64,000 nucleotides of DNA, taken from positions 124,001 to 188,000 of the forward strand of contig NZ_JAOANW010000012.1 of NCBI RefSeq assembly GCF_026162365.1. Reading direction: 5' to 3'. This DNA is from Nitratireductor luteus. Its GTDB lineage: Bacteria; Pseudomonadota; Alphaproteobacteria; Rhizobiales; Rhizobiaceae. Below the pieces are notes generated by a model. The model searched no databases, had not been told where the DNA came from, and worked only from the letters and a program-made list of their open reading frames with translations. Every line of letters starts with the position of its first letter. Positions within the stretch are counted from its first letter, which is position 1. Shown piece by piece: positions 1-64,000 of this stretch. Position numbers and translations under genes: made by a program.

Positions 1-2
1 CG

Positions 3-356
3 GCCGCGCCGTGCGCGCTGTTTGCCATGGGCGTGACGCTGGCACTGCGGCCCATGCGGCGAATGCCGAGCGAACTCGGGCTGATCGCCATACTGAAGCT
101 ATGTTTTCACCCGGCGCTCTGCTTCGTGGTGCTGAGCCTCGTCGGCAATTTTCCGGATGTATGGGTCTATACGGCCGTGCTCATGGCCGCCTTGCCGACG
201 GCCACCAATGTCTTCGTGATCGCCCAGCAATACGATGTGTGGGTGCAGCGTGCATCGGCCAGCGTGCTCGTGACCACGGCGCTGTCGGTCGTCACGGTCA
301 CCGCGCTGCTCTATGCAATCGTCAACGACTATGTGCCGCCGGATCTATTCCCATGA
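3..356 (+). CDS. AEC-family transporter, C-terminal part
   Basis: This open frame enters from the left edge and ends with TGA at 354-356, so only about 117 C-terminal residues are seen. It is very hydrophobic, with about four membrane segments. The stretch around PTATNVFVIAQQYDVWVQRA is characteristic of the C-terminal half of auxin efflux carrier (AEC) family permeases, which export organic acids or similar solutes across the inner membrane. The substrate cannot be told from this fragment. It converges with the next gene, with about 40 bp between them. Confidence 0.75.
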   Translation, partial: AAPCALFAMGVTLALRPMRRMPSELGLIAILKLCFHPALCFVVLSLVGNFPDVWVYTAVLMAALPTATNVFVIAQQYDVWVQRASASVLVTTALSVVTVTALLYAIVNDYVPPDLFP

Positions 357-397
357 TCGAGGGGCACCGTTTCGCCGCCGGATGAGCGGCCATCGTT

Positions 398-1618
398 TCA
401 CGGCCGGCGAAGCGCCCCGGGCAGAAGGGCGCGGAAGCCGCTGCCGGGGCTCATGCCCTCGCGCATGAAGAAGCCGCGCAGGGGTGCGAAGCTGCGTAGC
501 GCGCCGAGCGTGCCGCTGCGGGCAAGCTGCGCCGGCAGGAGCGAAGACAGAAGCGAAGCATTGAGCATGTTGACCGCTGCGCTGCGCGCCACGGTATCCG
601 GCCTGCGGCGCGCATCATATTGCACGAGCGCCATTGTGGAACCGGGGTCGGATCCGTGTTCGCCCACCACGGCCACCAGATCGACGATGTCCCGCATGCC
701 GAGATTCAGCCCCTGTGCAGTGATAGGCGGAAAGACATGCGCTGCTTCGCCCACGAGCATCACGCGGCGCGCGGCAAACCGCGCCGGTGTCAGGGCGGCC
801 AAAGGATATATCTGATGACCGGGCTCGACGGTGACCTTCCCCAGCATCGATTGGAGGCGCTCTTCCAACTTCACCGACAGGGATGCGTCGTCGAGTGCCG
901 CCAGTGTCTCCGCCTGTGCGGGGCTTGTCACCCATACCAGGCTCGAACGAAGCCCCCCTGGCAGCGGCACCTGCGTGCATGGGCCGTTCTCCGTGTGAAA
1001 TTCGGTCGATGTATCCGCGTGACGGCGCGAATGCCCGAAATTGAGCACTAGGGCCGACTGAGGCAGTTTTTTTGTCCGGGCGGCTATGCCGGCGGCTTGT
1101 CGTGCCAGCGAATTGCGGCCATCGGCGGCGACAGCCAGAGGCCCGGAAAACTTGCTTCGATCGGCCAGTTCGGCGGTGATGCCGTCAGCGTGTGTTTGCC
1201 AGCGTTCGACCGTGGTTTCACGCCATTCCACCAGGGAATGGCCCCATACTCGGTCCGCCAGCGCCTCATTCAGGTGAGAATTGGGTATGTTCAGCCCGAA
1301 ATAGGGAGCGTCGATCTCGACTGCGCGAAACGTTACGGTGCCGCTGCGCACCAGACGCTTCGTGCCATCGACGACGCGCATGACCGCCAAGGGGGCCGAA
1401 AACGCTTCCAGCGCCTCCAACACGCCAAGGCTTTCCAGATATTGCAGGGCTGGACGCATGAGAGCGGTCGTGCGGCGGTCATCCGTGCGGGGGGAGGGGC
1501 CGACCAGCACCACGCGGCGTCCGATCTCCGCCAGGGCGAGGGCTGCGGTGAGGCCGACAGGCCCCGTGCCGGCCACGATTATGGATTTGTCTTGCCCGCA
1601 CCGCATCGTCTCGCACAT
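398..1618 (-). CDS. UbiH/UbiF-family FAD-dependent monooxygenase
   Basis: A 406-aa flavoprotein monooxygenase of the ubiquinone-hydroxylase family. It has an N-terminal dinucleotide-binding motif (GTGPVGL, about residues 17-23), a central ADGRNSLAR motif, and a C-terminal FAD-ribityl motif GEAAHVFPPITAQGLNLG in which the usual GD is GE. Family members hydroxylate the aromatic ring of ubiquinone precursors at the inner membrane. Alphaproteobacteria often use one promiscuous member (UbiL/UbiM/UbiH-like) for several positions, so the regiospecificity is not assigned. No other ubi gene lies beside it. The start is the ATG at 1618; a second ATG follows a few codons later. Confidence 0.8.
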   Translation of the reverse strand: MCETMRCGQDKSIIVAGTGPVGLTAALALAEIGRRVVLVGPSPRTDDRRTTALMRPALQYLESLGVLEALEAFSAPLAVMRVVDGTKRLVRSGTVTFRAVEIDAPYFGLNIPNSHLNEALADRVWGHSLVEWRETTVERWQTHADGITAELADRSKFSGPLAVAADGRNSLARQAAGIAARTKKLPQSALVLNFGHSRRHADTSTEFHTENGPCTQVPLPGGLRSSLVWVTSPAQAETLAALDDASLSVKLEERLQSMLGKVTVEPGHQIYPLAALTPARFAARRVMLVGEAAHVFPPITAQGLNLGMRDIVDLVAVVGEHGSDPGSTMALVQYDARRRPDTVARSAAVNMLNASLLSSLLPAQLARSGTLGALRSFAPLRGFFMREGMSPGSGFRALLPGALRRP

Positions 1619-1920
1619 CCCTGATTGAAGTCTTCGGTTGGTATAGCATCGTCAGGACGGCGGACAATCGGACAGCTTGTCCCGCCAAGCCAGAAACGAT
1701 GACGACGGCTGTCGATTTTCCACATGCTTTAAAGAAAAGGATGCTGCGCCATCGCATTAGCGCATGCTAACTACTGCGTCCCTTATGTGTCCTTTCCGAT
1801 GCATAAAGGACGCTGTAAGTTATTGAACCTGCGCATCGTGGAGCAGCCGCAGGGAGTGTGGAAGGGTGGAAACTTGGCGGCGGCCTGTTTTTCCCGAACC
1901 GGAACGGGCGGATTTCTCAC

Positions 1921-2643
1921 ATGAAGGCAAAGAAGGTCACAGCGCCGCAGGCCAAGGCATTCTCGGTTCATCTGCTGACCGCGTCCGGCTCGTTTCTGGC
2001 CTTCCTGTCGCTGGTCGCGGCCAGCGAAGAGCGCTGGACGGCGATGTTCTGGTGGCTGGGGCTGGCACTGCTCGTTGACGGCATTGACGGGCCGATCGCC
2101 CGCAAGCTGCAGGTCAAGGATGTGCTGCCCACCTGGTCCGGCGACATGCTGGACAACATCATCGACTACGTAACCTATGTGCTGATTCCAGCCTTCGCCC
2201 TCTATCAGAGCGGGTTCATGGGGGAGGGGCTGTCATTCCTGTCGGCTGCCATCATCGTGGTTTCGAGCGCGATCTATTATGCGGATACGGGCATCAAGAC
2301 GAAAGAGAACTTCTTCAAGGGGTTCCCCGTCGTCTGGAACATGGTGGTTTTCACGCTTTTCGTCATTGGACCGGGCGAATATGCCTCATTTGCCGTCGTC
2401 GTCGTCTCGGCGCTGCTGACCTTCGCGCCGATACACTTCCTGCACCCCGTGCGCGTCATGCGGCTGAGGCCGCTGAACCTTTCGGTCTTTTTGCTGTGGT
2501 GCGCCTTTGGCGCCGTGGCGCTGTTGCAGGATATGCAGGTGAGCCCCATCGTCGCGGTGGGCATCGGCGTCACCGGCGCCTATCTCTATGTTATCGGCGG
2601 GATCATGCAGTGGATACCCAGCCTCGGAAAAAGGGAGAGTTGA
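1921..2643 (+). CDS. pcs: Phosphatidylcholine synthase
   Basis: A 240-aa integral membrane CDP-alcohol phosphotransferase. The signature D-G-x2-A-R-xn-G-x3-D-x3-D is complete: DGPIAR, then GDMLDNIID at about residues 56-84. The segments AFSVHLLTASGSFLAFLS, LVDGIDGPIARKLQVK and FLHPVRVMRLRPLNL are typical of rhizobial Pcs, which condenses CDP-diacylglycerol with choline to give phosphatidylcholine and CMP in one step. ATG 1921 gives the usual family length; an upstream GTG at 1858 would add 21 residues with no homologous look. It is followed two bases later by a quinone oxidoreductase gene, probably cotranscribed. Confidence 0.93.
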   Translation: MKAKKVTAPQAKAFSVHLLTASGSFLAFLSLVAASEERWTAMFWWLGLALLVDGIDGPIARKLQVKDVLPTWSGDMLDNIIDYVTYVLIPAFALYQSGFMGEGLSFLSAAIIVVSSAIYYADTGIKTKENFFKGFPVVWNMVVFTLFVIGPGEYASFAVVVVSALLTFAPIHFLHPVRVMRLRPLNLSVFLLWCAFGAVALLQDMQVSPIVAVGIGVTGAYLYVIGGIMQWIPSLGKRES

Positions 2644-2645
2644 CG

Positions 2646-3614
2646 TTGCCGAAAGCAATCCGAGTGCACGAGACGGGCGGGCCGGAAGTAATGCGGCTCG
2701 AAGACGTGTCCGTGGCCAAGCCCGGAAAGGGCGAAGTTCTCATCCAGCACAAGGCGATCGGGCTGAATTTCATCGACGTCTATTTCCGCACCGGCCTCTA
2801 TCCGGCCAAACATCCCTTCACGCCCGGCGGCGAGGGCAGCGGCATCGTGCTGGAGGCGGGCGAGGGCAGTGGTTTTGCGCCCGGCGACCGTGTGGCCTAT
2901 TGCGCCGGCAATGGTGCCTATGCCGAGCAGCGCGTCCTGCCGGCGGATCGGTTGGTGCGGATGCCGGATGAGGTATCCTTCGAGCAGGCGGCGGCGATCA
3001 TGCTTAAGGGCATGACGGCCTGGTACCTGCTGCGCCGTACCTTTCCTGTCAAGAAGGGCGACACCATCCTCTATCACGCTGCGGCGGGTGGTGTCGGTCT
3101 GCTTCTCGGGCAATGGGCCAAGCACCTTGGCGCGACGGTCATCGGCACGGCAGGCGGGCCGGACAAGGTGGCTCTCGCCAGGAGGCACGGCTACGATCAC
3201 GTCATCGACTACAAGAGTGCGGATTTCGTGGCGGAAGTGCGCGAATACACCAAGAACAAGATGTGCGACGTCGTCTACGATTCGGTGGGTAACGACACAT
3301 TTCCGGCTTCGCTCGACTGCATCCGTCCACTCGGCCTCTTCGTGAGCTTCGGGCAGTCTTCAGGGCCGATCCCGCCTTTCAGTATCAACATACTGTCCCA
3401 GAAGGGTTCACTGTTCGCGACCCGGCCAACGCTTTTCACCTACATCGCCGACCGGGGTGAACTCGAAACCGCGGCGCGCGAGTTGTTCGACGTCGTCGCA
3501 TCGGGTGCGGTCGAGGTGGTCGTCAACCAGAGCTACAAGCTGACGGAGGTCGCCGTCGCCCATGCCGATCTCGAAGGGCGCAGAACAACGGGAGCGAGTG
3601 TACTCATTCCCTAG
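2646..3614 (+). CDS. NADPH:quinone oxidoreductase (zeta-crystallin-type MDR)
   Basis: A 322-aa zinc-independent medium-chain dehydrogenase/reductase of the quinone oxidoreductase (QOR) type. It has the N-terminal GroES-like fold (LNFIDVYFRTGLYP, then PGGEGSGIV), the MDR motif MLKGMTAWYLLRRTF, and the nucleotide-binding AAAGGVGLLLGQWAK at about residues 145-160. The predicted reaction is NADPH-dependent reduction of quinones or enones in the cytoplasm. The start is probably TTG at 2646: it lies two bases after the pcs stop, has a GGGAG motif about 9 bases upstream, and gives the usual length of about 324 aa. An upstream in-frame start would run deep into pcs. Confidence 0.88.
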   Translation: MPKAIRVHETGGPEVMRLEDVSVAKPGKGEVLIQHKAIGLNFIDVYFRTGLYPAKHPFTPGGEGSGIVLEAGEGSGFAPGDRVAYCAGNGAYAEQRVLPADRLVRMPDEVSFEQAAAIMLKGMTAWYLLRRTFPVKKGDTILYHAAAGGVGLLLGQWAKHLGATVIGTAGGPDKVALARRHGYDHVIDYKSADFVAEVREYTKNKMCDVVYDSVGNDTFPASLDCIRPLGLFVSFGQSSGPIPPFSINILSQKGSLFATRPTLFTYIADRGELETAARELFDVVASGAVEVVVNQSYKLTEVAVAHADLEGRRTTGASVLIP

Positions 3615-3777
3615 CGTTGGCGCTGTACCGGAGCGGAACTGCTGGCATCGCTGGAAATGTTGAAGCACTTTCAAGCGAACAGAGTCTATTGCATGGCGTT
3701 CTTGCGCGCCTACGATGGTCATGGGAACGAATGATAAGGGCGGCGAAAACGCCGCGTACTCGCAAATGGGAGGTGTT

Positions 3778-5349
3778 GTGAAGACAACACTGACAGACGA
3801 TTCCGGTCTTCTGCTGGATGTTCGGGGCCTGACAAAGGTGTTCGGCTCGCTGAAGGCCTGCGATGCCGTAGATCTGACGATCGGCCGAGGCGAGATTCAT
3901 GCTTTGTTGGGAGAGAACGGCGCCGGCAAATCGACCTTCGTGAAAATGCTCTTCGGCGCGTTGGAGCCGGCCGCAGGCACGATACTCTGGAAGGGCAATC
4001 CTGTCGCCATATCGAGCCCCGGCGAAGCGCGCCGGCTGGGCATCGGCATGGTTTTCCAGCATTTTTCGCTCTTCGATGCACTGACGGCAGCCGAGAACAT
4101 CATGCTGTCGTTGGAGGACGGAGCGCAGATCAACACTGTTGCCGAGCGGGCGCGCAAGGTGTCCGAAGCCTACGGGCTACCGCTCGACCCCTATGCCCAT
4201 GTCGGCGACCTGTCGGTGGGCGAACGGCAGCGCATCGAGATCGTGCGCTGCCTGCTGCAGAACCCGGAACTCATCATCCTGGACGAGCCCACCTCGGTTC
4301 TCACGCCGCAAGAGGCGGACAAGCTGTTCGAAACGCTGGAAACGCTGCGTTCGGAGGGGCGGTCGATCCTCTACATCTCGCACCGGCTCGAGGAAGTGAA
4401 GCGGATGTGCGACCGGGCCACCGTCCTGAGGCACGGCCGTGTCGTCGCCCAGTGCGATCCACGGCAGGAAACCGCCTCGTCCCTGGCGCGCATGATGGTG
4501 GGCGACGAGGTCAAGGGCGTCGAGCGTGGGGCCAGGGGAGGCGACAAGGGCAATGCGCTTCTGGAAGTACGCCGGCTCAGCAGCCGCGCCGCACATCCCT
4601 TCGCCGTTGAACTCTCCGACATAACCCTTTCGGTTCGTGCCGGCGAAATCCTCGGCATTGCGGGCGTCGCCGGCAATGGCCAGGGCGAATTCTTCGAGGC
4701 GATTTCCGGCGAGGTGCTTCAGGAGGATGCCGATGTCGTCCGTATCCGCGGCCAGTCGGCCGGTCGCCTCGACATCACAGGCCGGCGGCTTCTGGGCGCC
4801 GGCTTCGTGCCGGAAGAGCGGCTTGGCCATGCCGCTGCACCGCTGCTGCCATTGTCGCAGAACCTCCTCCTGTCACGCTACAGCACCGACGCGGCCGCTT
4901 TCCTCGCGCCGCTGGGCTTCATCCGGTATGGCGCGATAGCCAGGGCCGCCAAGCGCATCGTCGATGCGATGGACGTCCGCAAAAGCACCGAGGATCCGGA
5001 GGCCACCGCGCTTTCGGGCGGCAATCTGCAGAAATTCGTCATCGGCCGCGAGCTCGATCGCCGGCCGGGGTTGATGGTGGTTGATCAGCCGACCTGGGGC
5101 GTGGACGCGGGGGCCGCCGCGCGCATCCGCCAGGCGCTGATCGATCTTGCCAAAGAGGGAGCGGCGGTGCTCGTGATCAGCCAGGATCTCGACGAACTCT
5201 TCGAAATCTGCGACGCCATCGCCGTCATGCACAAGGGCAGATTGTCGGCGCCGCTGCCGATAGCCGAGGCCACCTATGAGAAGGTCGGGCTGCTGATGGG
5301 CGGCGCCCATGCGGGCGACCCGCAGGCGCGGACGGAGGAGATGGCCTGA
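3778..5349 (+). CDS. BMP-type ABC importer, duplicated ATP-binding subunit
   Basis: A sugar/nucleoside-type ABC ATPase with two nucleotide-binding domains in tandem. The first has Walker A GENGAGKST, signature LSVGERQRIE and Walker B LIILDEPTS. The second is degenerate, with GVAGNGQGE in place of Walker A and LSGGNLQK as signature, as is usual for this family (YufO/RbsA-like). It powers the two permeases that follow. The GTG at 3778 is favoured because GGGAGG sits at 3768-3773; an in-frame ATG at 3715 would add 21 residues. The stop overlaps the next start (TGATG at 5347-5351), indicating translational coupling. Confidence 0.92.
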   Translation: MKTTLTDDSGLLLDVRGLTKVFGSLKACDAVDLTIGRGEIHALLGENGAGKSTFVKMLFGALEPAAGTILWKGNPVAISSPGEARRLGIGMVFQHFSLFDALTAAENIMLSLEDGAQINTVAERARKVSEAYGLPLDPYAHVGDLSVGERQRIEIVRCLLQNPELIILDEPTSVLTPQEADKLFETLETLRSEGRSILYISHRLEEVKRMCDRATVLRHGRVVAQCDPRQETASSLARMMVGDEVKGVERGARGGDKGNALLEVRRLSSRAAHPFAVELSDITLSVRAGEILGIAGVAGNGQGEFFEAISGEVLQEDADVVRIRGQSAGRLDITGRRLLGAGFVPEERLGHAAAPLLPLSQNLLLSRYSTDAAAFLAPLGFIRYGAIARAAKRIVDAMDVRKSTEDPEATALSGGNLQKFVIGRELDRRPGLMVVDQPTWGVDAGAAARIRQALIDLAKEGAAVLVISQDLDELFEICDAIAVMHKGRLSAPLPIAEATYEKVGLLMGGAHAGDPQARTEEMA

Positions 5350-6464
5350 TGCGGCTGGAACTCATCAAGCGGCCGCAGCAATCGCCGCTCTTCTCCGCGC
5401 TGTCGCCCTTCCTGGCGCTGGGCCTTACGCTGATCGCGGGCGCGATCATGTTCCTGGCGCTCGGCAAGAACCCGTTTTCGGCGCTCTACTTCTTCTTCAT
5501 CGATCCGCTGCTTGAAGTGTGGTCTCTGCACGAGCTGGCGGTGAAGGCCGCGCCGCTGATCCTCATCGGCGTCGGGCTTTCCATCTGCTATCTGTCCAAC
5601 AACTGGAATATCGGGGCCGAGGGCCAGTTCATCGTCGGAGCGATCGCGGGCTCGATCCTGCCTATCCTGTTCCCCGCCTTCCAGTCCTGGATCGTGCTGC
5701 CGCTTATGCTGCTCATGGGCATCGCCGGCGGGGCGGCCTACGGCGCCGTTCCGGCTGTCTTGAAAGCGCGCTTCGGCACGAACGAGATATTGACCAGCCT
5801 GATGCTGGTCTATGTGGCGCAGCTTTTCCTCGACTGGCTGGTGCGCGGACCCTGGCGCAATCCCGAAGGCTTCAACTTTCCGGAGACGCGCAACTTCCAC
5901 TCCTACGCGATCCTGCCCGAGATGTTGCCAGCCTCCGGCCGGGCCCATTGGGGCTTCGCCTTCGCCATCATCGCGGCCATCCTGTTGTGGTTCATGCTGG
6001 CGCGGACGCTGAAGGGCTTCGAGGTCAAGGTCATCGGGCAAAGCCCGCGGGCAGGGCGCTTCGCGGGCTTCTCGCGGACACGCATGATCATATTCGCTTT
6101 CCTGGTCTCGGGCGGGTTGGCCGGCCTTGCCGGCATCAGCGAAGTCTCCGGCGCGATCGGGCAATTGCGGCCGTCCATCTCGCCGGGCTACGGGTTCACG
6201 GCCATCATCGTTGCGTTCCTCGGGCGTCTCAACCCGCTGGGCATCATCGCAGCGGGGCTCGTTCTAGCGCTTTCCTATCTCGGGGGCGAGGCCGCGCAGA
6301 TATCCATCGGCGTTACCGACAAGGTGGCGCGGGCCTTCCAAGGCATGCTCCTGTTCTTCGTGCTGGCCTGCGACACGCTCATCCATTACCGCATCCGCCT
6401 TGTGAAGCCGGCGCCGGCTCTTGCCGCAGCGCCGGCCAACGAAAGGGTCGAAAAACATGCTTGA
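5349..6464 (+). CDS. BMP-type ABC importer, permease 1
   Basis: A 371-aa inner-membrane permease of the branched-chain/simple-sugar permease superfamily (YufP-like). It shows many hydrophobic segments and the family motifs NNWNIGAEGQFIVGAIAGS and RFGTNEILTSLMLVYVAQL. Together with the next gene it should form the heterodimeric channel of a nucleoside or purine-type importer. The start codon overlaps the stop of the ATPase gene and its end overlaps the start of permease 2 by 8 bases, so the operon is tightly packed. The substrate is inferred from the partner lipoprotein-like binding protein family only. Confidence 0.92.
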   Translation: MRLELIKRPQQSPLFSALSPFLALGLTLIAGAIMFLALGKNPFSALYFFFIDPLLEVWSLHELAVKAAPLILIGVGLSICYLSNNWNIGAEGQFIVGAIAGSILPILFPAFQSWIVLPLMLLMGIAGGAAYGAVPAVLKARFGTNEILTSLMLVYVAQLFLDWLVRGPWRNPEGFNFPETRNFHSYAILPEMLPASGRAHWGFAFAIIAAILLWFMLARTLKGFEVKVIGQSPRAGRFAGFSRTRMIIFAFLVSGGLAGLAGISEVSGAIGQLRPSISPGYGFTAIIVAFLGRLNPLGIIAAGLVLALSYLGGEAAQISIGVTDKVARAFQGMLLFFVLACDTLIHYRIRLVKPAPALAAAPANERVEKHA

Positions 6465-7371
6465 ATCGATCCTCATCACCGTTGCCACTGCCGCCACGCC
6501 GCTGCTGATAGCGGCGATCGGCGAACTGGTCGTGGAGCGGTCTGGCGTGCTCAACCTTGGCGTCGAGGGCATGATGATCATGGGGGCGATCACCGGCTTC
6601 GCCGTCGCGCTCACGACCGGCTCGCCCTGGCTCGGTATCTTCGCTGCGATCATCGTCGGCGCCCTGGTCTCGCTGCTGTTCGGATTCCTCACGCTGACCC
6701 TGGTGACCAACCAGGTCGCGACCGGACTGGCGCTCACGCTGTTCGGCCTCGGCCTCTCCGGCATGATCGGCGAGAGTTTCGTCGGAAGGCCCGGTATCAG
6801 GCTCGGCACCCTCGACATTCCCGTTCTGGGCGATCTCCCGCTGGTGGGGCGGCTGATCTTCGGCCAGGATCCGCTGTTCTACATTTCGATCATGCTGACG
6901 GCGGCTGTGGCCTATTTCCTGTTCTCCACGCGTGCCGGCCTGATGCTGCGCGCGGTCGGCGACAATCACGTCTCCGCCCATGCCCAGGGCATCAAGGTCG
7001 TACGCATCCGCTATCTGGCCGTCATGTTCGGTGGCGCGTGCGCAGGGCTGGCAGGCGCCTATCTGTCGCTCGTCTATACGCCGCAATGGGTGGAGAACAT
7101 GACCGCCGGGCGCGGCTGGATCGCGCTGGCGCTGGTTGTGTTCGCATCCTGGCGCCCTTGGCGCGTTGTGGCCGGGGCCTATCTGTTCGGCGGCGTCACC
7201 ATCGGCCAGCTCCATGCCCAGGCCCAGGCGCTGGCGATCCCTTCGCAGCTACTTTCTTCGCTTCCCTATCTGGCAACGATTGCGGTTCTCGTCATAATCT
7301 CGCGAAACCGCCGGCTGACCATGATGAATACCCCGGCATCGCTGGGACGCCCATTTGTGCCGGACAGATAA
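6457..7371 (+). CDS. BMP-type ABC importer, permease 2
   Basis: A 304-aa inner-membrane permease (YufQ-like), the second half of the channel. The motifs ERSGVLNLGVEGMMIMGA near the N-terminus and GLAGAYLSLVYTPQWVENMT near the C-terminus are typical. The ATG at 6457 lies inside the end of permease 1 and gives a normal N-terminus (MLESILITVATAATPLL); the upstream in-frame ATG at 6421 adds a polar stretch read out of frame from permease 1 and is rejected. Forty-two bases separate it from the binding-protein gene. Confidence 0.92.
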   Translation: MLESILITVATAATPLLIAAIGELVVERSGVLNLGVEGMMIMGAITGFAVALTTGSPWLGIFAAIIVGALVSLLFGFLTLTLVTNQVATGLALTLFGLGLSGMIGESFVGRPGIRLGTLDIPVLGDLPLVGRLIFGQDPLFYISIMLTAAVAYFLFSTRAGLMLRAVGDNHVSAHAQGIKVVRIRYLAVMFGGACAGLAGAYLSLVYTPQWVENMTAGRGWIALALVVFASWRPWRVVAGAYLFGGVTIGQLHAQAQALAIPSQLLSSLPYLATIAVLVIISRNRRLTMMNTPASLGRPFVPDR

Positions 7372-7413
7372 CAGACGGGATGGCGTCCCCAGGCAACAAC
7401 AGAGGAACCCGGA

Positions 7414-8490
7414 ATGAAACACACACTCAAGGCAATTGCCGCAGCCGCCGTGATGGCGTTTGCCGCCAACGGCCAGGCGCTGGCGCAGGACAAGACCAAG
7501 GCCTGCTTCATCTATGTCGGGCCGATCGGCGATTTCGGCTGGTCCTATCAGCATCACCAGGGCCTGCTGGACGTCGAGGAGGCGATGGGCGACGCGGTCG
7601 AGACCGCCTATCTGGAGAGCGTGCCGGAAGGCGCGGATGCCGAACGGGCCATCGAGCGCTTCGCGCGGTCGGGCTGCGACATCATCTTCACCACCTCCTT
7701 CGGCTACATGGACCCGACCAACAAGGTCGCGGGCAGGTTCCCTGACGTGAAGTTCGAGCACGCCACCGGCTATAAGCGCGAGCACCCCAATGTCTCGACC
7801 TATAATTCGCGCTTCTACGAGGGCCGCTACATCCAGGGCGTCATCGCTGCCAAGATGTCGGAAGCCGGCGTGGCCGGCTATATCGCCTCCTTCCCGATCC
7901 CCGAGGTCGTGATGGGCATCAACGCATTCGTGCTCGGCGCTCAGTCCATCAACCCCGAGTTCAAGGTGAAGGTGGTCTGGGCCAATACCTGGTTCGACCC
8001 GGGCAAGGAAGCCGATGCGGCCAAGGCGCTGATCGACCAGGGCGTCGACATCATCACCCAGCATACCGATTCCACCGCGCCGATGCAGGTGGCGGCGGAC
8101 CGCGGCATCAAGGCTTTCGGCCAGGCTTCGGACATGATCGAGTTCGGCCCCGAAACCCAGCTCACCTCGATCGTCGACGATTGGGGGCCGTACTACATCG
8201 AGCGGGTGAAGGCCGTCCATGAAGGCACCTGGGAGCAGGTGGACGTTTGGGCCGGCCTCAAGGAAGGCCATGTCGTGATGGCGCCGTATAAGAACATGCC
8301 GGACGACGTGGCAGCCCTGGCCAAGGAGACGGAAGAGAAGATTCGTTCCGGCGAGTTCCATCCCTTCACCGGCCCCATCAAGAAGCAGGACGGTTCCGAT
8401 TGGCTGGCCGAAGGCGAGGTTGCCGACGACGCCACGCTGCTCGGCATGAACTTCTATGTCGAGGGTGTGGACGATCAACTGCCGAACTGA
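7414..8490 (+). CDS. BMP-family substrate-binding protein
   Basis: A 358-aa periplasmic binding protein of the BMP (basic membrane protein/PnrA) family. A Sec signal peptide is clear: basic MKHTLK, a hydrophobic core, and a likely cut after AQALAQ-type residues near position 25. The mature part starts with KACFIYVGPIGDFGWSYQHH and contains TTSFGYMDPTNKVAGRFPDV and HTDSTAPMQVAADRGIKAFG, as in binding proteins for purine nucleosides and related compounds. GAGGAACCCGGA lies just before ATG 7414. It is the last gene of the operon, with a strong terminator following. Confidence 0.92.
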   Translation: MKHTLKAIAAAAVMAFAANGQALAQDKTKACFIYVGPIGDFGWSYQHHQGLLDVEEAMGDAVETAYLESVPEGADAERAIERFARSGCDIIFTTSFGYMDPTNKVAGRFPDVKFEHATGYKREHPNVSTYNSRFYEGRYIQGVIAAKMSEAGVAGYIASFPIPEVVMGINAFVLGAQSINPEFKVKVVWANTWFDPGKEADAAKALIDQGVDIITQHTDSTAPMQVAADRGIKAFGQASDMIEFGPETQLTSIVDDWGPYYIERVKAVHEGTWEQVDVWAGLKEGHVVMAPYKNMPDDVAALAKETEEKIRSGEFHPFTGPIKKQDGSDWLAEGEVADDATLLGMNFYVEGVDDQLPN

Positions 8491-8514
8491 CCCGAGGCGC
8501 ATCCGGTGTTGAAG

Positions 8515-8540
8515 AAGGGCGGCCTCTGGCCGCCCTTTTT
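8515..8540 (+). terminator. Intrinsic terminator of the ABC operon
   Basis: A perfect 10-bp stem (8515-8524 with 8528-8537), loop TCT, ending in a run of five T. It lies 25 bases after the stop of the binding-protein gene. Confidence 0.9.
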
Positions 8541-8569
8541 GCTGACTGCGGTATCATGCTGACATCATC

Positions 8570-8587
8570 CTGACATACTGCTGTCAG
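8570..8587. promoter_or_regulatory. Inverted repeat upstream of GST gene
   Basis: CTGACA (8570-8575), six bases, TGTCAG (8582-8587) form a perfect dyad 45 bases before the GST start. A further TGACAT half-like copy lies at 8560-8565. The spacing suits a dimeric repressor or activator, but no regulator is encoded nearby, so its function is only a guess. Confidence 0.35.
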
Positions 8588-8632
8588 TAGCGCTCTGCTA
8601 CATCAGGGCCGTTCGACGAGATGGAGACGGCA

Positions 8633-9283
8633 ATGCTGACTTTCTACCATGCACCCTGGTCGCGCTCATCGGCGATTTTCTGGTTGATGGAGGAACTGGG
8701 AGTGGATTATCGGATGGAACTGGTCGACATCCGCGCCGAAGGCGGCGTTCCGGAGGATTACCGGGCGATCCAGCCCAACAAGAAGGTGCCAGCCATCGAT
8801 CATGATGGGGTCGTGGTCACCGAGCGGGCGGCCATTGCCATTTATCTTGCCGACACCTTCCCCGAGGCAGGCCTTGCCCCGATGATCGGCGACCCGGCCC
8901 GCGGACCGTATCTGACGGCGCTGGTGCATCACGACGCGGTATTCGATCCGGCGATCTGCGCCAAGGTTCACGGGCTCGAATATGTGAGCAATGACTATCC
9001 GTTCGGCCTTTATGACGACCTCATCGCCTATCTGGAACGCCGGCTTTCGGAACAGCCCTTTGCCGCCGGAGACCGTTTCACCGCGGCCGACATCCTGCTC
9101 GCTGCAGGCATCGGCTACACGATGAATATTTTGAAGGGCCTGCCGGACAGGAAGATGTTTCGCGATTATCTGGAGCGGACGACCGACCGGCCCGCTTATC
9201 ATCGCGTGCAGGAGAAAGACGCGGCGATGGCGGCCGAGATACCGGCTCTTCAGCGGATGATGGCCCAGGTCAAAGGCACTTGA
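8633..9283 (+). CDS. Glutathione S-transferase family protein
   Basis: A 216-aa cytosolic GST. The N-terminal thioredoxin-like domain (about 1-80) begins MLTFYHAPWSRSSAIFWLMEELG and carries NKKVPAIDHDG and the ERAAIAIYL glutathione-binding turn. The C-terminal helical domain has the FTAADILLAAGIGY folding motif. The family conjugates glutathione to electrophiles or reduces peroxides; the substrate is unknown. ATG 8633 is chosen because GGAGA lies 6 bases upstream; an ATG at 8621 would add four residues. The preceding terminator makes it a separate unit. Confidence 0.9.
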   Translation: MLTFYHAPWSRSSAIFWLMEELGVDYRMELVDIRAEGGVPEDYRAIQPNKKVPAIDHDGVVVTERAAIAIYLADTFPEAGLAPMIGDPARGPYLTALVHHDAVFDPAICAKVHGLEYVSNDYPFGLYDDLIAYLERRLSEQPFAAGDRFTAADILLAAGIGYTMNILKGLPDRKMFRDYLERTTDRPAYHRVQEKDAAMAAEIPALQRMMAQVKGT

Positions 9284-9295
9284 CGGCACAGGGCG

Positions 9296-10159
9296 TCATG
9301 CCCGGGCTTCGGCCACCATATCCTCGATGAAGCGGGGCAGGGCGAAAGCGGCCAAATGGTGGGCGGGTGTGTAGTAGCGCGTTTCGATGCCCGCCATCCT
9401 TGCTTGCAGTCGATCCTTGTCCACCTTCAGGAGATCGTCCTCGTCGGCAGCCCAGCCCAGCGTCATGTGGCCGCCGAAATAGGTGGGCACGCTGACGAGG
9501 AAGCAGGTGGCGACCGGAAACACCGAGGCGAGGCTGCCGAAGCCGGCAACGAATTCGCGGCGCTGCAGGAAGGGAACCCCGTTCTGGGTGACGGCGATAC
9601 CACCGGGCTTCAGGATACGGCGCAGATCGCCGTAAAAGCCGCGCGTGAAGAGTGCCGCGCCCGGGCCGGTCGGGTCGGTCGAATCCACGAGGACGACGTC
9701 GAATTTCCGCGATGTGCCGGCGGCAAACGCCGCGCCATCGGCGATCTCGACCGTGAAGCGCGGATCATCGAAGACCGGTGCGTTGAATTCCGCAAAATGC
9801 CGGCGCGAGAACTCCACCACCGACTGGTCGATCTCGATCTGCGTCAGCGAGCCGACGCGCTCATGTTTGAGCGCTTCTTCGGCAAGGCCGCAGTCGCCCC
9901 CGCCGATGATCAGCACGTCGCGCGGGTCCGGATGGGCGGCGAGGGGAACATGCGCCATCATCTCGTGATACATGAACTCGTCCGCGCTGGTCACCTGGAC
10001 CGCGCCGTCGAGCACCAGCACCTTGCCGAAGAGACGATTGCGGATCAGCACCAGGCGGTGGTGGCCCGTCGCCTCGTCGTGCAGCACCTCGTCGGCGGTG
10101 AAGCTCAGCCGCACGCCTTCATGCAGCGTCTCCGAAACGGTCGGCTTTTCGCCACTCAC
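9296..10159 (-). CDS. speE: Spermidine synthase
   Basis: A 287-aa aminopropyltransferase. It has the decarboxylated-SAM-binding motif IIGGGDCGLAEEALKH, in which the more common GGGDGG is GGGDCG, the acidic QIEIDQSVVEFSRRHF loop and the catalytic DSTDPTGPG segment. It transfers aminopropyl from decarboxylated SAM to putrescine. The start is a GTG at 10159 that overlaps the TGA of the preceding speD by four bases, so the two are translationally coupled and stoichiometric. A longer frame from 10258 would only read across speD. Confidence 0.92.
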   Translation of the reverse strand: MSGEKPTVSETLHEGVRLSFTADEVLHDEATGHHRLVLIRNRLFGKVLVLDGAVQVTSADEFMYHEMMAHVPLAAHPDPRDVLIIGGGDCGLAEEALKHERVGSLTQIEIDQSVVEFSRRHFAEFNAPVFDDPRFTVEIADGAAFAAGTSRKFDVVLVDSTDPTGPGAALFTRGFYGDLRRILKPGGIAVTQNGVPFLQRREFVAGFGSLASVFPVATCFLVSVPTYFGGHMTLGWAADEDDLLKVDKDRLQARMAGIETRYYTPAHHLAAFALPRFIEDMVAEARA

Positions 10160-10632
10160 GCTTCCTTGCCCCTGAGCAATTCCTTGACGTCGATCCGGCC
10201 CGGCCTGAATGCCTCCTGGAGCACGTTGATACAGCGCTCCGGCCGGGCGTCGCCACACATGAATATGTCGAGCGCGGCATAGGCACGTTCAGGCCAGGAA
10301 TGGATCGAGATGTGGCTTTCCGCCAGCACGGCAACGCCGCTCACGCCGCCATTGGGCTCGAACGGGTGCAAATGGATATGCAGCAGCGTCGCGCCGGCCG
10401 TTTCCACGCAGTCGATCAACGTCTTCTCGATATAGGGCAGATCGTCGAGACGTTCCGCGTCAAACAGATCGACGATCAGATGCGAGCCGGCGCACAAGAC
10501 GCCGTCCTTCTCGATGAAGTGATCCTTGTCGGCGCAGGCCTCGGCGGCGTGCGTCTTGTCGCTTTCTTCCGTTTGGGCGGGGTTCAGTTCAACTGAATCC
10601 ATCCCCAATTGGAAAAGGGCGTCGTGCACCAT
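10156..10632 (-). CDS. speD: S-adenosylmethionine decarboxylase proenzyme
   Basis: A 158-aa class I bacterial SAM decarboxylase. The self-cleavage site is AESHISIHSWPE, with pyruvoyl-forming Ser at about residue 106; the downstream Cys lies in IFMCGDA. It supplies decarboxylated SAM for SpeE, whose gene overlaps its 3' end. ATG 10632 follows GGAGGGG and gives a family-length protein, about 20 residues longer than the Thermotoga type. The long frame from 10716 has no ribosome-binding site near its start. Confidence 0.92.
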   Translation of the reverse strand: MVHDALFQLGMDSVELNPAQTEESDKTHAAEACADKDHFIEKDGVLCAGSHLIVDLFDAERLDDLPYIEKTLIDCVETAGATLLHIHLHPFEPNGGVSGVAVLAESHISIHSWPERAYAALDIFMCGDARPERCINVLQEAFRPGRIDVKELLRGKEA

Positions 10633-10824
10633 GGCGTCCCCTCCAACCAGCAGATGTGACCTGAAACATTCAGGAGCGAACCGAATATAGGCATGAGGGC
10701 CGATGACGCAACCCACGCATTTTTCGCATGCCGGCAGATTTTCGTGAACCTAACGCCCAACCGGCGCGACACAGCTTTGTAAGGCCGCCGGAAAGGCGGG
10801 CAACATCCAAAGAGGATAAGCAAA

Positions 10825-11142
10825 ATGAAGTTCAACCGATTGATACTCGCCACGCTCGCCACTGCCGTCTCGCTCAGTGCGTTCGCTCCCACATCCGCCG
10901 GTGCCGTGACCTTGCGGAAGTGTCCCGACGGCACGGTGGTCGCCGATTCGGAGTCGTGCCCGAAGGGCAAGACCCCACACGGGCCGAAAACCGGCCCGAT
11001 GCAGTTTGGCGCCACAACCCTCGCCGCGCCGAGCGGCGCGAACACCCATGGCAACCCGGCGCCGAAACCGGACGACAGCACCGAGAAGTGGCGCGATTAT
11101 ATCAACGGCAACAAGAAGCCGCCGATCCGCCCGAAAGGCTGA
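10825..11142 (+). CDS. Small secreted hypothetical protein
   Basis: A 105-aa protein of unknown function. Residues 1-27 form a Sec signal peptide (MKFNRLILATLATAVSLSAF, cut probably after SAGA). The mature part is short, polar and Pro/Lys-rich, with two cysteines (RKCPDGTVVADSESCPKG) that could form a disulfide in the periplasm. AGAGGATAAG lies just before the ATG. It converges with the next membrane-protein gene, with a strong hairpin between. Confidence 0.7.
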   Translation: MKFNRLILATLATAVSLSAFAPTSAGAVTLRKCPDGTVVADSESCPKGKTPHGPKTGPMQFGATTLAAPSGANTHGNPAPKPDDSTEKWRDYINGNKKPPIRPKG

Positions 11143-11154
11143 ACGAGGAATACC

Positions 11155-11179
11155 GTGCCGGTGGCTTGTCCGCCGGCAC
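11155..11179. terminator. Hairpin between convergent genes
   Basis: A 10-bp stem with one G-T pair (11155-11164 with 11170-11179) and a 5-base loop separates two convergent small genes. There is no T tract on either side, so it may be a weak bidirectional terminator or an mRNA 3' end. Confidence 0.4.
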
Positions 11180-11214
11180 GAACGCACCCATGCCGCGAAG
11201 GCCGGCGCGTGGGC

Positions 11215-11463
11215 CTACTTGATCAGTATGATGAAAGCGGCCACCGATGAAGCTATGGAAAGGCCGGTAAGAGTAACGAAAGTGCGGGCCCGATCGAAGA
11301 ACATCGCGTATCCCGCGAGCCACGCCGCCGTCGCAGCGCCAAGCGCGAACAGGAAGGCGTCACGCTTGTCGAACGCTATCCCGGCAGCCATCAGACCTCC
11401 GATGATGATCGCGCCGAAAGTGACGATGATGGCCGCAGCATAGGCGTCGTATTTTTCGTTCAT
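11215..11463 (-). CDS. Small two- to three-TM membrane protein
   Basis: An 82-aa integral membrane protein of unknown function. It has hydrophobic segments at about 8-30, 36-55 and 61-81, separated by charged turns (DKRD, DRAR). It begins MNEKYDAYAAAIIVTFGAII, and AAGGA precedes the ATG with good spacing. No catalytic motif is visible. It stands alone, convergent with the secreted protein gene. Confidence 0.65.
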   Translation of the reverse strand: MNEKYDAYAAAIIVTFGAIIIGGLMAAGIAFDKRDAFLFALGAATAAWLAGYAMFFDRARTFVTLTGLSIASSVAAFIILIK

Positions 11464-11638
11464 TGCTGGTCCTTTCGCGCGGGGAGCCTCTTTGGCATCG
11501 CAGGCAACTATAACGCGGCAGGTGGGGTCCGGATGCGCGCCTTTCCCCTTGTCCGCCGATTCAACACAACAGACATAGCCAAGATTCGTTTCGAGGTCAG
11601 CCCTGACCGGTTTAACAGCGAATGTTATCTCAGCCGCC

Positions 11639-11899
11639 TCAGCGGTCCTTCACGATAATCGGACGATAGATCACCATGGGCTGACCCCAATGATCCATCT
11701 CCGCCATCTGCGCCCGGCGCGCTGCCCGGCGGTCGAGTTCAATGCGTTGCAGGCATCCGGCAAAGGCATCCGTTCCTGGTTTGAAGCCGAAATCGCGGCA
11801 TTCCTGTTCATCCATCGCCCGTCGCTCCTCCGGTGTCATGGTCGCGCAACCCGTGACGAACACGAAAAACCCGAGAGCGAGCAGCGATCGGTAACACAT
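11639..11899 (-). CDS. Small lipoprotein
   Basis: An 86-aa probable lipoprotein. The N-terminus MCYRSLLALGFFVFVTGC is a signal II peptide, with lipidation expected at the Cys of the VTGC lipobox. The remaining 68 residues are charged (MTPEERRAMDEQECRDFGF, then CLQRIELDRRAARRAQMAEM) and end in a short hydrophobic tail; two further cysteines are present. ATG 11899 is preceded by GGAGG eight bases upstream, which decides against the longer frame from 12001. The function is unknown; similar small lipoproteins are common in rhizobia. Confidence 0.75.
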   Translation of the reverse strand: MCYRSLLALGFFVFVTGCATMTPEERRAMDEQECRDFGFKPGTDAFAGCLQRIELDRRAARRAQMAEMDHWGQPMVIYRPIIVKDR

Positions 11900-11954
11900 G
11901 GATAAGCCTCCGACGATTAAGGGGCACATCACTGCCACGATAAGGCGGCGCATT

Positions 11955-12437
11955 TTAGGCTGGACCGCCGCGCCGCGGAAGTGGAGGAAGCCGCCTGGCA
12001 ACGGGGGACGACTGGACGATCGAGGTGTTGGTCATTGCGTAGGGGATGATCAGGTCGATCACCCTTTCCATGTCGGCAACCGAGGCGAGGTTGGCGCGCG
12101 CCAGAAAACAATCCTCACCCGTCACCCGGTCGCATTCCGTTATCTCCGGGATGTCCCGAAGGATCGCGGCCACCCGCTCCAGTTCTCCGGGAACCGGACG
12201 GATCCGGACATAAACCGAGATAGGAAATCCCATCGCGGCTGGCGAGACGATTGCACTGTAACCAGTGATGACGTTCGCTTCCTCCAGCCGTTTGATGCGC
12301 TCGGCGACAGTCGGGGCGGAAAGGCCAACGGCACGGGCCAGTTCGGCTGTCGTGACCCGTGCGTTGGCGACCAGCATCTCCAGTAGGGTCGCATCGACGC
12401 TATCGACGTCTCCATTTTTATAATTAAGACGTTTCAT
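11955..12437 (-). CDS. Lrp/AsnC-family transcriptional regulator
   Basis: A 160-aa feast/famine regulator. The N-terminal winged helix-turn-helix covers about residues 12-60 (LLEMLVANARVTTAELARAV, LSAPTVAERIKRLEEANVI), followed by the RAM ligand-sensing domain (ITECDRVTGEDCFLARANL). It is divergent from an EamA/RhtA-type exporter with about 105 bases between the starts; such pairs usually mean that the regulator controls the exporter in response to an amino acid. The effector is unknown. Confidence 0.88.
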   Translation of the reverse strand: MKRLNYKNGDVDSVDATLLEMLVANARVTTAELARAVGLSAPTVAERIKRLEEANVITGYSAIVSPAAMGFPISVYVRIRPVPGELERVAAILRDIPEITECDRVTGEDCFLARANLASVADMERVIDLIIPYAMTNTSIVQSSPVARRLPPLPRRGGPA

Positions 12438-12542
12438 GCGTATAACCTACGGAAAAGCAGGAATAATGCCGAATCTGTCGTGATTGTATCATATGTTTTG
12501 CGCTGTCAGCCCTTCATATTGCGAGCAAGAAGGGGAAGCGGC

Positions 12543-13421
12543 ATGCCGACTGATATCGCCAATGTCACCGGCTTAAACCGCGCTGCCGGGGCCGTGCCAC
12601 CGCACGCATGGTTCGCTGTCAGCGCAGTCTTTCATTATCTTGGACCGTCATTCGCTGTCCTCCTGTTTCCGGCGGTCGGTGTGCTCGGGGTGGCGTGGTT
12701 CCGTGTTGCGTCCGCGGCGCTCGTCTTCGCGCCCTTAACGAAGCCCTGGCACACAATCCGCAAAGCGGACAGGCGAGGGCGGCTGCTCCTGATCGGGCTG
12801 GGCGCGTGCCTTGCGGTAATGAACACGTCCTTCTATCTCGCGCTCGACAAGCTGCCGATGAGCCTTGTTGCGGCAATGGAGTTCGTCGGCACGATCGGCG
12901 TGGCGGCCTACGGCTTGCGGACGGCCAGAAATGCTTTCGCCCTGGTTCTGGCCGTCGTCGGCGTCTTCATTCTGATAGACGTGAAATGGACGACCGACCC
13001 GCTCGGCCTCTTCTGGGCCGCGCTGAACGCCGCGTTCTTCGTCGGCTATATCGTTCTCGGCCACAGGGCGGCCAAGCGCGGGGCCAGTGGTGGAGTGGAA
13101 CGGCTGGGCGCAGCTATGGCGATTGCGTTCGTGATCCTCATGCCCATCGGATTTGTCGAGGCGGTGCGGGCCTTCGGATCCGTTACCCTTGTGGCCGCGG
13201 GAATCGGCGTCGGCATTTGCTCCTCGGTCATTCCCTATGTGTGTGACCAGTTCGCCATGTCACGCCTGCCGCGCGCCTCATTCGCGTTGCTGCTCGCGCT
13301 GCTTCCGGCCACTGCCACGGTGATCGCCGCGCTCGTCCTGGCGCAAATACCGACGCTGCGGGATCTGTTTGGCATTGCGCTGGTCATTCTCGGGATAATG
13401 GTTCACCGGCCCAGCCCATAG
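12543..13421 (+). CDS. EamA/RhtA-family inner-membrane exporter
   Basis: A 292-aa drug/metabolite-superfamily transporter with about ten membrane segments in two EamA repeats. Diagnostic stretches are NTSFYLALDKLPMSLVAAME and SSVIPYVCDQFAMSRLPRAS, as in RhtA-like threonine/homoserine exporters. ATG 12543 is preceded by AAGGGGAAG; an in-frame GTG at 12480 would add 21 residues. Divergence from an Lrp-type gene suggests amino-acid export, but the substrate is inferred only from family and context. Confidence 0.85.
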   Translation: MPTDIANVTGLNRAAGAVPPHAWFAVSAVFHYLGPSFAVLLFPAVGVLGVAWFRVASAALVFAPLTKPWHTIRKADRRGRLLLIGLGACLAVMNTSFYLALDKLPMSLVAAMEFVGTIGVAAYGLRTARNAFALVLAVVGVFILIDVKWTTDPLGLFWAALNAAFFVGYIVLGHRAAKRGASGGVERLGAAMAIAFVILMPIGFVEAVRAFGSVTLVAAGIGVGICSSVIPYVCDQFAMSRLPRASFALLLALLPATATVIAALVLAQIPTLRDLFGIALVILGIMVHRPSP

Positions 13422-13715
13422 CTGCACTTCATGGAATGGACGAACCAGATGCACGGATTCGCAATTAACCCGGCTCGCTGGTTCTGTTTCAGGTCCTGAT
13501 AGACAACTGCTGCTGACTCCGGCGATCCATCATGTAGGGATCGTCCCACTTTTCCGCTATATCATTCATGAATCGCCCCTAGGCTCATAGCATTGTGTGA
13601 GCGCGGAGGTGCATTGCCGATTGCTGCATTTCCAGACTCAAAGTAGGATGAATTGTAGGACGGCACTGCCTTCCTAACAAAATATTGTTTTATAGCAGGA
13701 GGTTAGGAGTCCTGT

Positions 13716-13805
13716 TGGCGGAGGGAGTGGGATTCGAACCCACGGTGGGCTTGCACCCACGCCGGTTTTCAAGACCGGTGCCTTAAACCGCTCGGCCATC
13801 CCTCC
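13716..13805 (-). tRNA. tRNA-Ser (anticodon UGA)
   Basis: A type II tRNA with a long variable arm, encoded on the minus strand. The acceptor stem GGAGGGA (13805-13799) pairs with TCCCTCC (13726-13720). The discriminator is G and CCA is encoded (13718-13716). The anticodon loop reads CTTGAAA, giving UGA, and the T arm has GTTCGAATC. The genomic island abuts the 5' side of the gene (higher coordinates). The 294 bases between the EamA gene and the tRNA 3' end hold no recognisable gene. Confidence 0.96.
13767..13805. repeat. Attachment-site repeat within tRNA-Ser (left)
   Basis: These 39 bases, from the anticodon loop to the 5' end of the tRNA gene, recur at 28092-28129 with a single-base deletion. 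The last 29 bases (13777-13805) match exactly. This is the left att site of the island. Confidence 0.9.
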
Positions 13806-13860
13806 GGCATTTATTTCGTTAGCTCTTCTGGTTGATGGCGGCGCTGAATTTGGCCGCTTC

Positions 13861-13879
13861 TACCATTTTGCTACCGAAT
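13861..13879. repeat. 19-bp repeat near left island end
   Basis: TACCATTTTGCTACCGAAT occurs here, 56 bases inside the left att site, and again in the same orientation at 27958-27976 near the right end. It lies just after the stop of the integrase remnant. It may be an integrase arm site or part of the old attP; this is inference. Confidence 0.6.
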
Positions 13880-13884
13880 GCCTT

Positions 13885-14007
13885 TTACGGCTTCGGCTTT
13901 ACCGCGCTCCGGATCGCAGCGTCAACCTGTTCCGCGGCATCTGCCTGCATTCCCGGCATAACGTGGCTGTACAGATCCAGTGTGATGCCGATGGTGGTGT
14001 CAGCGCT
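13885..14007 (-). pseudogene. Tyrosine integrase, C-terminal remnant
   Basis: Only about 40 C-terminal residues are recognisable: TTIGITLDLYSHVMPGMQ followed by an Ala-rich tail ending SAVKPKP. This is the region holding the catalytic Tyr (YSHV) of phage-type site-specific recombinases, where functional proteins read (GH)ATIGITLDTYSHV. The upstream frame loses the conserved LGH and the remaining 300 or so residues, so the gene is truncated and inactive. It points toward the tRNA-Ser gene and was presumably the recombinase that inserted the island. Confidence 0.8.
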
Positions 14008-14173
14008 TCGCCATCGAAGGCAACGGGCAGTAGCAGGATGCTGCTCCGTAGCCAACCAGTACGGGAACTCGCATCTTGCGACTTTCGAAGCTTCGATGCT
14101 AGGAAGCAGCCGGGGTCGGATTGAACAGCAGGGAGTGGGCCCCTTAGCGTCATCTGACAAGGAGCACTACCTG

Positions 14174-15169
14174 ATGAATGACCGTGCCCGGCCAACGTCC
14201 AACTTCGAATACTACAGCGATCCGCTGCCTCATCTAGTGGCAGATGCGATGCTTCCGAAGCCGGTCTTCGAGAAGGTGCGCTTCCCCGACGTGCCCGTCG
14301 TTCCTGGAGTACGCACGGGGCGCATGATCGCGATTGGTGAGACGCTCTGGGACGATGTCATGGCCCAGCCGGGCTGGTCGGAACTCAAGCAGCAGTTTCT
14401 CGGCGAAGAGTTCGTGCTCGACGTTCTCAAGCGCTTTGCGCCGGATTTGCGTGCCCGCGGCTGTCTGGTCGACCCTGAACGGGCTTATCTCGATGGTTTC
14501 GTCGAAAACAATGAACTAAGCAAAGCGTCGAAGTTAACCGATTGTGACGATCCCAACGCGCTTTTCGTCCGCTTCGATTTCCAGGCGGGAAGAGACACGT
14601 ACGCCAAAAACGTGCACTGCGATCTGTCACGGCGCGTCGTTGGTGGCGTCCTCTTCTTTTCCAGTGCCACTGAACAGGGTATGGAAGGCGGCGAGTTTGC
14701 TCTTTTCCGCGACCTGAAATTTGCCGATGATCGTCGGTGCCATGAGCCGAAGGTTGAAAAGACATTCCCTGCTGAAGGTAACAAGGCCGTGCTGTTCCTG
14801 AATGGGAACGATGGCTTCCACGGACCATTGCCGATCAAATCTATCGCGGGTGAGCGGCAATGGATCTACTACGCGATCTCAAGCCACTGTGACGTTTGGC
14901 CAACTGGTGAGCAAAAGGGGAATGGACGAGATCGAAAGCCTCTCCAGTCGAACCAAAACAGCAAGATGCTGCCGGTCCCTGATCAAATGGCTTCGATAAC
15001 GCCATCGCTGAAAAAGCAGGATAAGGAAATCGCCGAGGCGCGCGAGCAGATCGGCAAACTTAAAGCAGATCTCGCCAACGCCAACGCCACTGTCGAAGCA
15101 ATGAAGGCATCAACGAGTTGGCGACTTACGAGGCCAGTGCGCTACCTCCGCCAATTGTTTAGCCGGTAG
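14174..15169 (+). CDS. 2OG-Fe(II) oxygenase with C-terminal coiled coil
   Basis: A 331-aa protein. The core (about 60-245) has the 2-oxoglutarate/Fe(II) triad and co-substrate residue: HCD in KNVHCDLSRRVVGGVLFF, the distal His in GNDGFHGPLPI, and Arg in GERQWIYYAIS. A predicted coiled coil follows (KKQDKEIAEAREQIGKLK, about 280-315), and the C-terminus ends STSWRLTRPVRYL, a tail common on glycosyltransferase-linked polysaccharide proteins. AAGGAG lies 9 bases before ATG 14174. Hydroxylation of a glycan, lipid or protein of the cell surface is a reasonable guess; the substrate is unknown. It is the best-preserved cargo gene at the left of the island. Confidence 0.78.
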   Translation: MNDRARPTSNFEYYSDPLPHLVADAMLPKPVFEKVRFPDVPVVPGVRTGRMIAIGETLWDDVMAQPGWSELKQQFLGEEFVLDVLKRFAPDLRARGCLVDPERAYLDGFVENNELSKASKLTDCDDPNALFVRFDFQAGRDTYAKNVHCDLSRRVVGGVLFFSSATEQGMEGGEFALFRDLKFADDRRCHEPKVEKTFPAEGNKAVLFLNGNDGFHGPLPIKSIAGERQWIYYAISSHCDVWPTGEQKGNGRDRKPLQSNQNSKMLPVPDQMASITPSLKKQDKEIAEAREQIGKLKADLANANATVEAMKASTSWRLTRPVRYLRQLFSR

Positions 15170-15233
15170 CTTTCGGCCAATCTGTCGAGAGTCACACACC
15201 CTAGCCGTATCAGCCGAGTTGCGCTGTCTGCAT

Positions 15234-15879
15234 TCACATAACCGGGAGCGCGGCTGGCTGGTAGCCGAACAGTTCGAAGTCTCGCTGATAGTATTCTTCG
15301 ACAAAATTCCTAGCTCGCTCCAAATCACCGACGTTGAACGGGTGTGACGGATTGAGCTTGGGAAGGGGCTTTGCTGCCAGCCCAAGGGTGCCACAGATCT
15401 CGGGCTATTCCTGGCCAATCGTCTCAAAGCGGAAGACATGGGACACGGCGACAGGCTCGTCGCCCAGATTGACATATTCATGCTGCGGTCTGGCGTGCGG
15501 TGCCATACCCTCGATTTTCACTCCTCCGCTTGGCAAAATTGTTTCCAACTGAACATCGGCCTCTATTGCGGTGATGAAGTCCGGCACGCTGTTGATGTTC
15601 TGCATGTAGGGGATATTCTCTTTTCTCCCCTGCATGAAGCGGTATTGCGAAATGAAACGGTCCAGCGGATGTCGGACAAAGCAGAACGAGCGGTACCTTC
15701 GAAAGGTCTCTTCGCCTACGCGAGAGACAAACTCAGATACGGTCTCATGGAAGCGGCCTTCCGGATGGCTCAGCGGATGCTGGTGCCTGGAGCCTGTCTT
15801 AAGGCGCGTTCACGACGCTGTTTCCGGCAGTCTTCCTAATGTGGAAGAAAATCACTGGCGGTTCATCGATTATGAGCAT
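15234..15879 (-). pseudogene. Sulfotransferase, disrupted
   Basis: Reading the minus strand from ATG 15879 gives a PAPS-binding loop (VIFFHIRKTAGNSVVN, compare the family HIPKTAGTS). A frameshift near 15813 follows, then a second frame with the 3'-phosphate motif FCFVRHPLDRFISQYRF and QGRKENIPYMQNINSVPDFI. There is an in-frame TAG at 15405-15407 and a good C-terminus (VEEYYQRDFELFGYQ) to TGA at 15234. With one indel and one stop removed it would be about 210 aa, the size of a Sulfotransfer_2-type enzyme acting on glycans. It is convergent with the oxygenase gene. Confidence 0.8.
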
Positions 15880-16053
15880 CTGCGGTCCGTAACTGTCATT
15901 AAAAACGGTGGCACCATAGCCGCCCGCCTGAAGTAGGCCAATCCCCGAAACTGAAAGGACACCCCCGTGTTCGACGAACCGACCGTTCGCGCGGTCGAGC
16001 ACTTTGCTGCGCGCACGAAAACCGAATCCGCCGCTTGGCTGGCCGCTGCTAAC

Positions 16054-16182
16054 TCATCTGCCTGAAGTGCTGATAACGAGCACGAAGAACGCGGCGAAGA
16101 CCATGCCAGCACAGATGATTGGAAACGGTATCAATCGGCCCGTCACAAGCGACCGCCAGAGCTGCGGGATGAATCCACCCAT
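16054..16182 (-). CDS. 42-aa membrane microprotein
   Basis: A short frame starting MGGFIPQLWRSLVTGRLIPF, with one strong hydrophobic segment (about 19-38, IICAGMVFAAFFVLVI) and ending STSGR. AGGAGGGAGA lies about 10 bases upstream of the ATG, a strong ribosome-binding site. It is divergent from a lysozyme-like remnant at 16301. Size, topology and position beside phage lysis remnants would suit a holin-like or toxin-like membrane peptide, but no family is recognised. Confidence 0.5.
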   Translation of the reverse strand: MGGFIPQLWRSLVTGRLIPFPIICAGMVFAAFFVLVISTSGR

Positions 16183-16300
16183 TTCTACTGTCTCCCTCCT
16201 GATCCAGCCCCACCGCACCGCTTTGCGTCTGCGTGCTGGCTGATCAGCCCAAGCCCAAGACGATCCTACCAGACAAAATCCTAATCAGAAGGAAATCACA

Positions 16301-16625
16301 ATGGACCGCGCCGTGCCCCCCGGCGCGGCGCTTTTGCTTGAGTTTATCTATGTAACCGAAACGAGCAAGACGCCGCCGGAATGCTATGACGTGATCTACG
16401 CGCACAAGCAGGACCGCCTTCCCAAGCCGCTGACGAGGATGACGGTTCGCCGGCGTGGTCTGGATCATCGGCGAGCGGCGAAAGTATCGCGATGCGCAGC
16501 GGGACATCGTGTCGACGATCACGGAGGCCGGTGTGTGATGGCCGGCGGCAACGACCCTCGCTTCTGGGGCCACTCGTCCCCCGCATTGGCCTCGGCGTTA
16601 TCGGCTGGCTCGTCTGGAGGTGCAT
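16301..16625 (+). pseudogene. Phage lysozyme and lysis-gene remnants
   Basis: A well-placed AGAAGGAAATCACA precedes ATG 16301. The first 48 codons (RAVPPGAALLLEFIYVTET, CYDVIYAHKQDRLPKPLTRM) resemble the N-terminus of phage muramidase-like endolysins. The frame is then lost. A second frame at 16452-16538 encodes GVVWIIGERRKYRDAQRDIV and stops. A third, to about 16625, encodes a membrane segment (IGLGVIGWLVWRCI). These look like three overlapping small lysis genes collapsed by deletions. None is functional as it stands. Confidence 0.6.
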
Positions 16626-16628
16626 CTG

Positions 16629-16826
16629 ATGTTCACAATCATCGCCAATGCGCTTGGCATCAACCGGGCTTTCGTCTGGATCGGCGCGGCCGTGCTCGCC
16701 GGGGCGGTCTGGGGCGCCTATGCGTTCATCAAACACCGGGGCGCCGACGAGGTTGCCAGCGCCTCCCTGTCCGGGACCATTGTCTATTTCTGGGACGTAT
16801 TCATACGCGCCTTGCGCGGCATCTAG
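16629..16826 (+). CDS. Small phage-type membrane protein
   Basis: A 65-aa protein, MFTIIANALGINRAFVWIGA..., with one membrane segment at about 15-35 and the KHRGADE turn common in small spanin- or holin-associated phage proteins. GGAGG lies nine bases before the ATG. Its C-terminal 22 codons lie in a 138-bp segment repeated at 21641. It continues the lysis-module remnant. It may be cut short and re-ended, since family members usually continue as a long periplasmic helix. Confidence 0.5.
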   Translation: MFTIIANALGINRAFVWIGAAVLAGAVWGAYAFIKHRGADEVASASLSGTIVYFWDVFIRALRGI

Positions 16827-16896
16827 ATTCGTAGACAGCAGAGACTGGATGTCCGCGTATGGACGAGACGGAACAAATTGTTGCTGCAGCGGAAGC
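16759..16896. repeat. 138-bp direct repeat, copy 1
   Basis: This segment is repeated with roughly 85-90 percent identity by eye at 21641-21779, in the same orientation and 4.9 kb away. It covers the end of the 65-aa protein gene (SLSGTIVY...RALRGI) and the start of a short frame MDETEQIVAAAEAP. Confidence 0.85.
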
Positions 16897-16970
16897 CCCT
16901 ACAGTGTTCCATGGTCTTCCCCGGTGAGAGCACGAACTGAACCTGCCGGGTTCCAATTCGTTTACAAAAC

Positions 16971-18002
16971 ATGCCTGCTGTCGAAGCCTTGCCTCTGCCG
17001 ATTATCGCCACCGTTTTCTTTGGGGCAACCGTGGTAATCGTGTTCGCCGGCACCCACGTAGCCCGGATAGCGGATCAATTGGCCGACCGTACCGGCCTTG
17101 GGGAGATTGTCGCCGGAGCACTATTCGTCGGCGCCAGCACGTCGCTTCCGGGAGCAATCGCCTCGATCACCGCGGCCGCCCAAAACCACCCGGGTCTGGC
17201 CATTGGCAACGCATTGGGCGGTCTCACCGCGCAGACTGCCTTTCTAGCGGTCGCGGATCTCGCCTATCGACGGGCAAATCTGGAGCACGCGGCAGCGAGT
17301 GTAACTGGTCTGGTCCAGGGAGTCCTACTGGTGACACTCCTCACTATTCCTCTGATTGCGGCTTCCGAGCCGCCGATCATTATGTGGGGCATTCATCCCG
17401 CCTCGCTCCTCACCTTCCTGGTTTATGCGTTCGGTATCAGGCTGCTCGGCCGGATTCGCGATGAGCCGATGTGGCGGCCGGTCTGGACGGCACAAACGAA
17501 AGAGGAGATTTCTGACGACAAGCCGGAGGGTAGAGCCGAGTCAACGATCTCCCTTTGGCGCGGCTTCGCTGTCTATGCCGTCTTGACCGCAGTGGCCGGC
17601 TTCACCGTTGCGGAGGCCGGTATCGCCATCGTTGCGAAGACCGGCATTTCGTCGACAGTGATAGGTACCGTCTTCACGGCGATTGCGACTTCGCTTCCGG
17701 AGCTGGTGACGGCCATTGCCGCCGTAAGAATCGGTGCCGTCAGCCTCGCCGTCGGGGACGTTATTGGTGGCAACGCTTTCGAGGTCCTATTCCTTGGCTT
17801 TTCCGACATGGTCTACGAAGGATCCATCTACGCCGAGTTCACTCCAGACGATTTCACGACCGCCCTGATCGCGATACTTATGACGGGCGTCATATTACTG
17901 GGCCTACTCAGGCGCGAGCGCAGCGGCTTCGCTGGCATTGGCTTCGAAAGCACCATCGTGCTGGTTCTGTACGCTGGCTCGCTGGTTCTCGTGATGACAT
18001 GA
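16971..18002 (+). CDS. Sodium/calcium exchanger family antiporter
   Basis: A 343-aa CaCA-superfamily (YrbG-like) membrane protein with about ten helices in two inverted repeats. The alpha-repeats are visible: GASTSLPGAIASITAAAQN with GNALGG in the first half, TSLPELVTAIAAVRIGA with GDVIGGNAFEVLF in the second. The first repeat has LPGAI where LPELv is usual, losing the first Glu, so ion coupling may be altered. There is no obvious ribosome-binding site before ATG 16971. It appears intact, and is the only complete transporter of normal size in the island. Confidence 0.82.
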   Translation: MPAVEALPLPIIATVFFGATVVIVFAGTHVARIADQLADRTGLGEIVAGALFVGASTSLPGAIASITAAAQNHPGLAIGNALGGLTAQTAFLAVADLAYRRANLEHAAASVTGLVQGVLLVTLLTIPLIAASEPPIIMWGIHPASLLTFLVYAFGIRLLGRIRDEPMWRPVWTAQTKEEISDDKPEGRAESTISLWRGFAVYAVLTAVAGFTVAEAGIAIVAKTGISSTVIGTVFTAIATSLPELVTAIAAVRIGAVSLAVGDVIGGNAFEVLFLGFSDMVYEGSIYAEFTPDDFTTALIAILMTGVILLGLLRRERSGFAGIGFESTIVLVLYAGSLVLVMT

Positions 18003-18087
18003 ACGCGCAGCAAATGCGGTTGGACCCGATCTTACGCTATAGCGACGCCTCGACCAGCCGTGTCTTCGCCTCCACCGACCACTACCG

Positions 18088-18228
18088 GTGCGGACGCAGC
18101 GGCACGAGCAGGTACGCGGCGCCGGCACGCTCGGCCGGTGGGCCTGGAGGATCGGCATCGGCGTGGTCACGGTCGCCGGCTGGATCGTCGGCGCCTACAC
18201 CTATCTGACCGGCCGGCCGCCGCCTTAA
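18088..18228 (+). pseudogene. Small phage membrane protein remnant
   Basis: A 46-codon frame from a GTG at 18088 ends GRWAWRIGIGVVTVAGWIVG then AYTYLTGRPPP. The tail, with one membrane segment and a Pro-rich end, looks like the C-terminus of a short phage or island membrane protein. There is no convincing start, so it is probably a leftover of a longer gene. Confidence 0.3.
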
Positions 18229-18254
18229 ACGGGCATCAGTGAGGCTTTTGAGCC

Positions 18255-18407
18255 TTACTGACCAGTTCCCAAGGCAGCAAACCATGTCCAGAGAAGTGCC
18301 ACCAGGGCAACGGCGATGACGAGGACCATAGCGCCGACCCATGCCGCCATTCGGTATCTCGCATTAGCGCTGTCTTGATTGTTTTTAACGTCCCGCAGTG
18401 AACTCAT
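18255..18407 (-). CDS. 50-aa membrane protein, cut off by IS66
   Basis: A single-helix protein beginning MSSLRDVKNNQDSANARYRM, with a hydrophobic segment at about 20-43 (WVGAMVLVIAVALVALLWTW). Its ATG lies inside the 8-bp target duplication of the IS66 element. The sequence across the element (right flank read on the minus strand) supplies GAGGG just before the ATG, so the insertion parted the gene from its ribosome-binding site and promoter. It is probably silent now. Confidence 0.55.
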   Translation of the reverse strand: MSSLRDVKNNQDSANARYRMAAWVGAMVLVIAVALVALLWTWFAALGTGQ

Positions 18408-18409
18408 CC
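18402..18409. repeat. IS66 target-site duplication, left
   Basis: ACTCATCC, identical to 21257-21264 on the other side of the element. Eight bases is the size IS66-family elements generate. Confidence 0.92.
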
Positions 18410-18470
18410 GTACGCCTTCGGCGTAGGCCGTCTTTCGGGCTCTTGGTCTTTGGCTTAGTGAGCTGTCCTT

Positions 18471-18890
18471 ATGGACGACCATAAGGACAGAGCGCGGATT
18501 GAGGTTTTGACGGTCTCGGACAGAGGCCGTCGGCGACGCTGGGCGACTGCTGAGAAGGTGCGGATTGTCGAGGAGAGCTTTCGGCCGGATGTTTCAGCCA
18601 GCGAGATTGCACGGCGGCATGAGATCTCCCGTTCTCAGCTTTACGAATGGCGGCACAGATATCGCCATGGTCTGCTTGGTGATGCTCCGATCTTTTCGCC
18701 ATTGATCCCGGTCGCGGCGGACGAGGGCCAGGCTCACTTGTCCTGTGATGCGGGTTCATTGCCCTCGAGCGCGTCGGAGCAGCCGGCGCTGGTCATCGAT
18801 ATGAAGGAAGGCCCGAGCATCCGGGTTCCCTCCGGTTTCGATATCGATGCCGTTGTCCGTCTGGTCAGGGGCCTGGAGAGGAAAGGGTGA
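18471..18890 (+). CDS. tnpA: IS66 accessory protein TnpA
   Basis: A 139-aa protein with an N-terminal helix-turn-helix of the IS66 Orf1/IS3-Orf A type (about 20-70: RRRRWATAEKVRIVEESFRP, SEIARRHEISRSQLYEWRHR). The C-terminal part ends in the IS66-specific VPSGFDIDAVVRLVRGLE. It probably binds the element ends. It overlaps tnpB by four bases. Confidence 0.9.
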   Translation: MDDHKDRARIEVLTVSDRGRRRRWATAEKVRIVEESFRPDVSASEIARRHEISRSQLYEWRHRYRHGLLGDAPIFSPLIPVAADEGQAHLSCDAGSLPSSASEQPALVIDMKEGPSIRVPSGFDIDAVVRLVRGLERKG

Positions 18891-19237
18891 TTGCCTTTCC
18901 CGCAGGAGTGAAGGTGTGGATCGCCGGCGGGGCGACCGACATGCGCCGCGGGATGAACACGCTGGCGCTGCAGGTACAGGAGGGATTGGGGCGCGATCCG
19001 CATGCAGGGGAGATCTTCTGCTTTCGCGGTCGGCGCGGCGATCTGGTGAAGCTTCTATGGCATGATGGGGTGGGCATATCGCTGTACAGCAAGCGGCTCG
19101 AGGCGGGGAAGTTCATCTGGCCGGTGAGCCGTCCAGGCGATGCGGTGTCGATCTCAGCGGCGCAGCTTTCTTATCTTCTTGAGGGCATTGACTGGCGCAA
19201 CCCACGTTGGACACAGCGTCCCGCAAAGGCCGGATAA
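18887..19237 (+). CDS. tnpB: IS66 accessory protein TnpB
   Basis: A 116-aa IS66 Orf2 protein with the family signature VWIAGGATDMRRGMNTLALQ near the N-terminus, then FCFRGRRGDLVKLLWHDG and LEAGKFIWP. It is required with TnpA and TnpC for transposition of this family; its biochemical role is not established. It starts with a GTG-type codon overlapping the tnpA stop. Confidence 0.92.
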   Translation: MIAFPAGVKVWIAGGATDMRRGMNTLALQVQEGLGRDPHAGEIFCFRGRRGDLVKLLWHDGVGISLYSKRLEAGKFIWPVSRPGDAVSISAAQLSYLLEGIDWRNPRWTQRPAKAG

Positions 19238-19297
19238 ACCTCTTTCATAGTACTGTTTTTACTGGGCTTTTAAGCTCTGGCATGGTAGGCAGACGCC

Positions 19298-20929
19298 ATG
19301 TCAGACGGCGCTTCCGAGATCGACAGATTGCGAACTGAACTTGCCGCCTCGCAGGCCCGTGCCGAAGCGGCCGAGAACGCATTGGCGCAGGCGCACGCGA
19401 CCGTGTCCTGCTCGGAAGCGATGATCAAGGAGCTCAAGCTTGAGATCGCCAAGCTGCGGCGCGAACACTATGGCAAATCCTCCGAACGGCATTCCCGGTT
19501 GATCGACCAGTTGGAATTACAGCTGGAGGAGTTTGAAGCCGCCGCAACCGAGGATGAGATCGCGGCAGCTAAGGCGAGCTCCGGGATTACGACCGTCCGC
19601 ACCTTCACGCGTCGCCGCCCGGCGCGCAAACCATTCCCCGAGCATCTGCCGCGCGAGCGGGTGGTTGTTGAGGCACCTGCGGCTTGTTCGTGCTGCGGTT
19701 CATCGCGCATCGTGAAGATGGGCGAGGATATCACCGAGACGCTGGAAGTGATCCCGCGCCAATGGAAGGTCATCCAGACGGTGCGCGAGAAGTTCACGTG
19801 TCGGGATTGCGAGAAGATCTCGCAGCCGCCGGCTCCGTATCACGCCACGCCGCGAGGATGGGCAGGCCCGAACCTTTTGGCCACCATTCTGTTCGAGAAG
19901 TTCGGTCAGCATCAGCCCCTGAACCGGCAGGCCGAGCGCTATGCCCGAGAGGGTGTCGACCTCAGCCTTTCGACCCTGGCCGACCAGGTCGGGGCATGCG
20001 CCGCGGCGCTGGAGCCGATCCATGCGTTGATCAAGGCTCATGTTCTTGCCGCCGAGCGACTGCATGGCGACGACACCACGGTGCCGCTGCTGGCTCGGGG
20101 CGGGACGAAGACTGCGCGATTGTGGACCTATGTGCGCGACGACCGGCCCTTTGCCGGCGGAGCCCCACCGGCGGCCCTGTTCCACTTCTCGTCAGACCGC
20201 GAGAAGGTACACCCGAACCGGCATTTGACCGGCTGGCAGGGCATCCTGCAGGCCGATGCCTATGGCGGATATAACGACCTCTACCGGGACGGGCGCGAAC
20301 CGGGACCGATCACCAGCGCGCTGTGCTGGAGTCACGCGCGCAGGAAGTTCTTCGTGCTCGCCGACATTGCCGGCAATGTCCGCAAGGGCAAACCGGCCCA
20401 TCAGATCTCACCGGTCGCGCTGGAGGCCGTGAAGCGGATCGACGCGATCTTCGACATCGAGCGCGGGATCAATGGCATGGAGGCCGCGGCCCGTCTTCAG
20501 GCGCGCCGGCAGCTTTCCGCTCCGCTGGTCGGCAAGCTCGGCGACTGGCTCAAGGCCGAGCACGCGCAAATGTCGAAGCACAATCCTGTCGCCAAGGCGA
20601 TCAATTACATGTTTGAGAAGGACCGCTGGGCGGCCTTCACCGCCTTCCTTGAGGATGGCCGGATTTGCCTCAGCAACAATGCCGCGGAAAGAGCCCTCAG
20701 AGGTATCGCCCTCGGCCGCAAGGCGTGGCTCTTCGCTGGTTCTGAACGCGGCGGGCACCGCGCTGCTTTCATGTACACCATGATTATGACGGCAAAACTC
20801 AACGCCATCGATCCACAGGCCTGGCTGGCCGATGTCCTGGCCCACTTGCCCAACACGCCCCTGTCGCGCCTGCCCGACCTGCTCCCATGGAACTGGCGGC
20901 AGAACGCTGCGCAGCAGAAAGCAGCCTGA
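19298..20929 (+). CDS. tnpC: IS66 transposase TnpC
   Basis: A 543-aa DDE transposase. It has an N-terminal coiled coil (about 5-50), a KLRREHYGKSSERHSRL motif, and a zinc-binding region (CSCCGSS at about 129, CRDCEKI at about 169). In the catalytic core the three acidic residues lie in LHGDDTTVPLL, QADAYGGYND and NNAAERALRG. The length is normal for the family and no frame damage is seen. Its TGA overlaps the start of the next gene (TGATG at 20927-20931). Confidence 0.95.
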   Translation: MSDGASEIDRLRTELAASQARAEAAENALAQAHATVSCSEAMIKELKLEIAKLRREHYGKSSERHSRLIDQLELQLEEFEAAATEDEIAAAKASSGITTVRTFTRRRPARKPFPEHLPRERVVVEAPAACSCCGSSRIVKMGEDITETLEVIPRQWKVIQTVREKFTCRDCEKISQPPAPYHATPRGWAGPNLLATILFEKFGQHQPLNRQAERYAREGVDLSLSTLADQVGACAAALEPIHALIKAHVLAAERLHGDDTTVPLLARGGTKTARLWTYVRDDRPFAGGAPPAALFHFSSDREKVHPNRHLTGWQGILQADAYGGYNDLYRDGREPGPITSALCWSHARRKFFVLADIAGNVRKGKPAHQISPVALEAVKRIDAIFDIERGINGMEAAARLQARRQLSAPLVGKLGDWLKAEHAQMSKHNPVAKAINYMFEKDRWAAFTAFLEDGRICLSNNAAERALRGIALGRKAWLFAGSERGGHRAAFMYTMIMTAKLNAIDPQAWLADVLAHLPNTPLSRLPDLLPWNWRQNAAQQKAA

Positions 20930-21228
20930 TGGCGCGCGTTACCCACGTCTACAGCATCGACTACGTCGCAAAGACGATCGGCGAGAGCCTCGAACTGATC
21001 GAGGTGGTGAGCTGCAACGCCGATAACATCGACTATGGCGAGATGATCCACGTGTGCGACGGAACCGAGGAGGGCCTCACCACCTTCACGGATCGCGGTA
21101 TCGAGAACTTGCAGGAGTTCCTGGCCGACGTCCGAACCTGGACCGGCGGAATCCGCCAGTTCCTGATCGACCAGCAATGCGAACCCGATCTCATCGAACG
21201 CATCATGGCCAACGAGAAGAAAACCTGA
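20929..21228 (+). CDS. IS66 passenger gene, unknown function
   Basis: A 99-aa acidic soluble protein beginning MARVTHVYSIDYVAKTIGES, with VCDGTEEGLTTFTDRGIENL in the middle. It is inside the IS66 ends, and its start overlaps the stop of tnpC, so it is translationally coupled to the transposase. It has no known catalytic motif. Related small frames accompany some rhizobial IS66 elements. A role in transposition control or host benefit is possible but unproven. Confidence 0.7.
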   Translation: MARVTHVYSIDYVAKTIGESLELIEVVSCNADNIDYGEMIHVCDGTEEGLTTFTDRGIENLQEFLADVRTWTGGIRQFLIDQQCEPDLIERIMANEKKT

Positions 21229-21256
21229 CGCCCCACGGCCTACGCCGGATGGTTAC

Positions 21257-21264
21257 ACTCATCC
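21257..21264. repeat. IS66 target-site duplication, right
   Basis: ACTCATCC, the exact partner of 18402-18409. Confidence 0.92.
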
Positions 21265-21301
21265 GACCGCCCTCATTGCACGTTCGAAACACCAACGTCC
21301 G

Positions 21302-21388
21302 TTACGGGGCGTAGTATACCATGAATCCTGAGACAGCGATGATCAGTATGACTGCGATCAGGAAGATCTGCAGGAAATGGATTCTCAT
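21302..21388 (-). CDS. Possible 28-aa membrane peptide
   Basis: The frame MRIHFLQIFLIAVILIIAVS plus GFMVYYAP is almost entirely one membrane helix. There is no clear ribosome-binding site. Its kind resembles the small hydrophobic peptides of type I toxins or IS-flanking leader peptides, but it may be chance in low-constraint DNA. Confidence 0.25.
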   Translation of the reverse strand: MRIHFLQIFLIAVILIIAVSGFMVYYAP

Positions 21389-21640
21389 GACCGGCGGCTT
21401 TTTCAGATTCATGGTGTCTTGGCAAAGTGCCCCTCTGAGCTTGCAAACGGGGGGCCGAGCTTATGGTTCCATCTTGCGCGTCGGGTAGATCGAGGGGCGA
21501 CAAAGCGACGACGCGGCGGTGCAGCGGCAAATTCTCAATACGCTGACCCCGCGAAGATATCGCGACGTTGAAGGCGCAGCGCCCATGAACTGCGCAGATG
21601 CTATGACACATCGGCGCGCTATTCGTCGTAGGCGCTACCG

Positions 21641-21779
21641 GCGCCTCGCTGTCCGGGACCATCGTCTATTACTGGGACGAGTTCATACGCGCCTTGCGCG
21701 GCATTTAGATTCGTCAGATAGCAGAGAATGGATGTCCGCGTATGGACGAGACGGGACCAATTTTTGCAGCAGCGGAAGT
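21641..21779. repeat. 138-bp direct repeat, copy 2
   Basis: This is the partner of 16759-16896. It encodes a similar tail (SLSGTIVYYWDEFIRALRGI) without the N-terminal part of the gene, then MDETGPIFAAAEVLVTVLEA, which stays open to a stop at about 21841. The rest of the stretch from 21389 to 21855 holds no recognisable gene. Confidence 0.85.
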
Positions 21780-21855
21780 CCTTGTGACGGTCCTAGAAGC
21801 AGTGACAGCCAGGGACGGTTCGTGGCTCAGCGCCTCGTCGTGAAGAAGGCGCGAC

Positions 21856-22068
21856 TCAGGACCCGTCTTGGTCTCTAGTTGCTGAAATTTTGTCGCCGCT
21901 CTCTTCCGTCGCTTTTAGGAGTCCTAATTGAAGTAGAACAAGCGCCCGACGGGCAGTCTTCAACGCGGTTTCTGCCTGAGTGGTTGTCCCCTCCTTCTTC
22001 CGCAAGATCATAAGAGCCGCGTGGAGGGCTTCGTAAGCTTCCTGGTCTGAAAGTTTGCCATTGCTCAT
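21856..22068 (-). CDS. Hypothetical 70-aa helical protein
   Basis: The frame MSNGKLSDQEAYEALHAALM is followed by RRALVLLQLGLLKATEESGD; it is mostly helical and amphipathic, with no known motif. The frame extends upstream to 22113 with a TTG. No ribosome-binding site is convincing for either start. It lies between remnant DNA and the Gly-rich gene. Confidence 0.4.
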   Translation of the reverse strand: MSNGKLSDQEAYEALHAALMILRKKEGTTTQAETALKTARRALVLLQLGLLKATEESGDKISATRDQDGS

Positions 22069-22329
22069 CGACAGGAAAGGTAGCAGCGCGACGACTACAG
22101 CGGAAGCGTGCAATTTCGAACTGGACTTGAAACCTGTGGATGGCCTTCCGTACTTCTCCTTCCCATTGCCTGTTCCAGTTTCGTCAACCGTCGATTGTCA
22201 GTTCCGGGATGAGTTCATACAGCTGTTGAGCGCATGTAGCGCGTTGCCGCCTTGACGCACAAATTTCCGTGCTGGCCCGACTGCTGGCGATGTTTTTACT
22301 TGCAATCGAAGGTGATCGGAGGACGCTGT

Positions 22330-22358
22330 TTGTCGCATTTTAAGAAAACTCTTATAGT
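22330..22358 (+). promoter_or_regulatory. Sigma70-type promoter of Gly-rich gene
   Basis: A -35 box TTGTCG (22330-22335), 17-bp spacer and -10 box TATAGT (22353-22358). Transcription would begin near 22365, giving a leader of about 78 bases. The -10 box matches consensus at five of six positions. Confidence 0.5.
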
Positions 22359-22442
22359 CTAGATAGCCAGAATCTATTAATATTTGTGAGCATGGCCGGA
22401 ATCTGGTTTCTGCCAAGCAACAATATTCGGAGGTGACATACT

Positions 22443-22835
22443 ATGTTCAGTGGTCTGTTGGGCGGGATTCTCTCGCCTGTTAGTGGGGTCGGCGTCGGGC
22501 TGAAGCCCGTTACCGACACGGTTCAAGGCGTGGCCGATACTGCAGGGGGAATCGGAGACCAGCTTTCTCCGGGGTTCACTCACTGGGGCGCGACGACGGG
22601 CAACATTTCCGGCACAAGTGGTGCCGTGGAGGATCTTCTTTCCGGCCTCGGAGAGGGCAGCATCAGTTCCGCGGGCATGGACGTGTATGACGACGTGTTT
22701 GCTCCAGGAGGCATCATCAACAACCTGGGTGATGGCTATGGCCTCGGACTCGAGGGCCTGCTTGGCACTGCTCTCGGCACGGTAGATGGCGTGACCGGTC
22801 CCGGTGGCGGTTTGCTTGACGGTCTTCTGAGCTAA
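22443..22835 (+). CDS. Gly-rich orphan protein, 130 aa
   Basis: The protein begins MFSGLLGGILSPVSGVGVGL. It is about a quarter glycine, acidic, with one Lys, no Arg and no Cys. Repeating hydrophobic pieces occur (GLLGGIL, GLEGLLGTALGTV, GGLLDGLLS). There is no signal peptide, although the N-terminal GLLGG resembles double-glycine or type I secreted leaders. A perfect GGAGGTGA ribosome-binding site lies six bases before the ATG, a good promoter lies upstream and a terminator 26 bases after the stop, so this looks like a deliberately expressed single-gene unit. It has no recognised family; a small secreted, adhesive or bacteriocin-like role is conceivable. Confidence 0.65.
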   Translation: MFSGLLGGILSPVSGVGVGLKPVTDTVQGVADTAGGIGDQLSPGFTHWGATTGNISGTSGAVEDLLSGLGEGSISSAGMDVYDDVFAPGGIINNLGDGYGLGLEGLLGTALGTVDGVTGPGGGLLDGLLS

Positions 22836-22861
22836 GCGCATCCGTAGAGCGCGCAATCTAT

Positions 22862-22891
22862 CCCGCTGGCCCCACGGCTGGCGGGGTTTTT
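22862..22891 (+). terminator. Terminator after Gly-rich gene
   Basis: A 10-bp stem with two G-T pairs (22862-22871 with 22876-22885), loop CCAC, then G and five T. Confidence 0.8.
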
Positions 22892-23318
22892 ATTGCTTCC
22901 GTGCAGGCTCGATCTCGCCGGCCTCGAGCAGTTGCACGGCTTCCGAGGCCTCGTCATCATCGAGGTCGGTCAACGGTCCGTCCGCACGCCCGATGCCTGC
23001 TGTCCGTCTGCGGACATTCCTCGTGCCGCGATCGGGCTCCATCTTGAGCAGTTCGTGGAAATCGATTTCTTTGCCCTTCGCGCAGAGCTTATCGGCCCGC
23101 TTCTTCGCCGCGTTGAACACGGCCTGCTTGGAAGATGGCAGGCCCCAACGGACCCGGACAAGCTCACGCTCGCCGTCCGGCGCATTGCGGACGATCGGCG
23201 CCGGCTGATCCAGATAGACTTATATCGACGGCTCGAGGTTGTCGGACAAGTCGCGCAAGGCGCGCGTGAAAGCGATGATCTCCCTCTGCGCCGAGGTGAG
23301 GTTGTAAAGGTTGCACAT
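22890..23318 (-). pseudogene. SRAP (YedK/HMCES-type) abasic-site protein, broken
   Basis: The frame starts MCNLYNLTSAQREIIAFTRA at 23318; Cys2 is the residue that crosslinks abasic sites in this family. After ...NLEPSI an in-frame TAA (23220-23222) interrupts, and the same frame resumes VYLDQPAPIVRNAPDGEREL, RWGLPSSKQAVFNAAKKRAD. After MEPDRGT the family sequence (normally NIRN...HW) is lost and an unrelated tail runs to 22890. It is therefore both stopped and truncated to about 140 of some 220-250 codons. The protein would shield abasic sites in single-stranded DNA. Confidence 0.85.
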
Positions 23319-23472
23319 GCTGAACGACCCGAAATCTAGGCTCAGATGGGGTATTCGGCCTGGTGCCTGGACCCTGTCATTGAGCTTGGTATGAAGGCGG
23401 CGCTGCGCTCCTGGCTGATGGTAAAACGTGGTCTGCACGCAACAGCTACAAGCATCAGGAAAGGAACGCAGC

Positions 23473-24510
23473 ATGAAGCATTATGCCGGGCTCGACGTGT
23501 CGGTGAAAGAGACGTCGGTTTGCATCGTTGATGAGACGGGCAAGATTTGCCGTGAGGTGAAGGCTGTCAGCCATCCCGACGATCTCATTGCGGTTCTGAA
23601 GACTTCTGGGTTGCAGATCGAGCGGATCGGGCTTGAGGCCGGACCTTTGTCGCAATGGCTGTTCGAAGGTCTGGCCAGGGCCGGCTTGCCGGTGATCTGC
23701 ATCGAAACCCGCCACACTAAGGCGTTTCTCAAGGCGCAGCCGAACAAGAGCGACCGCAACGACGCCCGCGGCATTGCCCAGATGATGCGCGTGAACCTGT
23801 ATCGTCCGGTGCATGTAAAGACGCTGACCAGTCAGAAGCGCCGGGCATTGCTAACGGCGCGAAAGCTGCTGCAGGAAAAGGCCCTGGCCATCGAGAACGA
23901 CATCCGCGGCTTGTTGCGTAATTTCGGCCTTAAGGTCGGCGTGGTCGGAGCGGTGAAATTCGACGCGCGCATCCGCGAACTCGTCGAAGGATATTTAGAA
24001 CTGGCTGAAATTATCGAGCCGCTGCTTGATGCGCGCCGGAAGCTGCGGGAACATTTTGCAGTTCTGCATCGCAAACTTCTATTGATCGCCAAAAACGATG
24101 AGGTTTGTCGGCGCTTGATGACGATCCCCGGTGTTGGTCCCGTCGTGGCGGTAGCCTATACCGCCACCATCGACATTCCACAGCGGTTCAGAAACTCAAA
24201 GGCGGTAGGTCCGATCCTGGGGTTGACGCCTGTACTCAACCAGTCCGGCGAAAGCCACCGCGTTGGTCGCATCTCACTGTGTGGGGACGGCATGATGCGA
24301 ACGTTGCTCTATGAAGCAGCGCAGGTACTTCTCACCCGGGTCGCAAAGTGGTCCTGGTTGAAAGCCTGGGCGATGAACGTCGCCAAACGGCGTGGCGCCC
24401 AAAAGGCCATTGTGGCACTCGCTCGCCGACTCGCCGTCATCATGCATCGTATGTGGAGTGACGGCACTGAATTCTGCTGGACAAGGGAACGCATCCCAGC
24501 AGCCATCTGA
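23473..24510 (+). CDS. IS110-family transposase
   Basis: A 345-aa transposase. The N-terminal DEDD RuvC-like domain shows YAGLDVSVKETSVCIVDETG and the NKSDRNDARGIAQMM signature. The C-terminal Transposase_20 domain shows MTIPGVGPVVAVAYTATID, LGLTPVLNQSGESHRVGRIS and the GDGMMRTLLYEAAQVLL segment. The start ATG 23473 has AAGGAA upstream. IS110 elements lack obvious inverted repeats and insert through an RNA-guided recombinase mechanism, so I could not fix the ends; the bridge RNA would be expected in the flank upstream of 23473. Both flanks are remnant DNA. Confidence 0.93.
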   Translation: MKHYAGLDVSVKETSVCIVDETGKICREVKAVSHPDDLIAVLKTSGLQIERIGLEAGPLSQWLFEGLARAGLPVICIETRHTKAFLKAQPNKSDRNDARGIAQMMRVNLYRPVHVKTLTSQKRRALLTARKLLQEKALAIENDIRGLLRNFGLKVGVVGAVKFDARIRELVEGYLELAEIIEPLLDARRKLREHFAVLHRKLLLIAKNDEVCRRLMTIPGVGPVVAVAYTATIDIPQRFRNSKAVGPILGLTPVLNQSGESHRVGRISLCGDGMMRTLLYEAAQVLLTRVAKWSWLKAWAMNVAKRRGAQKAIVALARRLAVIMHRMWSDGTEFCWTRERIPAAI

Positions 24511-24850
24511 CCAGTCTGCAAACACGGAAAAACAAAGTTCCGCCGACCAGTGGAAAGATGTCCTTCGCGGGACGATGGGTGAGGTGAGTTCGCAATAGGT
24601 CCGGTACCGGTCCACATACCAGGATCAGGACGCGGCTCAGATTGTTCCGCCTCATCCTTCCGACCCCATCAAGGGAGGGCTCGCGGGCCCATCCCGAAGA
24701 GAAGCAAGACCCCGCAAAAGACATTGACGCGGTGAATTTGGTGCAGTTCGAGTGCGCTTGACTTCCACACGCCGAATAGAGAAGGACCTATTAATTTTCT
24801 TGCGGATCGGTTTTCGGTCTGATTCACAGTCTTCATTGAAGGAGGCCCTG
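24511..24850. other. Gene-free stretch between IS110 and IS5 genes
   Basis: No credible coding frame. It should contain the right end of the IS110 element and the left end of the IS5 element, but I cannot place either with confidence. Confidence 0.5.
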
Positions 24851-25605
24851 ATGAGTGATTTGTTTCTGCTGAGCGAGCGCCAGATGGCGCGGATATCGCC
24901 GCATTTTCCGCTGTCGCATGGCGTTCCGCGGGTTGACGACCGGCGGGTGGTGAGTGGCATCGTCTATGTGATCAGGAACGGGCTGCAGTGGAAGGACGCA
25001 CCGAGCGGGTATGGCCCGCACAAGACGCTCTACAACCGCTTCATCCGCTGGAGCCGGCTCGGAGTGTTCGACCGCATCTTCGCTGCGCTCGCCGGCGAAG
25101 CGCCAGAGCCCGAGCGCATCATGATCGACGCCACCCATCTGAAGGCCCACCGCACCGCGGCGAGCCTGCTTAAAAAGGGGATGTTCCCCGTCGTATCGGG
25201 CGAACGAAAGGCGGGCTGAACTCCAAGCTGCATGCCGTTTGCGACGCCGAGGGCCGGCCGCTGGTGCTGCTTCTGAGCGAAGGGCAGATGAGCGACCACA
25301 AGGGCGCCAGGCTCTTGCTCGACGTGCTGCCGCCCGCCGACAGCCTGATCGGCGACAAAGGCTACGACAGCAATTGGTTCCGAAACGCGCTTGCCGACAG
25401 AGGCATCGAGCCCTGCATCCCGCCGACCAAGAGCCGCAAGCAACCGATCGACTACGACAAGGGGCTCTACCGACAGCGCCACAGAATTGAGAACATGTTC
25501 GGCAAGCTCAAGGACTGGCGACGCGTTGCCACCCGCTACGACCGATGCGCCCACACCTTCTTCTCGGCAATCTGCATCGCCGCTGCCGTCATCTTCTGGC
25601 TTTGA
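24851..25605 (+). CDS. IS5-family transposase (two frames, -1 shift)
   Basis: The gene is split into two overlapping frames, as in the IS427 group. OrfA (24851-25219) begins MSDLFLLSERQMARISPHFP and has the DUF4096-type domain and IMIDATHLKAHR, with the first catalytic Asp. After CTTAAAAAGGGG (25169-25180), a -1 shift continues as DVPRRIGRTKGGLNSKLHAV and runs to 25605. This second part holds the second Asp (IGDKGYDSNWF) and the final Glu (RHRIENMFGKLKDWRR). GAAGGAGG precedes the start. Shifted translation gives about 250 residues, a normal length, so the element may be functional. Confidence 0.88.
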
Positions 25606-25621
25606 TCAATGAGTCCTGAGC

Positions 25622-25954
25622 CTAGGCCCTTGCGCTGAGCGTAATCATGCCGATGGCGACAATCGCCAACACGATTCCAGCGGTCTGGATTGGTGACAAG
25701 CGTTCGTCGAAGATCACAAGAGCGATGATGTTGACCGCGACCAGTTGGATCACGGCCGAGAGGCTCAGCGCGACTCCCATTCCGACCTCTCGAATCAGCC
25801 GAAGCATGATCAGGTTTCCGAGCGTGTAGAGGGCCAAGGTGAGCCCAAGCCAAAACCAACTATTTTGTGACAATGCCCAGGCCTTTGCGGAACTGGCGGC
25901 AGCCAGAAAGGCCACAGTGGAGGCGCCAATGAGCGCGAGGTTGGCGGGGTTCAT
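25622..25954 (-). CDS. SMR/EamA-like four-helix membrane protein
   Basis: A 110-aa protein with four hydrophobic segments, starting MNPANLALIGASTVAFLAAA and ending LSPIQTAGIVLAIVAIGMIT. Its length and helix count match small multidrug resistance or half-size EamA transporters, which act as dimers in the inner membrane. The conserved membrane-embedded Glu of EmrE (in helix 1) is absent, so drug/proton exchange as in EmrE is unlikely. The stop lies 17 bases from the IS5 gene end, so that insertion stopped just short of it. The ribosome-binding site is weak. Confidence 0.65.
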   Translation of the reverse strand: MNPANLALIGASTVAFLAAASSAKAWALSQNSWFWLGLTLALYTLGNLIMLRLIREVGMGVALSLSAVIQLVAVNIIALVIFDERLSPIQTAGIVLAIVAIGMITLSARA

Positions 25955-26369
25955 ACGGCGACATCCTAATCTGACGCTTCATTGGAACTTCAGGCAATCG
26001 GCACCAGACCGTTCTTGATCTTCGCCTATTTCGATAGATGGTCAACTGCACCATAAAATTTCCCGTCCCGGCAGCCACACGGCAGCATAGCTTCCCTCAG
26101 CAGGACTTCACCGGCGGGTCTTCCCAAAGAGAGAGACGTCAAGACAGCAGCGCTGACCAATCCGTGCTCAGGGGATGGTCTGCGCGTACAGTCATTGAAG
26201 CCTCCACAGGAAGCTTATCCTATCCAGATCTAAATGGAGGAGTTGCGTGTGTTCTTTTATGCTCTGATTTGGCGGGCTGCGGCGAGGCCAGTCTACGGCG
26301 GTGCTTGCGCTGCGGAAAGATGGTACCCTTCCATTACTCCTGACGCAGGAGCTTTGTGGAGGAATGGTG
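25955..26369. other. Gene-free stretch
   Basis: No frame with family resemblance or a ribosome-binding site was found. It presumably holds the promoters of the two flanking genes. Confidence 0.5.
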
Positions 26370-26651
26370 ATGGAGTTGTTTTCGATACGGCGCCGCAGCG
26401 CTTGGGCCGATGCATCGGAACTAGAAGCGACCGCGGCCAAGTCTGCCCGCATTGGCGATGAAGAAATGTCGGACCGGGTGCGGTGGATCCGATCCTACGT
26501 CGTGTCTGAGTCGGACGGGCGCTTGGGCACGATCTGCATCTATGAAGCGAAGGACATGGAGTCTCTTCGGGAGCATGCAAACCGGGTAGGGATGCCCGGC
26601 GATGAGATCGAGAAAATAGCCGATACAGTGATCATAAGACCCGATCCCTAA
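26370..26651 (+). CDS. DUF4242-like protein
   Basis: A 93-aa protein starting MELFSIRRRSAWADASELEA, then EEMSDRVRWIRSYVVSESDG, CIYEAKDMESLREHANRVGM and a tail IADTVIIRPDP. This is the alpha/beta ferredoxin-like layout of DUF4242, a small family whose Streptomyces member binds nickel; no enzymatic role is settled. GGAGG lies seven bases before ATG 26370; the ATG at 26364 is too close to it. It is intact within an otherwise decayed area. Confidence 0.78.
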   Translation: MELFSIRRRSAWADASELEATAAKSARIGDEEMSDRVRWIRSYVVSESDGRLGTICIYEAKDMESLREHANRVGMPGDEIEKIADTVIIRPDP

Positions 26652-27322
26652 AAGACGGCTGCTGCTGAGGCCTAATGGGGCCGCTTATTTTTACGGCCGG
26701 CCGCGGAGACGTGGCCGCCCATTTTCTTGGCCGTTGGGAGGCCTCGGATATCCCGGCTTTTTACGTGGTTGCCGAGCGCGCCCGCCGAAAGGCGAAGGCC
26801 CCTAGTCAACAAGGCGGGCCGGACAACGTGTATCTGCCGGCAACATCGTCTAGGGCGTGGTTGCGCTGGCGAAGTCGTCGGTCGACGACACTGCGAGCGT
26901 ACGCGTCGATTTCCCTAGCTCGAATTGTGGAGGCCGGTAGCCTCATTGGCTGAATTGCGCGCAGGGCACGTAAGCGAGCAATATGCGCGCTTGCACGCCG
27001 GGTGCAAAGGGCCGCTGAGACTGGAATATGGCCCTCTGTGATTGGGGAAGTGCAACGGCCTGATACGACTCGACAAGAAGATGCGAGCCGTTGGGGCCGC
27101 TCCGCTAGAATGCTCCTAGCTTTGCCTCATGAGGGTGCCGTTCCCCCGCTGCCGCCGGCTGCGGCACTCTCAGCGGCACGTAGGTACTCAACCCGACCTC
27201 CCGCTTTCAGTGCACAGCATCGCGTTCCGGCTGCTCCGGTGGCCGGGCGTCATCTTCTTCAGGTGTTGCTGAGCAGGACGAGGCGTATATGCGCATTCGG
27301 GCGCATGCGTTGAAGGGCAATC
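26652..27322. other. Gene-free stretch of about 670 bases
   Basis: Several short frames exist, but none shows a family motif, plausible start or consistent codon use. This is probably decayed island DNA. Confidence 0.5.
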
Positions 27323-27712
27323 TCAGCCCTTCCGCCGCTCTTTCTTGGCTGCTTTCCGCGCCGCATACCGAGCGTCACGAGCGGCTTTCTGCTCGTTCAA
27401 CAATAGGGCCTGGCGTTCTGCCTCTTCAGCCGCAAGAGCCGCAGCGGCGTTGGCTTCTTCCAATTCTGCAAGTCGTTCGGCTTCCACGATACGAGCAGCC
27501 TCTGCCGCCAGTTCCGCTTCACGAGCCTTCTTGGCCTCCCTTTGCGCGGCTATTCGTGCGGCCCTCGCTTTGGCCATTTCATCCCGTGCTGCTTTCCGTT
27601 CAGCAATAGCGGGGTCGCTGGCTGCCGCTAATGCCCTCTGCATCATTGCCTGTTTCGCTGCTGATGCATCGCTCTGCCGCTGTTTAAAGTCCGGGGATTT
27701 GTTGGCGCGCAT
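27323..27712 (-). CDS. DUF6481-like Ala/Arg/Glu-rich helical protein
   Basis: A 129-aa highly charged protein, about a third alanine, starting MRANKSPDFKQRQSDASAAK and ending in a Lys/Arg-rich tail (KKERRKG). It should form a single long helix or coiled coil from about residue 40 to 120. It resembles the small DUF6481 proteins widespread in rhizobia, whose role is unknown; a nucleic-acid-binding role is suggested only by the basic tail. GGAGAATGA overlaps the start region. The long Ser/Ala frame on the other strand is its antisense. Confidence 0.6.
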   Translation of the reverse strand: MRANKSPDFKQRQSDASAAKQAMMQRALAAASDPAIAERKAARDEMAKARAARIAAQREAKKAREAELAAEAARIVEAERLAELEEANAAAALAAEEAERQALLLNEQKAARDARYAARKAAKKERRKG

Positions 27713-28091
27713 TCATTCTCCGATTGTGGTGATGGTGATTTTAGGGATTGCGCTCAATGGCGCCTTTCCACGTCAAAACTCTCGCTCTCCGGAACGCAGC
27801 CGGTATGGCTAAAGCTATCGCAGACCAGAGGGAAGAGGCGAAGAAGCTGTTTAGACGGGTTTCAGGTTTGGCTCCAGGGAATATTTTGAATTATTTACGG
27901 TTCCATCGACCCAGGGAGGGAAGGGCGAGCACCGTGAACAGCCAGCGAACATCTTGCTACCATTTTGCTACCGAATTCGGTAGCACGAGCGGATACAAAT
28001 TAGGACAGTGCAGTAAGTTTTTGGCGTAAGTAGATGATAAGGCAGGATACACCACAACAGACGGGCACGGGAAGTGACGGGCATAACCGAA
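27713..28091. other. Right island end, non-coding
   Basis: No supported gene. It contains the 19-bp repeat and palindrome at 27958-27984 and the run-up to the right att repeat. Confidence 0.6.
27958..27984. repeat. 19-bp repeat plus 18-bp palindrome near right end
   Basis: The copy of TACCATTTTGCTACCGAAT is at 27958-27976. Its second half extends into the perfect palindrome GCTACCGAATTCGGTAGC (27967-27984), and an additional GCTACC lies at 27956-27961. The arrangement of direct and inverted GCTACC units resembles recombinase-binding sites. Confidence 0.6.
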
Positions 28092-28129
28092 TTTCAAGAC
28101 GGTGCCTTAAACCGCTCGGCCATCCCTCC
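28092..28129. repeat. Attachment-site repeat, right
   Basis: A copy of the tRNA-Ser 5' half with one base deleted after TTTCAAGAC; bases 28101-28129 are identical to 13777-13805. It lacks the 3' half, so it is not a tRNA gene. Confidence 0.9.
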
Positions 28130-28484
28130 TGCGCTTTCCTCTATGCGCGCGGCGCCATTTTTTTCAAGCTGGGCGCGTCGGCGAAGCCGGAATTGTGGCG
28201 AAAGGTGCCGTCTTGCACATTTTCGCCCCACTTGTCCGACATTAAGATTCACCTCGTGCTAATGTTTTCATGCACATTGATGGGGTAGGGGCGTGGCCGA
28301 GGGGCAAGTGCCGCGCTCTCCGGTTCGGTTTCGGGGCCGGCACCACCTAAGCAGCGCCATGCGTCTTTTTGAATGCCATGGAATGCTGTAACTACATGGA
28401 ATCATGCGCGGTGCTTTCTGAGGATCGGTTTCGATTCTCAGGCCAATGCTTTAGGACACGCTGATTATCGGGGAACTGCACAAG
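28130..28484. other. Non-coding stretch after the island
   Basis: No supported gene. Before insertion this would have been the DNA just upstream of the tRNA-Ser gene. It also carries the promoter region of the rlpA-like gene. Confidence 0.5.
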
Positions 28485-29645
28485 ATGGGGACGATGAAAA
28501 GGTTGAACGGTGCCAGCTTTCGGCTTGCCTTGCCTGCCGTTCTCGCGGTTTCCTTCATCGTTTCTGGCTGCGCCACCCCCGAACCCAAGTCCAAGGTCGG
28601 CAAGTCAGCCAGCAGGGAATATTTCGCCGAATCGAAATACGGGGTGAAGGCCAGCCCGCGCATCACGGCCGTTGCGTCGAATCTGCCGCGCGGTGGAGGG
28701 CGCTATCAGGTCGGGAAGCCCTACCAGATCCGTGGAAAATGGTATTATCCCAAGGAAGACCCCGATTACGCGAAAGTGGGCGCCGCTTCCTGGTACGGCG
28801 ACGCCTTTCACGGCCGCCTCACCGCCAATGGCGAAATCTATGACATGACCAATTTGACGGCCGCGCATCCCACCATGCCGCTGCCCAGCTATGCGCGGGT
28901 CACCAATCTAGACAATGACAGCTCGCTGATCGTCCGGGTCAACGACCGCGGGCCGTTCCACGGCAATCGCATCATCGACCTTTCCAAGCGTGCGGCGGAG
29001 TTACTCGACTACACCTCTTCGGGCATCGCCAAGGTCAAGGTCGAATATGTCGGTCCGGCGCCGATCGAGGGCAGGGACGACCAGTTTTTAGTGGCCTCAT
29101 ATCGTCCCGGCGGGGACGGAGCCGATCCGCTTTCGGACGGGCTGCCGCCTGGCGTCATGATCGCCATGAACGGGCCGACACCGACCCAGCAGATGAACGT
29201 GGCAGCGAACGCCTTTGCAAGCCAGCCGGCAATGGCCACGGGGGCGACCACCGAAGGTGGCAATCTCCTGCCGCAAGTGGGGCCGCTGGTTCCCGACCGC
29301 CCGATCGCCGGGCCGCTACAGGGCACCGATATCGCCCTCCTTTCCTATGCGGACCAGAGGGTGAGCACTGCCGCCGGCATGTTCGATGACGTCGTCAAGC
29401 GGCCCGGTATCGCGGAGCCGTCCGGGCCCTATATCAATCTCGGCGTGTGGACCACCAAGGCCGATGTGGCGCGCCTTGAGGAACGCTTGTCGGACCTCGG
29501 GACGATCCATGTCAGCAAGACCGGCGGGGAGGGCGATGCCGCCTATTCGCTGGCGCTGATTCCCTCGGATGCGAGCGATCTGGACGCGATGCTGCGTGCG
29601 GCCTGGCAGGCCGGTGCGCCGGACGCCTTTGCCGTGCGCAACTGA
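28485..29645 (+). CDS. rlpA: RlpA-like septal lytic transglycosylase with SPOR domain
   Basis: A 386-aa outer-membrane lipoprotein. The signal ends with the lipobox VSGC (Cys at about 29). The RlpA double-psi beta-barrel (about 95-190) shows GAASWYGDAFHGRLTANGEI, the AAHPTMPLPSYARV segment and RVNDRGPFHGNRIIDLSKRA, retaining the His and Asp known to be catalytic in Pseudomonas RlpA. The C-terminal SPOR domain (about 312-386) starts YINLGVWTTKADVARLEERL and should bind denuded glycan at the division site. A second ATG three codons on (28494) is an alternative start. The next gene also acts on peptidoglycan. Confidence 0.9.
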   Translation: MGTMKRLNGASFRLALPAVLAVSFIVSGCATPEPKSKVGKSASREYFAESKYGVKASPRITAVASNLPRGGGRYQVGKPYQIRGKWYYPKEDPDYAKVGAASWYGDAFHGRLTANGEIYDMTNLTAAHPTMPLPSYARVTNLDNDSSLIVRVNDRGPFHGNRIIDLSKRAAELLDYTSSGIAKVKVEYVGPAPIEGRDDQFLVASYRPGGDGADPLSDGLPPGVMIAMNGPTPTQQMNVAANAFASQPAMATGATTEGGNLLPQVGPLVPDRPIAGPLQGTDIALLSYADQRVSTAAGMFDDVVKRPGIAEPSGPYINLGVWTTKADVARLEERLSDLGTIHVSKTGGEGDAAYSLALIPSDASDLDAMLRAAWQAGAPDAFAVRN

Positions 29646-29838
29646 TATGCTCGCAGGCCAGGCAAGACGGTTGCAGGTGGACCGTCGGCCAATATAACCT
29701 CCTCCCAAGCGGAAACCGGTTCTAGAGGCTTGTATTTCGACCGGAATACATAACGAGCGCTCCATCTCCTGGTGTATCCGCGTTTATTGCGGTCTTAGGT
29801 AGTTCTACCTGACTGCTAAAGCCGAAGAGGAACTTGGC

Positions 29839-30999
29839 GTGCTGCGCGGGGCGTTCTCGATATCGATCTGCCTGCCGTTCGTGATCCTGATGCTTGTCGG
29901 GCAGGTTCACGCACAGATGTTCGAGACCAAGGCCAAACGAGCTTTCATGGTCGATGCCGAGACCGGCACGATACTCTTTTCGAATAGCCCCGACGAGCCG
30001 TTCCCTCCCGCCTCGCTGGCCAAGCTGATGACCGTGGAAGTGGTTTTCAACGCGCTCAAATCCAGCAGGCTGTCGCCGGAGGAAGCGTTTTATGTGAGCG
30101 AGAATGCCTGGCGAACGGGCGGCGCGGTGTCGGGCACGTCGACCATGTTCGCGGAGGTCAAGTCCTCGGTTCCGCTGGAAGCGCTCGTCCAGGGTGTCAT
30201 CGTGCACTCGGCCAATGATGGCTGCATCGTCATCGCCGAAGGCATGGCGGGCTCCGAGGAAAACTTCGCGCGCATGATGACGGAGCGGGCCAGGACACTC
30301 GGCCTCGATACCTCGACTTTCGTCAACTCGACGGGTCTGCCAGCCGCCGGGCAGGCGGTCACCGCACGCGAGATGACCCAACTGGCCTTGCATATCTGGC
30401 GCGAATATCCCCGGTACTACGGCTATTTCGCGCAGCCGGATTTCGAATGGAACGGTATTCGCCAGCGTAACCGCAATCCTCTTTTACCCATGAATATCGG
30501 CGCCGATGGACTGAAGACGGGGTTCACGGAAGAGTCAGGTTACGCCATCGTCGCCTCGGTGGAGCGGGACGGGCGCCGGCTTTTCGCAACGCTGGGAGGC
30601 ATGGAAAGCGAGACGGAGCGGGCCGAGGAGGCGCGCAAGATGCTTGATTGGGGTATGCGCGGCTTCGAGAGGCGTGAGGTGTTCGCTGACGGCGACATCG
30701 TCGGCGAGGCGAGCGTCTATGGGGGGGCCAGAGGCGCGGTAAAGCTCCGCGCGAAAGGAGCACTTTCCATATTCGTGCCGACTACCGAGCCTGAACGCAT
30801 GATCGCGCGCATCGTCTATCAGGGGCCGGTCAAGGCGCCGGTCGAAAAAGGCGCGGAAATCGCCAAGCTGCAGATATGGTTCGATGAAACGCTCAGCCAG
30901 GAGACGCCCCTTTATGCTGCCGAAACCGTTGGCCAGGGCAAGCTGCATGAACGCGCGCTGGATGCGGTCGGCGAATTGCTGGTTGGCTGGATGCGCTGA
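29839..30999 (+). CDS. dacA: D-alanyl-D-alanine carboxypeptidase (PBP5/6 type)
   Basis: A 386-aa low-molecular-mass penicillin-binding protein of the S11 family. A signal peptide (cut after VHAQ, about residue 26) is followed by the SxxK box SLAK (Ser59), the SxN box HSAND and the KTG box (LKTGFTEESG, about residue 225). The C-terminal domain (about 275-386) ends in an amphipathic anchor helix LDAVGELLVGWMR. It trims the terminal D-Ala of pentapeptides in the periplasm. The start is a GTG with AAGAGG upstream. Confidence 0.92.
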   Translation: MLRGAFSISICLPFVILMLVGQVHAQMFETKAKRAFMVDAETGTILFSNSPDEPFPPASLAKLMTVEVVFNALKSSRLSPEEAFYVSENAWRTGGAVSGTSTMFAEVKSSVPLEALVQGVIVHSANDGCIVIAEGMAGSEENFARMMTERARTLGLDTSTFVNSTGLPAAGQAVTAREMTQLALHIWREYPRYYGYFAQPDFEWNGIRQRNRNPLLPMNIGADGLKTGFTEESGYAIVASVERDGRRLFATLGGMESETERAEEARKMLDWGMRGFERREVFADGDIVGEASVYGGARGAVKLRAKGALSIFVPTTEPERMIARIVYQGPVKAPVEKGAEIAKLQIWFDETLSQETPLYAAETVGQGKLHERALDAVGELLVGWMR

Positions 31000-31181
31000 T
31001 CTGATCTCCGTTGTTCCCCCGTATAGTCTGCTTTTTTCCGGGCGCATGAACCGGATGCTGTGCGTTGAAGGAATGGACCTGTGAAGGCTGGGCTACTAAG
31101 TAGGGTGGCATGAGCACACGGCATTTTGCATTCAGGCGGGACCACCTGACATCGGCAGAAATGCGAAAACGGGAAGATTGA

Positions 31182-31898
31182 GTGTCCTTCGTGCGTCCAC
31201 ATGGACGCGCGACGCTCCAGGGATGGGCCAGCGGATTGACGCGTGGATTTTTCATAACGTTCGAAGGCGGCGAGGGTGCCGGCAAGTCGACCCAGATACG
31301 CCTCTTGGCCGAAGCGCTCGCAGCCGAAGGTAGCGAGGTGGTGGTAACGCGGGAGCCCGGCGGCTCGCCCGGCGCCGAGGCGGTGCGTCATGTGCTTCTC
31401 TCGGGCGCCGCCGAACCGCTCGGCCCCACTATGGAGGCCATCCTGTTTGCCGCCGCGCGCTCGGACCATGTTGAGCAGGTCATCCGCCCGGCGCTGGGCC
31501 GGGGCGCCGTCGTGCTGTGCGACCGCTTCTTCGATTCCTCGCGGGTCTATCAGGGCGTGACGGGCGAGCTCGACAGCAACTTCATGGCTGCCCTCGAGCG
31601 GGTCACCATCAACGGCGCAATGCCCGATCTGACGATCATCCTCGATATTGACCCGCAGGAAGGGCTGCGCCGCGCCGTCGCTCGCAGAGGAGAGGAAAGC
31701 GCCGACCGTTTCGAAAAGGAAACCGTGGACATGCACCGCCGCCGGCGCGAGGCCTTCCTTGATATAGCGCGCCGGGAGCCTGAACGCTGCGTCGTCATTG
31801 ACGCGTCCCTGCCACCGGAGGAGATCGCGGCGCAGGTCCTGGAGATCGCACGGCGCGCGATGAACAGCCGCCGGGAAAAGGACGCCAAACATGTTTGA
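31182..31898 (+). CDS. tmk: Thymidylate kinase
   Basis: A 238-aa dTMP kinase, ATP + dTMP to ADP + dTDP. It has P-loop [15 protein letters not shown], the DRY-like [13 protein letters not shown] and the LID region [13 protein letters not shown]. The GTG at 31182 has GGGAAG eight bases upstream; a TTG at 31236 would give a more usual N-terminus ([13 protein letters not shown]) but has a poor ribosome-binding site, so the first 18 residues are in doubt. Its end overlaps holB by eight bases, the normal alphaproteobacterial tmk-holB pair. Confidence 0.93.
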
Positions 31899-32943
31899 GC
31901 GGATGGCGCCCGAACAGCACGACACGCTGCCGGATATTCCCGAACCCGGCGAGAATCCGTTTTTGGCCGGACATAAGGAAGCCAGGGAGGCGCTCGCTGC
32001 GGCCTACCGTTCAGGCAAGCTTCACCATGCCCTGCTTTTCGCGGGGCCGCCCGGCATTGGCAAGGCCACGCTCGCCTTTCACTTCGCCCAGCATATCTTT
32101 GCCAATCCCGATCAGAAAAGGGCTCCCGGAGAACTTGCGTTGCCGGATCCTGTCTCGCAAGGGTTTCGCCAGGCGGCACAGGGGGCTCACGCCGGGCTCC
32201 TGCATCTCACGCGCCCCTATGTCGAGCGTGACAAGAAGTTCAAGACGGTCATCACCGTTGACGAGATCAGACGCGTCAGCCGGTTCCTCTCGCTGACGCC
32301 GCCCGATGGCGGGTATCGCGTGGTGCTCGTCGACCCGGCCGATGATATGAATATCAGCGCAGCCAACGCATTGCTGAAGAACCTCGAGGAGCCGCCGGCA
32401 AGGACGCTTTTCATCCTGATCGCGCACTCGCTGGGACGCCTGCTCCCGACGATCCGCTCGCGCTGCCAGGTGGTCAAGCTTCAACCGCTTCAAAGTCCCG
32501 AGTTGGAAGACCTCCTCGGCAGGCTAGGCGCCGACATGCCCGACGAAGCGGGTCAGCGCCAATTGCTCATCGAGCGGTCGCGGGGAAGCGCCCGCAGCGC
32601 GGTCCTTCTGACTCAGTTCGGCGGGCTGGAACTGACGCAGGTGCTGGACCGCCTCATGGGCGGTCGTAGTTTTGACATCGCCGAAGCCCATCAACTGGCG
32701 GAGGCGGCGGCTGGACGCGACCGACAGGTGCAGTTCGATATTCTCAACCGCGCCTGCCTCGATCTCCTGTCCGATACGGCCGCCGACGCCGCTAGCGCCG
32801 GCGATATACGGATCGCTGAAAGGCTGGCCGCCGAATGGGATGGGCTGGCACGGGCGATAGGAGAGGCCGAGACGTACAACCTCGACCGCAAGCAGCATGT
32901 CCTCGGCATGCTGGCGCGGCTGCACCGGGCCCTGAACGCATGA
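31891..32943 (+). CDS. holB: DNA polymerase III subunit delta'
   Basis: A 350-aa clamp-loader subunit of the AAA+ type. The N-terminal [17 protein letters not shown] carries a near-complete Walker [21 protein letters not shown] and [20 protein letters not shown] are typical delta' segments, and the SRC motif is in [10 protein letters not shown] (usual in clamp loaders). It loads the beta clamp at the replication fork. The zinc-binding cysteines found in the E. coli subunit are missing. It lies between tmk and metG. Confidence 0.92.
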
Positions 32944-33024
32944 ACGCATGGCAATCGGCCGCGCGATGCGCTATCTGGCTGTGACTCGAAAAACCATCCC
33001 AAGACGATCCGGATACTCTGCTCA

Positions 33025-34581
33025 ATGGCGCGCGAAAAGTTCTATATTACGACAGCGATTTCCTATCCGAACGGCAGCCCGCATATCGGCCATGCCTATG
33101 AGCTGATTGCCACGGACGCGCTGGCTCGTTTCCAGCGTTGCGACGGCAAGGACGTCCTCTTTCTCACCGGCACCGACGAGCACGGCATCAAGATGCTGCA
33201 GACGGCGCGCAAGGAAGGGATATCCGCCCGGGAACTCGCCGACCGCAACACCCCGAAATTCCAGCGCATGGCGGAAGCCCTGAACGCGTCCAACGACGAT
33301 TTCATCCGCACCACCGAGGATCGCCACCGCATCGCTTCCCAGGCGATTTGGAAGGCCATGGCGGACAGGGGCGACATCTATCTGGGCAGCTATTCCGGCT
33401 GGTATTCCGTTCGCGACGAAGCCTATTACGGCGAGGAAGAGACCATTGTAGGCGAGGACGGGGTGCGCTACGGGCCGCAGGGAACACCTGTCGAATGGGT
33501 CGAGGAGGAAAGCTATTTCTTCAAGCTTTCGGCCTATCAGGACAAGCTGCTGGAACTCTATGAAACCAACCCCGAGTTCATAGGCCCGACCGAGCGGCGC
33601 AACGAGATCGCCAGTTTTGTCAGGCGGGGATTGCGCGACCTGTCCATCTCCCGCACCACGTTCGACTGGGGCGTGCCGGTGCCGGGGGACGAGAAACACG
33701 TCATGTATGTGTGGGTCGACGCGCTAACGAACTACATTACTGCAGCCGGATATCCTAATGAAAACGCTGAGCAATGGCGGTACTGGCCTGCGGACGCGCA
33801 CATTATCGGCAAGGATATTACCCGCTTTCACTCGATCTATTGGCCGGCCTTCCTGATGTCGGCCGGCATCGACCTGCCGAAGCGCATTTTTGGTCATGGC
33901 TTCCTGTTCAACCGCGGGGAGAAGATGTCGAAGTCGGTCGGCAATGTGATCGACCCCTTTGCTCTGGTGGAGCATTACGGGCTCGACCAGGTGCGCTACT
34001 TCCTGTTGCGCGAAGTGCCCTTCGGCCAGGACGGCAGCTACAGCCACGATGCCATCGTGAACCGCACCAACGCGGACCTCGCCAACGATCTGGGCAATCT
34101 CGCGCAGCGCTCGCTGTCGATGATCGCCAAGAATTGCGGCGGTCAGGTTCCGGCGAGGGGAGCACTTGCGGAGGCGGACGAGAAAATACTGGGGCAAGCG
34201 CTCGATGCGCTGGAGACGGCGCGTGATGCCATGACCCGGCAGGCCATTCATACGGCGCTGGCGGCGATTTTCGAGGTGGTTGCCGAGAGCAATCGCTATT
34301 TCGCAGGGCAGGAGCCGTGGGCCCTCAAGAAAACCGACCCGGCCCGCATGGAGACAGTGCTCTACACCACTGCCGAAACGATCCGCCGGATTGCGATCCT
34401 GTGCCAGCCGTTCATCCCTGCTTCGGCTGCCAAGCTGCTCGACCTTTTGGCAGTTCCTGCCGAGAAGCGGGAGTTCGCGGATGTCGGCATGGACGGGGCA
34501 TTGGAGTCGGGCACGCCGCTGCCGCCGCCACAGCCGGTTTTCCCCCGCTACGTTGCGGAGAATGGAGCGGCGGAGGTCTGA
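33025..34581 (+). CDS. metG: Methionyl-tRNA synthetase
   Basis: A 518-aa class I synthetase. It has the HIGH motif SPHIGHAYE (His20) and the KMSKS loop [10 protein letters not shown] (about 300-304). The four knuckle cysteines of the E. coli-type enzyme are absent, as in the short MetG2-like form, and there is no C-terminal tRNA-binding domain. It charges tRNA-Met. The start is ATG 33025; it is followed directly by tatD with no gap. Confidence 0.95.
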
Positions 34582-35376
34582 ATGCTTGTCGACAGCCACT
34601 GCCATCTCGACTTCCCGGATTTTGCTGATGAACGTGATGCAGTCATCGAGCGTGCGGGTGAGGCCGGGGTCGGGCTCATGGTCACGATTTCCACGCGCGT
34701 GCGCCGCTTCCCGGAAATCCTGGCAATAGCAGAATCTTACAAGAACGTGTTCTGCACGGTGGGCACGCACCCGCACAATGCCGGCGAGGAAGCGGATGTG
34801 TCCACGCAGGAGCTGATCCGGCTGGCCGGGCATCCGAAGGTGGTGGGCATCGGCGAGGCAGGGCTCGACTATCACTACGACAAGGCGCCGCGCGACCTCC
34901 AGGCGAGCGGGTTCCGCACGCACATAGCGGCCGCGCGTGAGACCGGCCTGCCGCTCGTCATCCACGCACGGAATGCCGATGCGGACATCGCGGCCATCCT
35001 GGAGGAGGAAACGGGGAAGGGGACCTTCCCCTTCATCCTGCACTGTTTCTCGTCCAGTCCCGAACTGGCGCGCAAGGGCGTGGAGCTTGGCGGCTACATT
35101 TCCTTTTCGGGCATCCTGACCTTCAAGAAATCCGAGGAGATCCGCGAGATCGCACGCAGGGTACCGCGTGACCGGCTGCTCGTGGAAACGGATGCGCCCT
35201 ATCTTGCCCCCGTTCCGCATCGCGGAAAGCGCAACGAGCCATCCTTCGTGGCCCATACCTCGGCCGTGCTTGCCGACACGATCGGGCTCAGCGCCGAAGA
35301 GACGGCCGATCTTACCACAGCCAATTTCCTGCGCGTCTTCAATAAGGTGCTGCCGGAAGCCGGGCAGGGCATCTGA
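34582..35376 (+). CDS. tatD: TatD-family metal-dependent deoxyribonuclease
   Basis: A 264-aa TIM-barrel hydrolase. Metal ligands are visible in the N-terminal MLVDSHCHLDFPD, the middle GEAGLDYHYDKAPRDLQASG, VIHARNADAD, LHCFSSSPELA and the C-terminal ETDAPYLAPVPHRGKRNEPS. Family members are 3'-5' DNases/RNases active in DNA repair and nucleic-acid turnover. It starts one base after metG and is followed by an MBL gene after two bases, so it is in the metG operon. Confidence 0.93.
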   Translation: MLVDSHCHLDFPDFADERDAVIERAGEAGVGLMVTISTRVRRFPEILAIAESYKNVFCTVGTHPHNAGEEADVSTQELIRLAGHPKVVGIGEAGLDYHYDKAPRDLQASGFRTHIAAARETGLPLVIHARNADADIAAILEEETGKGTFPFILHCFSSSPELARKGVELGGYISFSGILTFKKSEEIREIARRVPRDRLLVETDAPYLAPVPHRGKRNEPSFVAHTSAVLADTIGLSAEETADLTTANFLRVFNKVLPEAGQGI

Positions 35377-35378
35377 GA

Positions 35379-36197
35379 ATGGGAGACCGGCTGCGGCTGA
35401 CCATATTGGGTTGCGGCTCCTCGCCCGGCGTTCCGCGCATCATCGGCGACTGGGGCGCCTGCGATCCCGCCAATCCACGCAACCGCCGCACAAGGGCGGC
35501 GGCCATGGTAGAGCGGGTGGCGGGGAATGGAATGACGACGCGCGTCGCCATCGATACCGGTCCGGATTTTCGCGCGCAGATGATCGATGCCGACGTCAGG
35601 ACACTCGACGCGGTCGTCTACACCCACCCTCATGCCGACCATATCCATGGCATAGACGATCTGCGCGGCTATGTGCTTGCACAAAAAAAGCTGATGGATA
35701 TCTACGCCGACCGCCCGACCATGGAACGGCTCAGGGAGGCCTTCGGCTATTGTTTCGAAACGCCTGCCGGCAGCAACTACCCGCCTATTGTTGCGCCTTA
35801 TATCATCGGCCATGACGATGCATTTGCAATCGAAGGAGCCGGTGGGCCGCTCACTTTCACGCCGATACCGCAAATCCATGGCGATATGCTTTCACTCGGT
35901 TTCCGCGTGGGGAACATGGCCTATTGCTCGGATGTCAGCGCATTTCCGCCCCAGGCGATGGAACGTCTGCAAAATCTCGACCTGCTGGTGATCGATGCGC
36001 TGCAGTATCGGTCGCATCCCAGCCATTTTTCGCTTGATGAGGCGCTCGAATGGATAGAGCGGTTGGCGCCGCGCCGAGCCGTTTTGACCCACATGCATAC
36101 ACCTCTGGACTATGCCGTGGTGGAACGGCAGACGCCGGATCATGTCGCTCCCGCATATGATGGCATGGCAATTGAGATCCCAGCTTCAAGGGACTGA
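35379..36197 (+). CDS. MBL-fold phosphodiesterase (PhnP-like)
   Basis: A 272-aa metallo-beta-lactamase-fold hydrolase. The metal motif is YTHPHADHIHGIDDLRGY, with further ligands in PQIHGDMLSLGFRVG, CSDVSAFP and LTHMHTPLDY. The N-terminus LRLTILGCGSSPGVPRI is the PhnP/phosphoribosyl cyclic phosphodiesterase type. In many alphaproteobacteria this gene follows metG-tatD and no phosphonate genes are nearby, so a general cyclic-phosphodiesterase or nucleic-acid role is more likely than phosphonate breakdown. Confidence 0.9.
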   Translation: MGDRLRLTILGCGSSPGVPRIIGDWGACDPANPRNRRTRAAAMVERVAGNGMTTRVAIDTGPDFRAQMIDADVRTLDAVVYTHPHADHIHGIDDLRGYVLAQKKLMDIYADRPTMERLREAFGYCFETPAGSNYPPIVAPYIIGHDDAFAIEGAGGPLTFTPIPQIHGDMLSLGFRVGNMAYCSDVSAFPPQAMERLQNLDLLVIDALQYRSHPSHFSLDEALEWIERLAPRRAVLTHMHTPLDYAVVERQTPDHVAPAYDGMAIEIPASRD

Positions 36198-36211
36198 CAT
36201 TCAAGGACAAT

Positions 36212-36682
36212 ATGATGTCAAAAAGCATCGACCGCGTTCGACGTTCCGCTGAGGAACATGGGTTGAAGATCGAGATCAGGCGTATGGGTGAATCCACGCG
36301 CACGACGGAGGAAGCTGCGCAGCAATGCGATTGTGCCGTGGCGCAGATCGTGAAATCTCTGATCTTTGAAGGTGGCGAAACCGGGCGACTGTATCTCTTC
36401 CTGGTCTCCGGTTCGAGGCAACTCAATCTGGCCAAGGCATCGGCACTGGTCGGCGAGCCGCTGAAACGTGCCGACCCCAGGCGCATCCGAGAAGAAACCG
36501 GCTTCGCGATCGGCGGCGTTTCTCCACTTGCCCAACCAGACACCGTGCGCCGCTACGCCGACAGGAGCCTGTTGGCGTTCGACACCGTCTGGGCCGCTGC
36601 CGGCGCGCATGATGCCGTATTCTCTGCAGAACCGGCGGCCTTGCTGGCGGCGGCCAAGGCCGAAAGCGCCGACATCGTATAG
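36212..36682 (+). CDS. YbaK/EbsC-type aminoacyl-tRNA deacylase
   Basis: A 156-aa editing-domain protein. Typical segments are QCDCAVAQIVKSLIFEG, KADP-like KRADPRRIREETGFAIGGVS and LLAFDTVWAAAGAHDAVFSA. It probably hydrolyses mischarged aminoacyl-tRNA such as Cys-tRNA-Pro in trans. AAGGA precedes ATG 36212. It is at the end of the metG operon and converges with a methyltransferase gene. Confidence 0.88.
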   Translation: MMSKSIDRVRRSAEEHGLKIEIRRMGESTRTTEEAAQQCDCAVAQIVKSLIFEGGETGRLYLFLVSGSRQLNLAKASALVGEPLKRADPRRIREETGFAIGGVSPLAQPDTVRRYADRSLLAFDTVWAAAGAHDAVFSAEPAALLAAAKAESADIV

Positions 36683-36752
36683 GCCGGGTAGAGGGCTGGG
36701 ATATCGCTCGTCTGTTCTGGAGCAGCATGGCCGCCAAATCCGTCGCTGATCT

Positions 36753-37547
36753 CTAGGACTTCCGCGCTTTTATGACGAGCGACGGCATATCGAATTCGAT
36801 CGTGCCGCCGTCGATCACGAAGGGCCTGAGCACCGTCTCCGACTCCTTGAGAAGCCGTTCGAACTGTTCGTCTGTCAGCACGCCGCCGAGCGTCCACACA
36901 CAGGCGCGTTCGGTCGACACAAGCGCATCGATTGACTTGAAGCGGACTTTTCCATTGCGCTGCACAACCTCCGCGTCCTCAATGCCTGCTTCATTGCAGA
37001 TTTCATACAGCCGTCCGGCATCGCCAAGACTGAACGGCGTGCGGAATGCATTCCCCACCTCCTTTCCGAACAGGTGGTCGAGCGACAGCGCGAAGGCGCA
37101 GTATCCTGGCGAGTTCTCGACTGCATCGCACACGGCGACCGCCAACCGTCCGCCCGGCTTCAGGACCCGCATCATCTCGGCGAGCGCCTTCGGCTTGTCC
37201 TCAAAAAACATGAACCCGAACTGACTCACAACGGCATCGAAGCGATGGTCCGGCAAAGGAATCGCCTCGGCCGTTCCTTCCAGCCATTCGATCTGCGCGG
37301 GCTTGCTGCGCGCAACCGCCAGCATTTCCGGATTGGCGTCAAGCCCTACAACCGAGCCCGAAGGGCCGGCGATCTCGGCTGCGGCAAGCGCCAGAGCGCC
37401 GGTGCCGCAGGCTACATCGAGTACACGGTCGCCCTTCTGCACCCCCGCCTCCACAGCGATGATCGGGCCCCATTGGGCAAACAACGCGGGCACGAAGTGG
37501 ATGTCGTAAATTTCAGCGGGGCTGCGCAATTGGTCAAGCGTGGTCAT
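36753..37547 (-). CDS. Class I SAM-dependent methyltransferase
   Basis: A 264-aa soluble methyltransferase of the UbiE/Coq5-like Methyltransf_11/25 type. Motif I is VLDVACGTGALALAAAE, motif II carries GLDANPEMLAVARSK, and the post-I region has EWLEGTAEAIPLPDHRFDAV and MMRVLKPGGRLAVAV. The acceptor is unknown. It diverges from the AraC-type regulator gene, which probably shares its promoter region. Confidence 0.85.
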   Translation of the reverse strand: MTTLDQLRSPAEIYDIHFVPALFAQWGPIIAVEAGVQKGDRVLDVACGTGALALAAAEIAGPSGSVVGLDANPEMLAVARSKPAQIEWLEGTAEAIPLPDHRFDAVVSQFGFMFFEDKPKALAEMMRVLKPGGRLAVAVCDAVENSPGYCAFALSLDHLFGKEVGNAFRTPFSLGDAGRLYEICNEAGIEDAEVVQRNGKVRFKSIDALVSTERACVWTLGGVLTDEQFERLLKESETVLRPFVIDGGTIEFDMPSLVIKARKS

Positions 37548-37737
37548 GGTCTCTCCTCCACCCTATCGTTGTCAAACCGGCCACCTGGTGGATATGCCGG
37601 CACATACAGAGTATGCTTCGTGGATGGTCCAGGCCCATGACCAGATGTCTTCATTGCTTGCCACATCGTCCACGGCACTCGGTGCGGTGCGGTCGGACGG
37701 CGCATCAGTAGCGGTCGGGTCGTCTGCCCAATACAGG

Positions 37738-38742
37738 ATGCACGGCACCGATCCGCTTTCGGACGTCCTACGTACGGTCAAACTGTCGGGCGCGTTGTTT
37801 TTCCTGGTCGATGCGTCCTTCCCCTGGGGCGTGGAGGTGCCGCACGCAGGTGCGTTTTCCTCCATCGTCCTGCCAGGCGCCCAGCATGTCGTCTCCTACC
37901 ACATCATGCTGAAGGGTAGGGGCTGGGTGAACATACCCGGCGTTACCTCGACCTGGTTCGAGGCTGGCGAGGTCCTGGTGTTCCCGCATGGCGACCCATA
38001 CTCGATGCTGTGCGAGCCCAACCAGCCGCCGGAATTCGATGCCGAAGCGACCATCGATTGGTTCCGGGACATGGCAGCCGGCAAACTGCCATTCGTCAGC
38101 AAGGAAGGCGGCGGCGGCGAGCCGCGCAGCGAATTCGTCTGCGGCTTTCTCGGTTGCGATATGCAGCCGTTCAATCCCGTGCTCTCCACCCTGCCGCGTC
38201 TTTTGCGGATCAAGCGGTCCCGCGATGGGCGCGAAGACCTCTTGAGCCATCTCATCGACCTCACTCTTGCCGAGGCGCGCCAGCAGAGGGTTGGCGGCGA
38301 GTCCATTCGGCTGAGACTGAGCGAACTGGTTTTTGTCGAGGTGATGCGCCAATATCTGGAGACCCTGCCGGCCCGTGAGACGGGCTGGCTTTCAGGCCTG
38401 CGCGACCCTGCAATCGGCAAGGTATTGGTCATGCTCCATGAGCAGCCCGCACATCCGTGGACGCTGAACGAGCTGGCGAGCCGGGCCAGCATGTCGCGTA
38501 CCGCGCTTGCCGCACGCTTCTCCCACGTCGTGGGTCACGCTCCGATGCAGTATCTGACGCTCTGGCGCATGCAGATTGCCGCGCGCCTCCTTGCGGACAG
38601 TTCCATGAAAGTAGCCGCGGTAGGTCATGAGATCGGCTATGAATCCGAGGCGGCCTTCAGCCGGGCGTTCAAGAAGACCGTGGGCGTCTCGCCCGCTGCA
38701 TGGCGTGACGGCGCCGTTCAAAGGTTCTGTAGTGCAGGGTGA
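37738..38742 (+). CDS. AraC-family regulator with cupin sensor domain
   Basis: The N-terminal Cupin_6 domain (about 1-190: DVLRTVKLSGALFFLVDASF, FEAGEVLVFPHGDPY) is followed by two C-terminal AraC helix-turn-helix motifs (LNELASRASMSRTALAARFS, IGYESEAAFSRAFKKTVGVS). ATG 37738 gives 334 aa, the usual size; the frame stays open back to 37540, but that part reads as non-protein-like, so the start is uncertain. It is divergent from one methyltransferase gene and overlaps the next, so it may control both. Confidence 0.85.
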   Translation: MHGTDPLSDVLRTVKLSGALFFLVDASFPWGVEVPHAGAFSSIVLPGAQHVVSYHIMLKGRGWVNIPGVTSTWFEAGEVLVFPHGDPYSMLCEPNQPPEFDAEATIDWFRDMAAGKLPFVSKEGGGGEPRSEFVCGFLGCDMQPFNPVLSTLPRLLRIKRSRDGREDLLSHLIDLTLAEARQQRVGGESIRLRLSELVFVEVMRQYLETLPARETGWLSGLRDPAIGKVLVMLHEQPAHPWTLNELASRASMSRTALAARFSHVVGHAPMQYLTLWRMQIAARLLADSSMKVAAVGHEIGYESEAAFSRAFKKTVGVSPAAWRDGAVQRFCSAG

Positions 38743-39578
38743 TACGCTTTTGTGCACATCATTCGCGCAGCGTTCCGTTGCCGGCCAGAAGTCGGAAAGG
38801 ATGGCGAAGGGCAGGGCGATCCTTGCGGTCATTGCCAAAAGCCAAGAACAACGGCAAAGAGGCGACTCATCAATTCGGAGAAGCGGCCATCGACGCGTCA
38901 GTTTCCGCTTGGGTTGAACGGTTCATCCAGGAAAACTTGCCGATCAGTCCGGTTCCATCGGTGCCTGAAATTCTTTTGCACCGTGCAGGTCCATGGAGTG
39001 GATTGTCGCGACTTGCCGAAAGGGTTGAGGATTTCGGCGCACCTTACTGGGCATACGATTGGGGTGGCGGTCTCGCACTTGCTCGCCATATTTTGGACAA
39101 TCCGGAAATTGTCGTCGGCCGACGAGTACTCGATCTGGGCGCCGGTTCCGGGATCGTCGGCATTGCTGCGATGAAGGCGGGCGCAAGGGAAGTAGTCGCC
39201 GCCGACACCGACCCCTGTGCCATGGCGGCGATAGACCTAAATGCCGCAGTCAACGGCATTCCAATTGTACCTATTCGGGGAGACCTGACGGTCGTGCCGC
39301 CACCGACGGTTGACCTTGTGTTGGTTGGTGACCTTTTCTACGATCACGATCTTGCCGAACGCGTCACCAGCTTTCTCAATCAGTGCCTTGAAGCAAACAT
39401 CAGTATCCTGATCGGCGATCCATGGCGCGCCTTTCTGCCTCGCACGCGGCTGCAACTGCTCGCCGAATACCCGGGTCCTGATTTCGGAGACATCAGTCGG
39501 GTTGGGCAGCGGAAGAATGCGGTCTTTTCATTCGAACCTGCGTGCCGACAGGTGCACCCATGTCGTGCTTCGGAATAA
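38739..39578 (+). CDS. Methyltransferase of ETFB-lysine/Nnt1 type
   Basis: The protein has a class I methyltransferase fold in the lysine-methyltransferase-16-like family: FGAPYWAYDWGGGLALARHI, motif I VLDLGAGSGIVGIAAMKAGA and the DLVLVGDLFYDHDLAERV catalytic loop. Bacterial members methylate the electron-transfer flavoprotein beta subunit or nicotinamide-like substrates. The GTG at 38739 overlaps the stop of the AraC gene by four bases, but the first 31 residues are Arg/Ser-rich and unlike the family; a TTG at 38832 is an alternative start. Confidence 0.8.
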   Translation: MIRFCAHHSRSVPLPARSRKGWRRAGRSLRSLPKAKNNGKEATHQFGEAAIDASVSAWVERFIQENLPISPVPSVPEILLHRAGPWSGLSRLAERVEDFGAPYWAYDWGGGLALARHILDNPEIVVGRRVLDLGAGSGIVGIAAMKAGAREVVAADTDPCAMAAIDLNAAVNGIPIVPIRGDLTVVPPPTVDLVLVGDLFYDHDLAERVTSFLNQCLEANISILIGDPWRAFLPRTRLQLLAEYPGPDFGDISRVGQRKNAVFSFEPACRQVHPCRASE

Positions 39579-39974
39579 AACCCATCCCGCCATCTGTCAA
39601 AGCTAATAGAACTGCGTCGCGTTCAGCAAAATAGAAATGCGACACAGATCTCTCGGCCCGCTTCGACGCGAGCCCCCGATCGGGCGGCGCTGGTCGGGGG
39701 CGATCCAGCCTGGCTCCCCCGGCTTTAGCTTTGACAGCCTGATCGCGACACGGTGGGAAAGGGCAGGGACCGAGGCTTTGCTGCCCTTTGATGCTTCTGC
39801 TGGAAAGCCGTGATTGAGCCCGAACCGGTCCTTCCCCGTACCTTCATCAGCGGCAAAGGTGGGTGGGGAGCCGACGCTCCATGCGAACCCTTGGGGCGAC
39901 CGCTTGCGCGACATAACTGCCATTCAGTTGAATAGCCTTTGACAAGATACTGGACAACGTGCTGGTCAGGAGCG
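39579..39974. other. Intergenic stretch with 13-bp inverted repeat
   Basis: No gene is supported. CTGTCAAAGCTAA (39594-39606) and its exact reverse complement (39725-39737) enclose 118 bases that include TAGAAATGCGACACA, also seen in variant form near 41600 beside the ISNCY-like remnant. It may be a decayed IS end or a miniature element. Confidence 0.45.
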
Positions 39975-40790
39975 TCAAACGGAGGGACGTTGTGCCGCGA
40001 CGACCAAGCTTGGCATCGGAATTCTGTACAGACCATCCGCGAGAAATCCGCCAGCGCGCTCATCGATCTCGTCACGGATCCGTTTCCGGGTCTCGGGAGC
40101 CTGTTTTTCAACAATTAGCGGCACGCGGACACCAAAGGTCATGAAGAAGTCGAAGAAGCTTGGGCCGGGCGTATGCAGCACGTTGGGAACTTCCTCGAAC
40201 GATATGCCGGCGAAGCCAGCGCTCTCCATTTTTTCGGACACGAGGTTCCGGTCGGAGAGCACATAGGCATCAGGAGCCGGGTCGGCGAGCGTCATGTCCG
40301 CGTGGTTCCGCAAAACATCGAACAGCATCCGGTAGCACTCCGATTCTGCTGGGCCAAGCCACTGGCTGAACACAAATTTCCCGCCCGGAGACAGGACTCG
40401 GAAGGCTTCTCGCATTACCCGGTCTGGATCAGTCACATGGAACAGGCCAATATTGCTGAGAACGGCATCCATGCTCTGATCGCCAAGCGGCATCTGCTCC
40501 ATGTCTCCGACCTCAAACTTGGTGCCGGGAAAGCGCCTGCGCGCTTCGGTGATCATGTTGTTTGAGAAATCTATACCAGTGGAAGACGCACCCAGTATGT
40601 CCGCACAGGCCGCGACGTATCCTGGGCCACACCCCGCGTCGAGCACCTTGGCCCCCGGGAACAGGTTTGCACGAGCCAGTAGCGCGGGGATCGATTGCAG
40701 CGTGGCCCGGGCGGTAGCGTCAGAGTAGCTGCCGGCCCGTGCGTCCCAGCCGGAGCGCTCGCTCTCCCGAAACTCGTCGTAAGCCACCAT
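39975..40790 (-). CDS. Class I SAM-dependent methyltransferase
   Basis: A 271-aa Methyltransf_11-type enzyme. Motif I is VLDAGCGPGYVAACADILGA, followed by GIDFSNNMITEARRRFPGTK, EVGDMEQMPLGDQSMDAVL and FRVLSPGGKFVFSQWLGP. The target is unknown. ATG 40790 is preceded by GGGGGAGA. It is related in layout to the gene at 36753 but clearly a different paralog. It lies between IS-like repeats and a truncated transposase, so it may have been moved by them. Confidence 0.85.
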   Translation of the reverse strand: MVAYDEFRESERSGWDARAGSYSDATARATLQSIPALLARANLFPGAKVLDAGCGPGYVAACADILGASSTGIDFSNNMITEARRRFPGTKFEVGDMEQMPLGDQSMDAVLSNIGLFHVTDPDRVMREAFRVLSPGGKFVFSQWLGPAESECYRMLFDVLRNHADMTLADPAPDAYVLSDRNLVSEKMESAGFAGISFEEVPNVLHTPGPSFFDFFMTFGVRVPLIVEKQAPETRKRIRDEIDERAGGFLADGLYRIPMPSLVVAAQRPSV

Positions 40791-41044
40791 TCTCCCCCTT
40801 AGCACCGTCGGCCTGTGTATTTGGCTCCGTTACGAGCGAGAAAGTCAAGGAAGGGGTCAATCCCGTCGTTCATCACACCCGTTGTCAGCGACGGCAACGG
40901 GTCGAACACGTCCGTACCGATTGTCAATCCGAACGTCGTGAAAGTCCGCGACTGAGCCATTCAGCTGTGCCGAATGGCACTCTTCGCCCAGCACGGACAT
41001 TGCCGTGAGCGAGATGGTAGCCAGTTCGCGGCGCGGCGCAACAA

Positions 41045-41491
41045 TCACTCGGTAGCCCTCAGTCTTGCAAGGGCTTCCTCGCGCCGCGCGTTGACGGCCG
41101 GATCGTTCACGAAATCCGTCCGGCGCCCAGGCTTGCGGCCACGCTTCTGAGAGCCATTGCTCACGCTGCCGTCTGGAATGCCGAGCAAGTGGTTTGTCAG
41201 CTTCTCGCGGGCAAGCGTCGGACCGAAATCGGCATAATGCGCGCGCACCAGGTCGAGCACATGATTGCGGAACGCATCGGTGTGCCGGCGGTTGCTCGGC
41301 CAGCCGCGCTTCTTCGATACGAGGCCGGCGGCGCCGTCGCGGTCATAGGCCTGCAGCAGCCTATGAACCTGGCTTCGGCTGAGATGCAGCAGCTCGGCCG
41401 CCTGGACGACGCTCAGCCGGCAGTCGCGGATCTTCTGGATGGCTTCGAGACGATGCAATTCTCTTTGCGACAAAGTGACAAGACAAGGCAT
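41045..41491 (-). pseudogene. ISNCY-like transposase, internally deleted
   Basis: The first 95 or so residues match ISNCY (IS1202-group) transposases: VTLSQRELHRLEAIQKIRDC, LSVVQAAELLHLSRSQVHRL, RDGAAGLVSKKRGWPSNRR, ARAHYADFGPTLAREKLT, with two helix-turn-helix motifs. The catalytic DDE core is then missing, and the frame jumps to a basic tail RGRKPGRRTDFVNDPAVNAR. The 148-aa product cannot transpose. A full enzyme is over 400 aa. Confidence 0.78.
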
Positions 41492-41725
41492 GGCGACTCC
41501 GCAATGGCCCGGTCTGGCGACCGTGATTGTGAAAACGCCAACCTTCCTTTCCTCGTAGGTTCGACCAGAGGGCCGAGCGCGGCGTGTGTCGCATCTCTAA
41601 CTTGCCCAAGTATCGCATTACCAAATAGCCGTTACACCATCAAATCGCATAAGATAGATTATGGAACATATGCGCATGCGGACGATCACGGCTTTGGATC
41701 AAGAAACCCATGTCAGGGCCATTGG

Positions 41726-42712
41726 TTACAAAGGTTTCTTCGTCCACTTTGCAATGACACCGACAATGCCTTCGCGGAAAAGGAGCACGGCGATGACGAA
41801 GATGGCCCCTTGGATGATCGTCACCCAATCGCCAAACGACGCGAGATAGTTCTGCATGGTCACGATCACTGCGGCACCGACCAGCGGACCGAAGACCGTT
41901 CCCATGCCGCCCAGCAGCGTCATCAGCACAACCTCGCCCGACATCGCCCAATAGACGTCGGTAAGAGAAGCCAGCTGGAACACGATGGCCTTGGTCGCGC
42001 CGGCTAGGCCCGACAAGGCCGCTGACAGCACGAAGACGGCCAGCTTGTAGCGATTGACTTGGTAGCCGAGCGAGATCGCGCGCGCTTCGTTCTGGCGGAT
42101 AGCCTTCAACACCTGTCCGAATGGCGAATGGATGATCCGATAGATAAGAAGGATACCGCCGAAGAAAATCGCCAGAACGAAGAAGTACAGAGGTTCGGGC
42201 CGGCTGAGATCGAAGAGCCCGAAGAGATGGCCGCGCGGTACCGCCTGTATGCCGTCCTCACCGCCGGTGAACGGCGCCTGCAGCGAAAAGAAATAGACCA
42301 TCTGGGCGAATGCCAGGGTGACCATGGCGAAATAGATCCCCTGGCGGCGGATCGCCAACGCGCCGAAAACCAGGCCCAGCACGGCCGCTATCAGCGTACC
42401 GGACAGAATTGCGAGTTCCGGCGTCAGGCCCCAGACCTTGGCCGCGTGCGCGCTGACATAGCTCGCCATGCCGAAATATGCCGCGTGGCCGAAGGAAAGC
42501 AGGCCGCCATAGCCCAACAGGAGATTGAAGGCAGAGGCGAAAAGCGCAAAGCAAAGGACCTTCATCAGGAAGATCGGATACAGCATGAATGGCGCGACCA
42601 GCAGGCCCGCCAGAAGCAGTGCGAACAGCACCAGGTGGTGGCGCGGCATCCAGGCAGGCTCGCGCACAGTGGGCATCGCAGCAGCCGCCACCACGTCGCT
42701 TTCTCCCGCCAT
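41726..42712 (-). CDS. livM: Branched-chain amino acid ABC permease LivM-type
   Basis: A 328-aa permease. LLGYGGLLSFGHAAYFGMAS near residue 70 and RAISLGYQVNRYKLAVFVLS, then LLGGMGTVFGPLVGAAVIV are the LivM-family signatures; about ten helices are present. It forms the channel with the LivH-type gene just upstream, whose stop it abuts. It is the last gene of the five-gene unit. Branched-chain or related aliphatic amino acids, or amides/urea-like compounds, are possible substrates. Confidence 0.92.
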   Translation of the reverse strand: MAGESDVVAAAAMPTVREPAWMPRHHLVLFALLLAGLLVAPFMLYPIFLMKVLCFALFASAFNLLLGYGGLLSFGHAAYFGMASYVSAHAAKVWGLTPELAILSGTLIAAVLGLVFGALAIRRQGIYFAMVTLAFAQMVYFFSLQAPFTGGEDGIQAVPRGHLFGLFDLSRPEPLYFFVLAIFFGGILLIYRIIHSPFGQVLKAIRQNEARAISLGYQVNRYKLAVFVLSAALSGLAGATKAIVFQLASLTDVYWAMSGEVVLMTLLGGMGTVFGPLVGAAVIVTMQNYLASFGDWVTIIQGAIFVIAVLLFREGIVGVIAKWTKKPL

Positions 42713-43599
42713 CAGATTTCCCTCCCGAACAGTCCGGCCGGCTTCACAAGGAGCACGATGGCCATGATCACGAACACCACCACTGCGGAACCTTCCGGAT
42801 AGAAAACGCGCGTCAGTCCCTCGACCAGACCTAAACCGAAGCCGGTGATGATGGAGCCGAGGATCGACCCCATGCCGCCGATGACGACGACGGCGAAGAC
42901 GACGATGATGAGGTTTTCGCCCATGATCGGGTTCACGGAATAAATCGGCGCTGCCAAAACGCCGGCAAAGGCCGCCAGAGCCACACCGAAGCCGTAGGTG
43001 GCCGTGATCAGGAGCGGCACATTGATACCGAACGCGCCGACCAGCGTCGGGTTCTCCGTCGCCGCGCGCAAATAGGCGCCGAGCCTGGTCTTTTCGATGA
43101 CGAACCAGGTGCCGAAGCAGACGATTGCCGATGCGAGGATGACCCAGGCGCGCGAGACCGGCAGGTACATGAAGCCAAGATTATAACCGCCAGACAAAAG
43201 TGCCGGCGCGCTGTATGGCAGCCCGGAAACGCCGAATTGCTGCTTGAAGATGCCGGTGATGATGAGTGCGAGTCCGAAGGTCAGAAGCAGGCCGTAGAGA
43301 TGATCGAGATGGTAGAGTCGGCGGATGAACAACCTTTCCATGATCACGCCCAGGAGACCCACGATCACCGGGGCCAGAAGCAGCGCCCACCAGTAACCGA
43401 TCCCGAGATAGTTGAGCAGCATCCACGCGACGAAGGCCCCCAGCATGTATTGCGCGCCGTGCGTGAAGTTGATGATGTTGAGCAGTCCGAAGATGACCGC
43501 CAGGCCAAGGCTCAGTACGGCATAGAATGAACCGTTGATAAGGCCAAGGAGCAACTGGCCGAAGAGCGCCTGCGGTGGAATTCCGATGAGTTCGAACAT
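42712..43599 (-). CDS. livH: Branched-chain amino acid ABC permease LivH-type
   Basis: A 295-aa permease starting MFELIGIPPQALFGQLLLGL with the motif GLAVIFGLLNIINFTHGAQY and a long PVSRAWVILASAIVCF helix. VVIGGMGSILGSIITGFGLG near the end is the EAA-like loop that contacts the ATPases. It overlaps livM by one base and is preceded by the substrate-binding protein gene. Confidence 0.92.
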   Translation of the reverse strand: MFELIGIPPQALFGQLLLGLINGSFYAVLSLGLAVIFGLLNIINFTHGAQYMLGAFVAWMLLNYLGIGYWWALLLAPVIVGLLGVIMERLFIRRLYHLDHLYGLLLTFGLALIITGIFKQQFGVSGLPYSAPALLSGGYNLGFMYLPVSRAWVILASAIVCFGTWFVIEKTRLGAYLRAATENPTLVGAFGINVPLLITATYGFGVALAAFAGVLAAPIYSVNPIMGENLIIVVFAVVVIGGMGSILGSIITGFGLGLVEGLTRVFYPEGSAVVVFVIMAIVLLVKPAGLFGREI

Positions 43600-43667
43600 G
43601 CGTTTGGTCCCGTCCCCGTCAGACTATGCGGGCGCGGCGGAGCGCGCCCGCATGAAGGCCGCTACTA

Positions 43668-44867
43668 TTACTGTTTGGCCATCTCGCACTCGCCGTCTTC
43701 GATGGAACGGAAAGCCTCTTCCGCCGGAATGGTGGCCAGGAGCTTGAAATAGTCTTCCTCGCCTGCCGATTCGTCCGGCGACTTCACTTGGAGAAGATAC
43801 ATGTCATGCATGTGCCGGCCATCCTTGCGGATGGTCGCCTCGCCAAAGATGGGATCGTTCGACGGGTTGGCCTTCATCCATTCCAGAACTGCGTCGGCAT
43901 CGTCGCTGCCGACCGCTTCAACGCCCTTCAGATAGTGCAGGACGGCGGAATAGACGCCGGCCTGAACCATCGTCGGATTCTTGCCGTGCTTCTCCTTGAA
44001 GCGAGCGGAGAACGCTGCCGTGTCTTCGTTGCGGTCGGCGAGGAAGGCATTGGTCAGGACCAGGCCCTGAGCCGTTTCAAGCCCGAGTGCGGCAACATCG
44101 GTGGAGAAGATCAGCAGACCAGCTAGGCTCTGACCGGCCTGGACGATGCCGAACTCGGCCGCCTGCTTGATGGAGTTGACCGTGTCGCCGCCGGCATTGG
44201 CCAGGCCGATGACCTTGGCGCCCGAAGACTGGGCCTGAAGCAGAAAGGACGAGAAGTCGCTCGAGCTCAGCGGGTGGCGGACATTTCCAAGAACCTTGCC
44301 GCCCGATGCCTCGACCACGGCCGCCGTATCACGCTCAAGCGCATGACCGAAAGCATAGTCGGCGGTCAGGAAGAACCAGGTGTCGCCACCCTGCTCCACC
44401 ATGGCTTTGCCGGTGCCGTTAGCCAGCGAATAGGTGTCGTAGGTCCAGTGGATGGTATTGGGCGAGCAGGCCTTGCCGGTAAGATCCGACGTTGCAGGGC
44501 CCGAGGCGAGGAAGACCTTGTCCTTCTCGCGGACCACCTCGTTGACGGCGAGCGCCACCGAAGACGTCGGCACATCGACGATGACGTCGACCTCATCGGT
44601 ATCTATCCACTGGCGGGCGATGTTTGAGCCCACATCCGGCTTGTTCTGATGATCGGCCGAAAGGATCTCGACCGCTATGTCTTTGCTGGCGGCATCGAAA
44701 TCCTCGACGGCCATGCGCGCGGCAACGACCGAGCCTTCGCCCGCAAGGTCGGCGTAAAGGCCCGAGCGGTCGTTGAGGACCCCGATTTTCACGTCCGTTT
44801 CGGCGAGAGCCGGAACGGCCATTGCGGCAATGGCGGCCGTTGCAAGCAGTGCCTTTGCAAGTTTCAT
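43668..44867 (-). CDS. ABC substrate-binding protein (Peripla_BP_6)
   Basis: A 399-aa periplasmic protein. The signal peptide MKLAKALLATAAIAAMAVPA is cut near ALAE, followed by VKIGVLNDRSGLYADLAGEG, typical of the LivK/urea-amide-binding group. WFFLTADYAFGHALERDTAA and ASGGKVLGNVRHPLSSSDFS are conserved in these proteins. The ligand is not certain: many family members in rhizobia bind non-branched-chain compounds. The gene lies inside the operon between livF and livH. Confidence 0.9.
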   Translation of the reverse strand: MKLAKALLATAAIAAMAVPALAETDVKIGVLNDRSGLYADLAGEGSVVAARMAVEDFDAASKDIAVEILSADHQNKPDVGSNIARQWIDTDEVDVIVDVPTSSVALAVNEVVREKDKVFLASGPATSDLTGKACSPNTIHWTYDTYSLANGTGKAMVEQGGDTWFFLTADYAFGHALERDTAAVVEASGGKVLGNVRHPLSSSDFSSFLLQAQSSGAKVIGLANAGGDTVNSIKQAAEFGIVQAGQSLAGLLIFSTDVAALGLETAQGLVLTNAFLADRNEDTAAFSARFKEKHGKNPTMVQAGVYSAVLHYLKGVEAVGSDDADAVLEWMKANPSNDPIFGEATIRKDGRHMHDMYLLQVKSPDESAGEEDYFKLLATIPAEEAFRSIEDGECEMAKQ

Positions 44868-44931
44868 GCGTCTTCTCCTCCTGCGTTTCGACCCGTTTAA
44901 ACTTTTTCAGGGCCGGGTTTTGCCCGTCGGC

Positions 44932-45690
44932 TCACACGCCCAGATAGGCGTGCAGCTTGTCCATGTTGGCCTCCAGTTCGGCCTTCGGGATGATGTCGAT
45001 CACCCTGCCCTGCTCGACCACATAGTGACGGTCGGCAAGGGAAGCGGCGAAGTGGAAATTCTGCTCGACCAGCACGATGGTGAAACCCTCGCGCTTGAGC
45101 CGCGCAATCGTCGCGCCGATCTGCTGCACGATGACCGGCGCCAACCCCTCCGTGGGTTCGTCGAGCAACAGCAGCTTGGCGCCGGTGCGCAGAATGCGGC
45201 CGATGGCCAGCATCTGCTGCTCCCCGCCCGAAAGCTTGGTGCCCTGGCTGGAAAGCCGCTCCTTGAGATTAGGGAACAACTCGAAAATGCGGTCGAGACT
45301 CAGGCCGCCAGGCTTCACCTGGGGCGGCAGAAGCAGATTTTCCTCGACGGAGAGACTGGCGAAGATGCCGCGCTCTTCCGGGCACAGCGCAATGCCCTGG
45401 CGGGCGATCTTTCGCGCTGGCTCACGGATCAGTTCAGTGCCACCGAACCGCACCGAACCCGTGCGCTTGGTCAGGATGCCCATGATGGCCTTGAGGGTCG
45501 TCGTCTTGCCGGCGCCGTTGCGACCGAGCAAGGTCACGACCTCGCCCTCCTGAACGTCGAAAGCCATACCATGCAGCACATGGCTCTCGCCATACCAGCC
45601 GTGCAGATCGGAGACGGACAAAAGCGCTTCACCGCTCATTTCGGCGGCTTTGGGTTCCGTTCCGGCGATAGCCGCCTCACTCATGGCCAC
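44932..45690 (-). CDS. livF: Branched-chain amino acid ABC ATPase LivF-type
   Basis: A 252-aa ATPase. It has Walker A GRNGAGKTTTLKA, the signature LSGGEQQML, Walker B LLLLDEPTEGLAP and the LivF-type tail QNFHFAASLADRHYVVEQG. It overlaps the livG gene by 14 bases. The start codon is within the end of livG, so the two ATPases are made together. Confidence 0.93.
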   Translation of the reverse strand: MAMSEAAIAGTEPKAAEMSGEALLSVSDLHGWYGESHVLHGMAFDVQEGEVVTLLGRNGAGKTTTLKAIMGILTKRTGSVRFGGTELIREPARKIARQGIALCPEERGIFASLSVEENLLLPPQVKPGGLSLDRIFELFPNLKERLSSQGTKLSGGEQQMLAIGRILRTGAKLLLLDEPTEGLAPVIVQQIGATIARLKREGFTIVLVEQNFHFAASLADRHYVVEQGRVIDIIPKAELEANMDKLHAYLGV

Positions 45691-46432
45691 CTCCGATATA
45701 GGCCTCGATTACGCGCTCATCCTTTGAAATGGATGCATAGTCGCCCTCGGCCAAAACCTGGCCACGTGCCAGCACCGTGATGCGGTCGGAAAGATCGGCC
45801 ACGACCGACAGATTGTGCTCGACCATCAGCACCGTACGGCTCTTCGCCACCCGCTTGATGAGCGCCGAGATGCGGTCGATGTCCTCCTGCGTCATGCCGG
45901 CCATCGGCTCGTCAAGCAGCAGCATTTCCGGATTGAGTGCCAATGTCGTGGCGATTTCGAGCGCCCGTTTGCGGCCATAGGGCAGTTCTTCCGCCAGCGT
46001 GTCGGAAAACTCCGTCAGCCCGACCTCCTCGAGCAGGGCGGCGGCCCGATCGTCGAACACGGAAAGAACCCTTGCCGACCGCCAGAAGTCGTAGCTGTCC
46101 CCCCGCTCGCGCTGCAGCGCAATGCGAACGTTCTCGACCGCCGTCATATGCGGAAACACCGCCGAGATCTGAAAGGATCGCACCATGCCCAGACGCGCGA
46201 TGCCCGCCGGCGGCAACGACGTGATGTCCTGGCCGTTATATGTGATCCGCCCGCGCGTCGGCGACAGGAACTTCGTCAGAAGGTTGAAGCATGTCGTCTT
46301 GCCGGCGCCATTGGGGCCAATCAGCGCATGGACAGATCCCCGCTGAACGGAGAGATCCACGCCGTTGACCGCGAAAAAGCCCCGGAATTCCTTGGTCAGG
46401 TCTTGGGCGGCAAGTATCACCCCGTCGCTCAT
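45677..46432 (-). CDS. livG: Branched-chain amino acid ABC ATPase LivG-type
   Basis: A 251-aa ATPase, first gene of the operon. It has Walker A GPNGAGKTTCFNLLTKF, RLGMVRSFQISAVFPHMTAV, the degenerate signature LPYGRKRALEIATTL and Walker B LLLDEPMAGMTQ, then VEHNLSVVADLSDRITVLAR. The 348 bases upstream separate it from the divergent mazG gene. Confidence 0.93.
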   Translation of the reverse strand: MSDGVILAAQDLTKEFRGFFAVNGVDLSVQRGSVHALIGPNGAGKTTCFNLLTKFLSPTRGRITYNGQDITSLPPAGIARLGMVRSFQISAVFPHMTAVENVRIALQRERGDSYDFWRSARVLSVFDDRAAALLEEVGLTEFSDTLAEELPYGRKRALEIATTLALNPEMLLLDEPMAGMTQEDIDRISALIKRVAKSRTVLMVEHNLSVVADLSDRITVLARGQVLAEGDYASISKDERVIEAYIGGGHE

Positions 46433-46780
46433 GCGGTCAGTTCCTCCTCCATGCGGCTGTGGGGGCGTCTTCTATTGCGGTGGGCGGCCCTCCTCCCTGG
46501 CCTCCCCTCGCGACGTTCTCCCTTGCACTCGCGCTCGCCCAAGCAATGCACGAGCGCACCAAAGATGCAAGCGCTTGAGATTGCGCCACAACGCGGGCGC
46601 AACATAAAAACCGCAAGGAATGCTGCGAATGCGAAGTCCTACAACACGCTACTAGACTTTAGTCGTATACTCCCGTCTCATCCCCAAACGGAACAGGGCA
46701 GCCAACAGCCGTTGTGGACAAGCGGGGGTAGCGCATTTCCGACTTCGCAATAATGGAATCCTTCGGCTACGATCGCCCTT
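46433..46780. other. Divergent promoter region, livG and mazG
   Basis: No gene. It contains several TGCRC/GAGCGC repeats around 46523-46580 and should hold both promoters. No operator could be assigned. Confidence 0.5.
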
Positions 46781-47608
46781 ATGGAACCTTCCCGCGACAT
46801 ATCCCGCCTCCTGGAAATCATGCAGCGATTGCGTGATCCCGAGACAGGCTGCCCCTGGGATGTGGAGCAGGATTTCGCTTCCATTGCGCCCTATACGCTG
46901 GAAGAGGCTTATGAGGTGGCGGACGCGATCCAGAGGGGCGATCTCAAGGATCTATGCGATGAGTTGGGCGATTTGCTGCTGCAGGTCGTCTTTCACGCGC
47001 GCATGGCGGAGGAGGAGGAGGCATTCGATTTCGGCGACGTGGTCGAGGCGATCACCGCCAAGATGATTCGCCGGCATCCCCACGTCTTCGGCGACGCACA
47101 AAGCCGCTCGGCAGGCATGGCAAAAGGCATGTGGGACCGGATCAAGGCTGAGGAAAAGACTGCCCGGAAGGCCCGACGCGAAGCGGCCGGACATGGCGTG
47201 GAACCGGGTTTCCTCGACGACGTACCGCTCGCCCTGCCCGCGCTGACCCACGCGCTCAAGCTTCAGCAGAAAGCGGCGCGGGTCGGGTTCGACTGGGGTG
47301 ACGCCGGGCCGGTGCTGGACAAGATCGAAGAGGAGATCGGCGAGTTGCGAGCCGAGATCGCGGCCGGGAACGGTAAGGCGGTGTCGGAGGAGTTCGGCGA
47401 CATGGTCTTTGCCCTGGTCAATCTCGGTCGCCATCTGGGGGTCGATGCCGAGGCCGCGTTGAGCGCTACGAACGCCAAGTTCCGGCGTCGTTTCCGTGCC
47501 GTGGAAGACGGCGTGAAGCGCAATGGCAAAGCGCTCGGCGAAGCCCCACTGTCGGAGATGGAGGCGCTTTGGCAGGATGCGAAAAAAGACGAAGATCGTA
47601 AGGCTTGA
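46781..47608 (+). CDS. mazG: Nucleoside triphosphate pyrophosphohydrolase
   Basis: A 275-aa two-domain MazG. The first domain has CPWDVEQDFASIAPYTLEEA and the EExx12-28ExxD metal motif in DELGDLLLQVVFHARMAEEE. The second domain repeats it as EEEIGELRAE and EEFGDMVFALVNLGRHLG. It hydrolyses NTPs/dNTPs to monophosphates and cleans non-canonical nucleotides. It converges with hflX, with a hairpin between the two stops. Confidence 0.94.
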   Translation: MEPSRDISRLLEIMQRLRDPETGCPWDVEQDFASIAPYTLEEAYEVADAIQRGDLKDLCDELGDLLLQVVFHARMAEEEEAFDFGDVVEAITAKMIRRHPHVFGDAQSRSAGMAKGMWDRIKAEEKTARKARREAAGHGVEPGFLDDVPLALPALTHALKLQQKAARVGFDWGDAGPVLDKIEEEIGELRAEIAAGNGKAVSEEFGDMVFALVNLGRHLGVDAEAALSATNAKFRRRFRAVEDGVKRNGKALGEAPLSEMEALWQDAKKDEDRKA

Positions 47609-47627
47609 TCCGCCGAAGTACGGCGGA
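47609..47627. terminator. Bidirectional hairpin between mazG and hflX
   Basis: A perfect 7-bp stem (47609-47615 with 47621-47627) with loop AAGTA begins directly after the mazG stop, six bases before the hflX stop. There is no long T tract. Confidence 0.55.
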
Positions 47628-47632
47628 CTCCC

Positions 47633-49003
47633 CTACCCCCGTGTTTCCTCTATCCGGCGGCGGATTTCCTCTCGTGCGGCTCCCGTGGCGCGAAGGCGCA
47701 GGGTCAGCGAGCCGTCGTCGTGATGTTTTCGCTCCAGCACGTCGCCATTTCGGTGGATCCAGTCAATGAGCGCCATCTGTCCGGCGTTCAAGGTCACCGT
47801 CATCTCGCTGAGCGCGCCTGAAACGCGGTTTTCGATCAACGCCAGCAAGTCGTCGATCCCTTCGCCGGTGACGGCCGAAACCGCCATAGTCGGCTTCCCG
47901 CCGGAACTCGACGCAAGAACGCGCTCGCGATTGGCGGCGTCGAGCCGGTCGATCTTGTTCCAGACCTCCAGGACATGCCGCTCGTCGCCTGCATCCACGC
48001 CAAGGCTATCCAGGACCTGATGCACGTCCTCGGCGTGGGCCATGGTATCGGGGTCCGATATGTCGCGCAGGTGGATCACCAGGTCCGCCTCGACGACCTC
48101 CTCCAGCGTCGCGCGGAACGCGGCGACCAGATGGGTAGGCAGGTCGGAGATGAAGCCCACCGTGTCCGACAGGATGATGATCGTGCCGTGCGGAAGCCTG
48201 ATACGGCGCAGGGTCGGATCCAGTGTTGCGAAAAGCATGTCTTCCGCAACCACGGCGGCTCCGGTCAGGTGATTGAAAAGCGTCGACTTTCCCGCGTTCG
48301 TATAGCCGACGATCGCGACCACGGGGAATGGGACCTTCTTGCGCTTGGCGCGGTGCAGGTCGCGGGTGCGGCGAACGGTTTCCAGTTCGCGCTTGATTCG
48401 GATGATGCGTTCCTGAAGCAGCCGCCGGTCGGCCTCGATTTGTGTCTCGCCAGGACCGCCCATGAAGCCGCCGCCGCCACGCTGGCGCTCAAGGTGGGTC
48501 CAGCTCCTGACCAGCCTGCCACGCTGATATTCCAGATGCGCCAGATCAACCTGCAGGCGACCTTCCTTGGTGCGGGCACGACGGCCGAATATCTCGAGGA
48601 TGAGACCGGTGCGGTCCAGCACCTTGGTCTTGAGTTGTCGTTCGAGATTTCGTTGCTGTACCGGGGTGAGTTGATGGTCGACCACCACGAGCTCGGCGCC
48701 GGCTTCCTCCGCAATCGTCGCCAGTTCGTTCACCTTGCCAGTGCCGATCAGCGTTGCCGGGCGCGGGGCGGACAGGACGACGATCTCGCTGTGAACGATG
48801 TCGAGATCGATAGCCTCGGCCAGCCCCATGGCTTCGGCCAGCCTCGCATCCGGTGTCAGCGTAAGCCGTGGGCGCCCTGTCCCATCCTGGGCCTGGAACC
48901 GCGCCTGCGTGAGGATGGGCGCTACGACAATAGCTTTCGCCTCGGCCCCCGGCATGCCGGGTCCCTCGATATTGCCCCTGTCAGCCCCGAAAATGTCGGA
49001 CAA
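47633..49003 (-). CDS. hflX: Ribosome-associated GTPase HflX
   Basis: A 456-aa TRAFAC GTPase. It has the N-terminal HflX domain (residues about 40-210, including GTGKVNELATIAEEAGAELV and RQRGGGGFMGGPGETQIEAD), G1 GYTNAGKSTLFN, G3 DTVGFISDLPTHLVAAFRAT and G4 NKID. HflX splits stalled or stress-inactivated ribosomes. It begins just at the end of the hfq gene, the usual rhizobial order. Confidence 0.94.
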   Translation of the reverse strand: MSDIFGADRGNIEGPGMPGAEAKAIVVAPILTQARFQAQDGTGRPRLTLTPDARLAEAMGLAEAIDLDIVHSEIVVLSAPRPATLIGTGKVNELATIAEEAGAELVVVDHQLTPVQQRNLERQLKTKVLDRTGLILEIFGRRARTKEGRLQVDLAHLEYQRGRLVRSWTHLERQRGGGGFMGGPGETQIEADRRLLQERIIRIKRELETVRRTRDLHRAKRKKVPFPVVAIVGYTNAGKSTLFNHLTGAAVVAEDMLFATLDPTLRRIRLPHGTIIILSDTVGFISDLPTHLVAAFRATLEEVVEADLVIHLRDISDPDTMAHAEDVHQVLDSLGVDAGDERHVLEVWNKIDRLDAANRERVLASSSGGKPTMAVSAVTGEGIDDLLALIENRVSGALSEMTVTLNAGQMALIDWIHRNGDVLERKHHDDGSLTLRLRATGAAREEIRRRIEETRG

Positions 49004-49252
49004 TCAGCCTTCCCGACTGGCTTCTTCCGCCTCGAATAGCTGCACGGGCTGGCTCGGCATGATAGTCGAGATCGCGTGCTTGTAAACGAGCTGCGAATGG
49101 CCATCGCGGCGCAGAAGGACGCAGAAATTGTCGAATGAGGTTACGACGCCGGTAAGCTTTACGCCGTTGATGAGAAAGATCGTCAACGGGTTCTTGCTCT
49201 TGCGTACGGTATTCAGGAATAGGTCCTGCAAGTTTTGCGATCTTTCCGCCAT
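49004..49252 (-). CDS. hfq: RNA chaperone Hfq
   Basis: An 82-aa Sm-like protein. Sm1 is [20 protein letters not shown] and Sm2 is the YKHAISTI motif, with the [10 protein letters not shown]-terminus; the C-terminal tail is short, as in alphaproteobacteria. It is a hexameric matchmaker for small RNAs and mRNAs. ATG 49252 is chosen over the longer frame to 49357, which reads the leader. About 226 bases separate it from dat, so it may have its own promoter. Confidence 0.96.
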
Positions 49253-49478
49253 TGTTCTTCTTACCATCCCGTGCGGCAGGCCGTCAGTAGCGCAAACTTG
49301 ACCTCCGCTGTCAAGCATGGCTCCCTCGGCTATCAGGCCCGGCGCGCAGGTCGCCAAACCGTGCCGTGTTCTGCGGCGACCCGTTGTTTTCTACAAATAG
49401 AAGCTCTCGGATAGAACTTCCACAAGCTATCCTATCGCTCCGTATGTTCATCAAATTGATAAACACTCCTTACGGTGG

Positions 49479-50345
49479 TTAACAGGCACGACTTTTTTCC
49501 GCAATGTCAAAAAATGCATTCCGCAACGATAAGGTGAGAGAGCCGGGGTGGCCATTGGCCACCGTTCTCCCGTCGATCTCGACCACCGGCATGACAACCG
49601 TCGTCGCGGCCGTGATAAACGCCTCTCTCGCTTCCTGTGCTTCCTGCACCGTGAAGGCGCGTTCCTCGACCGCCAGGTCCATCTTCGCGGCAATGTCCAT
49701 CACCGTAGCGCGGGTCACCCCGCGCAGAATACCGAAATCGGCCGGCCTCGTCACAAGCGTTCCGTCCTGGGTGACAATCCAGGCATTGGTCGCAGCCCCT
49801 TCCTTGACCGAGCCGTCATGGTCGATGAACCAGGCTTCGGCGGCGCCCGATCTGCGTGCCTTCTGACGGGCAAGCACGTTCGGCAGCAGGCCCACCGTCT
49901 TGATATCCACCCGCTCCCAGCGATTTTCCGGAACGGATATGACCTTGATGCCGGTTTCAGCGCGTTTTTCGGCCGCTGCCCGGCTGGACCGCTTCGCGGT
50001 TACGACGATCGCGGGGGCGACGTCTCCTGTCGGAAAGAAATGGTCGCGGGGGGCGACACCACGTGTCACCTGAAGATAAACCAGGCCGTCACGTACACCG
50101 TTGCGGCGGACCACTTCCCTCATTACGAGTTCAAGCGCCTTGCGGCTCATCGGCCAGCCGATTTCGAGCTCGCCGAGCGAGCGGCCGAGGCGATCGAGGT
50201 GCCGCGTCATGTCCATGATGAAACCGCGGGCCACCTCGCAGACCTCGTAGACACCGTCGGCGAACTGGTATCCGCGATCCTCGACATGCACGGCGGCATC
50301 GGCATGGCGAACGTAACGGCCATTCACATAGGCAATACGCGGCAT
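49479..50345 (-). CDS. dat: D-amino-acid transaminase
   Basis: A 288-aa class IV PLP aminotransferase. The catalytic Lys is in VDIKTVGLLPN (about Lys149). The N-terminus IAYVNGRYVRHADAAVHVED and EGAATNAWIVTQDGTLVTRP are the D-alanine aminotransferase type. It interconverts D-amino acids and 2-oxoacids, supplying D-Glu or D-Ala for peptidoglycan. It lies between trkA and hfq, as in other Rhizobiales. Confidence 0.9.
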   Translation of the reverse strand: MPRIAYVNGRYVRHADAAVHVEDRGYQFADGVYEVCEVARGFIMDMTRHLDRLGRSLGELEIGWPMSRKALELVMREVVRRNGVRDGLVYLQVTRGVAPRDHFFPTGDVAPAIVVTAKRSSRAAAEKRAETGIKVISVPENRWERVDIKTVGLLPNVLARQKARRSGAAEAWFIDHDGSVKEGAATNAWIVTQDGTLVTRPADFGILRGVTRATVMDIAAKMDLAVEERAFTVQEAQEAREAFITAATTVVMPVVEIDGRTVANGHPGSLTLSLRNAFFDIAEKSRAC

Positions 50346-50392
50346 CTATACTTACCCCCTGTCTTGGAAATGTGGGCCTGCGCCGAGGTCGA

Positions 50393-51769
50393 TCAGAAGA
50401 ATTCAAGGCTGACGCGAAAGAGCTGCTCGACCTGCCGGACAGCGCCTTCAAGCGCGAATATGACGACACGGTCCTTCGGCTTGATGCGCAGCGATCCGCT
50501 GGGCTTGATGACCGCGCCATCGCGATAGACCGCACCGATGCGCATGCCATCCGGCAGTTCCTGCTCGCTCAACGGAGGGCCGACCAGCGGCGACGTCTCG
50601 AGCGCTTCGGCTTCGATGATTTCGGCCGCACCGCGCTGTACGTTATGGACAGCGCGAATCCGACCGCGCCGCACCTGCTGCAGCACCTTGGAGATAGTGA
50701 CCGCGCGCGGATTCATCTGCGCGTCGATGCCCAGGGTCTTGGCGAAATCGTGATAGGTCGGATTGTTGATGAGGACTAGGTTGGACTTGCAACCCAGGCG
50801 TTTGGCAATGACGCTCGAAAGGATATTCACCTGATCGTCGTTGGTCAGCGCCACTATGAGATCGGCGTGGTCGATGTCGGCTTCAAGCAGCAACTTCTGC
50901 TCCAGCGCGCTGCCGTGAAGCACGACGGTGCGGCGCAGTTCGTCTGCGATGGCCACGGCCCGATTGCGGTTGCTCTCGATGATCTTGACCTTGGTGCGGC
51001 TCTGCTTGCGTTCCAGCGCATGCGCCACATACAGGCCGATATTGCCGCCGCCAGCGATGACGATACGGGTCGCTTCGCGCTCTTCATGGCCGAAGAGGCC
51101 GAGCGTGCGGCGCACCTGGTCCTTGGTGGTGATAACATAGGCCATGTCGCCGGCCATAAGCTGATCGTCCGAATGCGGCACGAACAGCCTGCCGCCGCGC
51201 GAAACGCCCACGACCGTCGATGGCAGGTCTGGGAAAAGCTCGGTGAGTTGGGCGAGCGGCGTGTTGATGACCGGGCATTCCTCCAGACACTCGATCGCCA
51301 CCATGGCGATATGGCCGTCAGCAAAACGCACAACGTCCGTCGCGCCGGGGAGTGCGATGCGGCGTAGCACCATTTCGCCGACCTCTATTTCAGGCGAGAT
51401 GATCACGTCGATCGGCAGATGATCGCGCGAAAACAGGTCCATGTAGTGCGACTGCAGGTAGGATTGCGACCTGATGCGGGCGATCTTGGTTGGCACGTTG
51501 AACAGCGAGTGGGCCACTTGGCACGCGGTCATGTTCACTTCGTCAAAAAGGGTCACGGCGATGATCATATCGGCCTGCTGCGCGCCTGCTGCGGCCAGCA
51601 TGTCGGGATGCGATCCGTGGCCCACGAAGCCCCGCACGTCGAGCGTGTCGCGCACGGCGCGAATGAGGTCGGCCGAGGTATCGATGACGGATACGTCGTT
51701 CTGCTCGGCGGCCAGCCGTTCTGCAATGCCATAACCGACTTGCCCTGCGCCGCAAATAATGACTTTCAT
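50393..51769 (-). CDS. trkA: Trk potassium uptake regulatory subunit TrkA
   Basis: A 458-aa cytoplasmic peripheral protein with two RCK units. Each has an NAD-binding motif: [20 protein letters not shown] at the N-terminus and IVIAGGGNIGLYVAHALERK in the middle. Each is followed by a TrkA_C domain. It gates the TrkH/TrkG potassium channel in response to nucleotides. The permease itself is not in this window. It follows ntrX by 35 bases and is likely part of the ntrYX transcript. Confidence 0.94.
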   Translation of the reverse strand: MKVIICGAGQVGYGIAERLAAEQNDVSVIDTSADLIRAVRDTLDVRGFVGHGSHPDMLAAAGAQQADMIIAVTLFDEVNMTACQVAHSLFNVPTKIARIRSQSYLQSHYMDLFSRDHLPIDVIISPEIEVGEMVLRRIALPGATDVVRFADGHIAMVAIECLEECPVINTPLAQLTELFPDLPSTVVGVSRGGRLFVPHSDDQLMAGDMAYVITTKDQVRRTLGLFGHEEREATRIVIAGGGNIGLYVAHALERKQSRTKVKIIESNRNRAVAIADELRRTVVLHGSALEQKLLLEADIDHADLIVALTNDDQVNILSSVIAKRLGCKSNLVLINNPTYHDFAKTLGIDAQMNPRAVTISKVLQQVRRGRIRAVHNVQRGAAEIIEAEALETSPLVGPPLSEQELPDGMRIGAVYRDGAVIKPSGSLRIKPKDRVVIFALEGAVRQVEQLFRVSLEFF

Positions 51770-51804
51770 GACCCGCTCCGCAGGCGCCGAAGCGCCTTCG
51801 TTGT

Positions 51805-53166
51805 TTAGACCCCGAGCGACTTCAGCTTCCGGTGAAGTGCCGACCTCTCCATACCGATGAATTCGGCAGTGCGCGAGATGTTGCCGCCAAATCTGTTGAT
51901 CTGGGCCAACAGATATTCCTTTTCGAACAATTCACGCGCTTCCCGCAGCGGCAGGGCCATGATGTGCTGGTCGGACTGGGTGGGCACACGAGGCATGACG
52001 TCGCCGATTTCGGCCGGCAGCAGATCGGCCGTTATCGGCGCATCCGTATCGTCGCCGCGCGTCAGGATGACGAGGCGTTCGATATTATTGCGAAGCTGGC
52101 GGATATTGCCGGGCCAGTTATGGGCCTGCAGCACGGCCAATGCATCATCGCCCAGGCGCCGGGGCTTGATGCCTACCTGGTTGACGATCTGATTCATGAA
52201 ATGATCGACCAGGATTGGTATGTCTTCCCGCCGGTCCGAAAGCGGCGGTATCGAGACGGGAACGACCGCCAGGCGGTGGAACAGATCCTCGCGGAAACGC
52301 CCCTCTTCGATCATAGCCTCAAGGTCGCGCGCGGTGGATGAAATAATTCGCACATCCACTTTCACGCGCTTCGTGCCGCCGACACGCTCGAACTGCTGAT
52401 CGACCAGAACGCGCAGGATCTTTGCCTGCGTCTCGCGCGGCATGTCGGCGACCTCGTCGAGGTAGAGCGTGCCCCGGTGCGCTTCCTCCAACGCTCCGAC
52501 CTTGCGCTCGCTGCCGTTCGATTCGGTGCCGAAAAGCTCAATCTCCATTCGCTCCGGCGTGATAGATGCCGCGTTGATGGTGACGAAGGGCCCGGCGGCG
52601 CGGTTCGATTCAGCGTGGATGGCACGCGCCACCAACTCCTTGCCGGACCCCGACGGTCCGATAAGCATGACACGGCTGTTGTTCGGCGCCACCCGCTCGA
52701 TGGTCTGGCGCAGATGGTTGATGGCTTGCGAGTTGCCGATCAGATCGAAAGTCTCGCCGCTGCGCTTCTTCAGGTCCGACACTTCACGCTTAAGGCTGGA
52801 TGTCTCCAGCGCGCGCTCGCAGATGAGGATGAGCCGGTCCGCCTTGAACGGTTTTTCGATGAAATCGTAGGCGCCGCGCTTGATGGCGGAGACAGCCGTC
52901 TCGACGGTGCCGTGCCCGGAGATCATCACCACCGGCAGTTCGGGATGCATCAGCTTGATCTTGTCGAGCAGCGCCAGGCCGTCGAGCGTGGAGCCCTGCA
53001 GCCATATGTCCAGGAGGACGAGCCGCGGCACGCGCTCGCCTATCGCCGCCAGGGCCGCGTCGCTGTGGCCGGCGGTACGCGTTTCGTGTCCTTCGTCGCT
53101 CAGGATTCCGGCAACGAGTTCCCGGATGTCGTCTTCGTCGTCGACGACCAGAATGTCAGACGCCAT
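51805..53166 (-). CDS. ntrX: Response regulator NtrX
   Basis: A 453-aa NtrC-family regulator. The receiver domain begins MASDILVVDDEDDIRELVAG, with phospho-acceptor Asp53 in LVLLDIWLQG. The AAA+ domain has Walker [16 protein letters not shown] and Walker B GTLYLDEVADMP. The GAFTGA loop needed to touch sigma54 is missing: ELFGTESNGSERKVGALEEA stands in its place, as in other alphaproteobacterial NtrX proteins. The C-terminal Fis-type helix-turn-helix reads NISRTAEFIGMERSALHRKL. It overlaps ntrY by about 11 bases; NtrY should phosphorylate it. Confidence 0.94.
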   Translation of the reverse strand: MASDILVVDDEDDIRELVAGILSDEGHETRTAGHSDAALAAIGERVPRLVLLDIWLQGSTLDGLALLDKIKLMHPELPVVMISGHGTVETAVSAIKRGAYDFIEKPFKADRLILICERALETSSLKREVSDLKKRSGETFDLIGNSQAINHLRQTIERVAPNNSRVMLIGPSGSGKELVARAIHAESNRAAGPFVTINAASITPERMEIELFGTESNGSERKVGALEEAHRGTLYLDEVADMPRETQAKILRVLVDQQFERVGGTKRVKVDVRIISSTARDLEAMIEEGRFREDLFHRLAVVPVSIPPLSDRREDIPILVDHFMNQIVNQVGIKPRRLGDDALAVLQAHNWPGNIRQLRNNIERLVILTRGDDTDAPITADLLPAEIGDVMPRVPTQSDQHIMALPLREARELFEKEYLLAQINRFGGNISRTAEFIGMERSALHRKLKSLGV

Positions 53167-55432
53167 GATTGACCTTTTCCGTGCTTTCTTGGGTTCCGCC
53201 GTTCCGTCCGCCGGCCTGGGTGGCAATGGCGGGCAGGAACATGCGGATCATCGCTCCCACGCCGCCATGGAAATCGGGCGGCGCGTCGTGAAGCTCCAGT
53301 CTTCCTCCATGATCTTCGATGATCTTCTTGACGATCGCCAGCCCGAGGCCGGTCCCCTTTTCCCGCGTCGTCATGTAGGGCTCCAGCAGGCGCTGGCGGT
53401 TTTCTATCGGCAGGCCCTTGCCGTTGTCTATCACGTCGATCTCGATGACCGTTCCTTCCCGGCGCGCCCTTATGAGGATCGCGCCCGCCTGAGCGCCATC
53501 GCGTTCGGCCGCGTCGATCGCCTCGGCGGCATTCTTGATCACGTTGCCGAAGGCCTGGCTCATGAGGCGTGTGTCGAAGCGGCCCATCAACGGCTCGGTG
53601 CCGAGGTCGCGGTCGATCTTGATGTTGGGCCGGCTCACCTCGACCAGGAACGAAGCCTCGCGAAGCGGCTCACGCAGGTCAAGCTCCTGGATGTCGGGCT
53701 TGGGCATGCGGGCGAATGCCGAGAATTCGTCTACCATCCGGCCTATGTCGCCGACCTGGCGGATGATTGTATCCGTGCACTGGTCGAATATCTCGCGATC
53801 CTGGGTGATCACCTTGCCGAACCGCCGGCGGATTCTCTCGGCGGAAAGCTGGATGGGCGTCAACGGGTTCTTGATTTCGTGCGCGATGCGACGGGCCACA
53901 TCGGCCCAGGCAGACGACCGTTGCGCCTGGACGAGATCGGTGATGTCGTCCACTGTCACGACGTAGGAGCGTTCATCGTCCGGCCCCACGCTTTCCTCTG
54001 TCGTGAGCTGGATGTTGAAGGTTCGTTCGGCGCCGGCCCGATAGAATGTCACTTGCTGCCGATAAACTTGGCGGCCTGAATTCTTTCCCTGCTCGAATAC
54101 CTTGCCGATCTGCGGCAGGACGTCGGTCATCTGCTTGCCGAGGGTCTGCGATGCCGAGATCGAGAGCATTGTCTCGGCCGACCGGTTGACGATGGTCACG
54201 AAGCCGCGCGCGTCGACACCGATGACGCCGGCGGTCACTCCGGACAGAACGGCTTCGGTGAAGCGGCGGCGTTCGTCGATGACATCGCGCGCCGAGATCA
54301 GCTGGTTTCGCTGGGTCTTCAGCTGCAGCGTCATTTTGTTGAATGTATTGCCCAGCGAGGCAACGTCGCCGTCCGAGGCGCGCACCGGCACCGCCACGTC
54401 GAGATTACCGGCCGAGACGGCACTCGCAGCGCCGATGAGCTGGCGTATGGGGCGCACGAGCCGGTCCGCCACGGCGATGCCGGTCCATATGGCGGCCAGC
54501 ACGATCGCCAGCGTCACCACGAGATAGACCAGCGCGAAGGCGACTTGCGTGTTGCTTCGATTGTCCTCCAGCGAGCGGTATTCGTCGGAATTCGAAGCAA
54601 CGATGCGTTTTGCGCGGATAACCTGGGGATCGAGTTCGCGCAGCGTATAGAGGAATGCGTCGGGAATGGCTCGGAGCTTTATCACCGCGCCGATGAAGTT
54701 GCCCGGAGGCACCTCGAAGAAATATGTGGCTCCGTCGGCGGCCTCCTTCATGGCCTCGTCGGGAGGCATTGGGATCGAATCTTCGCCGGGCATGTCGGCG
54801 CCGATGATCAAGGATTTGTCCTCGCGCAGAAGCACGCCGGCATGCAGGCCGCGCCCACGGGTCTGCTGCGTCAGCACCTGGCGAAAGCCTCGGCGATCGA
54901 GCTGGTAAAGGCCGCGCGACTGGTCGAGCGTGAAGGCCATCGAAAGGGTCGTGCCGGAAAGGGTTTGCGCATTCTCGCGCACATAGGCCTGGGCGATCGA
55001 CAAGGACGAGTTGACGATCACCCGCGTGCGTATGTCGAACCAGCGGTCGAGCCCGATATCGAGCGTTATGGAGGCGATTATGGCAACCAGAATGGCCGGG
55101 ATGGCCGCCACCAGCGAAAACATCGTGACGATGCGTACATGCAGCCGCGCCGCCGCCCTGCCCCCCTTGCGGGCCGTGTAGATGCGCCGCGCCTCGAGGC
55201 CGATCAGTGTGAGAAGGATGAGGACGAAGAGCGAATTGACGGCGATCAGGGTCAGCGTCAGTTCGCTATAGGGCTCGATTGCCGTGAGCCCGAGCAACAG
55301 GACGAACGACACCGCCGCCGTGACCAGCGCCCCGACGGCAGCCAGAATGCCTGGCAGAGCCATAAGACGACGCCCATTGTTAAGCGGGGTTGGCGCGGCT
55401 TCAGAGGCCATTGCGGATGCCTGGGTACTCAT
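53156..55432 (-). CDS. ntrY: Membrane sensor histidine kinase NtrY
   Basis: A 758-aa kinase. Three or four N-terminal membrane helices surround a periplasmic sensor region (about 110-290). A HAMP domain (RLVRPIRQLIGAASAVSAGN), PAS domain, H-box [21 protein letters not shown]-box [13 protein letters not shown] and G-boxes (DNGKGLP, GTGLGLAIVKKI) follow. It senses nitrogen, redox or oxygen-related cues and phosphorylates NtrX. ATG 55432 is preceded by a TTG two codons earlier. Confidence 0.94.
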   Translation of the reverse strand: MSTQASAMASEAAPTPLNNGRRLMALPGILAAVGALVTAAVSFVLLLGLTAIEPYSELTLTLIAVNSLFVLILLTLIGLEARRIYTARKGGRAAARLHVRIVTMFSLVAAIPAILVAIIASITLDIGLDRWFDIRTRVIVNSSLSIAQAYVRENAQTLSGTTLSMAFTLDQSRGLYQLDRRGFRQVLTQQTRGRGLHAGVLLREDKSLIIGADMPGEDSIPMPPDEAMKEAADGATYFFEVPPGNFIGAVIKLRAIPDAFLYTLRELDPQVIRAKRIVASNSDEYRSLEDNRSNTQVAFALVYLVVTLAIVLAAIWTGIAVADRLVRPIRQLIGAASAVSAGNLDVAVPVRASDGDVASLGNTFNKMTLQLKTQRNQLISARDVIDERRRFTEAVLSGVTAGVIGVDARGFVTIVNRSAETMLSISASQTLGKQMTDVLPQIGKVFEQGKNSGRQVYRQQVTFYRAGAERTFNIQLTTEESVGPDDERSYVVTVDDITDLVQAQRSSAWADVARRIAHEIKNPLTPIQLSAERIRRRFGKVITQDREIFDQCTDTIIRQVGDIGRMVDEFSAFARMPKPDIQELDLREPLREASFLVEVSRPNIKIDRDLGTEPLMGRFDTRLMSQAFGNVIKNAAEAIDAAERDGAQAGAILIRARREGTVIEIDVIDNGKGLPIENRQRLLEPYMTTREKGTGLGLAIVKKIIEDHGGRLELHDAPPDFHGGVGAMIRMFLPAIATQAGGRNGGTQESTEKVNHGV

Positions 55433-55617
55433 TCTCAATCCGGACAGGGTTCAGATTCGGCTCGGGGCAGTGCATTCGTCAAGCCGAACAGCCCGCGTGG
55501 CAGATGGGCAACACAATGTGGCGACAATGCAACGCCTATAACATTTTGCTGCCGCAAGGAACTCCTTCGGCGTGCATAAGTGAATGGCAATAGGCGGTTA
55601 CAGCAAAAAACGGGCTC

Positions 55618-57081
55618 TCAAGCACCCGGCTTGGAGGCGCGATAGACATCTACGCCGAGTTCCCGAATCTTCTTGCGGAGCGTGTTGCGGTTGAGGCCCA
55701 GAAGTTCCGCCGCCCTGATCTGATTCCCCTGGGTCGCGGCAAGCGCCGCCAGTATCAACGGATATTCCACCTCGGATAATATCCTGTGGTAGAGCCCGGC
55801 GGGCGGCAGCCCGGTGCCGAACGACTTGAAATGGCGCTGGAGATACTGTTCCACCGCCTGCCCGAGCGGTAGCTCTTCCGGAAGACTTTCGGCCGAAGGC
55901 GCCATCTCGAGAGTACGCGTGTCGCGCAGTTCATTGATGATGACCTCCTCGGAGATCTCATCCTGGGGGTAGAGAGCGGCCAGGCGGCGCACCAGATTCT
56001 CGAGCTCGCGCACGTTTCCGGGCCAGGCATAACGCATCATGGCTTCCAGCCCGCCCCGCGAGATGCGCTTGGCGTGCAGCCCCTCCTGCTCGGCCTGACT
56101 GAAAAAGTGGCGGACGAGATCGGGAATGTCCTCCGCCCGCTCGCGTAGCGGCGGCAAACGCAGCGGCACGACATTCAGGCGATAGAACAGGTCCTCGCGG
56201 AACAGGCCCTGATTGATCAGGACCCGCAAATCCTTGTTGGTCGCCGCGACGATGCGCACATCCGTCTTGATGGGCGTGCGTCCGCCGACGGTGGTGTATT
56301 CTCCCTGCTGGAGGACACGCAGAAGCCGGGTCTGGGCCTCCATCGGCATGTCGCCTATTTCGTCAAGGAAAAGCGTGCCGCCCTCGGCCTGCTCGAAACG
56401 GCCGTAGGAACGCTGCTGCGCGCCCGTAAAGGCGCCTTTTTCGTGGCCGAACAATTCCGATTCGATGAGGTCCCGGGGGATTGCTGCCATGTTGATCGCG
56501 ACGAAGGGACCGTTGCGGCGGCGGCCGAACTCGTGCAGCGCGCGGGCCACGAGTTCCTTGCCCGTTCCCGATTCGCCGCTGATCATGACCGTCAGGTCGG
56601 TCTGCATCATGCGGGCCAGCATGCGGTAGATATCCTGCATGGCCGGCGAGCGGCCAATCAGAGGCATGGATTCGGGCGCGTCGGCGGCGCGCTGGTCGCC
56701 AGGCGCTTTCTTCGGCTCGGACAGGGCGCGCCCGACGATGCCCAGAAGCTCCGTCAGGTCAAATGGTTTCGGCAGGTACTCGTAGGCACCGGCTTCCGAA
56801 GCCCGGATGGCCGTCATGAACGTGTTCTGGGCACTCATGACGATTATGGGCAGATCCGGGCGTGACTTGCGGATGCGCGGCAGGAGGTCGAAGGCATTCT
56901 CATCGGGCATGACGACATCGGTGATGATCAGGTCGCCCTCGCCCGCCGCCACCCAGCGCCACAGCGTCGCGGCGTTGGACGTGACGCGCACCTGGTGGCC
57001 CACGCGGGAGAGCGCCTGATTGAGAACAGTGCGGATGGCGGCGTCGTCGTCGGCCACCAGGATGCTGCCATTCGGGGTCAT
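55618..57081 (-). CDS. ntrC: Nitrogen regulatory response regulator NtrC
   Basis: A 487-aa sigma54-dependent activator. The receiver domain begins [20 protein letters not shown], with Asp55 in [11 protein letters not shown]. The AAA+ domain has [18 protein letters not shown] and an intact GAFTGA in [20 protein letters not shown]. The Fis-type DNA-binding domain ends [20 protein letters not shown]. It activates nitrogen-assimilation genes when phosphorylated by NtrB. It overlaps the end of ntrB by four bases. Confidence 0.96.
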
Positions 57082-58211
57082 GCTGTCGATGCTGCCTTGT
57101 TGCGTTTGGCGCCGTTGGCTTCCTGCTCGCGCCAGGCCGGCATCAGGATGCGGAAGGTGGTTCCACGCGCCGTCGAATCGCATTCGATGACGCCGCCATG
57201 CGCGCCGACGATCTTTGCCACCAGTGCAAGTCCCAGGCCCGAGCCGTTCTGCTTGGTTGTGATGAAGGGGTCGAAGATCATGGACCGTATGTCTTCCGAG
57301 ACGCCGGGGCCATTGTCGTGGACGCAGAACTCCATCGGCAGCGATACTCGCTCGCGTGTTCCTGGCACCGAAAAACGGATGCCGGGGCGAAACGCGGTCG
57401 AGAGGCGAATTTCACCGCCCACTGTATTTCCAATAGCTTCTGCTGCATTCTTTATCAAGTTTATGAAGACTTGAACGAGCTGATCCCGGTTAGCGAGGAT
57501 CGGCGGCAGCGACGGGTCGTATTCTTCGGTAAAACTGATGTCCCTGGCAAAGCCGTTCTGCGCGATGGCTTTCACGTGGTCGAGCACGACGTGGATATTG
57601 ACGGGCATGCTGTCCACGGGCCGCTCGTCGGAGAAAACTTCCATGCGGTCCACGAGCGCGACGATGCGGTCCGTCTCTTCCGTGATCAGGCGGGCGAGGC
57701 CGCGGTCTTCGTCGGAGACGACATTTTCCAGCAGCTGGGCCGCGCCCCGAATGCCGGATAGCGGGTTCTTGATCTCGTGGGCAAGCATCGCCGCCAGCCC
57801 GGTGACGGAGCGCGCCGCGCCGCGATGCGTCATCTGGCGGTCGATCTTCTCGGCCATCGAGCGTTCCAGGAACATGATAACGGCGCTGTCCGGCGCTTCG
57901 GCGACCGGCGCTACGTATATGTCCACGATGCGGTCCTGCCCCAGGCGCGGCGAGGAGATGTCCACGCGATATTCGTTGAAGGGGGCGCTGCGCTCGCGCA
58001 CCTGATCGACGAGCGTGAGCAGCGGACTGCCGAAAGGCACGAAGTCCGACAGCCGATGGCGTGCCAGCATCGCGGCGCTCGAACGAAAGAAATCTTCCGC
58101 CTCCGCGTTAGCGAATATGATCATCCCCTCCCCGTCGACCATGATGACGGGGTGGCTCAATGCGTTCACTGCAAGCTGCGACGCATCGAGCATGCCGCTT
58201 TCCGTTCTCAT
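57078..58211 (-). CDS. ntrB: Nitrogen regulation histidine kinase NtrB
   Basis: A 377-aa cytoplasmic kinase. It has an N-terminal PAS domain ([20 protein letters not shown]), H-box [21 protein letters not shown]-box [14 protein letters not shown] and G2 [18 protein letters not shown]. It is controlled by PII signalling in other bacteria and acts on NtrC. Its ATG overlaps the stop of dusB. No membrane segment is seen. Confidence 0.95.
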
Positions 58212-59239
58212 GCAACGAGCCTTCCTGGTACAGGCCGCTCTTGGTAGATCCCGAGCAGCAGCCGCTCGACCGCAGCGGGGTCGATTTCAGTCATCATCCG
58301 CGCCCGCAACGGGGCCAAACCCTCTCCGGCAAACCGGTCGAAATACCAGCCCAGATGTTTGCGGGCATGGCGCACGCCCTGTGCCTCGCCGTAATGCGAT
58401 AGCATGTCGCGATAATGACTCACGATGTAGGCCGCGCGCTCCGCGCCGCCCTGTGGCACCCCGGCATCCCTGGTTCCGGCTGCTTCTTGGACGAGCGCGC
58501 CTGCGGCCCAGGGGGCACCATAGTGAGCGCGGCCGATCATGATGGCGTCGGCGCCCGATTCTTGCAGCATCGCTTCGGCTTCCCGCCTGCCCGCGCCGTC
58601 GCCATTGGCGACAACGGGAATGGAGACCGCCTGTTTGACACGGGCAATCGCGCGCCAGTCCGCCCTGCCCTTGTAGAACTGGCAGCGGGTTCGCCCATGC
58701 ACCGTCACCATCGCTATGCCGGCCTCCTCGGCGCGCCGCGCGATCTGGGGAGCGTTGAGGCAGTCCTCGTCCCAGCCGAGCCGCATCTTGACCGTTACCG
58801 GCACTTGCACCGCCCGGACCACCGCCTCGATGAGGGAAAGTGCGTGATCGGGCTCGCGCATCAGGGCCGATCCGGAATAGCCGCCCGTGACCTTCTTGGC
58901 GGGGCAGCCCATATTGATGTCGATGATATCGGCGCCGGCATCGGCGGCTATGCGCGCGGCCTCCGCTATCCAGACCCGGTCACGCCCGGCAATTTGCACC
59001 ATGTGGACGTCGATCTCCGGCCTGCGTCTTATGCGCCGGATGCTCTCATCGCGCCCCTTGGCCAGTTCACCGCTCGCCACCATTTCGGAAACGACGAGGC
59101 CAGCGCCGTGGGCGTGGGCACGCAGACGGAAGGGAAGGTCCGTCACCCCGGACATCGGTGCCAGGAACACACGATTGCGCACCGACACGTCGCCGATCTC
59201 AAGCGGACTGGCCAGATGACTGAAAGGAATCGTGCTCAA
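58208..59239 (-). CDS. dusB: tRNA-dihydrouridine synthase DusB
   Basis: A 343-aa flavin-dependent reductase, the nifR3 gene of the ntr operon. Conserved pieces: [40 protein letters not shown] with catalytic Cys, [11 protein letters not shown] and [18 protein letters not shown]. It reduces uridines in the tRNA D loop. As first gene of the dusB-ntrB-ntrC operon, its promoter lies in the 185 bases shared with divergent ispDF. Confidence 0.94.
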
Positions 59240-59424
59240 AAATGGGGCATCCTTTTCTTGTGCTCATTATTTAACCAAGCCACGGCGTAGATGCAATGGG
59301 CGTATTGCAATCCCGGGGGCAGGCCGGGATGCTCAATCAATATTCGCAGCGAAATGCAAGGAATGGCGGTCTTCATGCAGAATTCCGTTGGCAATCGGCG
59401 GCCGGCTTGATTATCCCTCCGCCA

Positions 59425-60657
59425 ATGAACGCGCTTCATGAACATAAGCGGGCCAATCGCGTCCGGGTTGCCGTGGTGATCGTCGCGGCCGGGCGCGGCG
59501 AGCGCGCCGGTCAGGTAGATGAAGGCCCCAAGCAATACCGGATGATCGGCGGAAAGCCGGTGATACGGCACACGCTGGAAGCCTTCGCCGGCCATGCGCG
59601 CGTGGATGCGATTGCCGTCGCCATTCATCCGGACGACACGGCGCTGTTCGAGGCAGCCACCAATGGGCTCGGTCGAGACATGATATCGGTCCATGGAGGC
59701 GCTTCCCGGCAGGAATCCACACGCCTCGCGCTCGTTGCGCTGGCCGGCCACGCACCTGAGATCGTGCTCATCCACGACGGCGTCCGCCCGTTCATTGACG
59801 CTGCGCTTGTCGACCGGGTGATAGACGGGATTGCCGACGATGCCGGCGCGCTGCCTGTCGTCGCGGTTTCCGATACGCTGAAGAAGCGCGGCGACGACAT
59901 GTATGTAGAGGGAACCGTCTCCCGCGCCGGCCTCTATGCCGCGCAAACGCCGCAAGGCTTCCCCTTTCAGCCCATTCTCGATGCACATGAGAATGCCCGC
60001 CGCTCGGGGCGTGGCGATTTCACGGACGATGCGTCGATCGCCGAATGGGCAGGGATGCGGGTGCGGCTGGTGGAAGGCTCGCCCGACAATGTGAAACTGA
60101 CCTGGGGGCGCGACATCGTGCTGGCGGATCAGCGGCTTGGAGCAAATGCAATGCGCGGACTACCCGATGTGCGCACCGGCAACGGCTATGATGTCCATGC
60201 CTTTGAGGAAGGCGACCATGTCACGCTTTGCGGTGTCGATATTCCCCATGACAGGAAGCTGTCCGGCCACTCCGACGCCGATGTGGGACTGCACGCGCTC
60301 ACCGATGCGCTATTGGCCACCTGTGGGGCGGGCGACATCGGCACCCACTTTCCACCAAGCGACCAGCAATGGAAAGGCGCGCGCTCGCGTCTCTTCGTGG
60401 AGCATGCGGTCGGGATCGTGCACGAGCGCGGCGGGCGTATCGCAAATGCCGACATCACGCTGATTTGTGAGGCTCCGAAGATCGGTCCACACCGCGAAGC
60501 GATGGTTGCGGAACTTCATGACACGCTGGGCATTTCAGTCGACCGCATTTCGATCAAGGCTACGACAAACGAAAAGTTAGGGTTCATTGGACGGTCGGAA
60601 GGCATCGCAGCCATCGCCACGGTCTCGGTGGTCTATCCGGGAACCCTGCCGGAATAG
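59425..60657 (+). CDS. ispDF: Bifunctional IspD/IspF enzyme
   Basis: A 410-aa fusion. The N-terminal IspD domain (about 10-235) has [20 protein letters not shown] and [16 protein letters not shown]. The C-terminal IspF domain (from about 250) has [40 protein letters not shown] and [17 protein letters not shown]. It performs two non-consecutive steps of the MEP isoprenoid pathway, making CDP-methylerythritol and 2-C-methylerythritol cyclodiphosphate. ATG 59425 gives the family length; the longer frame from 59296 has no similarity. Confidence 0.94.
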
Positions 60658-60672
60658 GAAGTCAGCGCGCCA

Positions 60673-61185
60673 ATGAGTGACACCGCAATACTGGCGACCA
60701 AGGTACTGACCCGGCTCCAGCAGGCAAGCCTGATGCTGGCGACCGCCGAATCGTGCACCGGCGGCCTGATCGCCGCCGCCATCACCGATCTCAACGGCGC
60801 CTCCAACGTGCTCGACCGCGGCTTCATCACCTATTCGAACGAGGCAAAGATGGAGATGCTGGCGGTCCGTGAGCAGACGCTGCGCGACCACGGCGCCGTT
60901 TCCTCGCAGACAGCAGCCGAGATGGCCGCCGGCGCCCTGTTGCATTCGAGAGCGGACATCGCGGTATCGGTCACCGGCATCGCCGGTCCGGGCGGAGGAA
61001 CGGCGGAAAAACCCGTCGGGCTCGTATGGTTCGGGATCGCCGTCAGGGATGGCGAGCCGCGCACGGTCCGCAAGCAATTCGCCGGCCTCGGCCGCGCAGC
61101 CGTGCGCCGCGACAGCGTGGCGACGGCGCTCGGTCTCGTATTGGAGGCGGCGGAAACCATCGCCGATCAGGCCGGCGTTCCATAA
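60673..61185 (+). CDS. CinA C-terminal-type NMN deamidase
   Basis: A 170-aa stand-alone PncC-type protein. TAESCTGGLIAAAITDLNGA near residue 24 and ADIAVSVTGIAGPGGGTAEK, then VGLVWFGIAV are the family signatures. It deamidates nicotinamide mononucleotide to nicotinate mononucleotide in the pyridine-nucleotide salvage cycle. The N-terminal molybdopterin-binding domain of CinA is absent. It follows ispDF by 15 bases and converges with the COQ10-like gene, overlapping it by 19 bases. Confidence 0.9.
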   Translation: MSDTAILATKVLTRLQQASLMLATAESCTGGLIAAAITDLNGASNVLDRGFITYSNEAKMEMLAVREQTLRDHGAVSSQTAAEMAAGALLHSRADIAVSVTGIAGPGGGTAEKPVGLVWFGIAVRDGEPRTVRKQFAGLGRAAVRRDSVATALGLVLEAAETIADQAGVP

Positions 61186-61622
61186 ATCCTGTCGGCGCGC
61201 TTCTCGAAGGCTTCCGAGAACATCCTGAAGGCACGGTCGAACATGGCGCCCATCACCATGCCGAGCATGCGGCTCTTGAATTCATACTCGATGAAGAAGT
61301 GGACGTCGCAGCCGTGCTCGCCCCGCGGCTCGAAGCTCCACCGGTTGGTCAGGAAGCGGAACGGGCCGTCGATATAGCGCACGTCGATAATGTTCTCGTC
61401 AGGCTTGAGGATCACCTGGCTGGTGAAGGTCTCCCGGATGGCCTTGTAGCCCACCGTCATGTCGGCGACCACGATGCGCACGCCCTCGCGCTCCTTGGTC
61501 GAGCGAACGGTCAGGGCCTCGCACATGGGCACGAATTCGGGATAGGACTCGATGTCCGCCACCAGCGCGAACATCTCCTCCGGCGAATGGTTCACCTGGC
61601 GGACTGTCTCATGCTTCGGCAT
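61167..61622 (-). CDS. COQ10/RatA-like START-domain protein
   Basis: A 151-aa SRPBCC-fold protein. The start MPKHETVRQVNHSPEEMFAL, the VADIESYPEFVPMCEAL motif, RYIDGPFRFLTNRWSFEPRG and the C-terminal amphipathic MLGMVMGAMFDRAFRMFSEA are typical of the Coq10 family. It probably binds ubiquinone in the membrane and assists respiration; a RatA-type ribosome-inhibitor role is the alternative name in databases. It follows lipA by nine bases and overlaps the end of the convergent CinA-like gene. Confidence 0.85.
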   Translation of the reverse strand: MPKHETVRQVNHSPEEMFALVADIESYPEFVPMCEALTVRSTKEREGVRIVVADMTVGYKAIRETFTSQVILKPDENIIDVRYIDGPFRFLTNRWSFEPRGEHGCDVHFFIEYEFKSRMLGMVMGAMFDRAFRMFSEAFEKRADRIYGTPA

Positions 61623-61631
61623 AAGGCGCTG

Positions 61632-62606
61632 CTAGGCCCTTGCCACGGCGGCCGCCAGCTTGGCTTCGCGCGCGGCTCGCAGACGGGCGAAATCGTCTCC
61701 GGCATGGTGAGACGAACGGGTGAGCGGACTGGACGAAACCATCAGGAAGCCCTTCGTATAGGCGACCGTCTCGTAGGATTTGAACTCGTCCGGCGTGACG
61801 AACTTCTTGATCGGGTGGTGCTTGCGTGTGGGCTGCAGATACTGCCCGATGGTGATGAAATCCACATCGGCCGAGCGCAGATCGTCCATGAGCTGCAGCA
61901 CCTCGTTCCGCTCCTCGCCAAGCCCCACCATGATGCCGGACTTGGTGAAGATGGTCGGGTCCAGTTCCTTCACGCGCTGCAGCAGGCGGAGCGAGTGGAA
62001 ATAGCGGGCGCCGGGACGAACGGTCAGATAATTCGACGGCACCGTCTCCAGATTGTGGTTGAACACGTCGGGCTTGGCCTCCACGACGACTTCCAGCGCC
62101 CCGTTCTTGCGCAGGAAGTCCGGCGTGAGGATTTCGATGGTGGTGTCGGGCGTTGCCTGACGGATGGCGCGGATGACTTGGGCGAAGTGCTCCGCACCGC
62201 CATCCTTCAGATCGTCGCGATCGACCGAGGTGATCACGACGTGCTTCAGCCCCATCTCGCCAACGGCCTTGGCCACGCTCGCCGGCTCGCCCGGATCGAG
62301 CGGCATCGGAATGCCGGTCGCCACGTTGCAGAAGGCGCAGGCGCGGGTGCAGATTTCGCCCATAACCATGAAGGTCGCGTGCTTCTTGTCCCAGCACTCG
62401 CCGATATTGGGGCAGCCGGCCTCCTCGCAGACCGTCACCAGCTTGTTCGACTTCACGATTTCCCGGGTTTCCAGGTACCCTTTCGAGGTCGGCGCCTTGA
62501 CCCGGATCCAGTCCGGCTTTCGCATGACCTCCTGATCGGGCCGGTGCGCCTTTTCAGGATGTCGTACGCGCGGCCTTGTGGTGACGTTATCGAGAACGGT
62601 TACCAT
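61632..62606 (-). CDS. lipA: Lipoyl synthase
   Basis: A 324-aa radical-SAM enzyme. The auxiliary cluster cysteines are in [12 protein letters not shown] and the SAM-cluster motif is [13 protein letters not shown]. The C-terminal SSYTAD-like end reads [19 protein letters not shown] with the conserved SPLTRSS. It inserts sulfur into octanoyl-lipoyl domains of 2-oxoacid dehydrogenases, for which lpdA upstream encodes the E3 subunit. ATG 62606 is preceded by AAGGAA. Confidence 0.96.
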
Positions 62607-62685
62607 TGCGACGTTCCTTGCTGTTCCGCCTGCGCTGAAGCTGGATGTGGCCTGGGCCCGCTCATATAGCGATTTACGGCCACGA

Positions 62686-62720
62686 GAAAAACCCGTCCCC
62701 ATGAGCAGGGACGGGCCTTT
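62686..62720 (-). terminator. Terminator downstream of glsB
   Basis: A perfect 8-bp stem (62692-62699 with 62708-62715), loop of eight bases, followed on the minus strand by a run of five T. It separates the glsB gene from lipA. Confidence 0.85.
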
Positions 62721-62751
62721 TCATAAAACATTGCGTGAGCGATCGGCTTGC

Positions 62752-63006
62752 TCAGACGCGGCCGCGGACCAGCCGATAAGCCCAGATCAGCAGGCTTGCC
62801 CCGACCACAGCGACAATCAACTGTCCGATGACGCCGCCAAGGGTCGTGTCGACCACCGCAAAGAGTATCGCATTCAGTACGACCGCCCCGAGAATGCCCA
62901 GCACGATATTCGTCAAAAGCCCATGCTCGGCCTTCATGACCTTCTCGGCGATCCAGCCCGCCAGACCGCCTATGATTATGGTGAGTATCCAGCCCAAACC
63001 TTCCAT
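62752..63006 (-). CDS. GlsB/YeaQ/YmgE-type stress membrane protein
   Basis: An 84-aa membrane protein of the transglycosylase-associated family. It starts MEGLGWILTIIIGGLAGWIA and has IVLGILGAVVLNAILF and LIVAVVGASLLIWAYRL, three membrane helices with Gly-rich turns. Its role is unknown beyond stress induction in other bacteria. The ATG at 63006 is followed by a family-typical start. It sits between lpdA and lipA with its own terminator. Confidence 0.88.
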   Translation of the reverse strand: MEGLGWILTIIIGGLAGWIAEKVMKAEHGLLTNIVLGILGAVVLNAILFAVVDTTLGGVIGQLIVAVVGASLLIWAYRLVRGRV

Positions 63007-63087
63007 GAAAACACACTCCATTCCTTACCGTTTCAATCATACGGTAGAACGGCCCGTCCTTCCAAGGGGTTCCAGCCACTTGCCGCA

Positions 63088-64000
63088 TCAGGCGTTCAGC
63101 GTCCTTCCATAGGCGTCGAGGACGCTCTCCTTCATCATTTCGGAAAGCGTGGGATGCGGGAAGACCGTATGCATCAGCTCTTCCTCGGTCGTTTCCAGAT
63201 TCATGGCGATGACGAACCCCTGGATGAGTTCGGTCACTTCAGCCCCCACCATGTGGGCGCCGAGCAATTCGCCGGTCTTCTTGTCCAGAATGGTCTTGAT
63301 CAGGCCCTGATCCTCGCCGAGAGCGATGGCCTTGCCGTTTGCGGCGAACTGGAAGCGCCCGACGCGGATGTCGCGGCCGGCCTTTTTCGCCGCTTCCTCG
63401 GTGAGGCCGACCGAGGCCACCTGGGGTTGGCAGTAGGTGCAGCCGGGGACCTTGTTCTTGTCGAGTGCATGGACGCCCTTCACGCCCGCGATCTTCTCGA
63501 CGCAGATGACACCCTCGTGCTCGGCCTTGTGGGCCAGCATAGGGGGGCCGGCAACATCGCCGATGGCGTAGATGCCTTCGACATTGGTGCGCCCGTAGCC
63601 GTCGACGGCGATGCAGCCGCGCTCGATTTTCACGCCGAGATCCTCAAGGCCCAGATTCTCGCTGTTGCCCTGCACGCCCACGGCGGAAATCAGCCGGTCG
63701 GCGGTAATCTTCTCCACCTTGCCGTCCTTCATCTCGACATGGGCGGTGACGCTATCCTTGCCTTTTTCGACCTTCGTAACCTTGGCCTCCAGATGGAACT
63801 TGAGGCCCTGCTTCTCGAGCTGCCGCTTGGCGAATTTGGAAATTTCCGCGTCTTCCACCGGCATGACCTGGGGCATCAGTTCGACGACAGTCACATCCGA
63901 ACCCATGGCGTTGTAGAAACTGGCGAACTCGATGCCGATGGCGCCAGAACCCATGACGATCAGCTTTTCCGGGATTTCCGTGGGCACCATGGCCTCGAAA
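63088..64000 (-). CDS. lpdA: Dihydrolipoyl dehydrogenase, C-terminal part
   Basis: The frame enters from the right edge; about 304 C-terminal residues are present. It has the NAD-binding IVMGSGAIGIEFASFYNAMG, the FAD-linked motif VEGIYAIGDVAGPPMLAHKA, and the interface with the catalytic dyad in TVFPHPTLSEMMKESV (His-Pro and Glu). It is the E3 subunit of 2-oxoacid dehydrogenases and, with the lipA gene that follows, serves lipoyl-dependent metabolism. The disulfide-bearing N-terminus is outside the window. Confidence 0.93.
   Translation of the reverse strand, partial: FEAMVPTEIPEKLIVMGSGAIGIEFASFYNAMGSDVTVVELMPQVMPVEDAEISKFAKRQLEKQGLKFHLEAKVTKVEKGKDSVTAHVEMKDGKVEKITADRLISAVGVQGNSENLGLEDLGVKIERGCIAVDGYGRTNVEGIYAIGDVAGPPMLAHKAEHEGVICVEKIAGVKGVHALDKNKVPGCTYCQPQVASVGLTEEAAKKAGRDIRVGRFQFAANGKAIALGEDQGLIKTILDKKTGELLGAHMVGAEVTELIQGFVIAMNLETTEEELMHTVFPHPTLSEMMKESVLDAYGRTLNA

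Follow-up and report, generated by a model that had tools for sequence, protein, structure and literature searches.

What does a small gene encode that stands by itself among insertion sequences, and is it still in use? The question is raised by an open reading frame in a 64,000-nucleotide stretch of DNA from Nitratireductor luteus, which was analyzed as a whole and is called the window here. An initial annotation had described this gene as an orphan with its own expression signals, coding for an acidic glycine-rich protein that might be secreted, surface-bound or bacteriocin-like.

A small gene among insertion sequences

The open reading frame at 22443-22835 on the forward strand is a real gene. 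The features of the gene and its surroundings, in window coordinates, are:

18471-20929: IS66 gene set, upstream of the gene
22330..22358, +: sigma70-like promoter, TTGTCG-17-TATAGT, 9/12 matches
22429..22436, +: Shine-Dalgarno sequence GGAGGTGA, read from sequence
22443..22835, +: gene for the 130-residue Gly-rich protein, stop included; ATG start; unlinked paralogue in a family associated with type I secretion genes
22860..22887, +: intrinsic terminator stem-loop (12-pair stem, 4-base loop), then a T run (TTTTATT)
23428-24510: IS110-type transposase, downstream of the gene
24752-25605: IS4/5-type transposase in two separate ORFs, downstream of the gene

The Shine-Dalgarno sequence, initially called perfect, deserves the description, with 9 nt separating GGAGG from the ATG. 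The promoter had been called good; a promoter-like site is present, albeit only a moderate one, and considering its 9/12 match and the single site found in 22000-23200 (0.3 expected in shuffles), it is plausible, not strong. Two terminator-like sites were counted where 1.3 were expected, a number not significant by itself; the one listed has the longer stem of the two and is placed directly after the stop codon, in agreement with the terminator described earlier.

The encoded protein was likewise confirmed to be acidic and rich in Gly (26% Gly; 13 Asp and Glu residues vs one Lys or Arg), and it contains no Cys. GLLG-type motifs, described as repeated, do occur above chance, but exact GLLG is found just twice (0.16 expected; reached by 44/5000 shuffles); the repeats are plainer in some relatives, with up to 15 occurrences of G[LIV][LIVF]G. 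The C-terminal residues, GGGLLDGLLS, are hydrophobic, not polar. The predicted structure is of low confidence (mean pLDDT 54.7, pTM 0.34) and uninformative on the fold.

A 159-residue ORF on the opposite strand (22377-22856, -) overlaps the gene, and antisense ORFs also occur in relatives (ORF cluster C3). Between the window copy and a second copy in the same genome, differences at sense codon positions 1/2/3 number 44/31/71; because each third position of the sense frame is a first position in the antisense frame, this distribution indicates that the sense frame is under constraint. Third positions also differ most between the window copy and its relatives, and dN/dS was 0.18-0.36 in comparisons with eight relatives (dS 1.2-2.8), ratios that are rough because dS exceeds 1 in every pair.

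Within the window, the gene stands alone among insertion-sequence genes, and three small intervening ORFs near it gave no Pfam family match. A 144-bp direct repeat (89.6% identical; 21638-21781 and 16756-16898) flanks the IS66 genes on both sides, and a Sodium/calcium exchanger family gene is found at 16971-18002. About 2.8 kb 3' of the gene, past the transposases, a 110-residue ORF (25622-25954, -) contains two predicted membrane stretches.

A protein family and its linked cassette

The protein belongs to a family of 16 members, the window copy and 15 relatives. The label of orphan, apt for the window, does not extend to the genome, in which a second copy lies with secretion genes (G000:C4:94811-95185, -; 56% identical to the window protein). 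Apart from these two copies, Chelativorans xinjiangense, Brucella daejeonensis, C. intermedius, genome G125 and P. saliphilus contribute one member each, and Mesorhizobium sp. J18, Nitratireductor sp. ZSWI3 and Paracoccus onubensis (two strains) three each. The alignment took in 15 of the 16 members, ZSWI3b with its GTG start being left out, and the 14 aligned relatives are 39-57% identical to the window protein. Common to the aligned members are an N-terminal region, a core (TTGNL...GDLTGAV.DVY.D..GPGG..NNL..G.GLG.EGLLG..LGTADG) and a hydrophobic C terminus. Lengths range from 108 to 185 residues, tails being longer by GLLG-type repeats, and the proteins end in LLG, LLS or LL. All 16 members are Cys-free and net acidic (-10 to -22), and their peak hydropathy over 19 residues (1.07-1.56) lies below the line of 1.8 taken for a membrane helix.

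The proposal of an undescribed family was borne out by the libraries, the window protein giving no match in Pfam, NCBIfam or PHROG; 15 family members gave none in Pfam either, and a profile search of the PDB returned a best E of 0.25, which is not meaningful. Nothing on the family was found in the literature searched, mostly without subscription papers. Among 101 genomes, the own one included, seven matched, two of them weakly (L007, 31%, E 0.0034; L008, 35%, E 0.0039), and these two were removed from the family. An alignment-based search of 394 genomes of the taxonomic family found the protein in six. A scan of a named genome collection yielded 10 loci in B. daejeonensis, C. xinjiangense, C. 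intermedius, J18, P. onubensis and ZSWI3, a number that may miss more distant members as it relied on a single peptide pattern. One record matched among plasmids, that of P. saliphilus, and no relative was found among the 25 and 158 candidate stretches of viral contigs. In an order-wide sample, 1/397 genomes matched, the own one, and in a sample of the taxonomic family of one P. onubensis genome, 1/198 for each of two profiles, that genome itself. The members constitute a rare and apparently undescribed family of probable cargo proteins, with the window copy as a stray member.

With which genes is the family associated? Clustering of ORFs across 17 stretches revealed that genes of three groups accompany the small gene: those for an ABC protein of the PrtD type, for an adaptor of the HlyD type and for C0, a long protein with repeats. 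The initial annotation had named secretion genes in homologous loci as a check, and the outcome was positive: nine loci from eight species, two of them from two strains of P. onubensis, combine a family member with the same ABC, HlyD and C0 genes. In N. luteus, this cassette lies with the second copy on contig C4, in a glycan cluster. Its exporter genes are open; the ABC protein, of 574 residues with the membrane domain from residue 33, matches TIGR01842 (611 bits vs a cut-off of 510), the adaptor matches TIGR01843 (334 bits vs 209), and no C39 peptidase domain was found in this exporter. The ABC proteins of the other eight loci are 69-95% identical to it. In six of the nine loci (L020, L021, L023, L039, L040 and L041) the small gene immediately precedes the ABC gene and has the same orientation, an arrangement seen in the annotated record of P. 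saliphilus, where the locus is on a plasmid. One pyruvyl transferase gene separates the small gene from the cassette ABC gene in B. daejeonensis, and the two Chelativorans loci have the small gene in divergent orientation at a distance of about 4 kb, with glycan-type genes and a PS_pyruv_trans gene in the interval. A PS_pyruv_trans (polysaccharide pyruvyl transferase family) gene is present in eight of the nine cassette loci, the ninth being L020, a 5.4-kb contig off which C0 runs.

C0 proteins have 400-687 residues and are acidic, with V/D/G/L-rich repeats, and most end in GSLLHGLI or similar. One example is:

L011 17490-19103: C0; its N-terminal part includes a basic stretch, the segment TAGALGLGITLLEQE is conserved, the repeats are acidic, and GSLLH lies in a C-terminal region that is likewise conserved

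No curated family matched C0, a plasmid search with the own C0 gave no match, and in a class-wide sample its N terminus was found in 1/289, the own one. The remaining component of a type I system is represented in the genome by a TolC candidate (G000:C3:95567-96790; 333 bits vs a cut-off of 225). Four PrtD-type ABC proteins of the genome exceed the cut-off, one of which is that of the cassette; contig C2, which carries the window copy, has no PrtD-type match above it.

Proposed export as a type I secretion cargo and the alternatives

PrtD-type ABC proteins, together with an HlyD adaptor and TolC, export proteins with an uncleaved C-terminal signal, and many known cargoes of type I secretion with such a signal are RTX proteins. 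Judging from gene content and sequence, the small protein is probably a non-RTX cargo of this pathway that acts together with C0 and a glycan at the surface or in a matrix, and the window copy a stranded one whose product would be exported in trans. A small, acidic, Cys-free, Gly/Leu-rich protein would thus be exported by a dedicated system of the PrtD-type ABC protein and the HlyD adaptor, with a TolC encoded elsewhere, its hydrophobic C terminus being the candidate signal. With C0, which may be exported as well, it would make up a surface layer or a matrix outside the cell, the glycan of which would be made by neighbouring genes, including that for the polysaccharide pyruvyl transferase family protein; a surface matrix is suggested by the glycan genes beside the cassette. 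The window copy would be a second cargo gene, parted from the cassette with its own promoter-like site, Shine-Dalgarno sequence and terminator, and its product may be exported in trans by the contig C4 cassette of the same genome. Given the three further PrtD-type ABC proteins in this genome, the exporter could also be another one. The earlier suggestion of a secreted or surface protein gains support from the homologues beside the predicted type I secretion system. An assignment to the RTX proteins was rejected, GGxGxD being missing from 15/16 members with a single match in Ponu3. A point against the proposed export is that the last two residues of the small proteins (LG, LS, LL) depart from the pattern [FLI][VAI] described for cargo of the RTX type.

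How does this compare with known systems? In class 3 of type I secretion, as far as described in the accessible part of the source, the signal is C-terminal and the exporter has no extra N-terminal domain (PMC8861453). The small family resembles the class 3 substrates treated there in its non-C39 exporter, its lack of need for RTX repeats, the absence of Cys, its acidity and its hydrophobic C-terminal residues; unlike them, it is short (108-185 residues), Gly/Leu-rich and unmatched in the curated libraries searched, and ends in LLG/LLS/LL instead of the [FLI][VAI] of RTX proteins. BapA of Paracoccus denitrificans, which contains 891 Asp-Ala repeats in 2,211 residues and is needed for biofilm, is like C0, by description, a long acidic repetitive protein adjoining type I secretion genes; C0 differs in its 400-687 residues and V/D/G/L-rich repeats, and a small Gly-rich partner is not mentioned for BapA in the portion of the report available (PMC5588039). 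A type I system of Desulfovibrio vulgaris, a different organism, has two cargoes that are thought to be biofilm structural proteins, either of which suffices according to the available text (PMC5646257), and is by description similar in having one exporter for two cargoes. Trans export of an unlinked cargo has a precedent, again by description, in Rhizobium PrsDE, whose cargoes are given in the accessible part of the source as RTX, cadherin-like or enzymatic, adhesins and glycanases included (PMC2275737).

A small Gly-rich protein adjoining ABC and HlyD genes could also be a contact-dependent glycine-zipper bacteriocin of the Cdz kind, a toxin exported by type I secretion that is retained on the surface and kills neighbouring cells, in line with the bacteriocin-like function first proposed. 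CdzC and CdzD of Caulobacter are small and Gly-rich, adjoin type I secretion genes and show a patchy distribution, in the available part of PMC5380434; the small family shares these features, and insertion sequences near the window copy and several copies in some genomes are further points of likeness. GxxxG counts exceed the shuffle mean in 16/16 members. GxxxGxxxG was reached by fewer than 50/1000 shuffles in 2/16 (J18a and J18b) and by 52-69 in four more, whereas the window protein has 3 vs 2.1 in shuffles (reached by 356/1000), and charged residues interrupt the zippers. Gly, Ala, Val and Ile make up 40-49% of the members (45% of the window protein) vs 75% reported for mature CdzC/D, and the C terminus is hydrophobic instead of polar. 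The window protein falls inside the Cdz length range of 60-151, and four of the 16 members (159, 159, 164 and 185 residues) lie above it. A GG is found near the N terminus of the small protein, the Cdz leader motif being G[G/A/S]; the linked exporter is without a peptidase domain, and the early start of its membrane domain leaves no room for C39. A scan for an immunity ORF covered ORFs of 35-250 residues within 9 kb in 16 loci, those in three or more lineages being counted as conserved. Among the groups listed, the conserved ones are the family itself or, by position, overlaps of larger cassette genes, and none of the ORFs listed, up to 12 per group, is predicted to be multi-TM. Two small predicted multi-TM ORFs do occur at most 9 kb from the window copy, the one at 25622-25954 (-) and another at 27345-27812 (+), but both lie beyond insertion sequences and belong to none of the listed conserved groups. 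Membership in the Cdz bacteriocins was rejected on the missing C39 peptidase, the interrupted zippers and the lack of a conserved immunity ORF among those listed; in place of the features reported for Cdz in PMC5380434 as available, the family is accompanied by glycan genes and by the long C0 with its repeats. A bacteriocin of this kind is therefore quite unlikely, though the small protein might kill by other means, and a surface or matrix role of the small protein fits the neighbouring glycan genes better.

A gene may also lie in such a cassette by chance, and its product may assist the machinery for secretion or for the glycan, for instance as a cytoplasmic chaperone, a regulator or a plug, a view with which the small size, the conserved core and the hairpins behind the gene in cassette-linked and unlinked copies alike are consistent. 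It is unlikely considering the copies (up to three per genome, some away from the cassette), the growth of the tail by GLLG-type repeats and the near absence of basic residues, all more like a structural cargo. As to the window copy itself, its isolation among insertion sequences without partner genes nearby, and a DNA similarity to other loci that is confined to the gene, might be indicative of a silent relic, recently stranded by insertion sequences and out of use; this is improbable, as the frame is open, dN/dS is low, third-position bias is seen against relatives at dS >1, and promoter-like site, Shine-Dalgarno sequence and terminator are intact, although the gene may have been silenced recently. 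If the protein is a type I secretion cargo, a compact non-RTX family that goes with a single exporter clade, with a partner protein and with glycan genes would provide a testable model of C-terminal signals and of how the products of stranded cargo genes are secreted in trans; it would also represent a mobile surface-coat module in Chelativorans and relatives and in Paracoccus.

Unlinked copies and the G401 cassette

Are the copies away from a cassette still accompanied by it in the genome? No cassette was found within about 10 kb of the window copy, J18b, ZSWI3c, the P. onubensis Merri copy (L026) and the C. intermedius copy. Within the ZSWI3 cluster, ZSWI3b follows C0 at about 4 kb, and on the contig of J18c the end of a C0 gene is found at a distance of about 5 kb. 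The C0 C terminus is present in 9/10 genomes or records with a member, so that every unlinked copy shares its genome with C0, except that of C. intermedius (G009, L022), which has a small-protein copy and no C0 match in its genome. Among the 394 genomes of the taxonomic family, the C0 C terminus was found in seven, which include the six with the small protein (Fisher p 1.4e-12, a value that overstates the evidence because the genomes are related). Both profiles were built in part from these genomes; G125 and G253 were matched by A1, and G050 by A4, though not in the profile. C. intermedius, the counterexample, came from the 101-genome search and is not among the matches of this sample.

The seventh genome with C0, G401, contains the ABC (76%) and HlyD (67%) genes together with C0, and a member of the small family was not found in it. 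The position of the small gene is occupied by:

L058:5558-5803: ORF of 81 residues that immediately precedes the ABC gene and so fills the cargo slot; no similarity to the small family is visible

This ORF gave no Pfam and no plasmid match. A cassette without the small family means that the small cargo is not obligatory, and the ORF in its slot suggests that the predicted cargo may be swappable. It ends in VHIA, resembling the HHVA of its C0, both without the LL ending, a likeness that is a lead only, being one case of four residues. One may speculate, with considerable reserve, that the whole is an undescribed alphaproteobacterial surface-matrix cassette, in which one dedicated type I exporter would serve two non-RTX cargoes, the short Gly/Leu-rich protein and the long acidic C0, that share a C-terminal export code and assemble with a pyruvylated glycan, and of which the short cargo would be modular: duplicated, moved off as trans-acting genes, lengthened by GLLG-type repeats or replaced. 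Behind C0 of G401, another ORF (L058 10957-11940) was observed to contain 35% Gly, with GGASIGG-type repeats after a signal-peptide-like N terminus.
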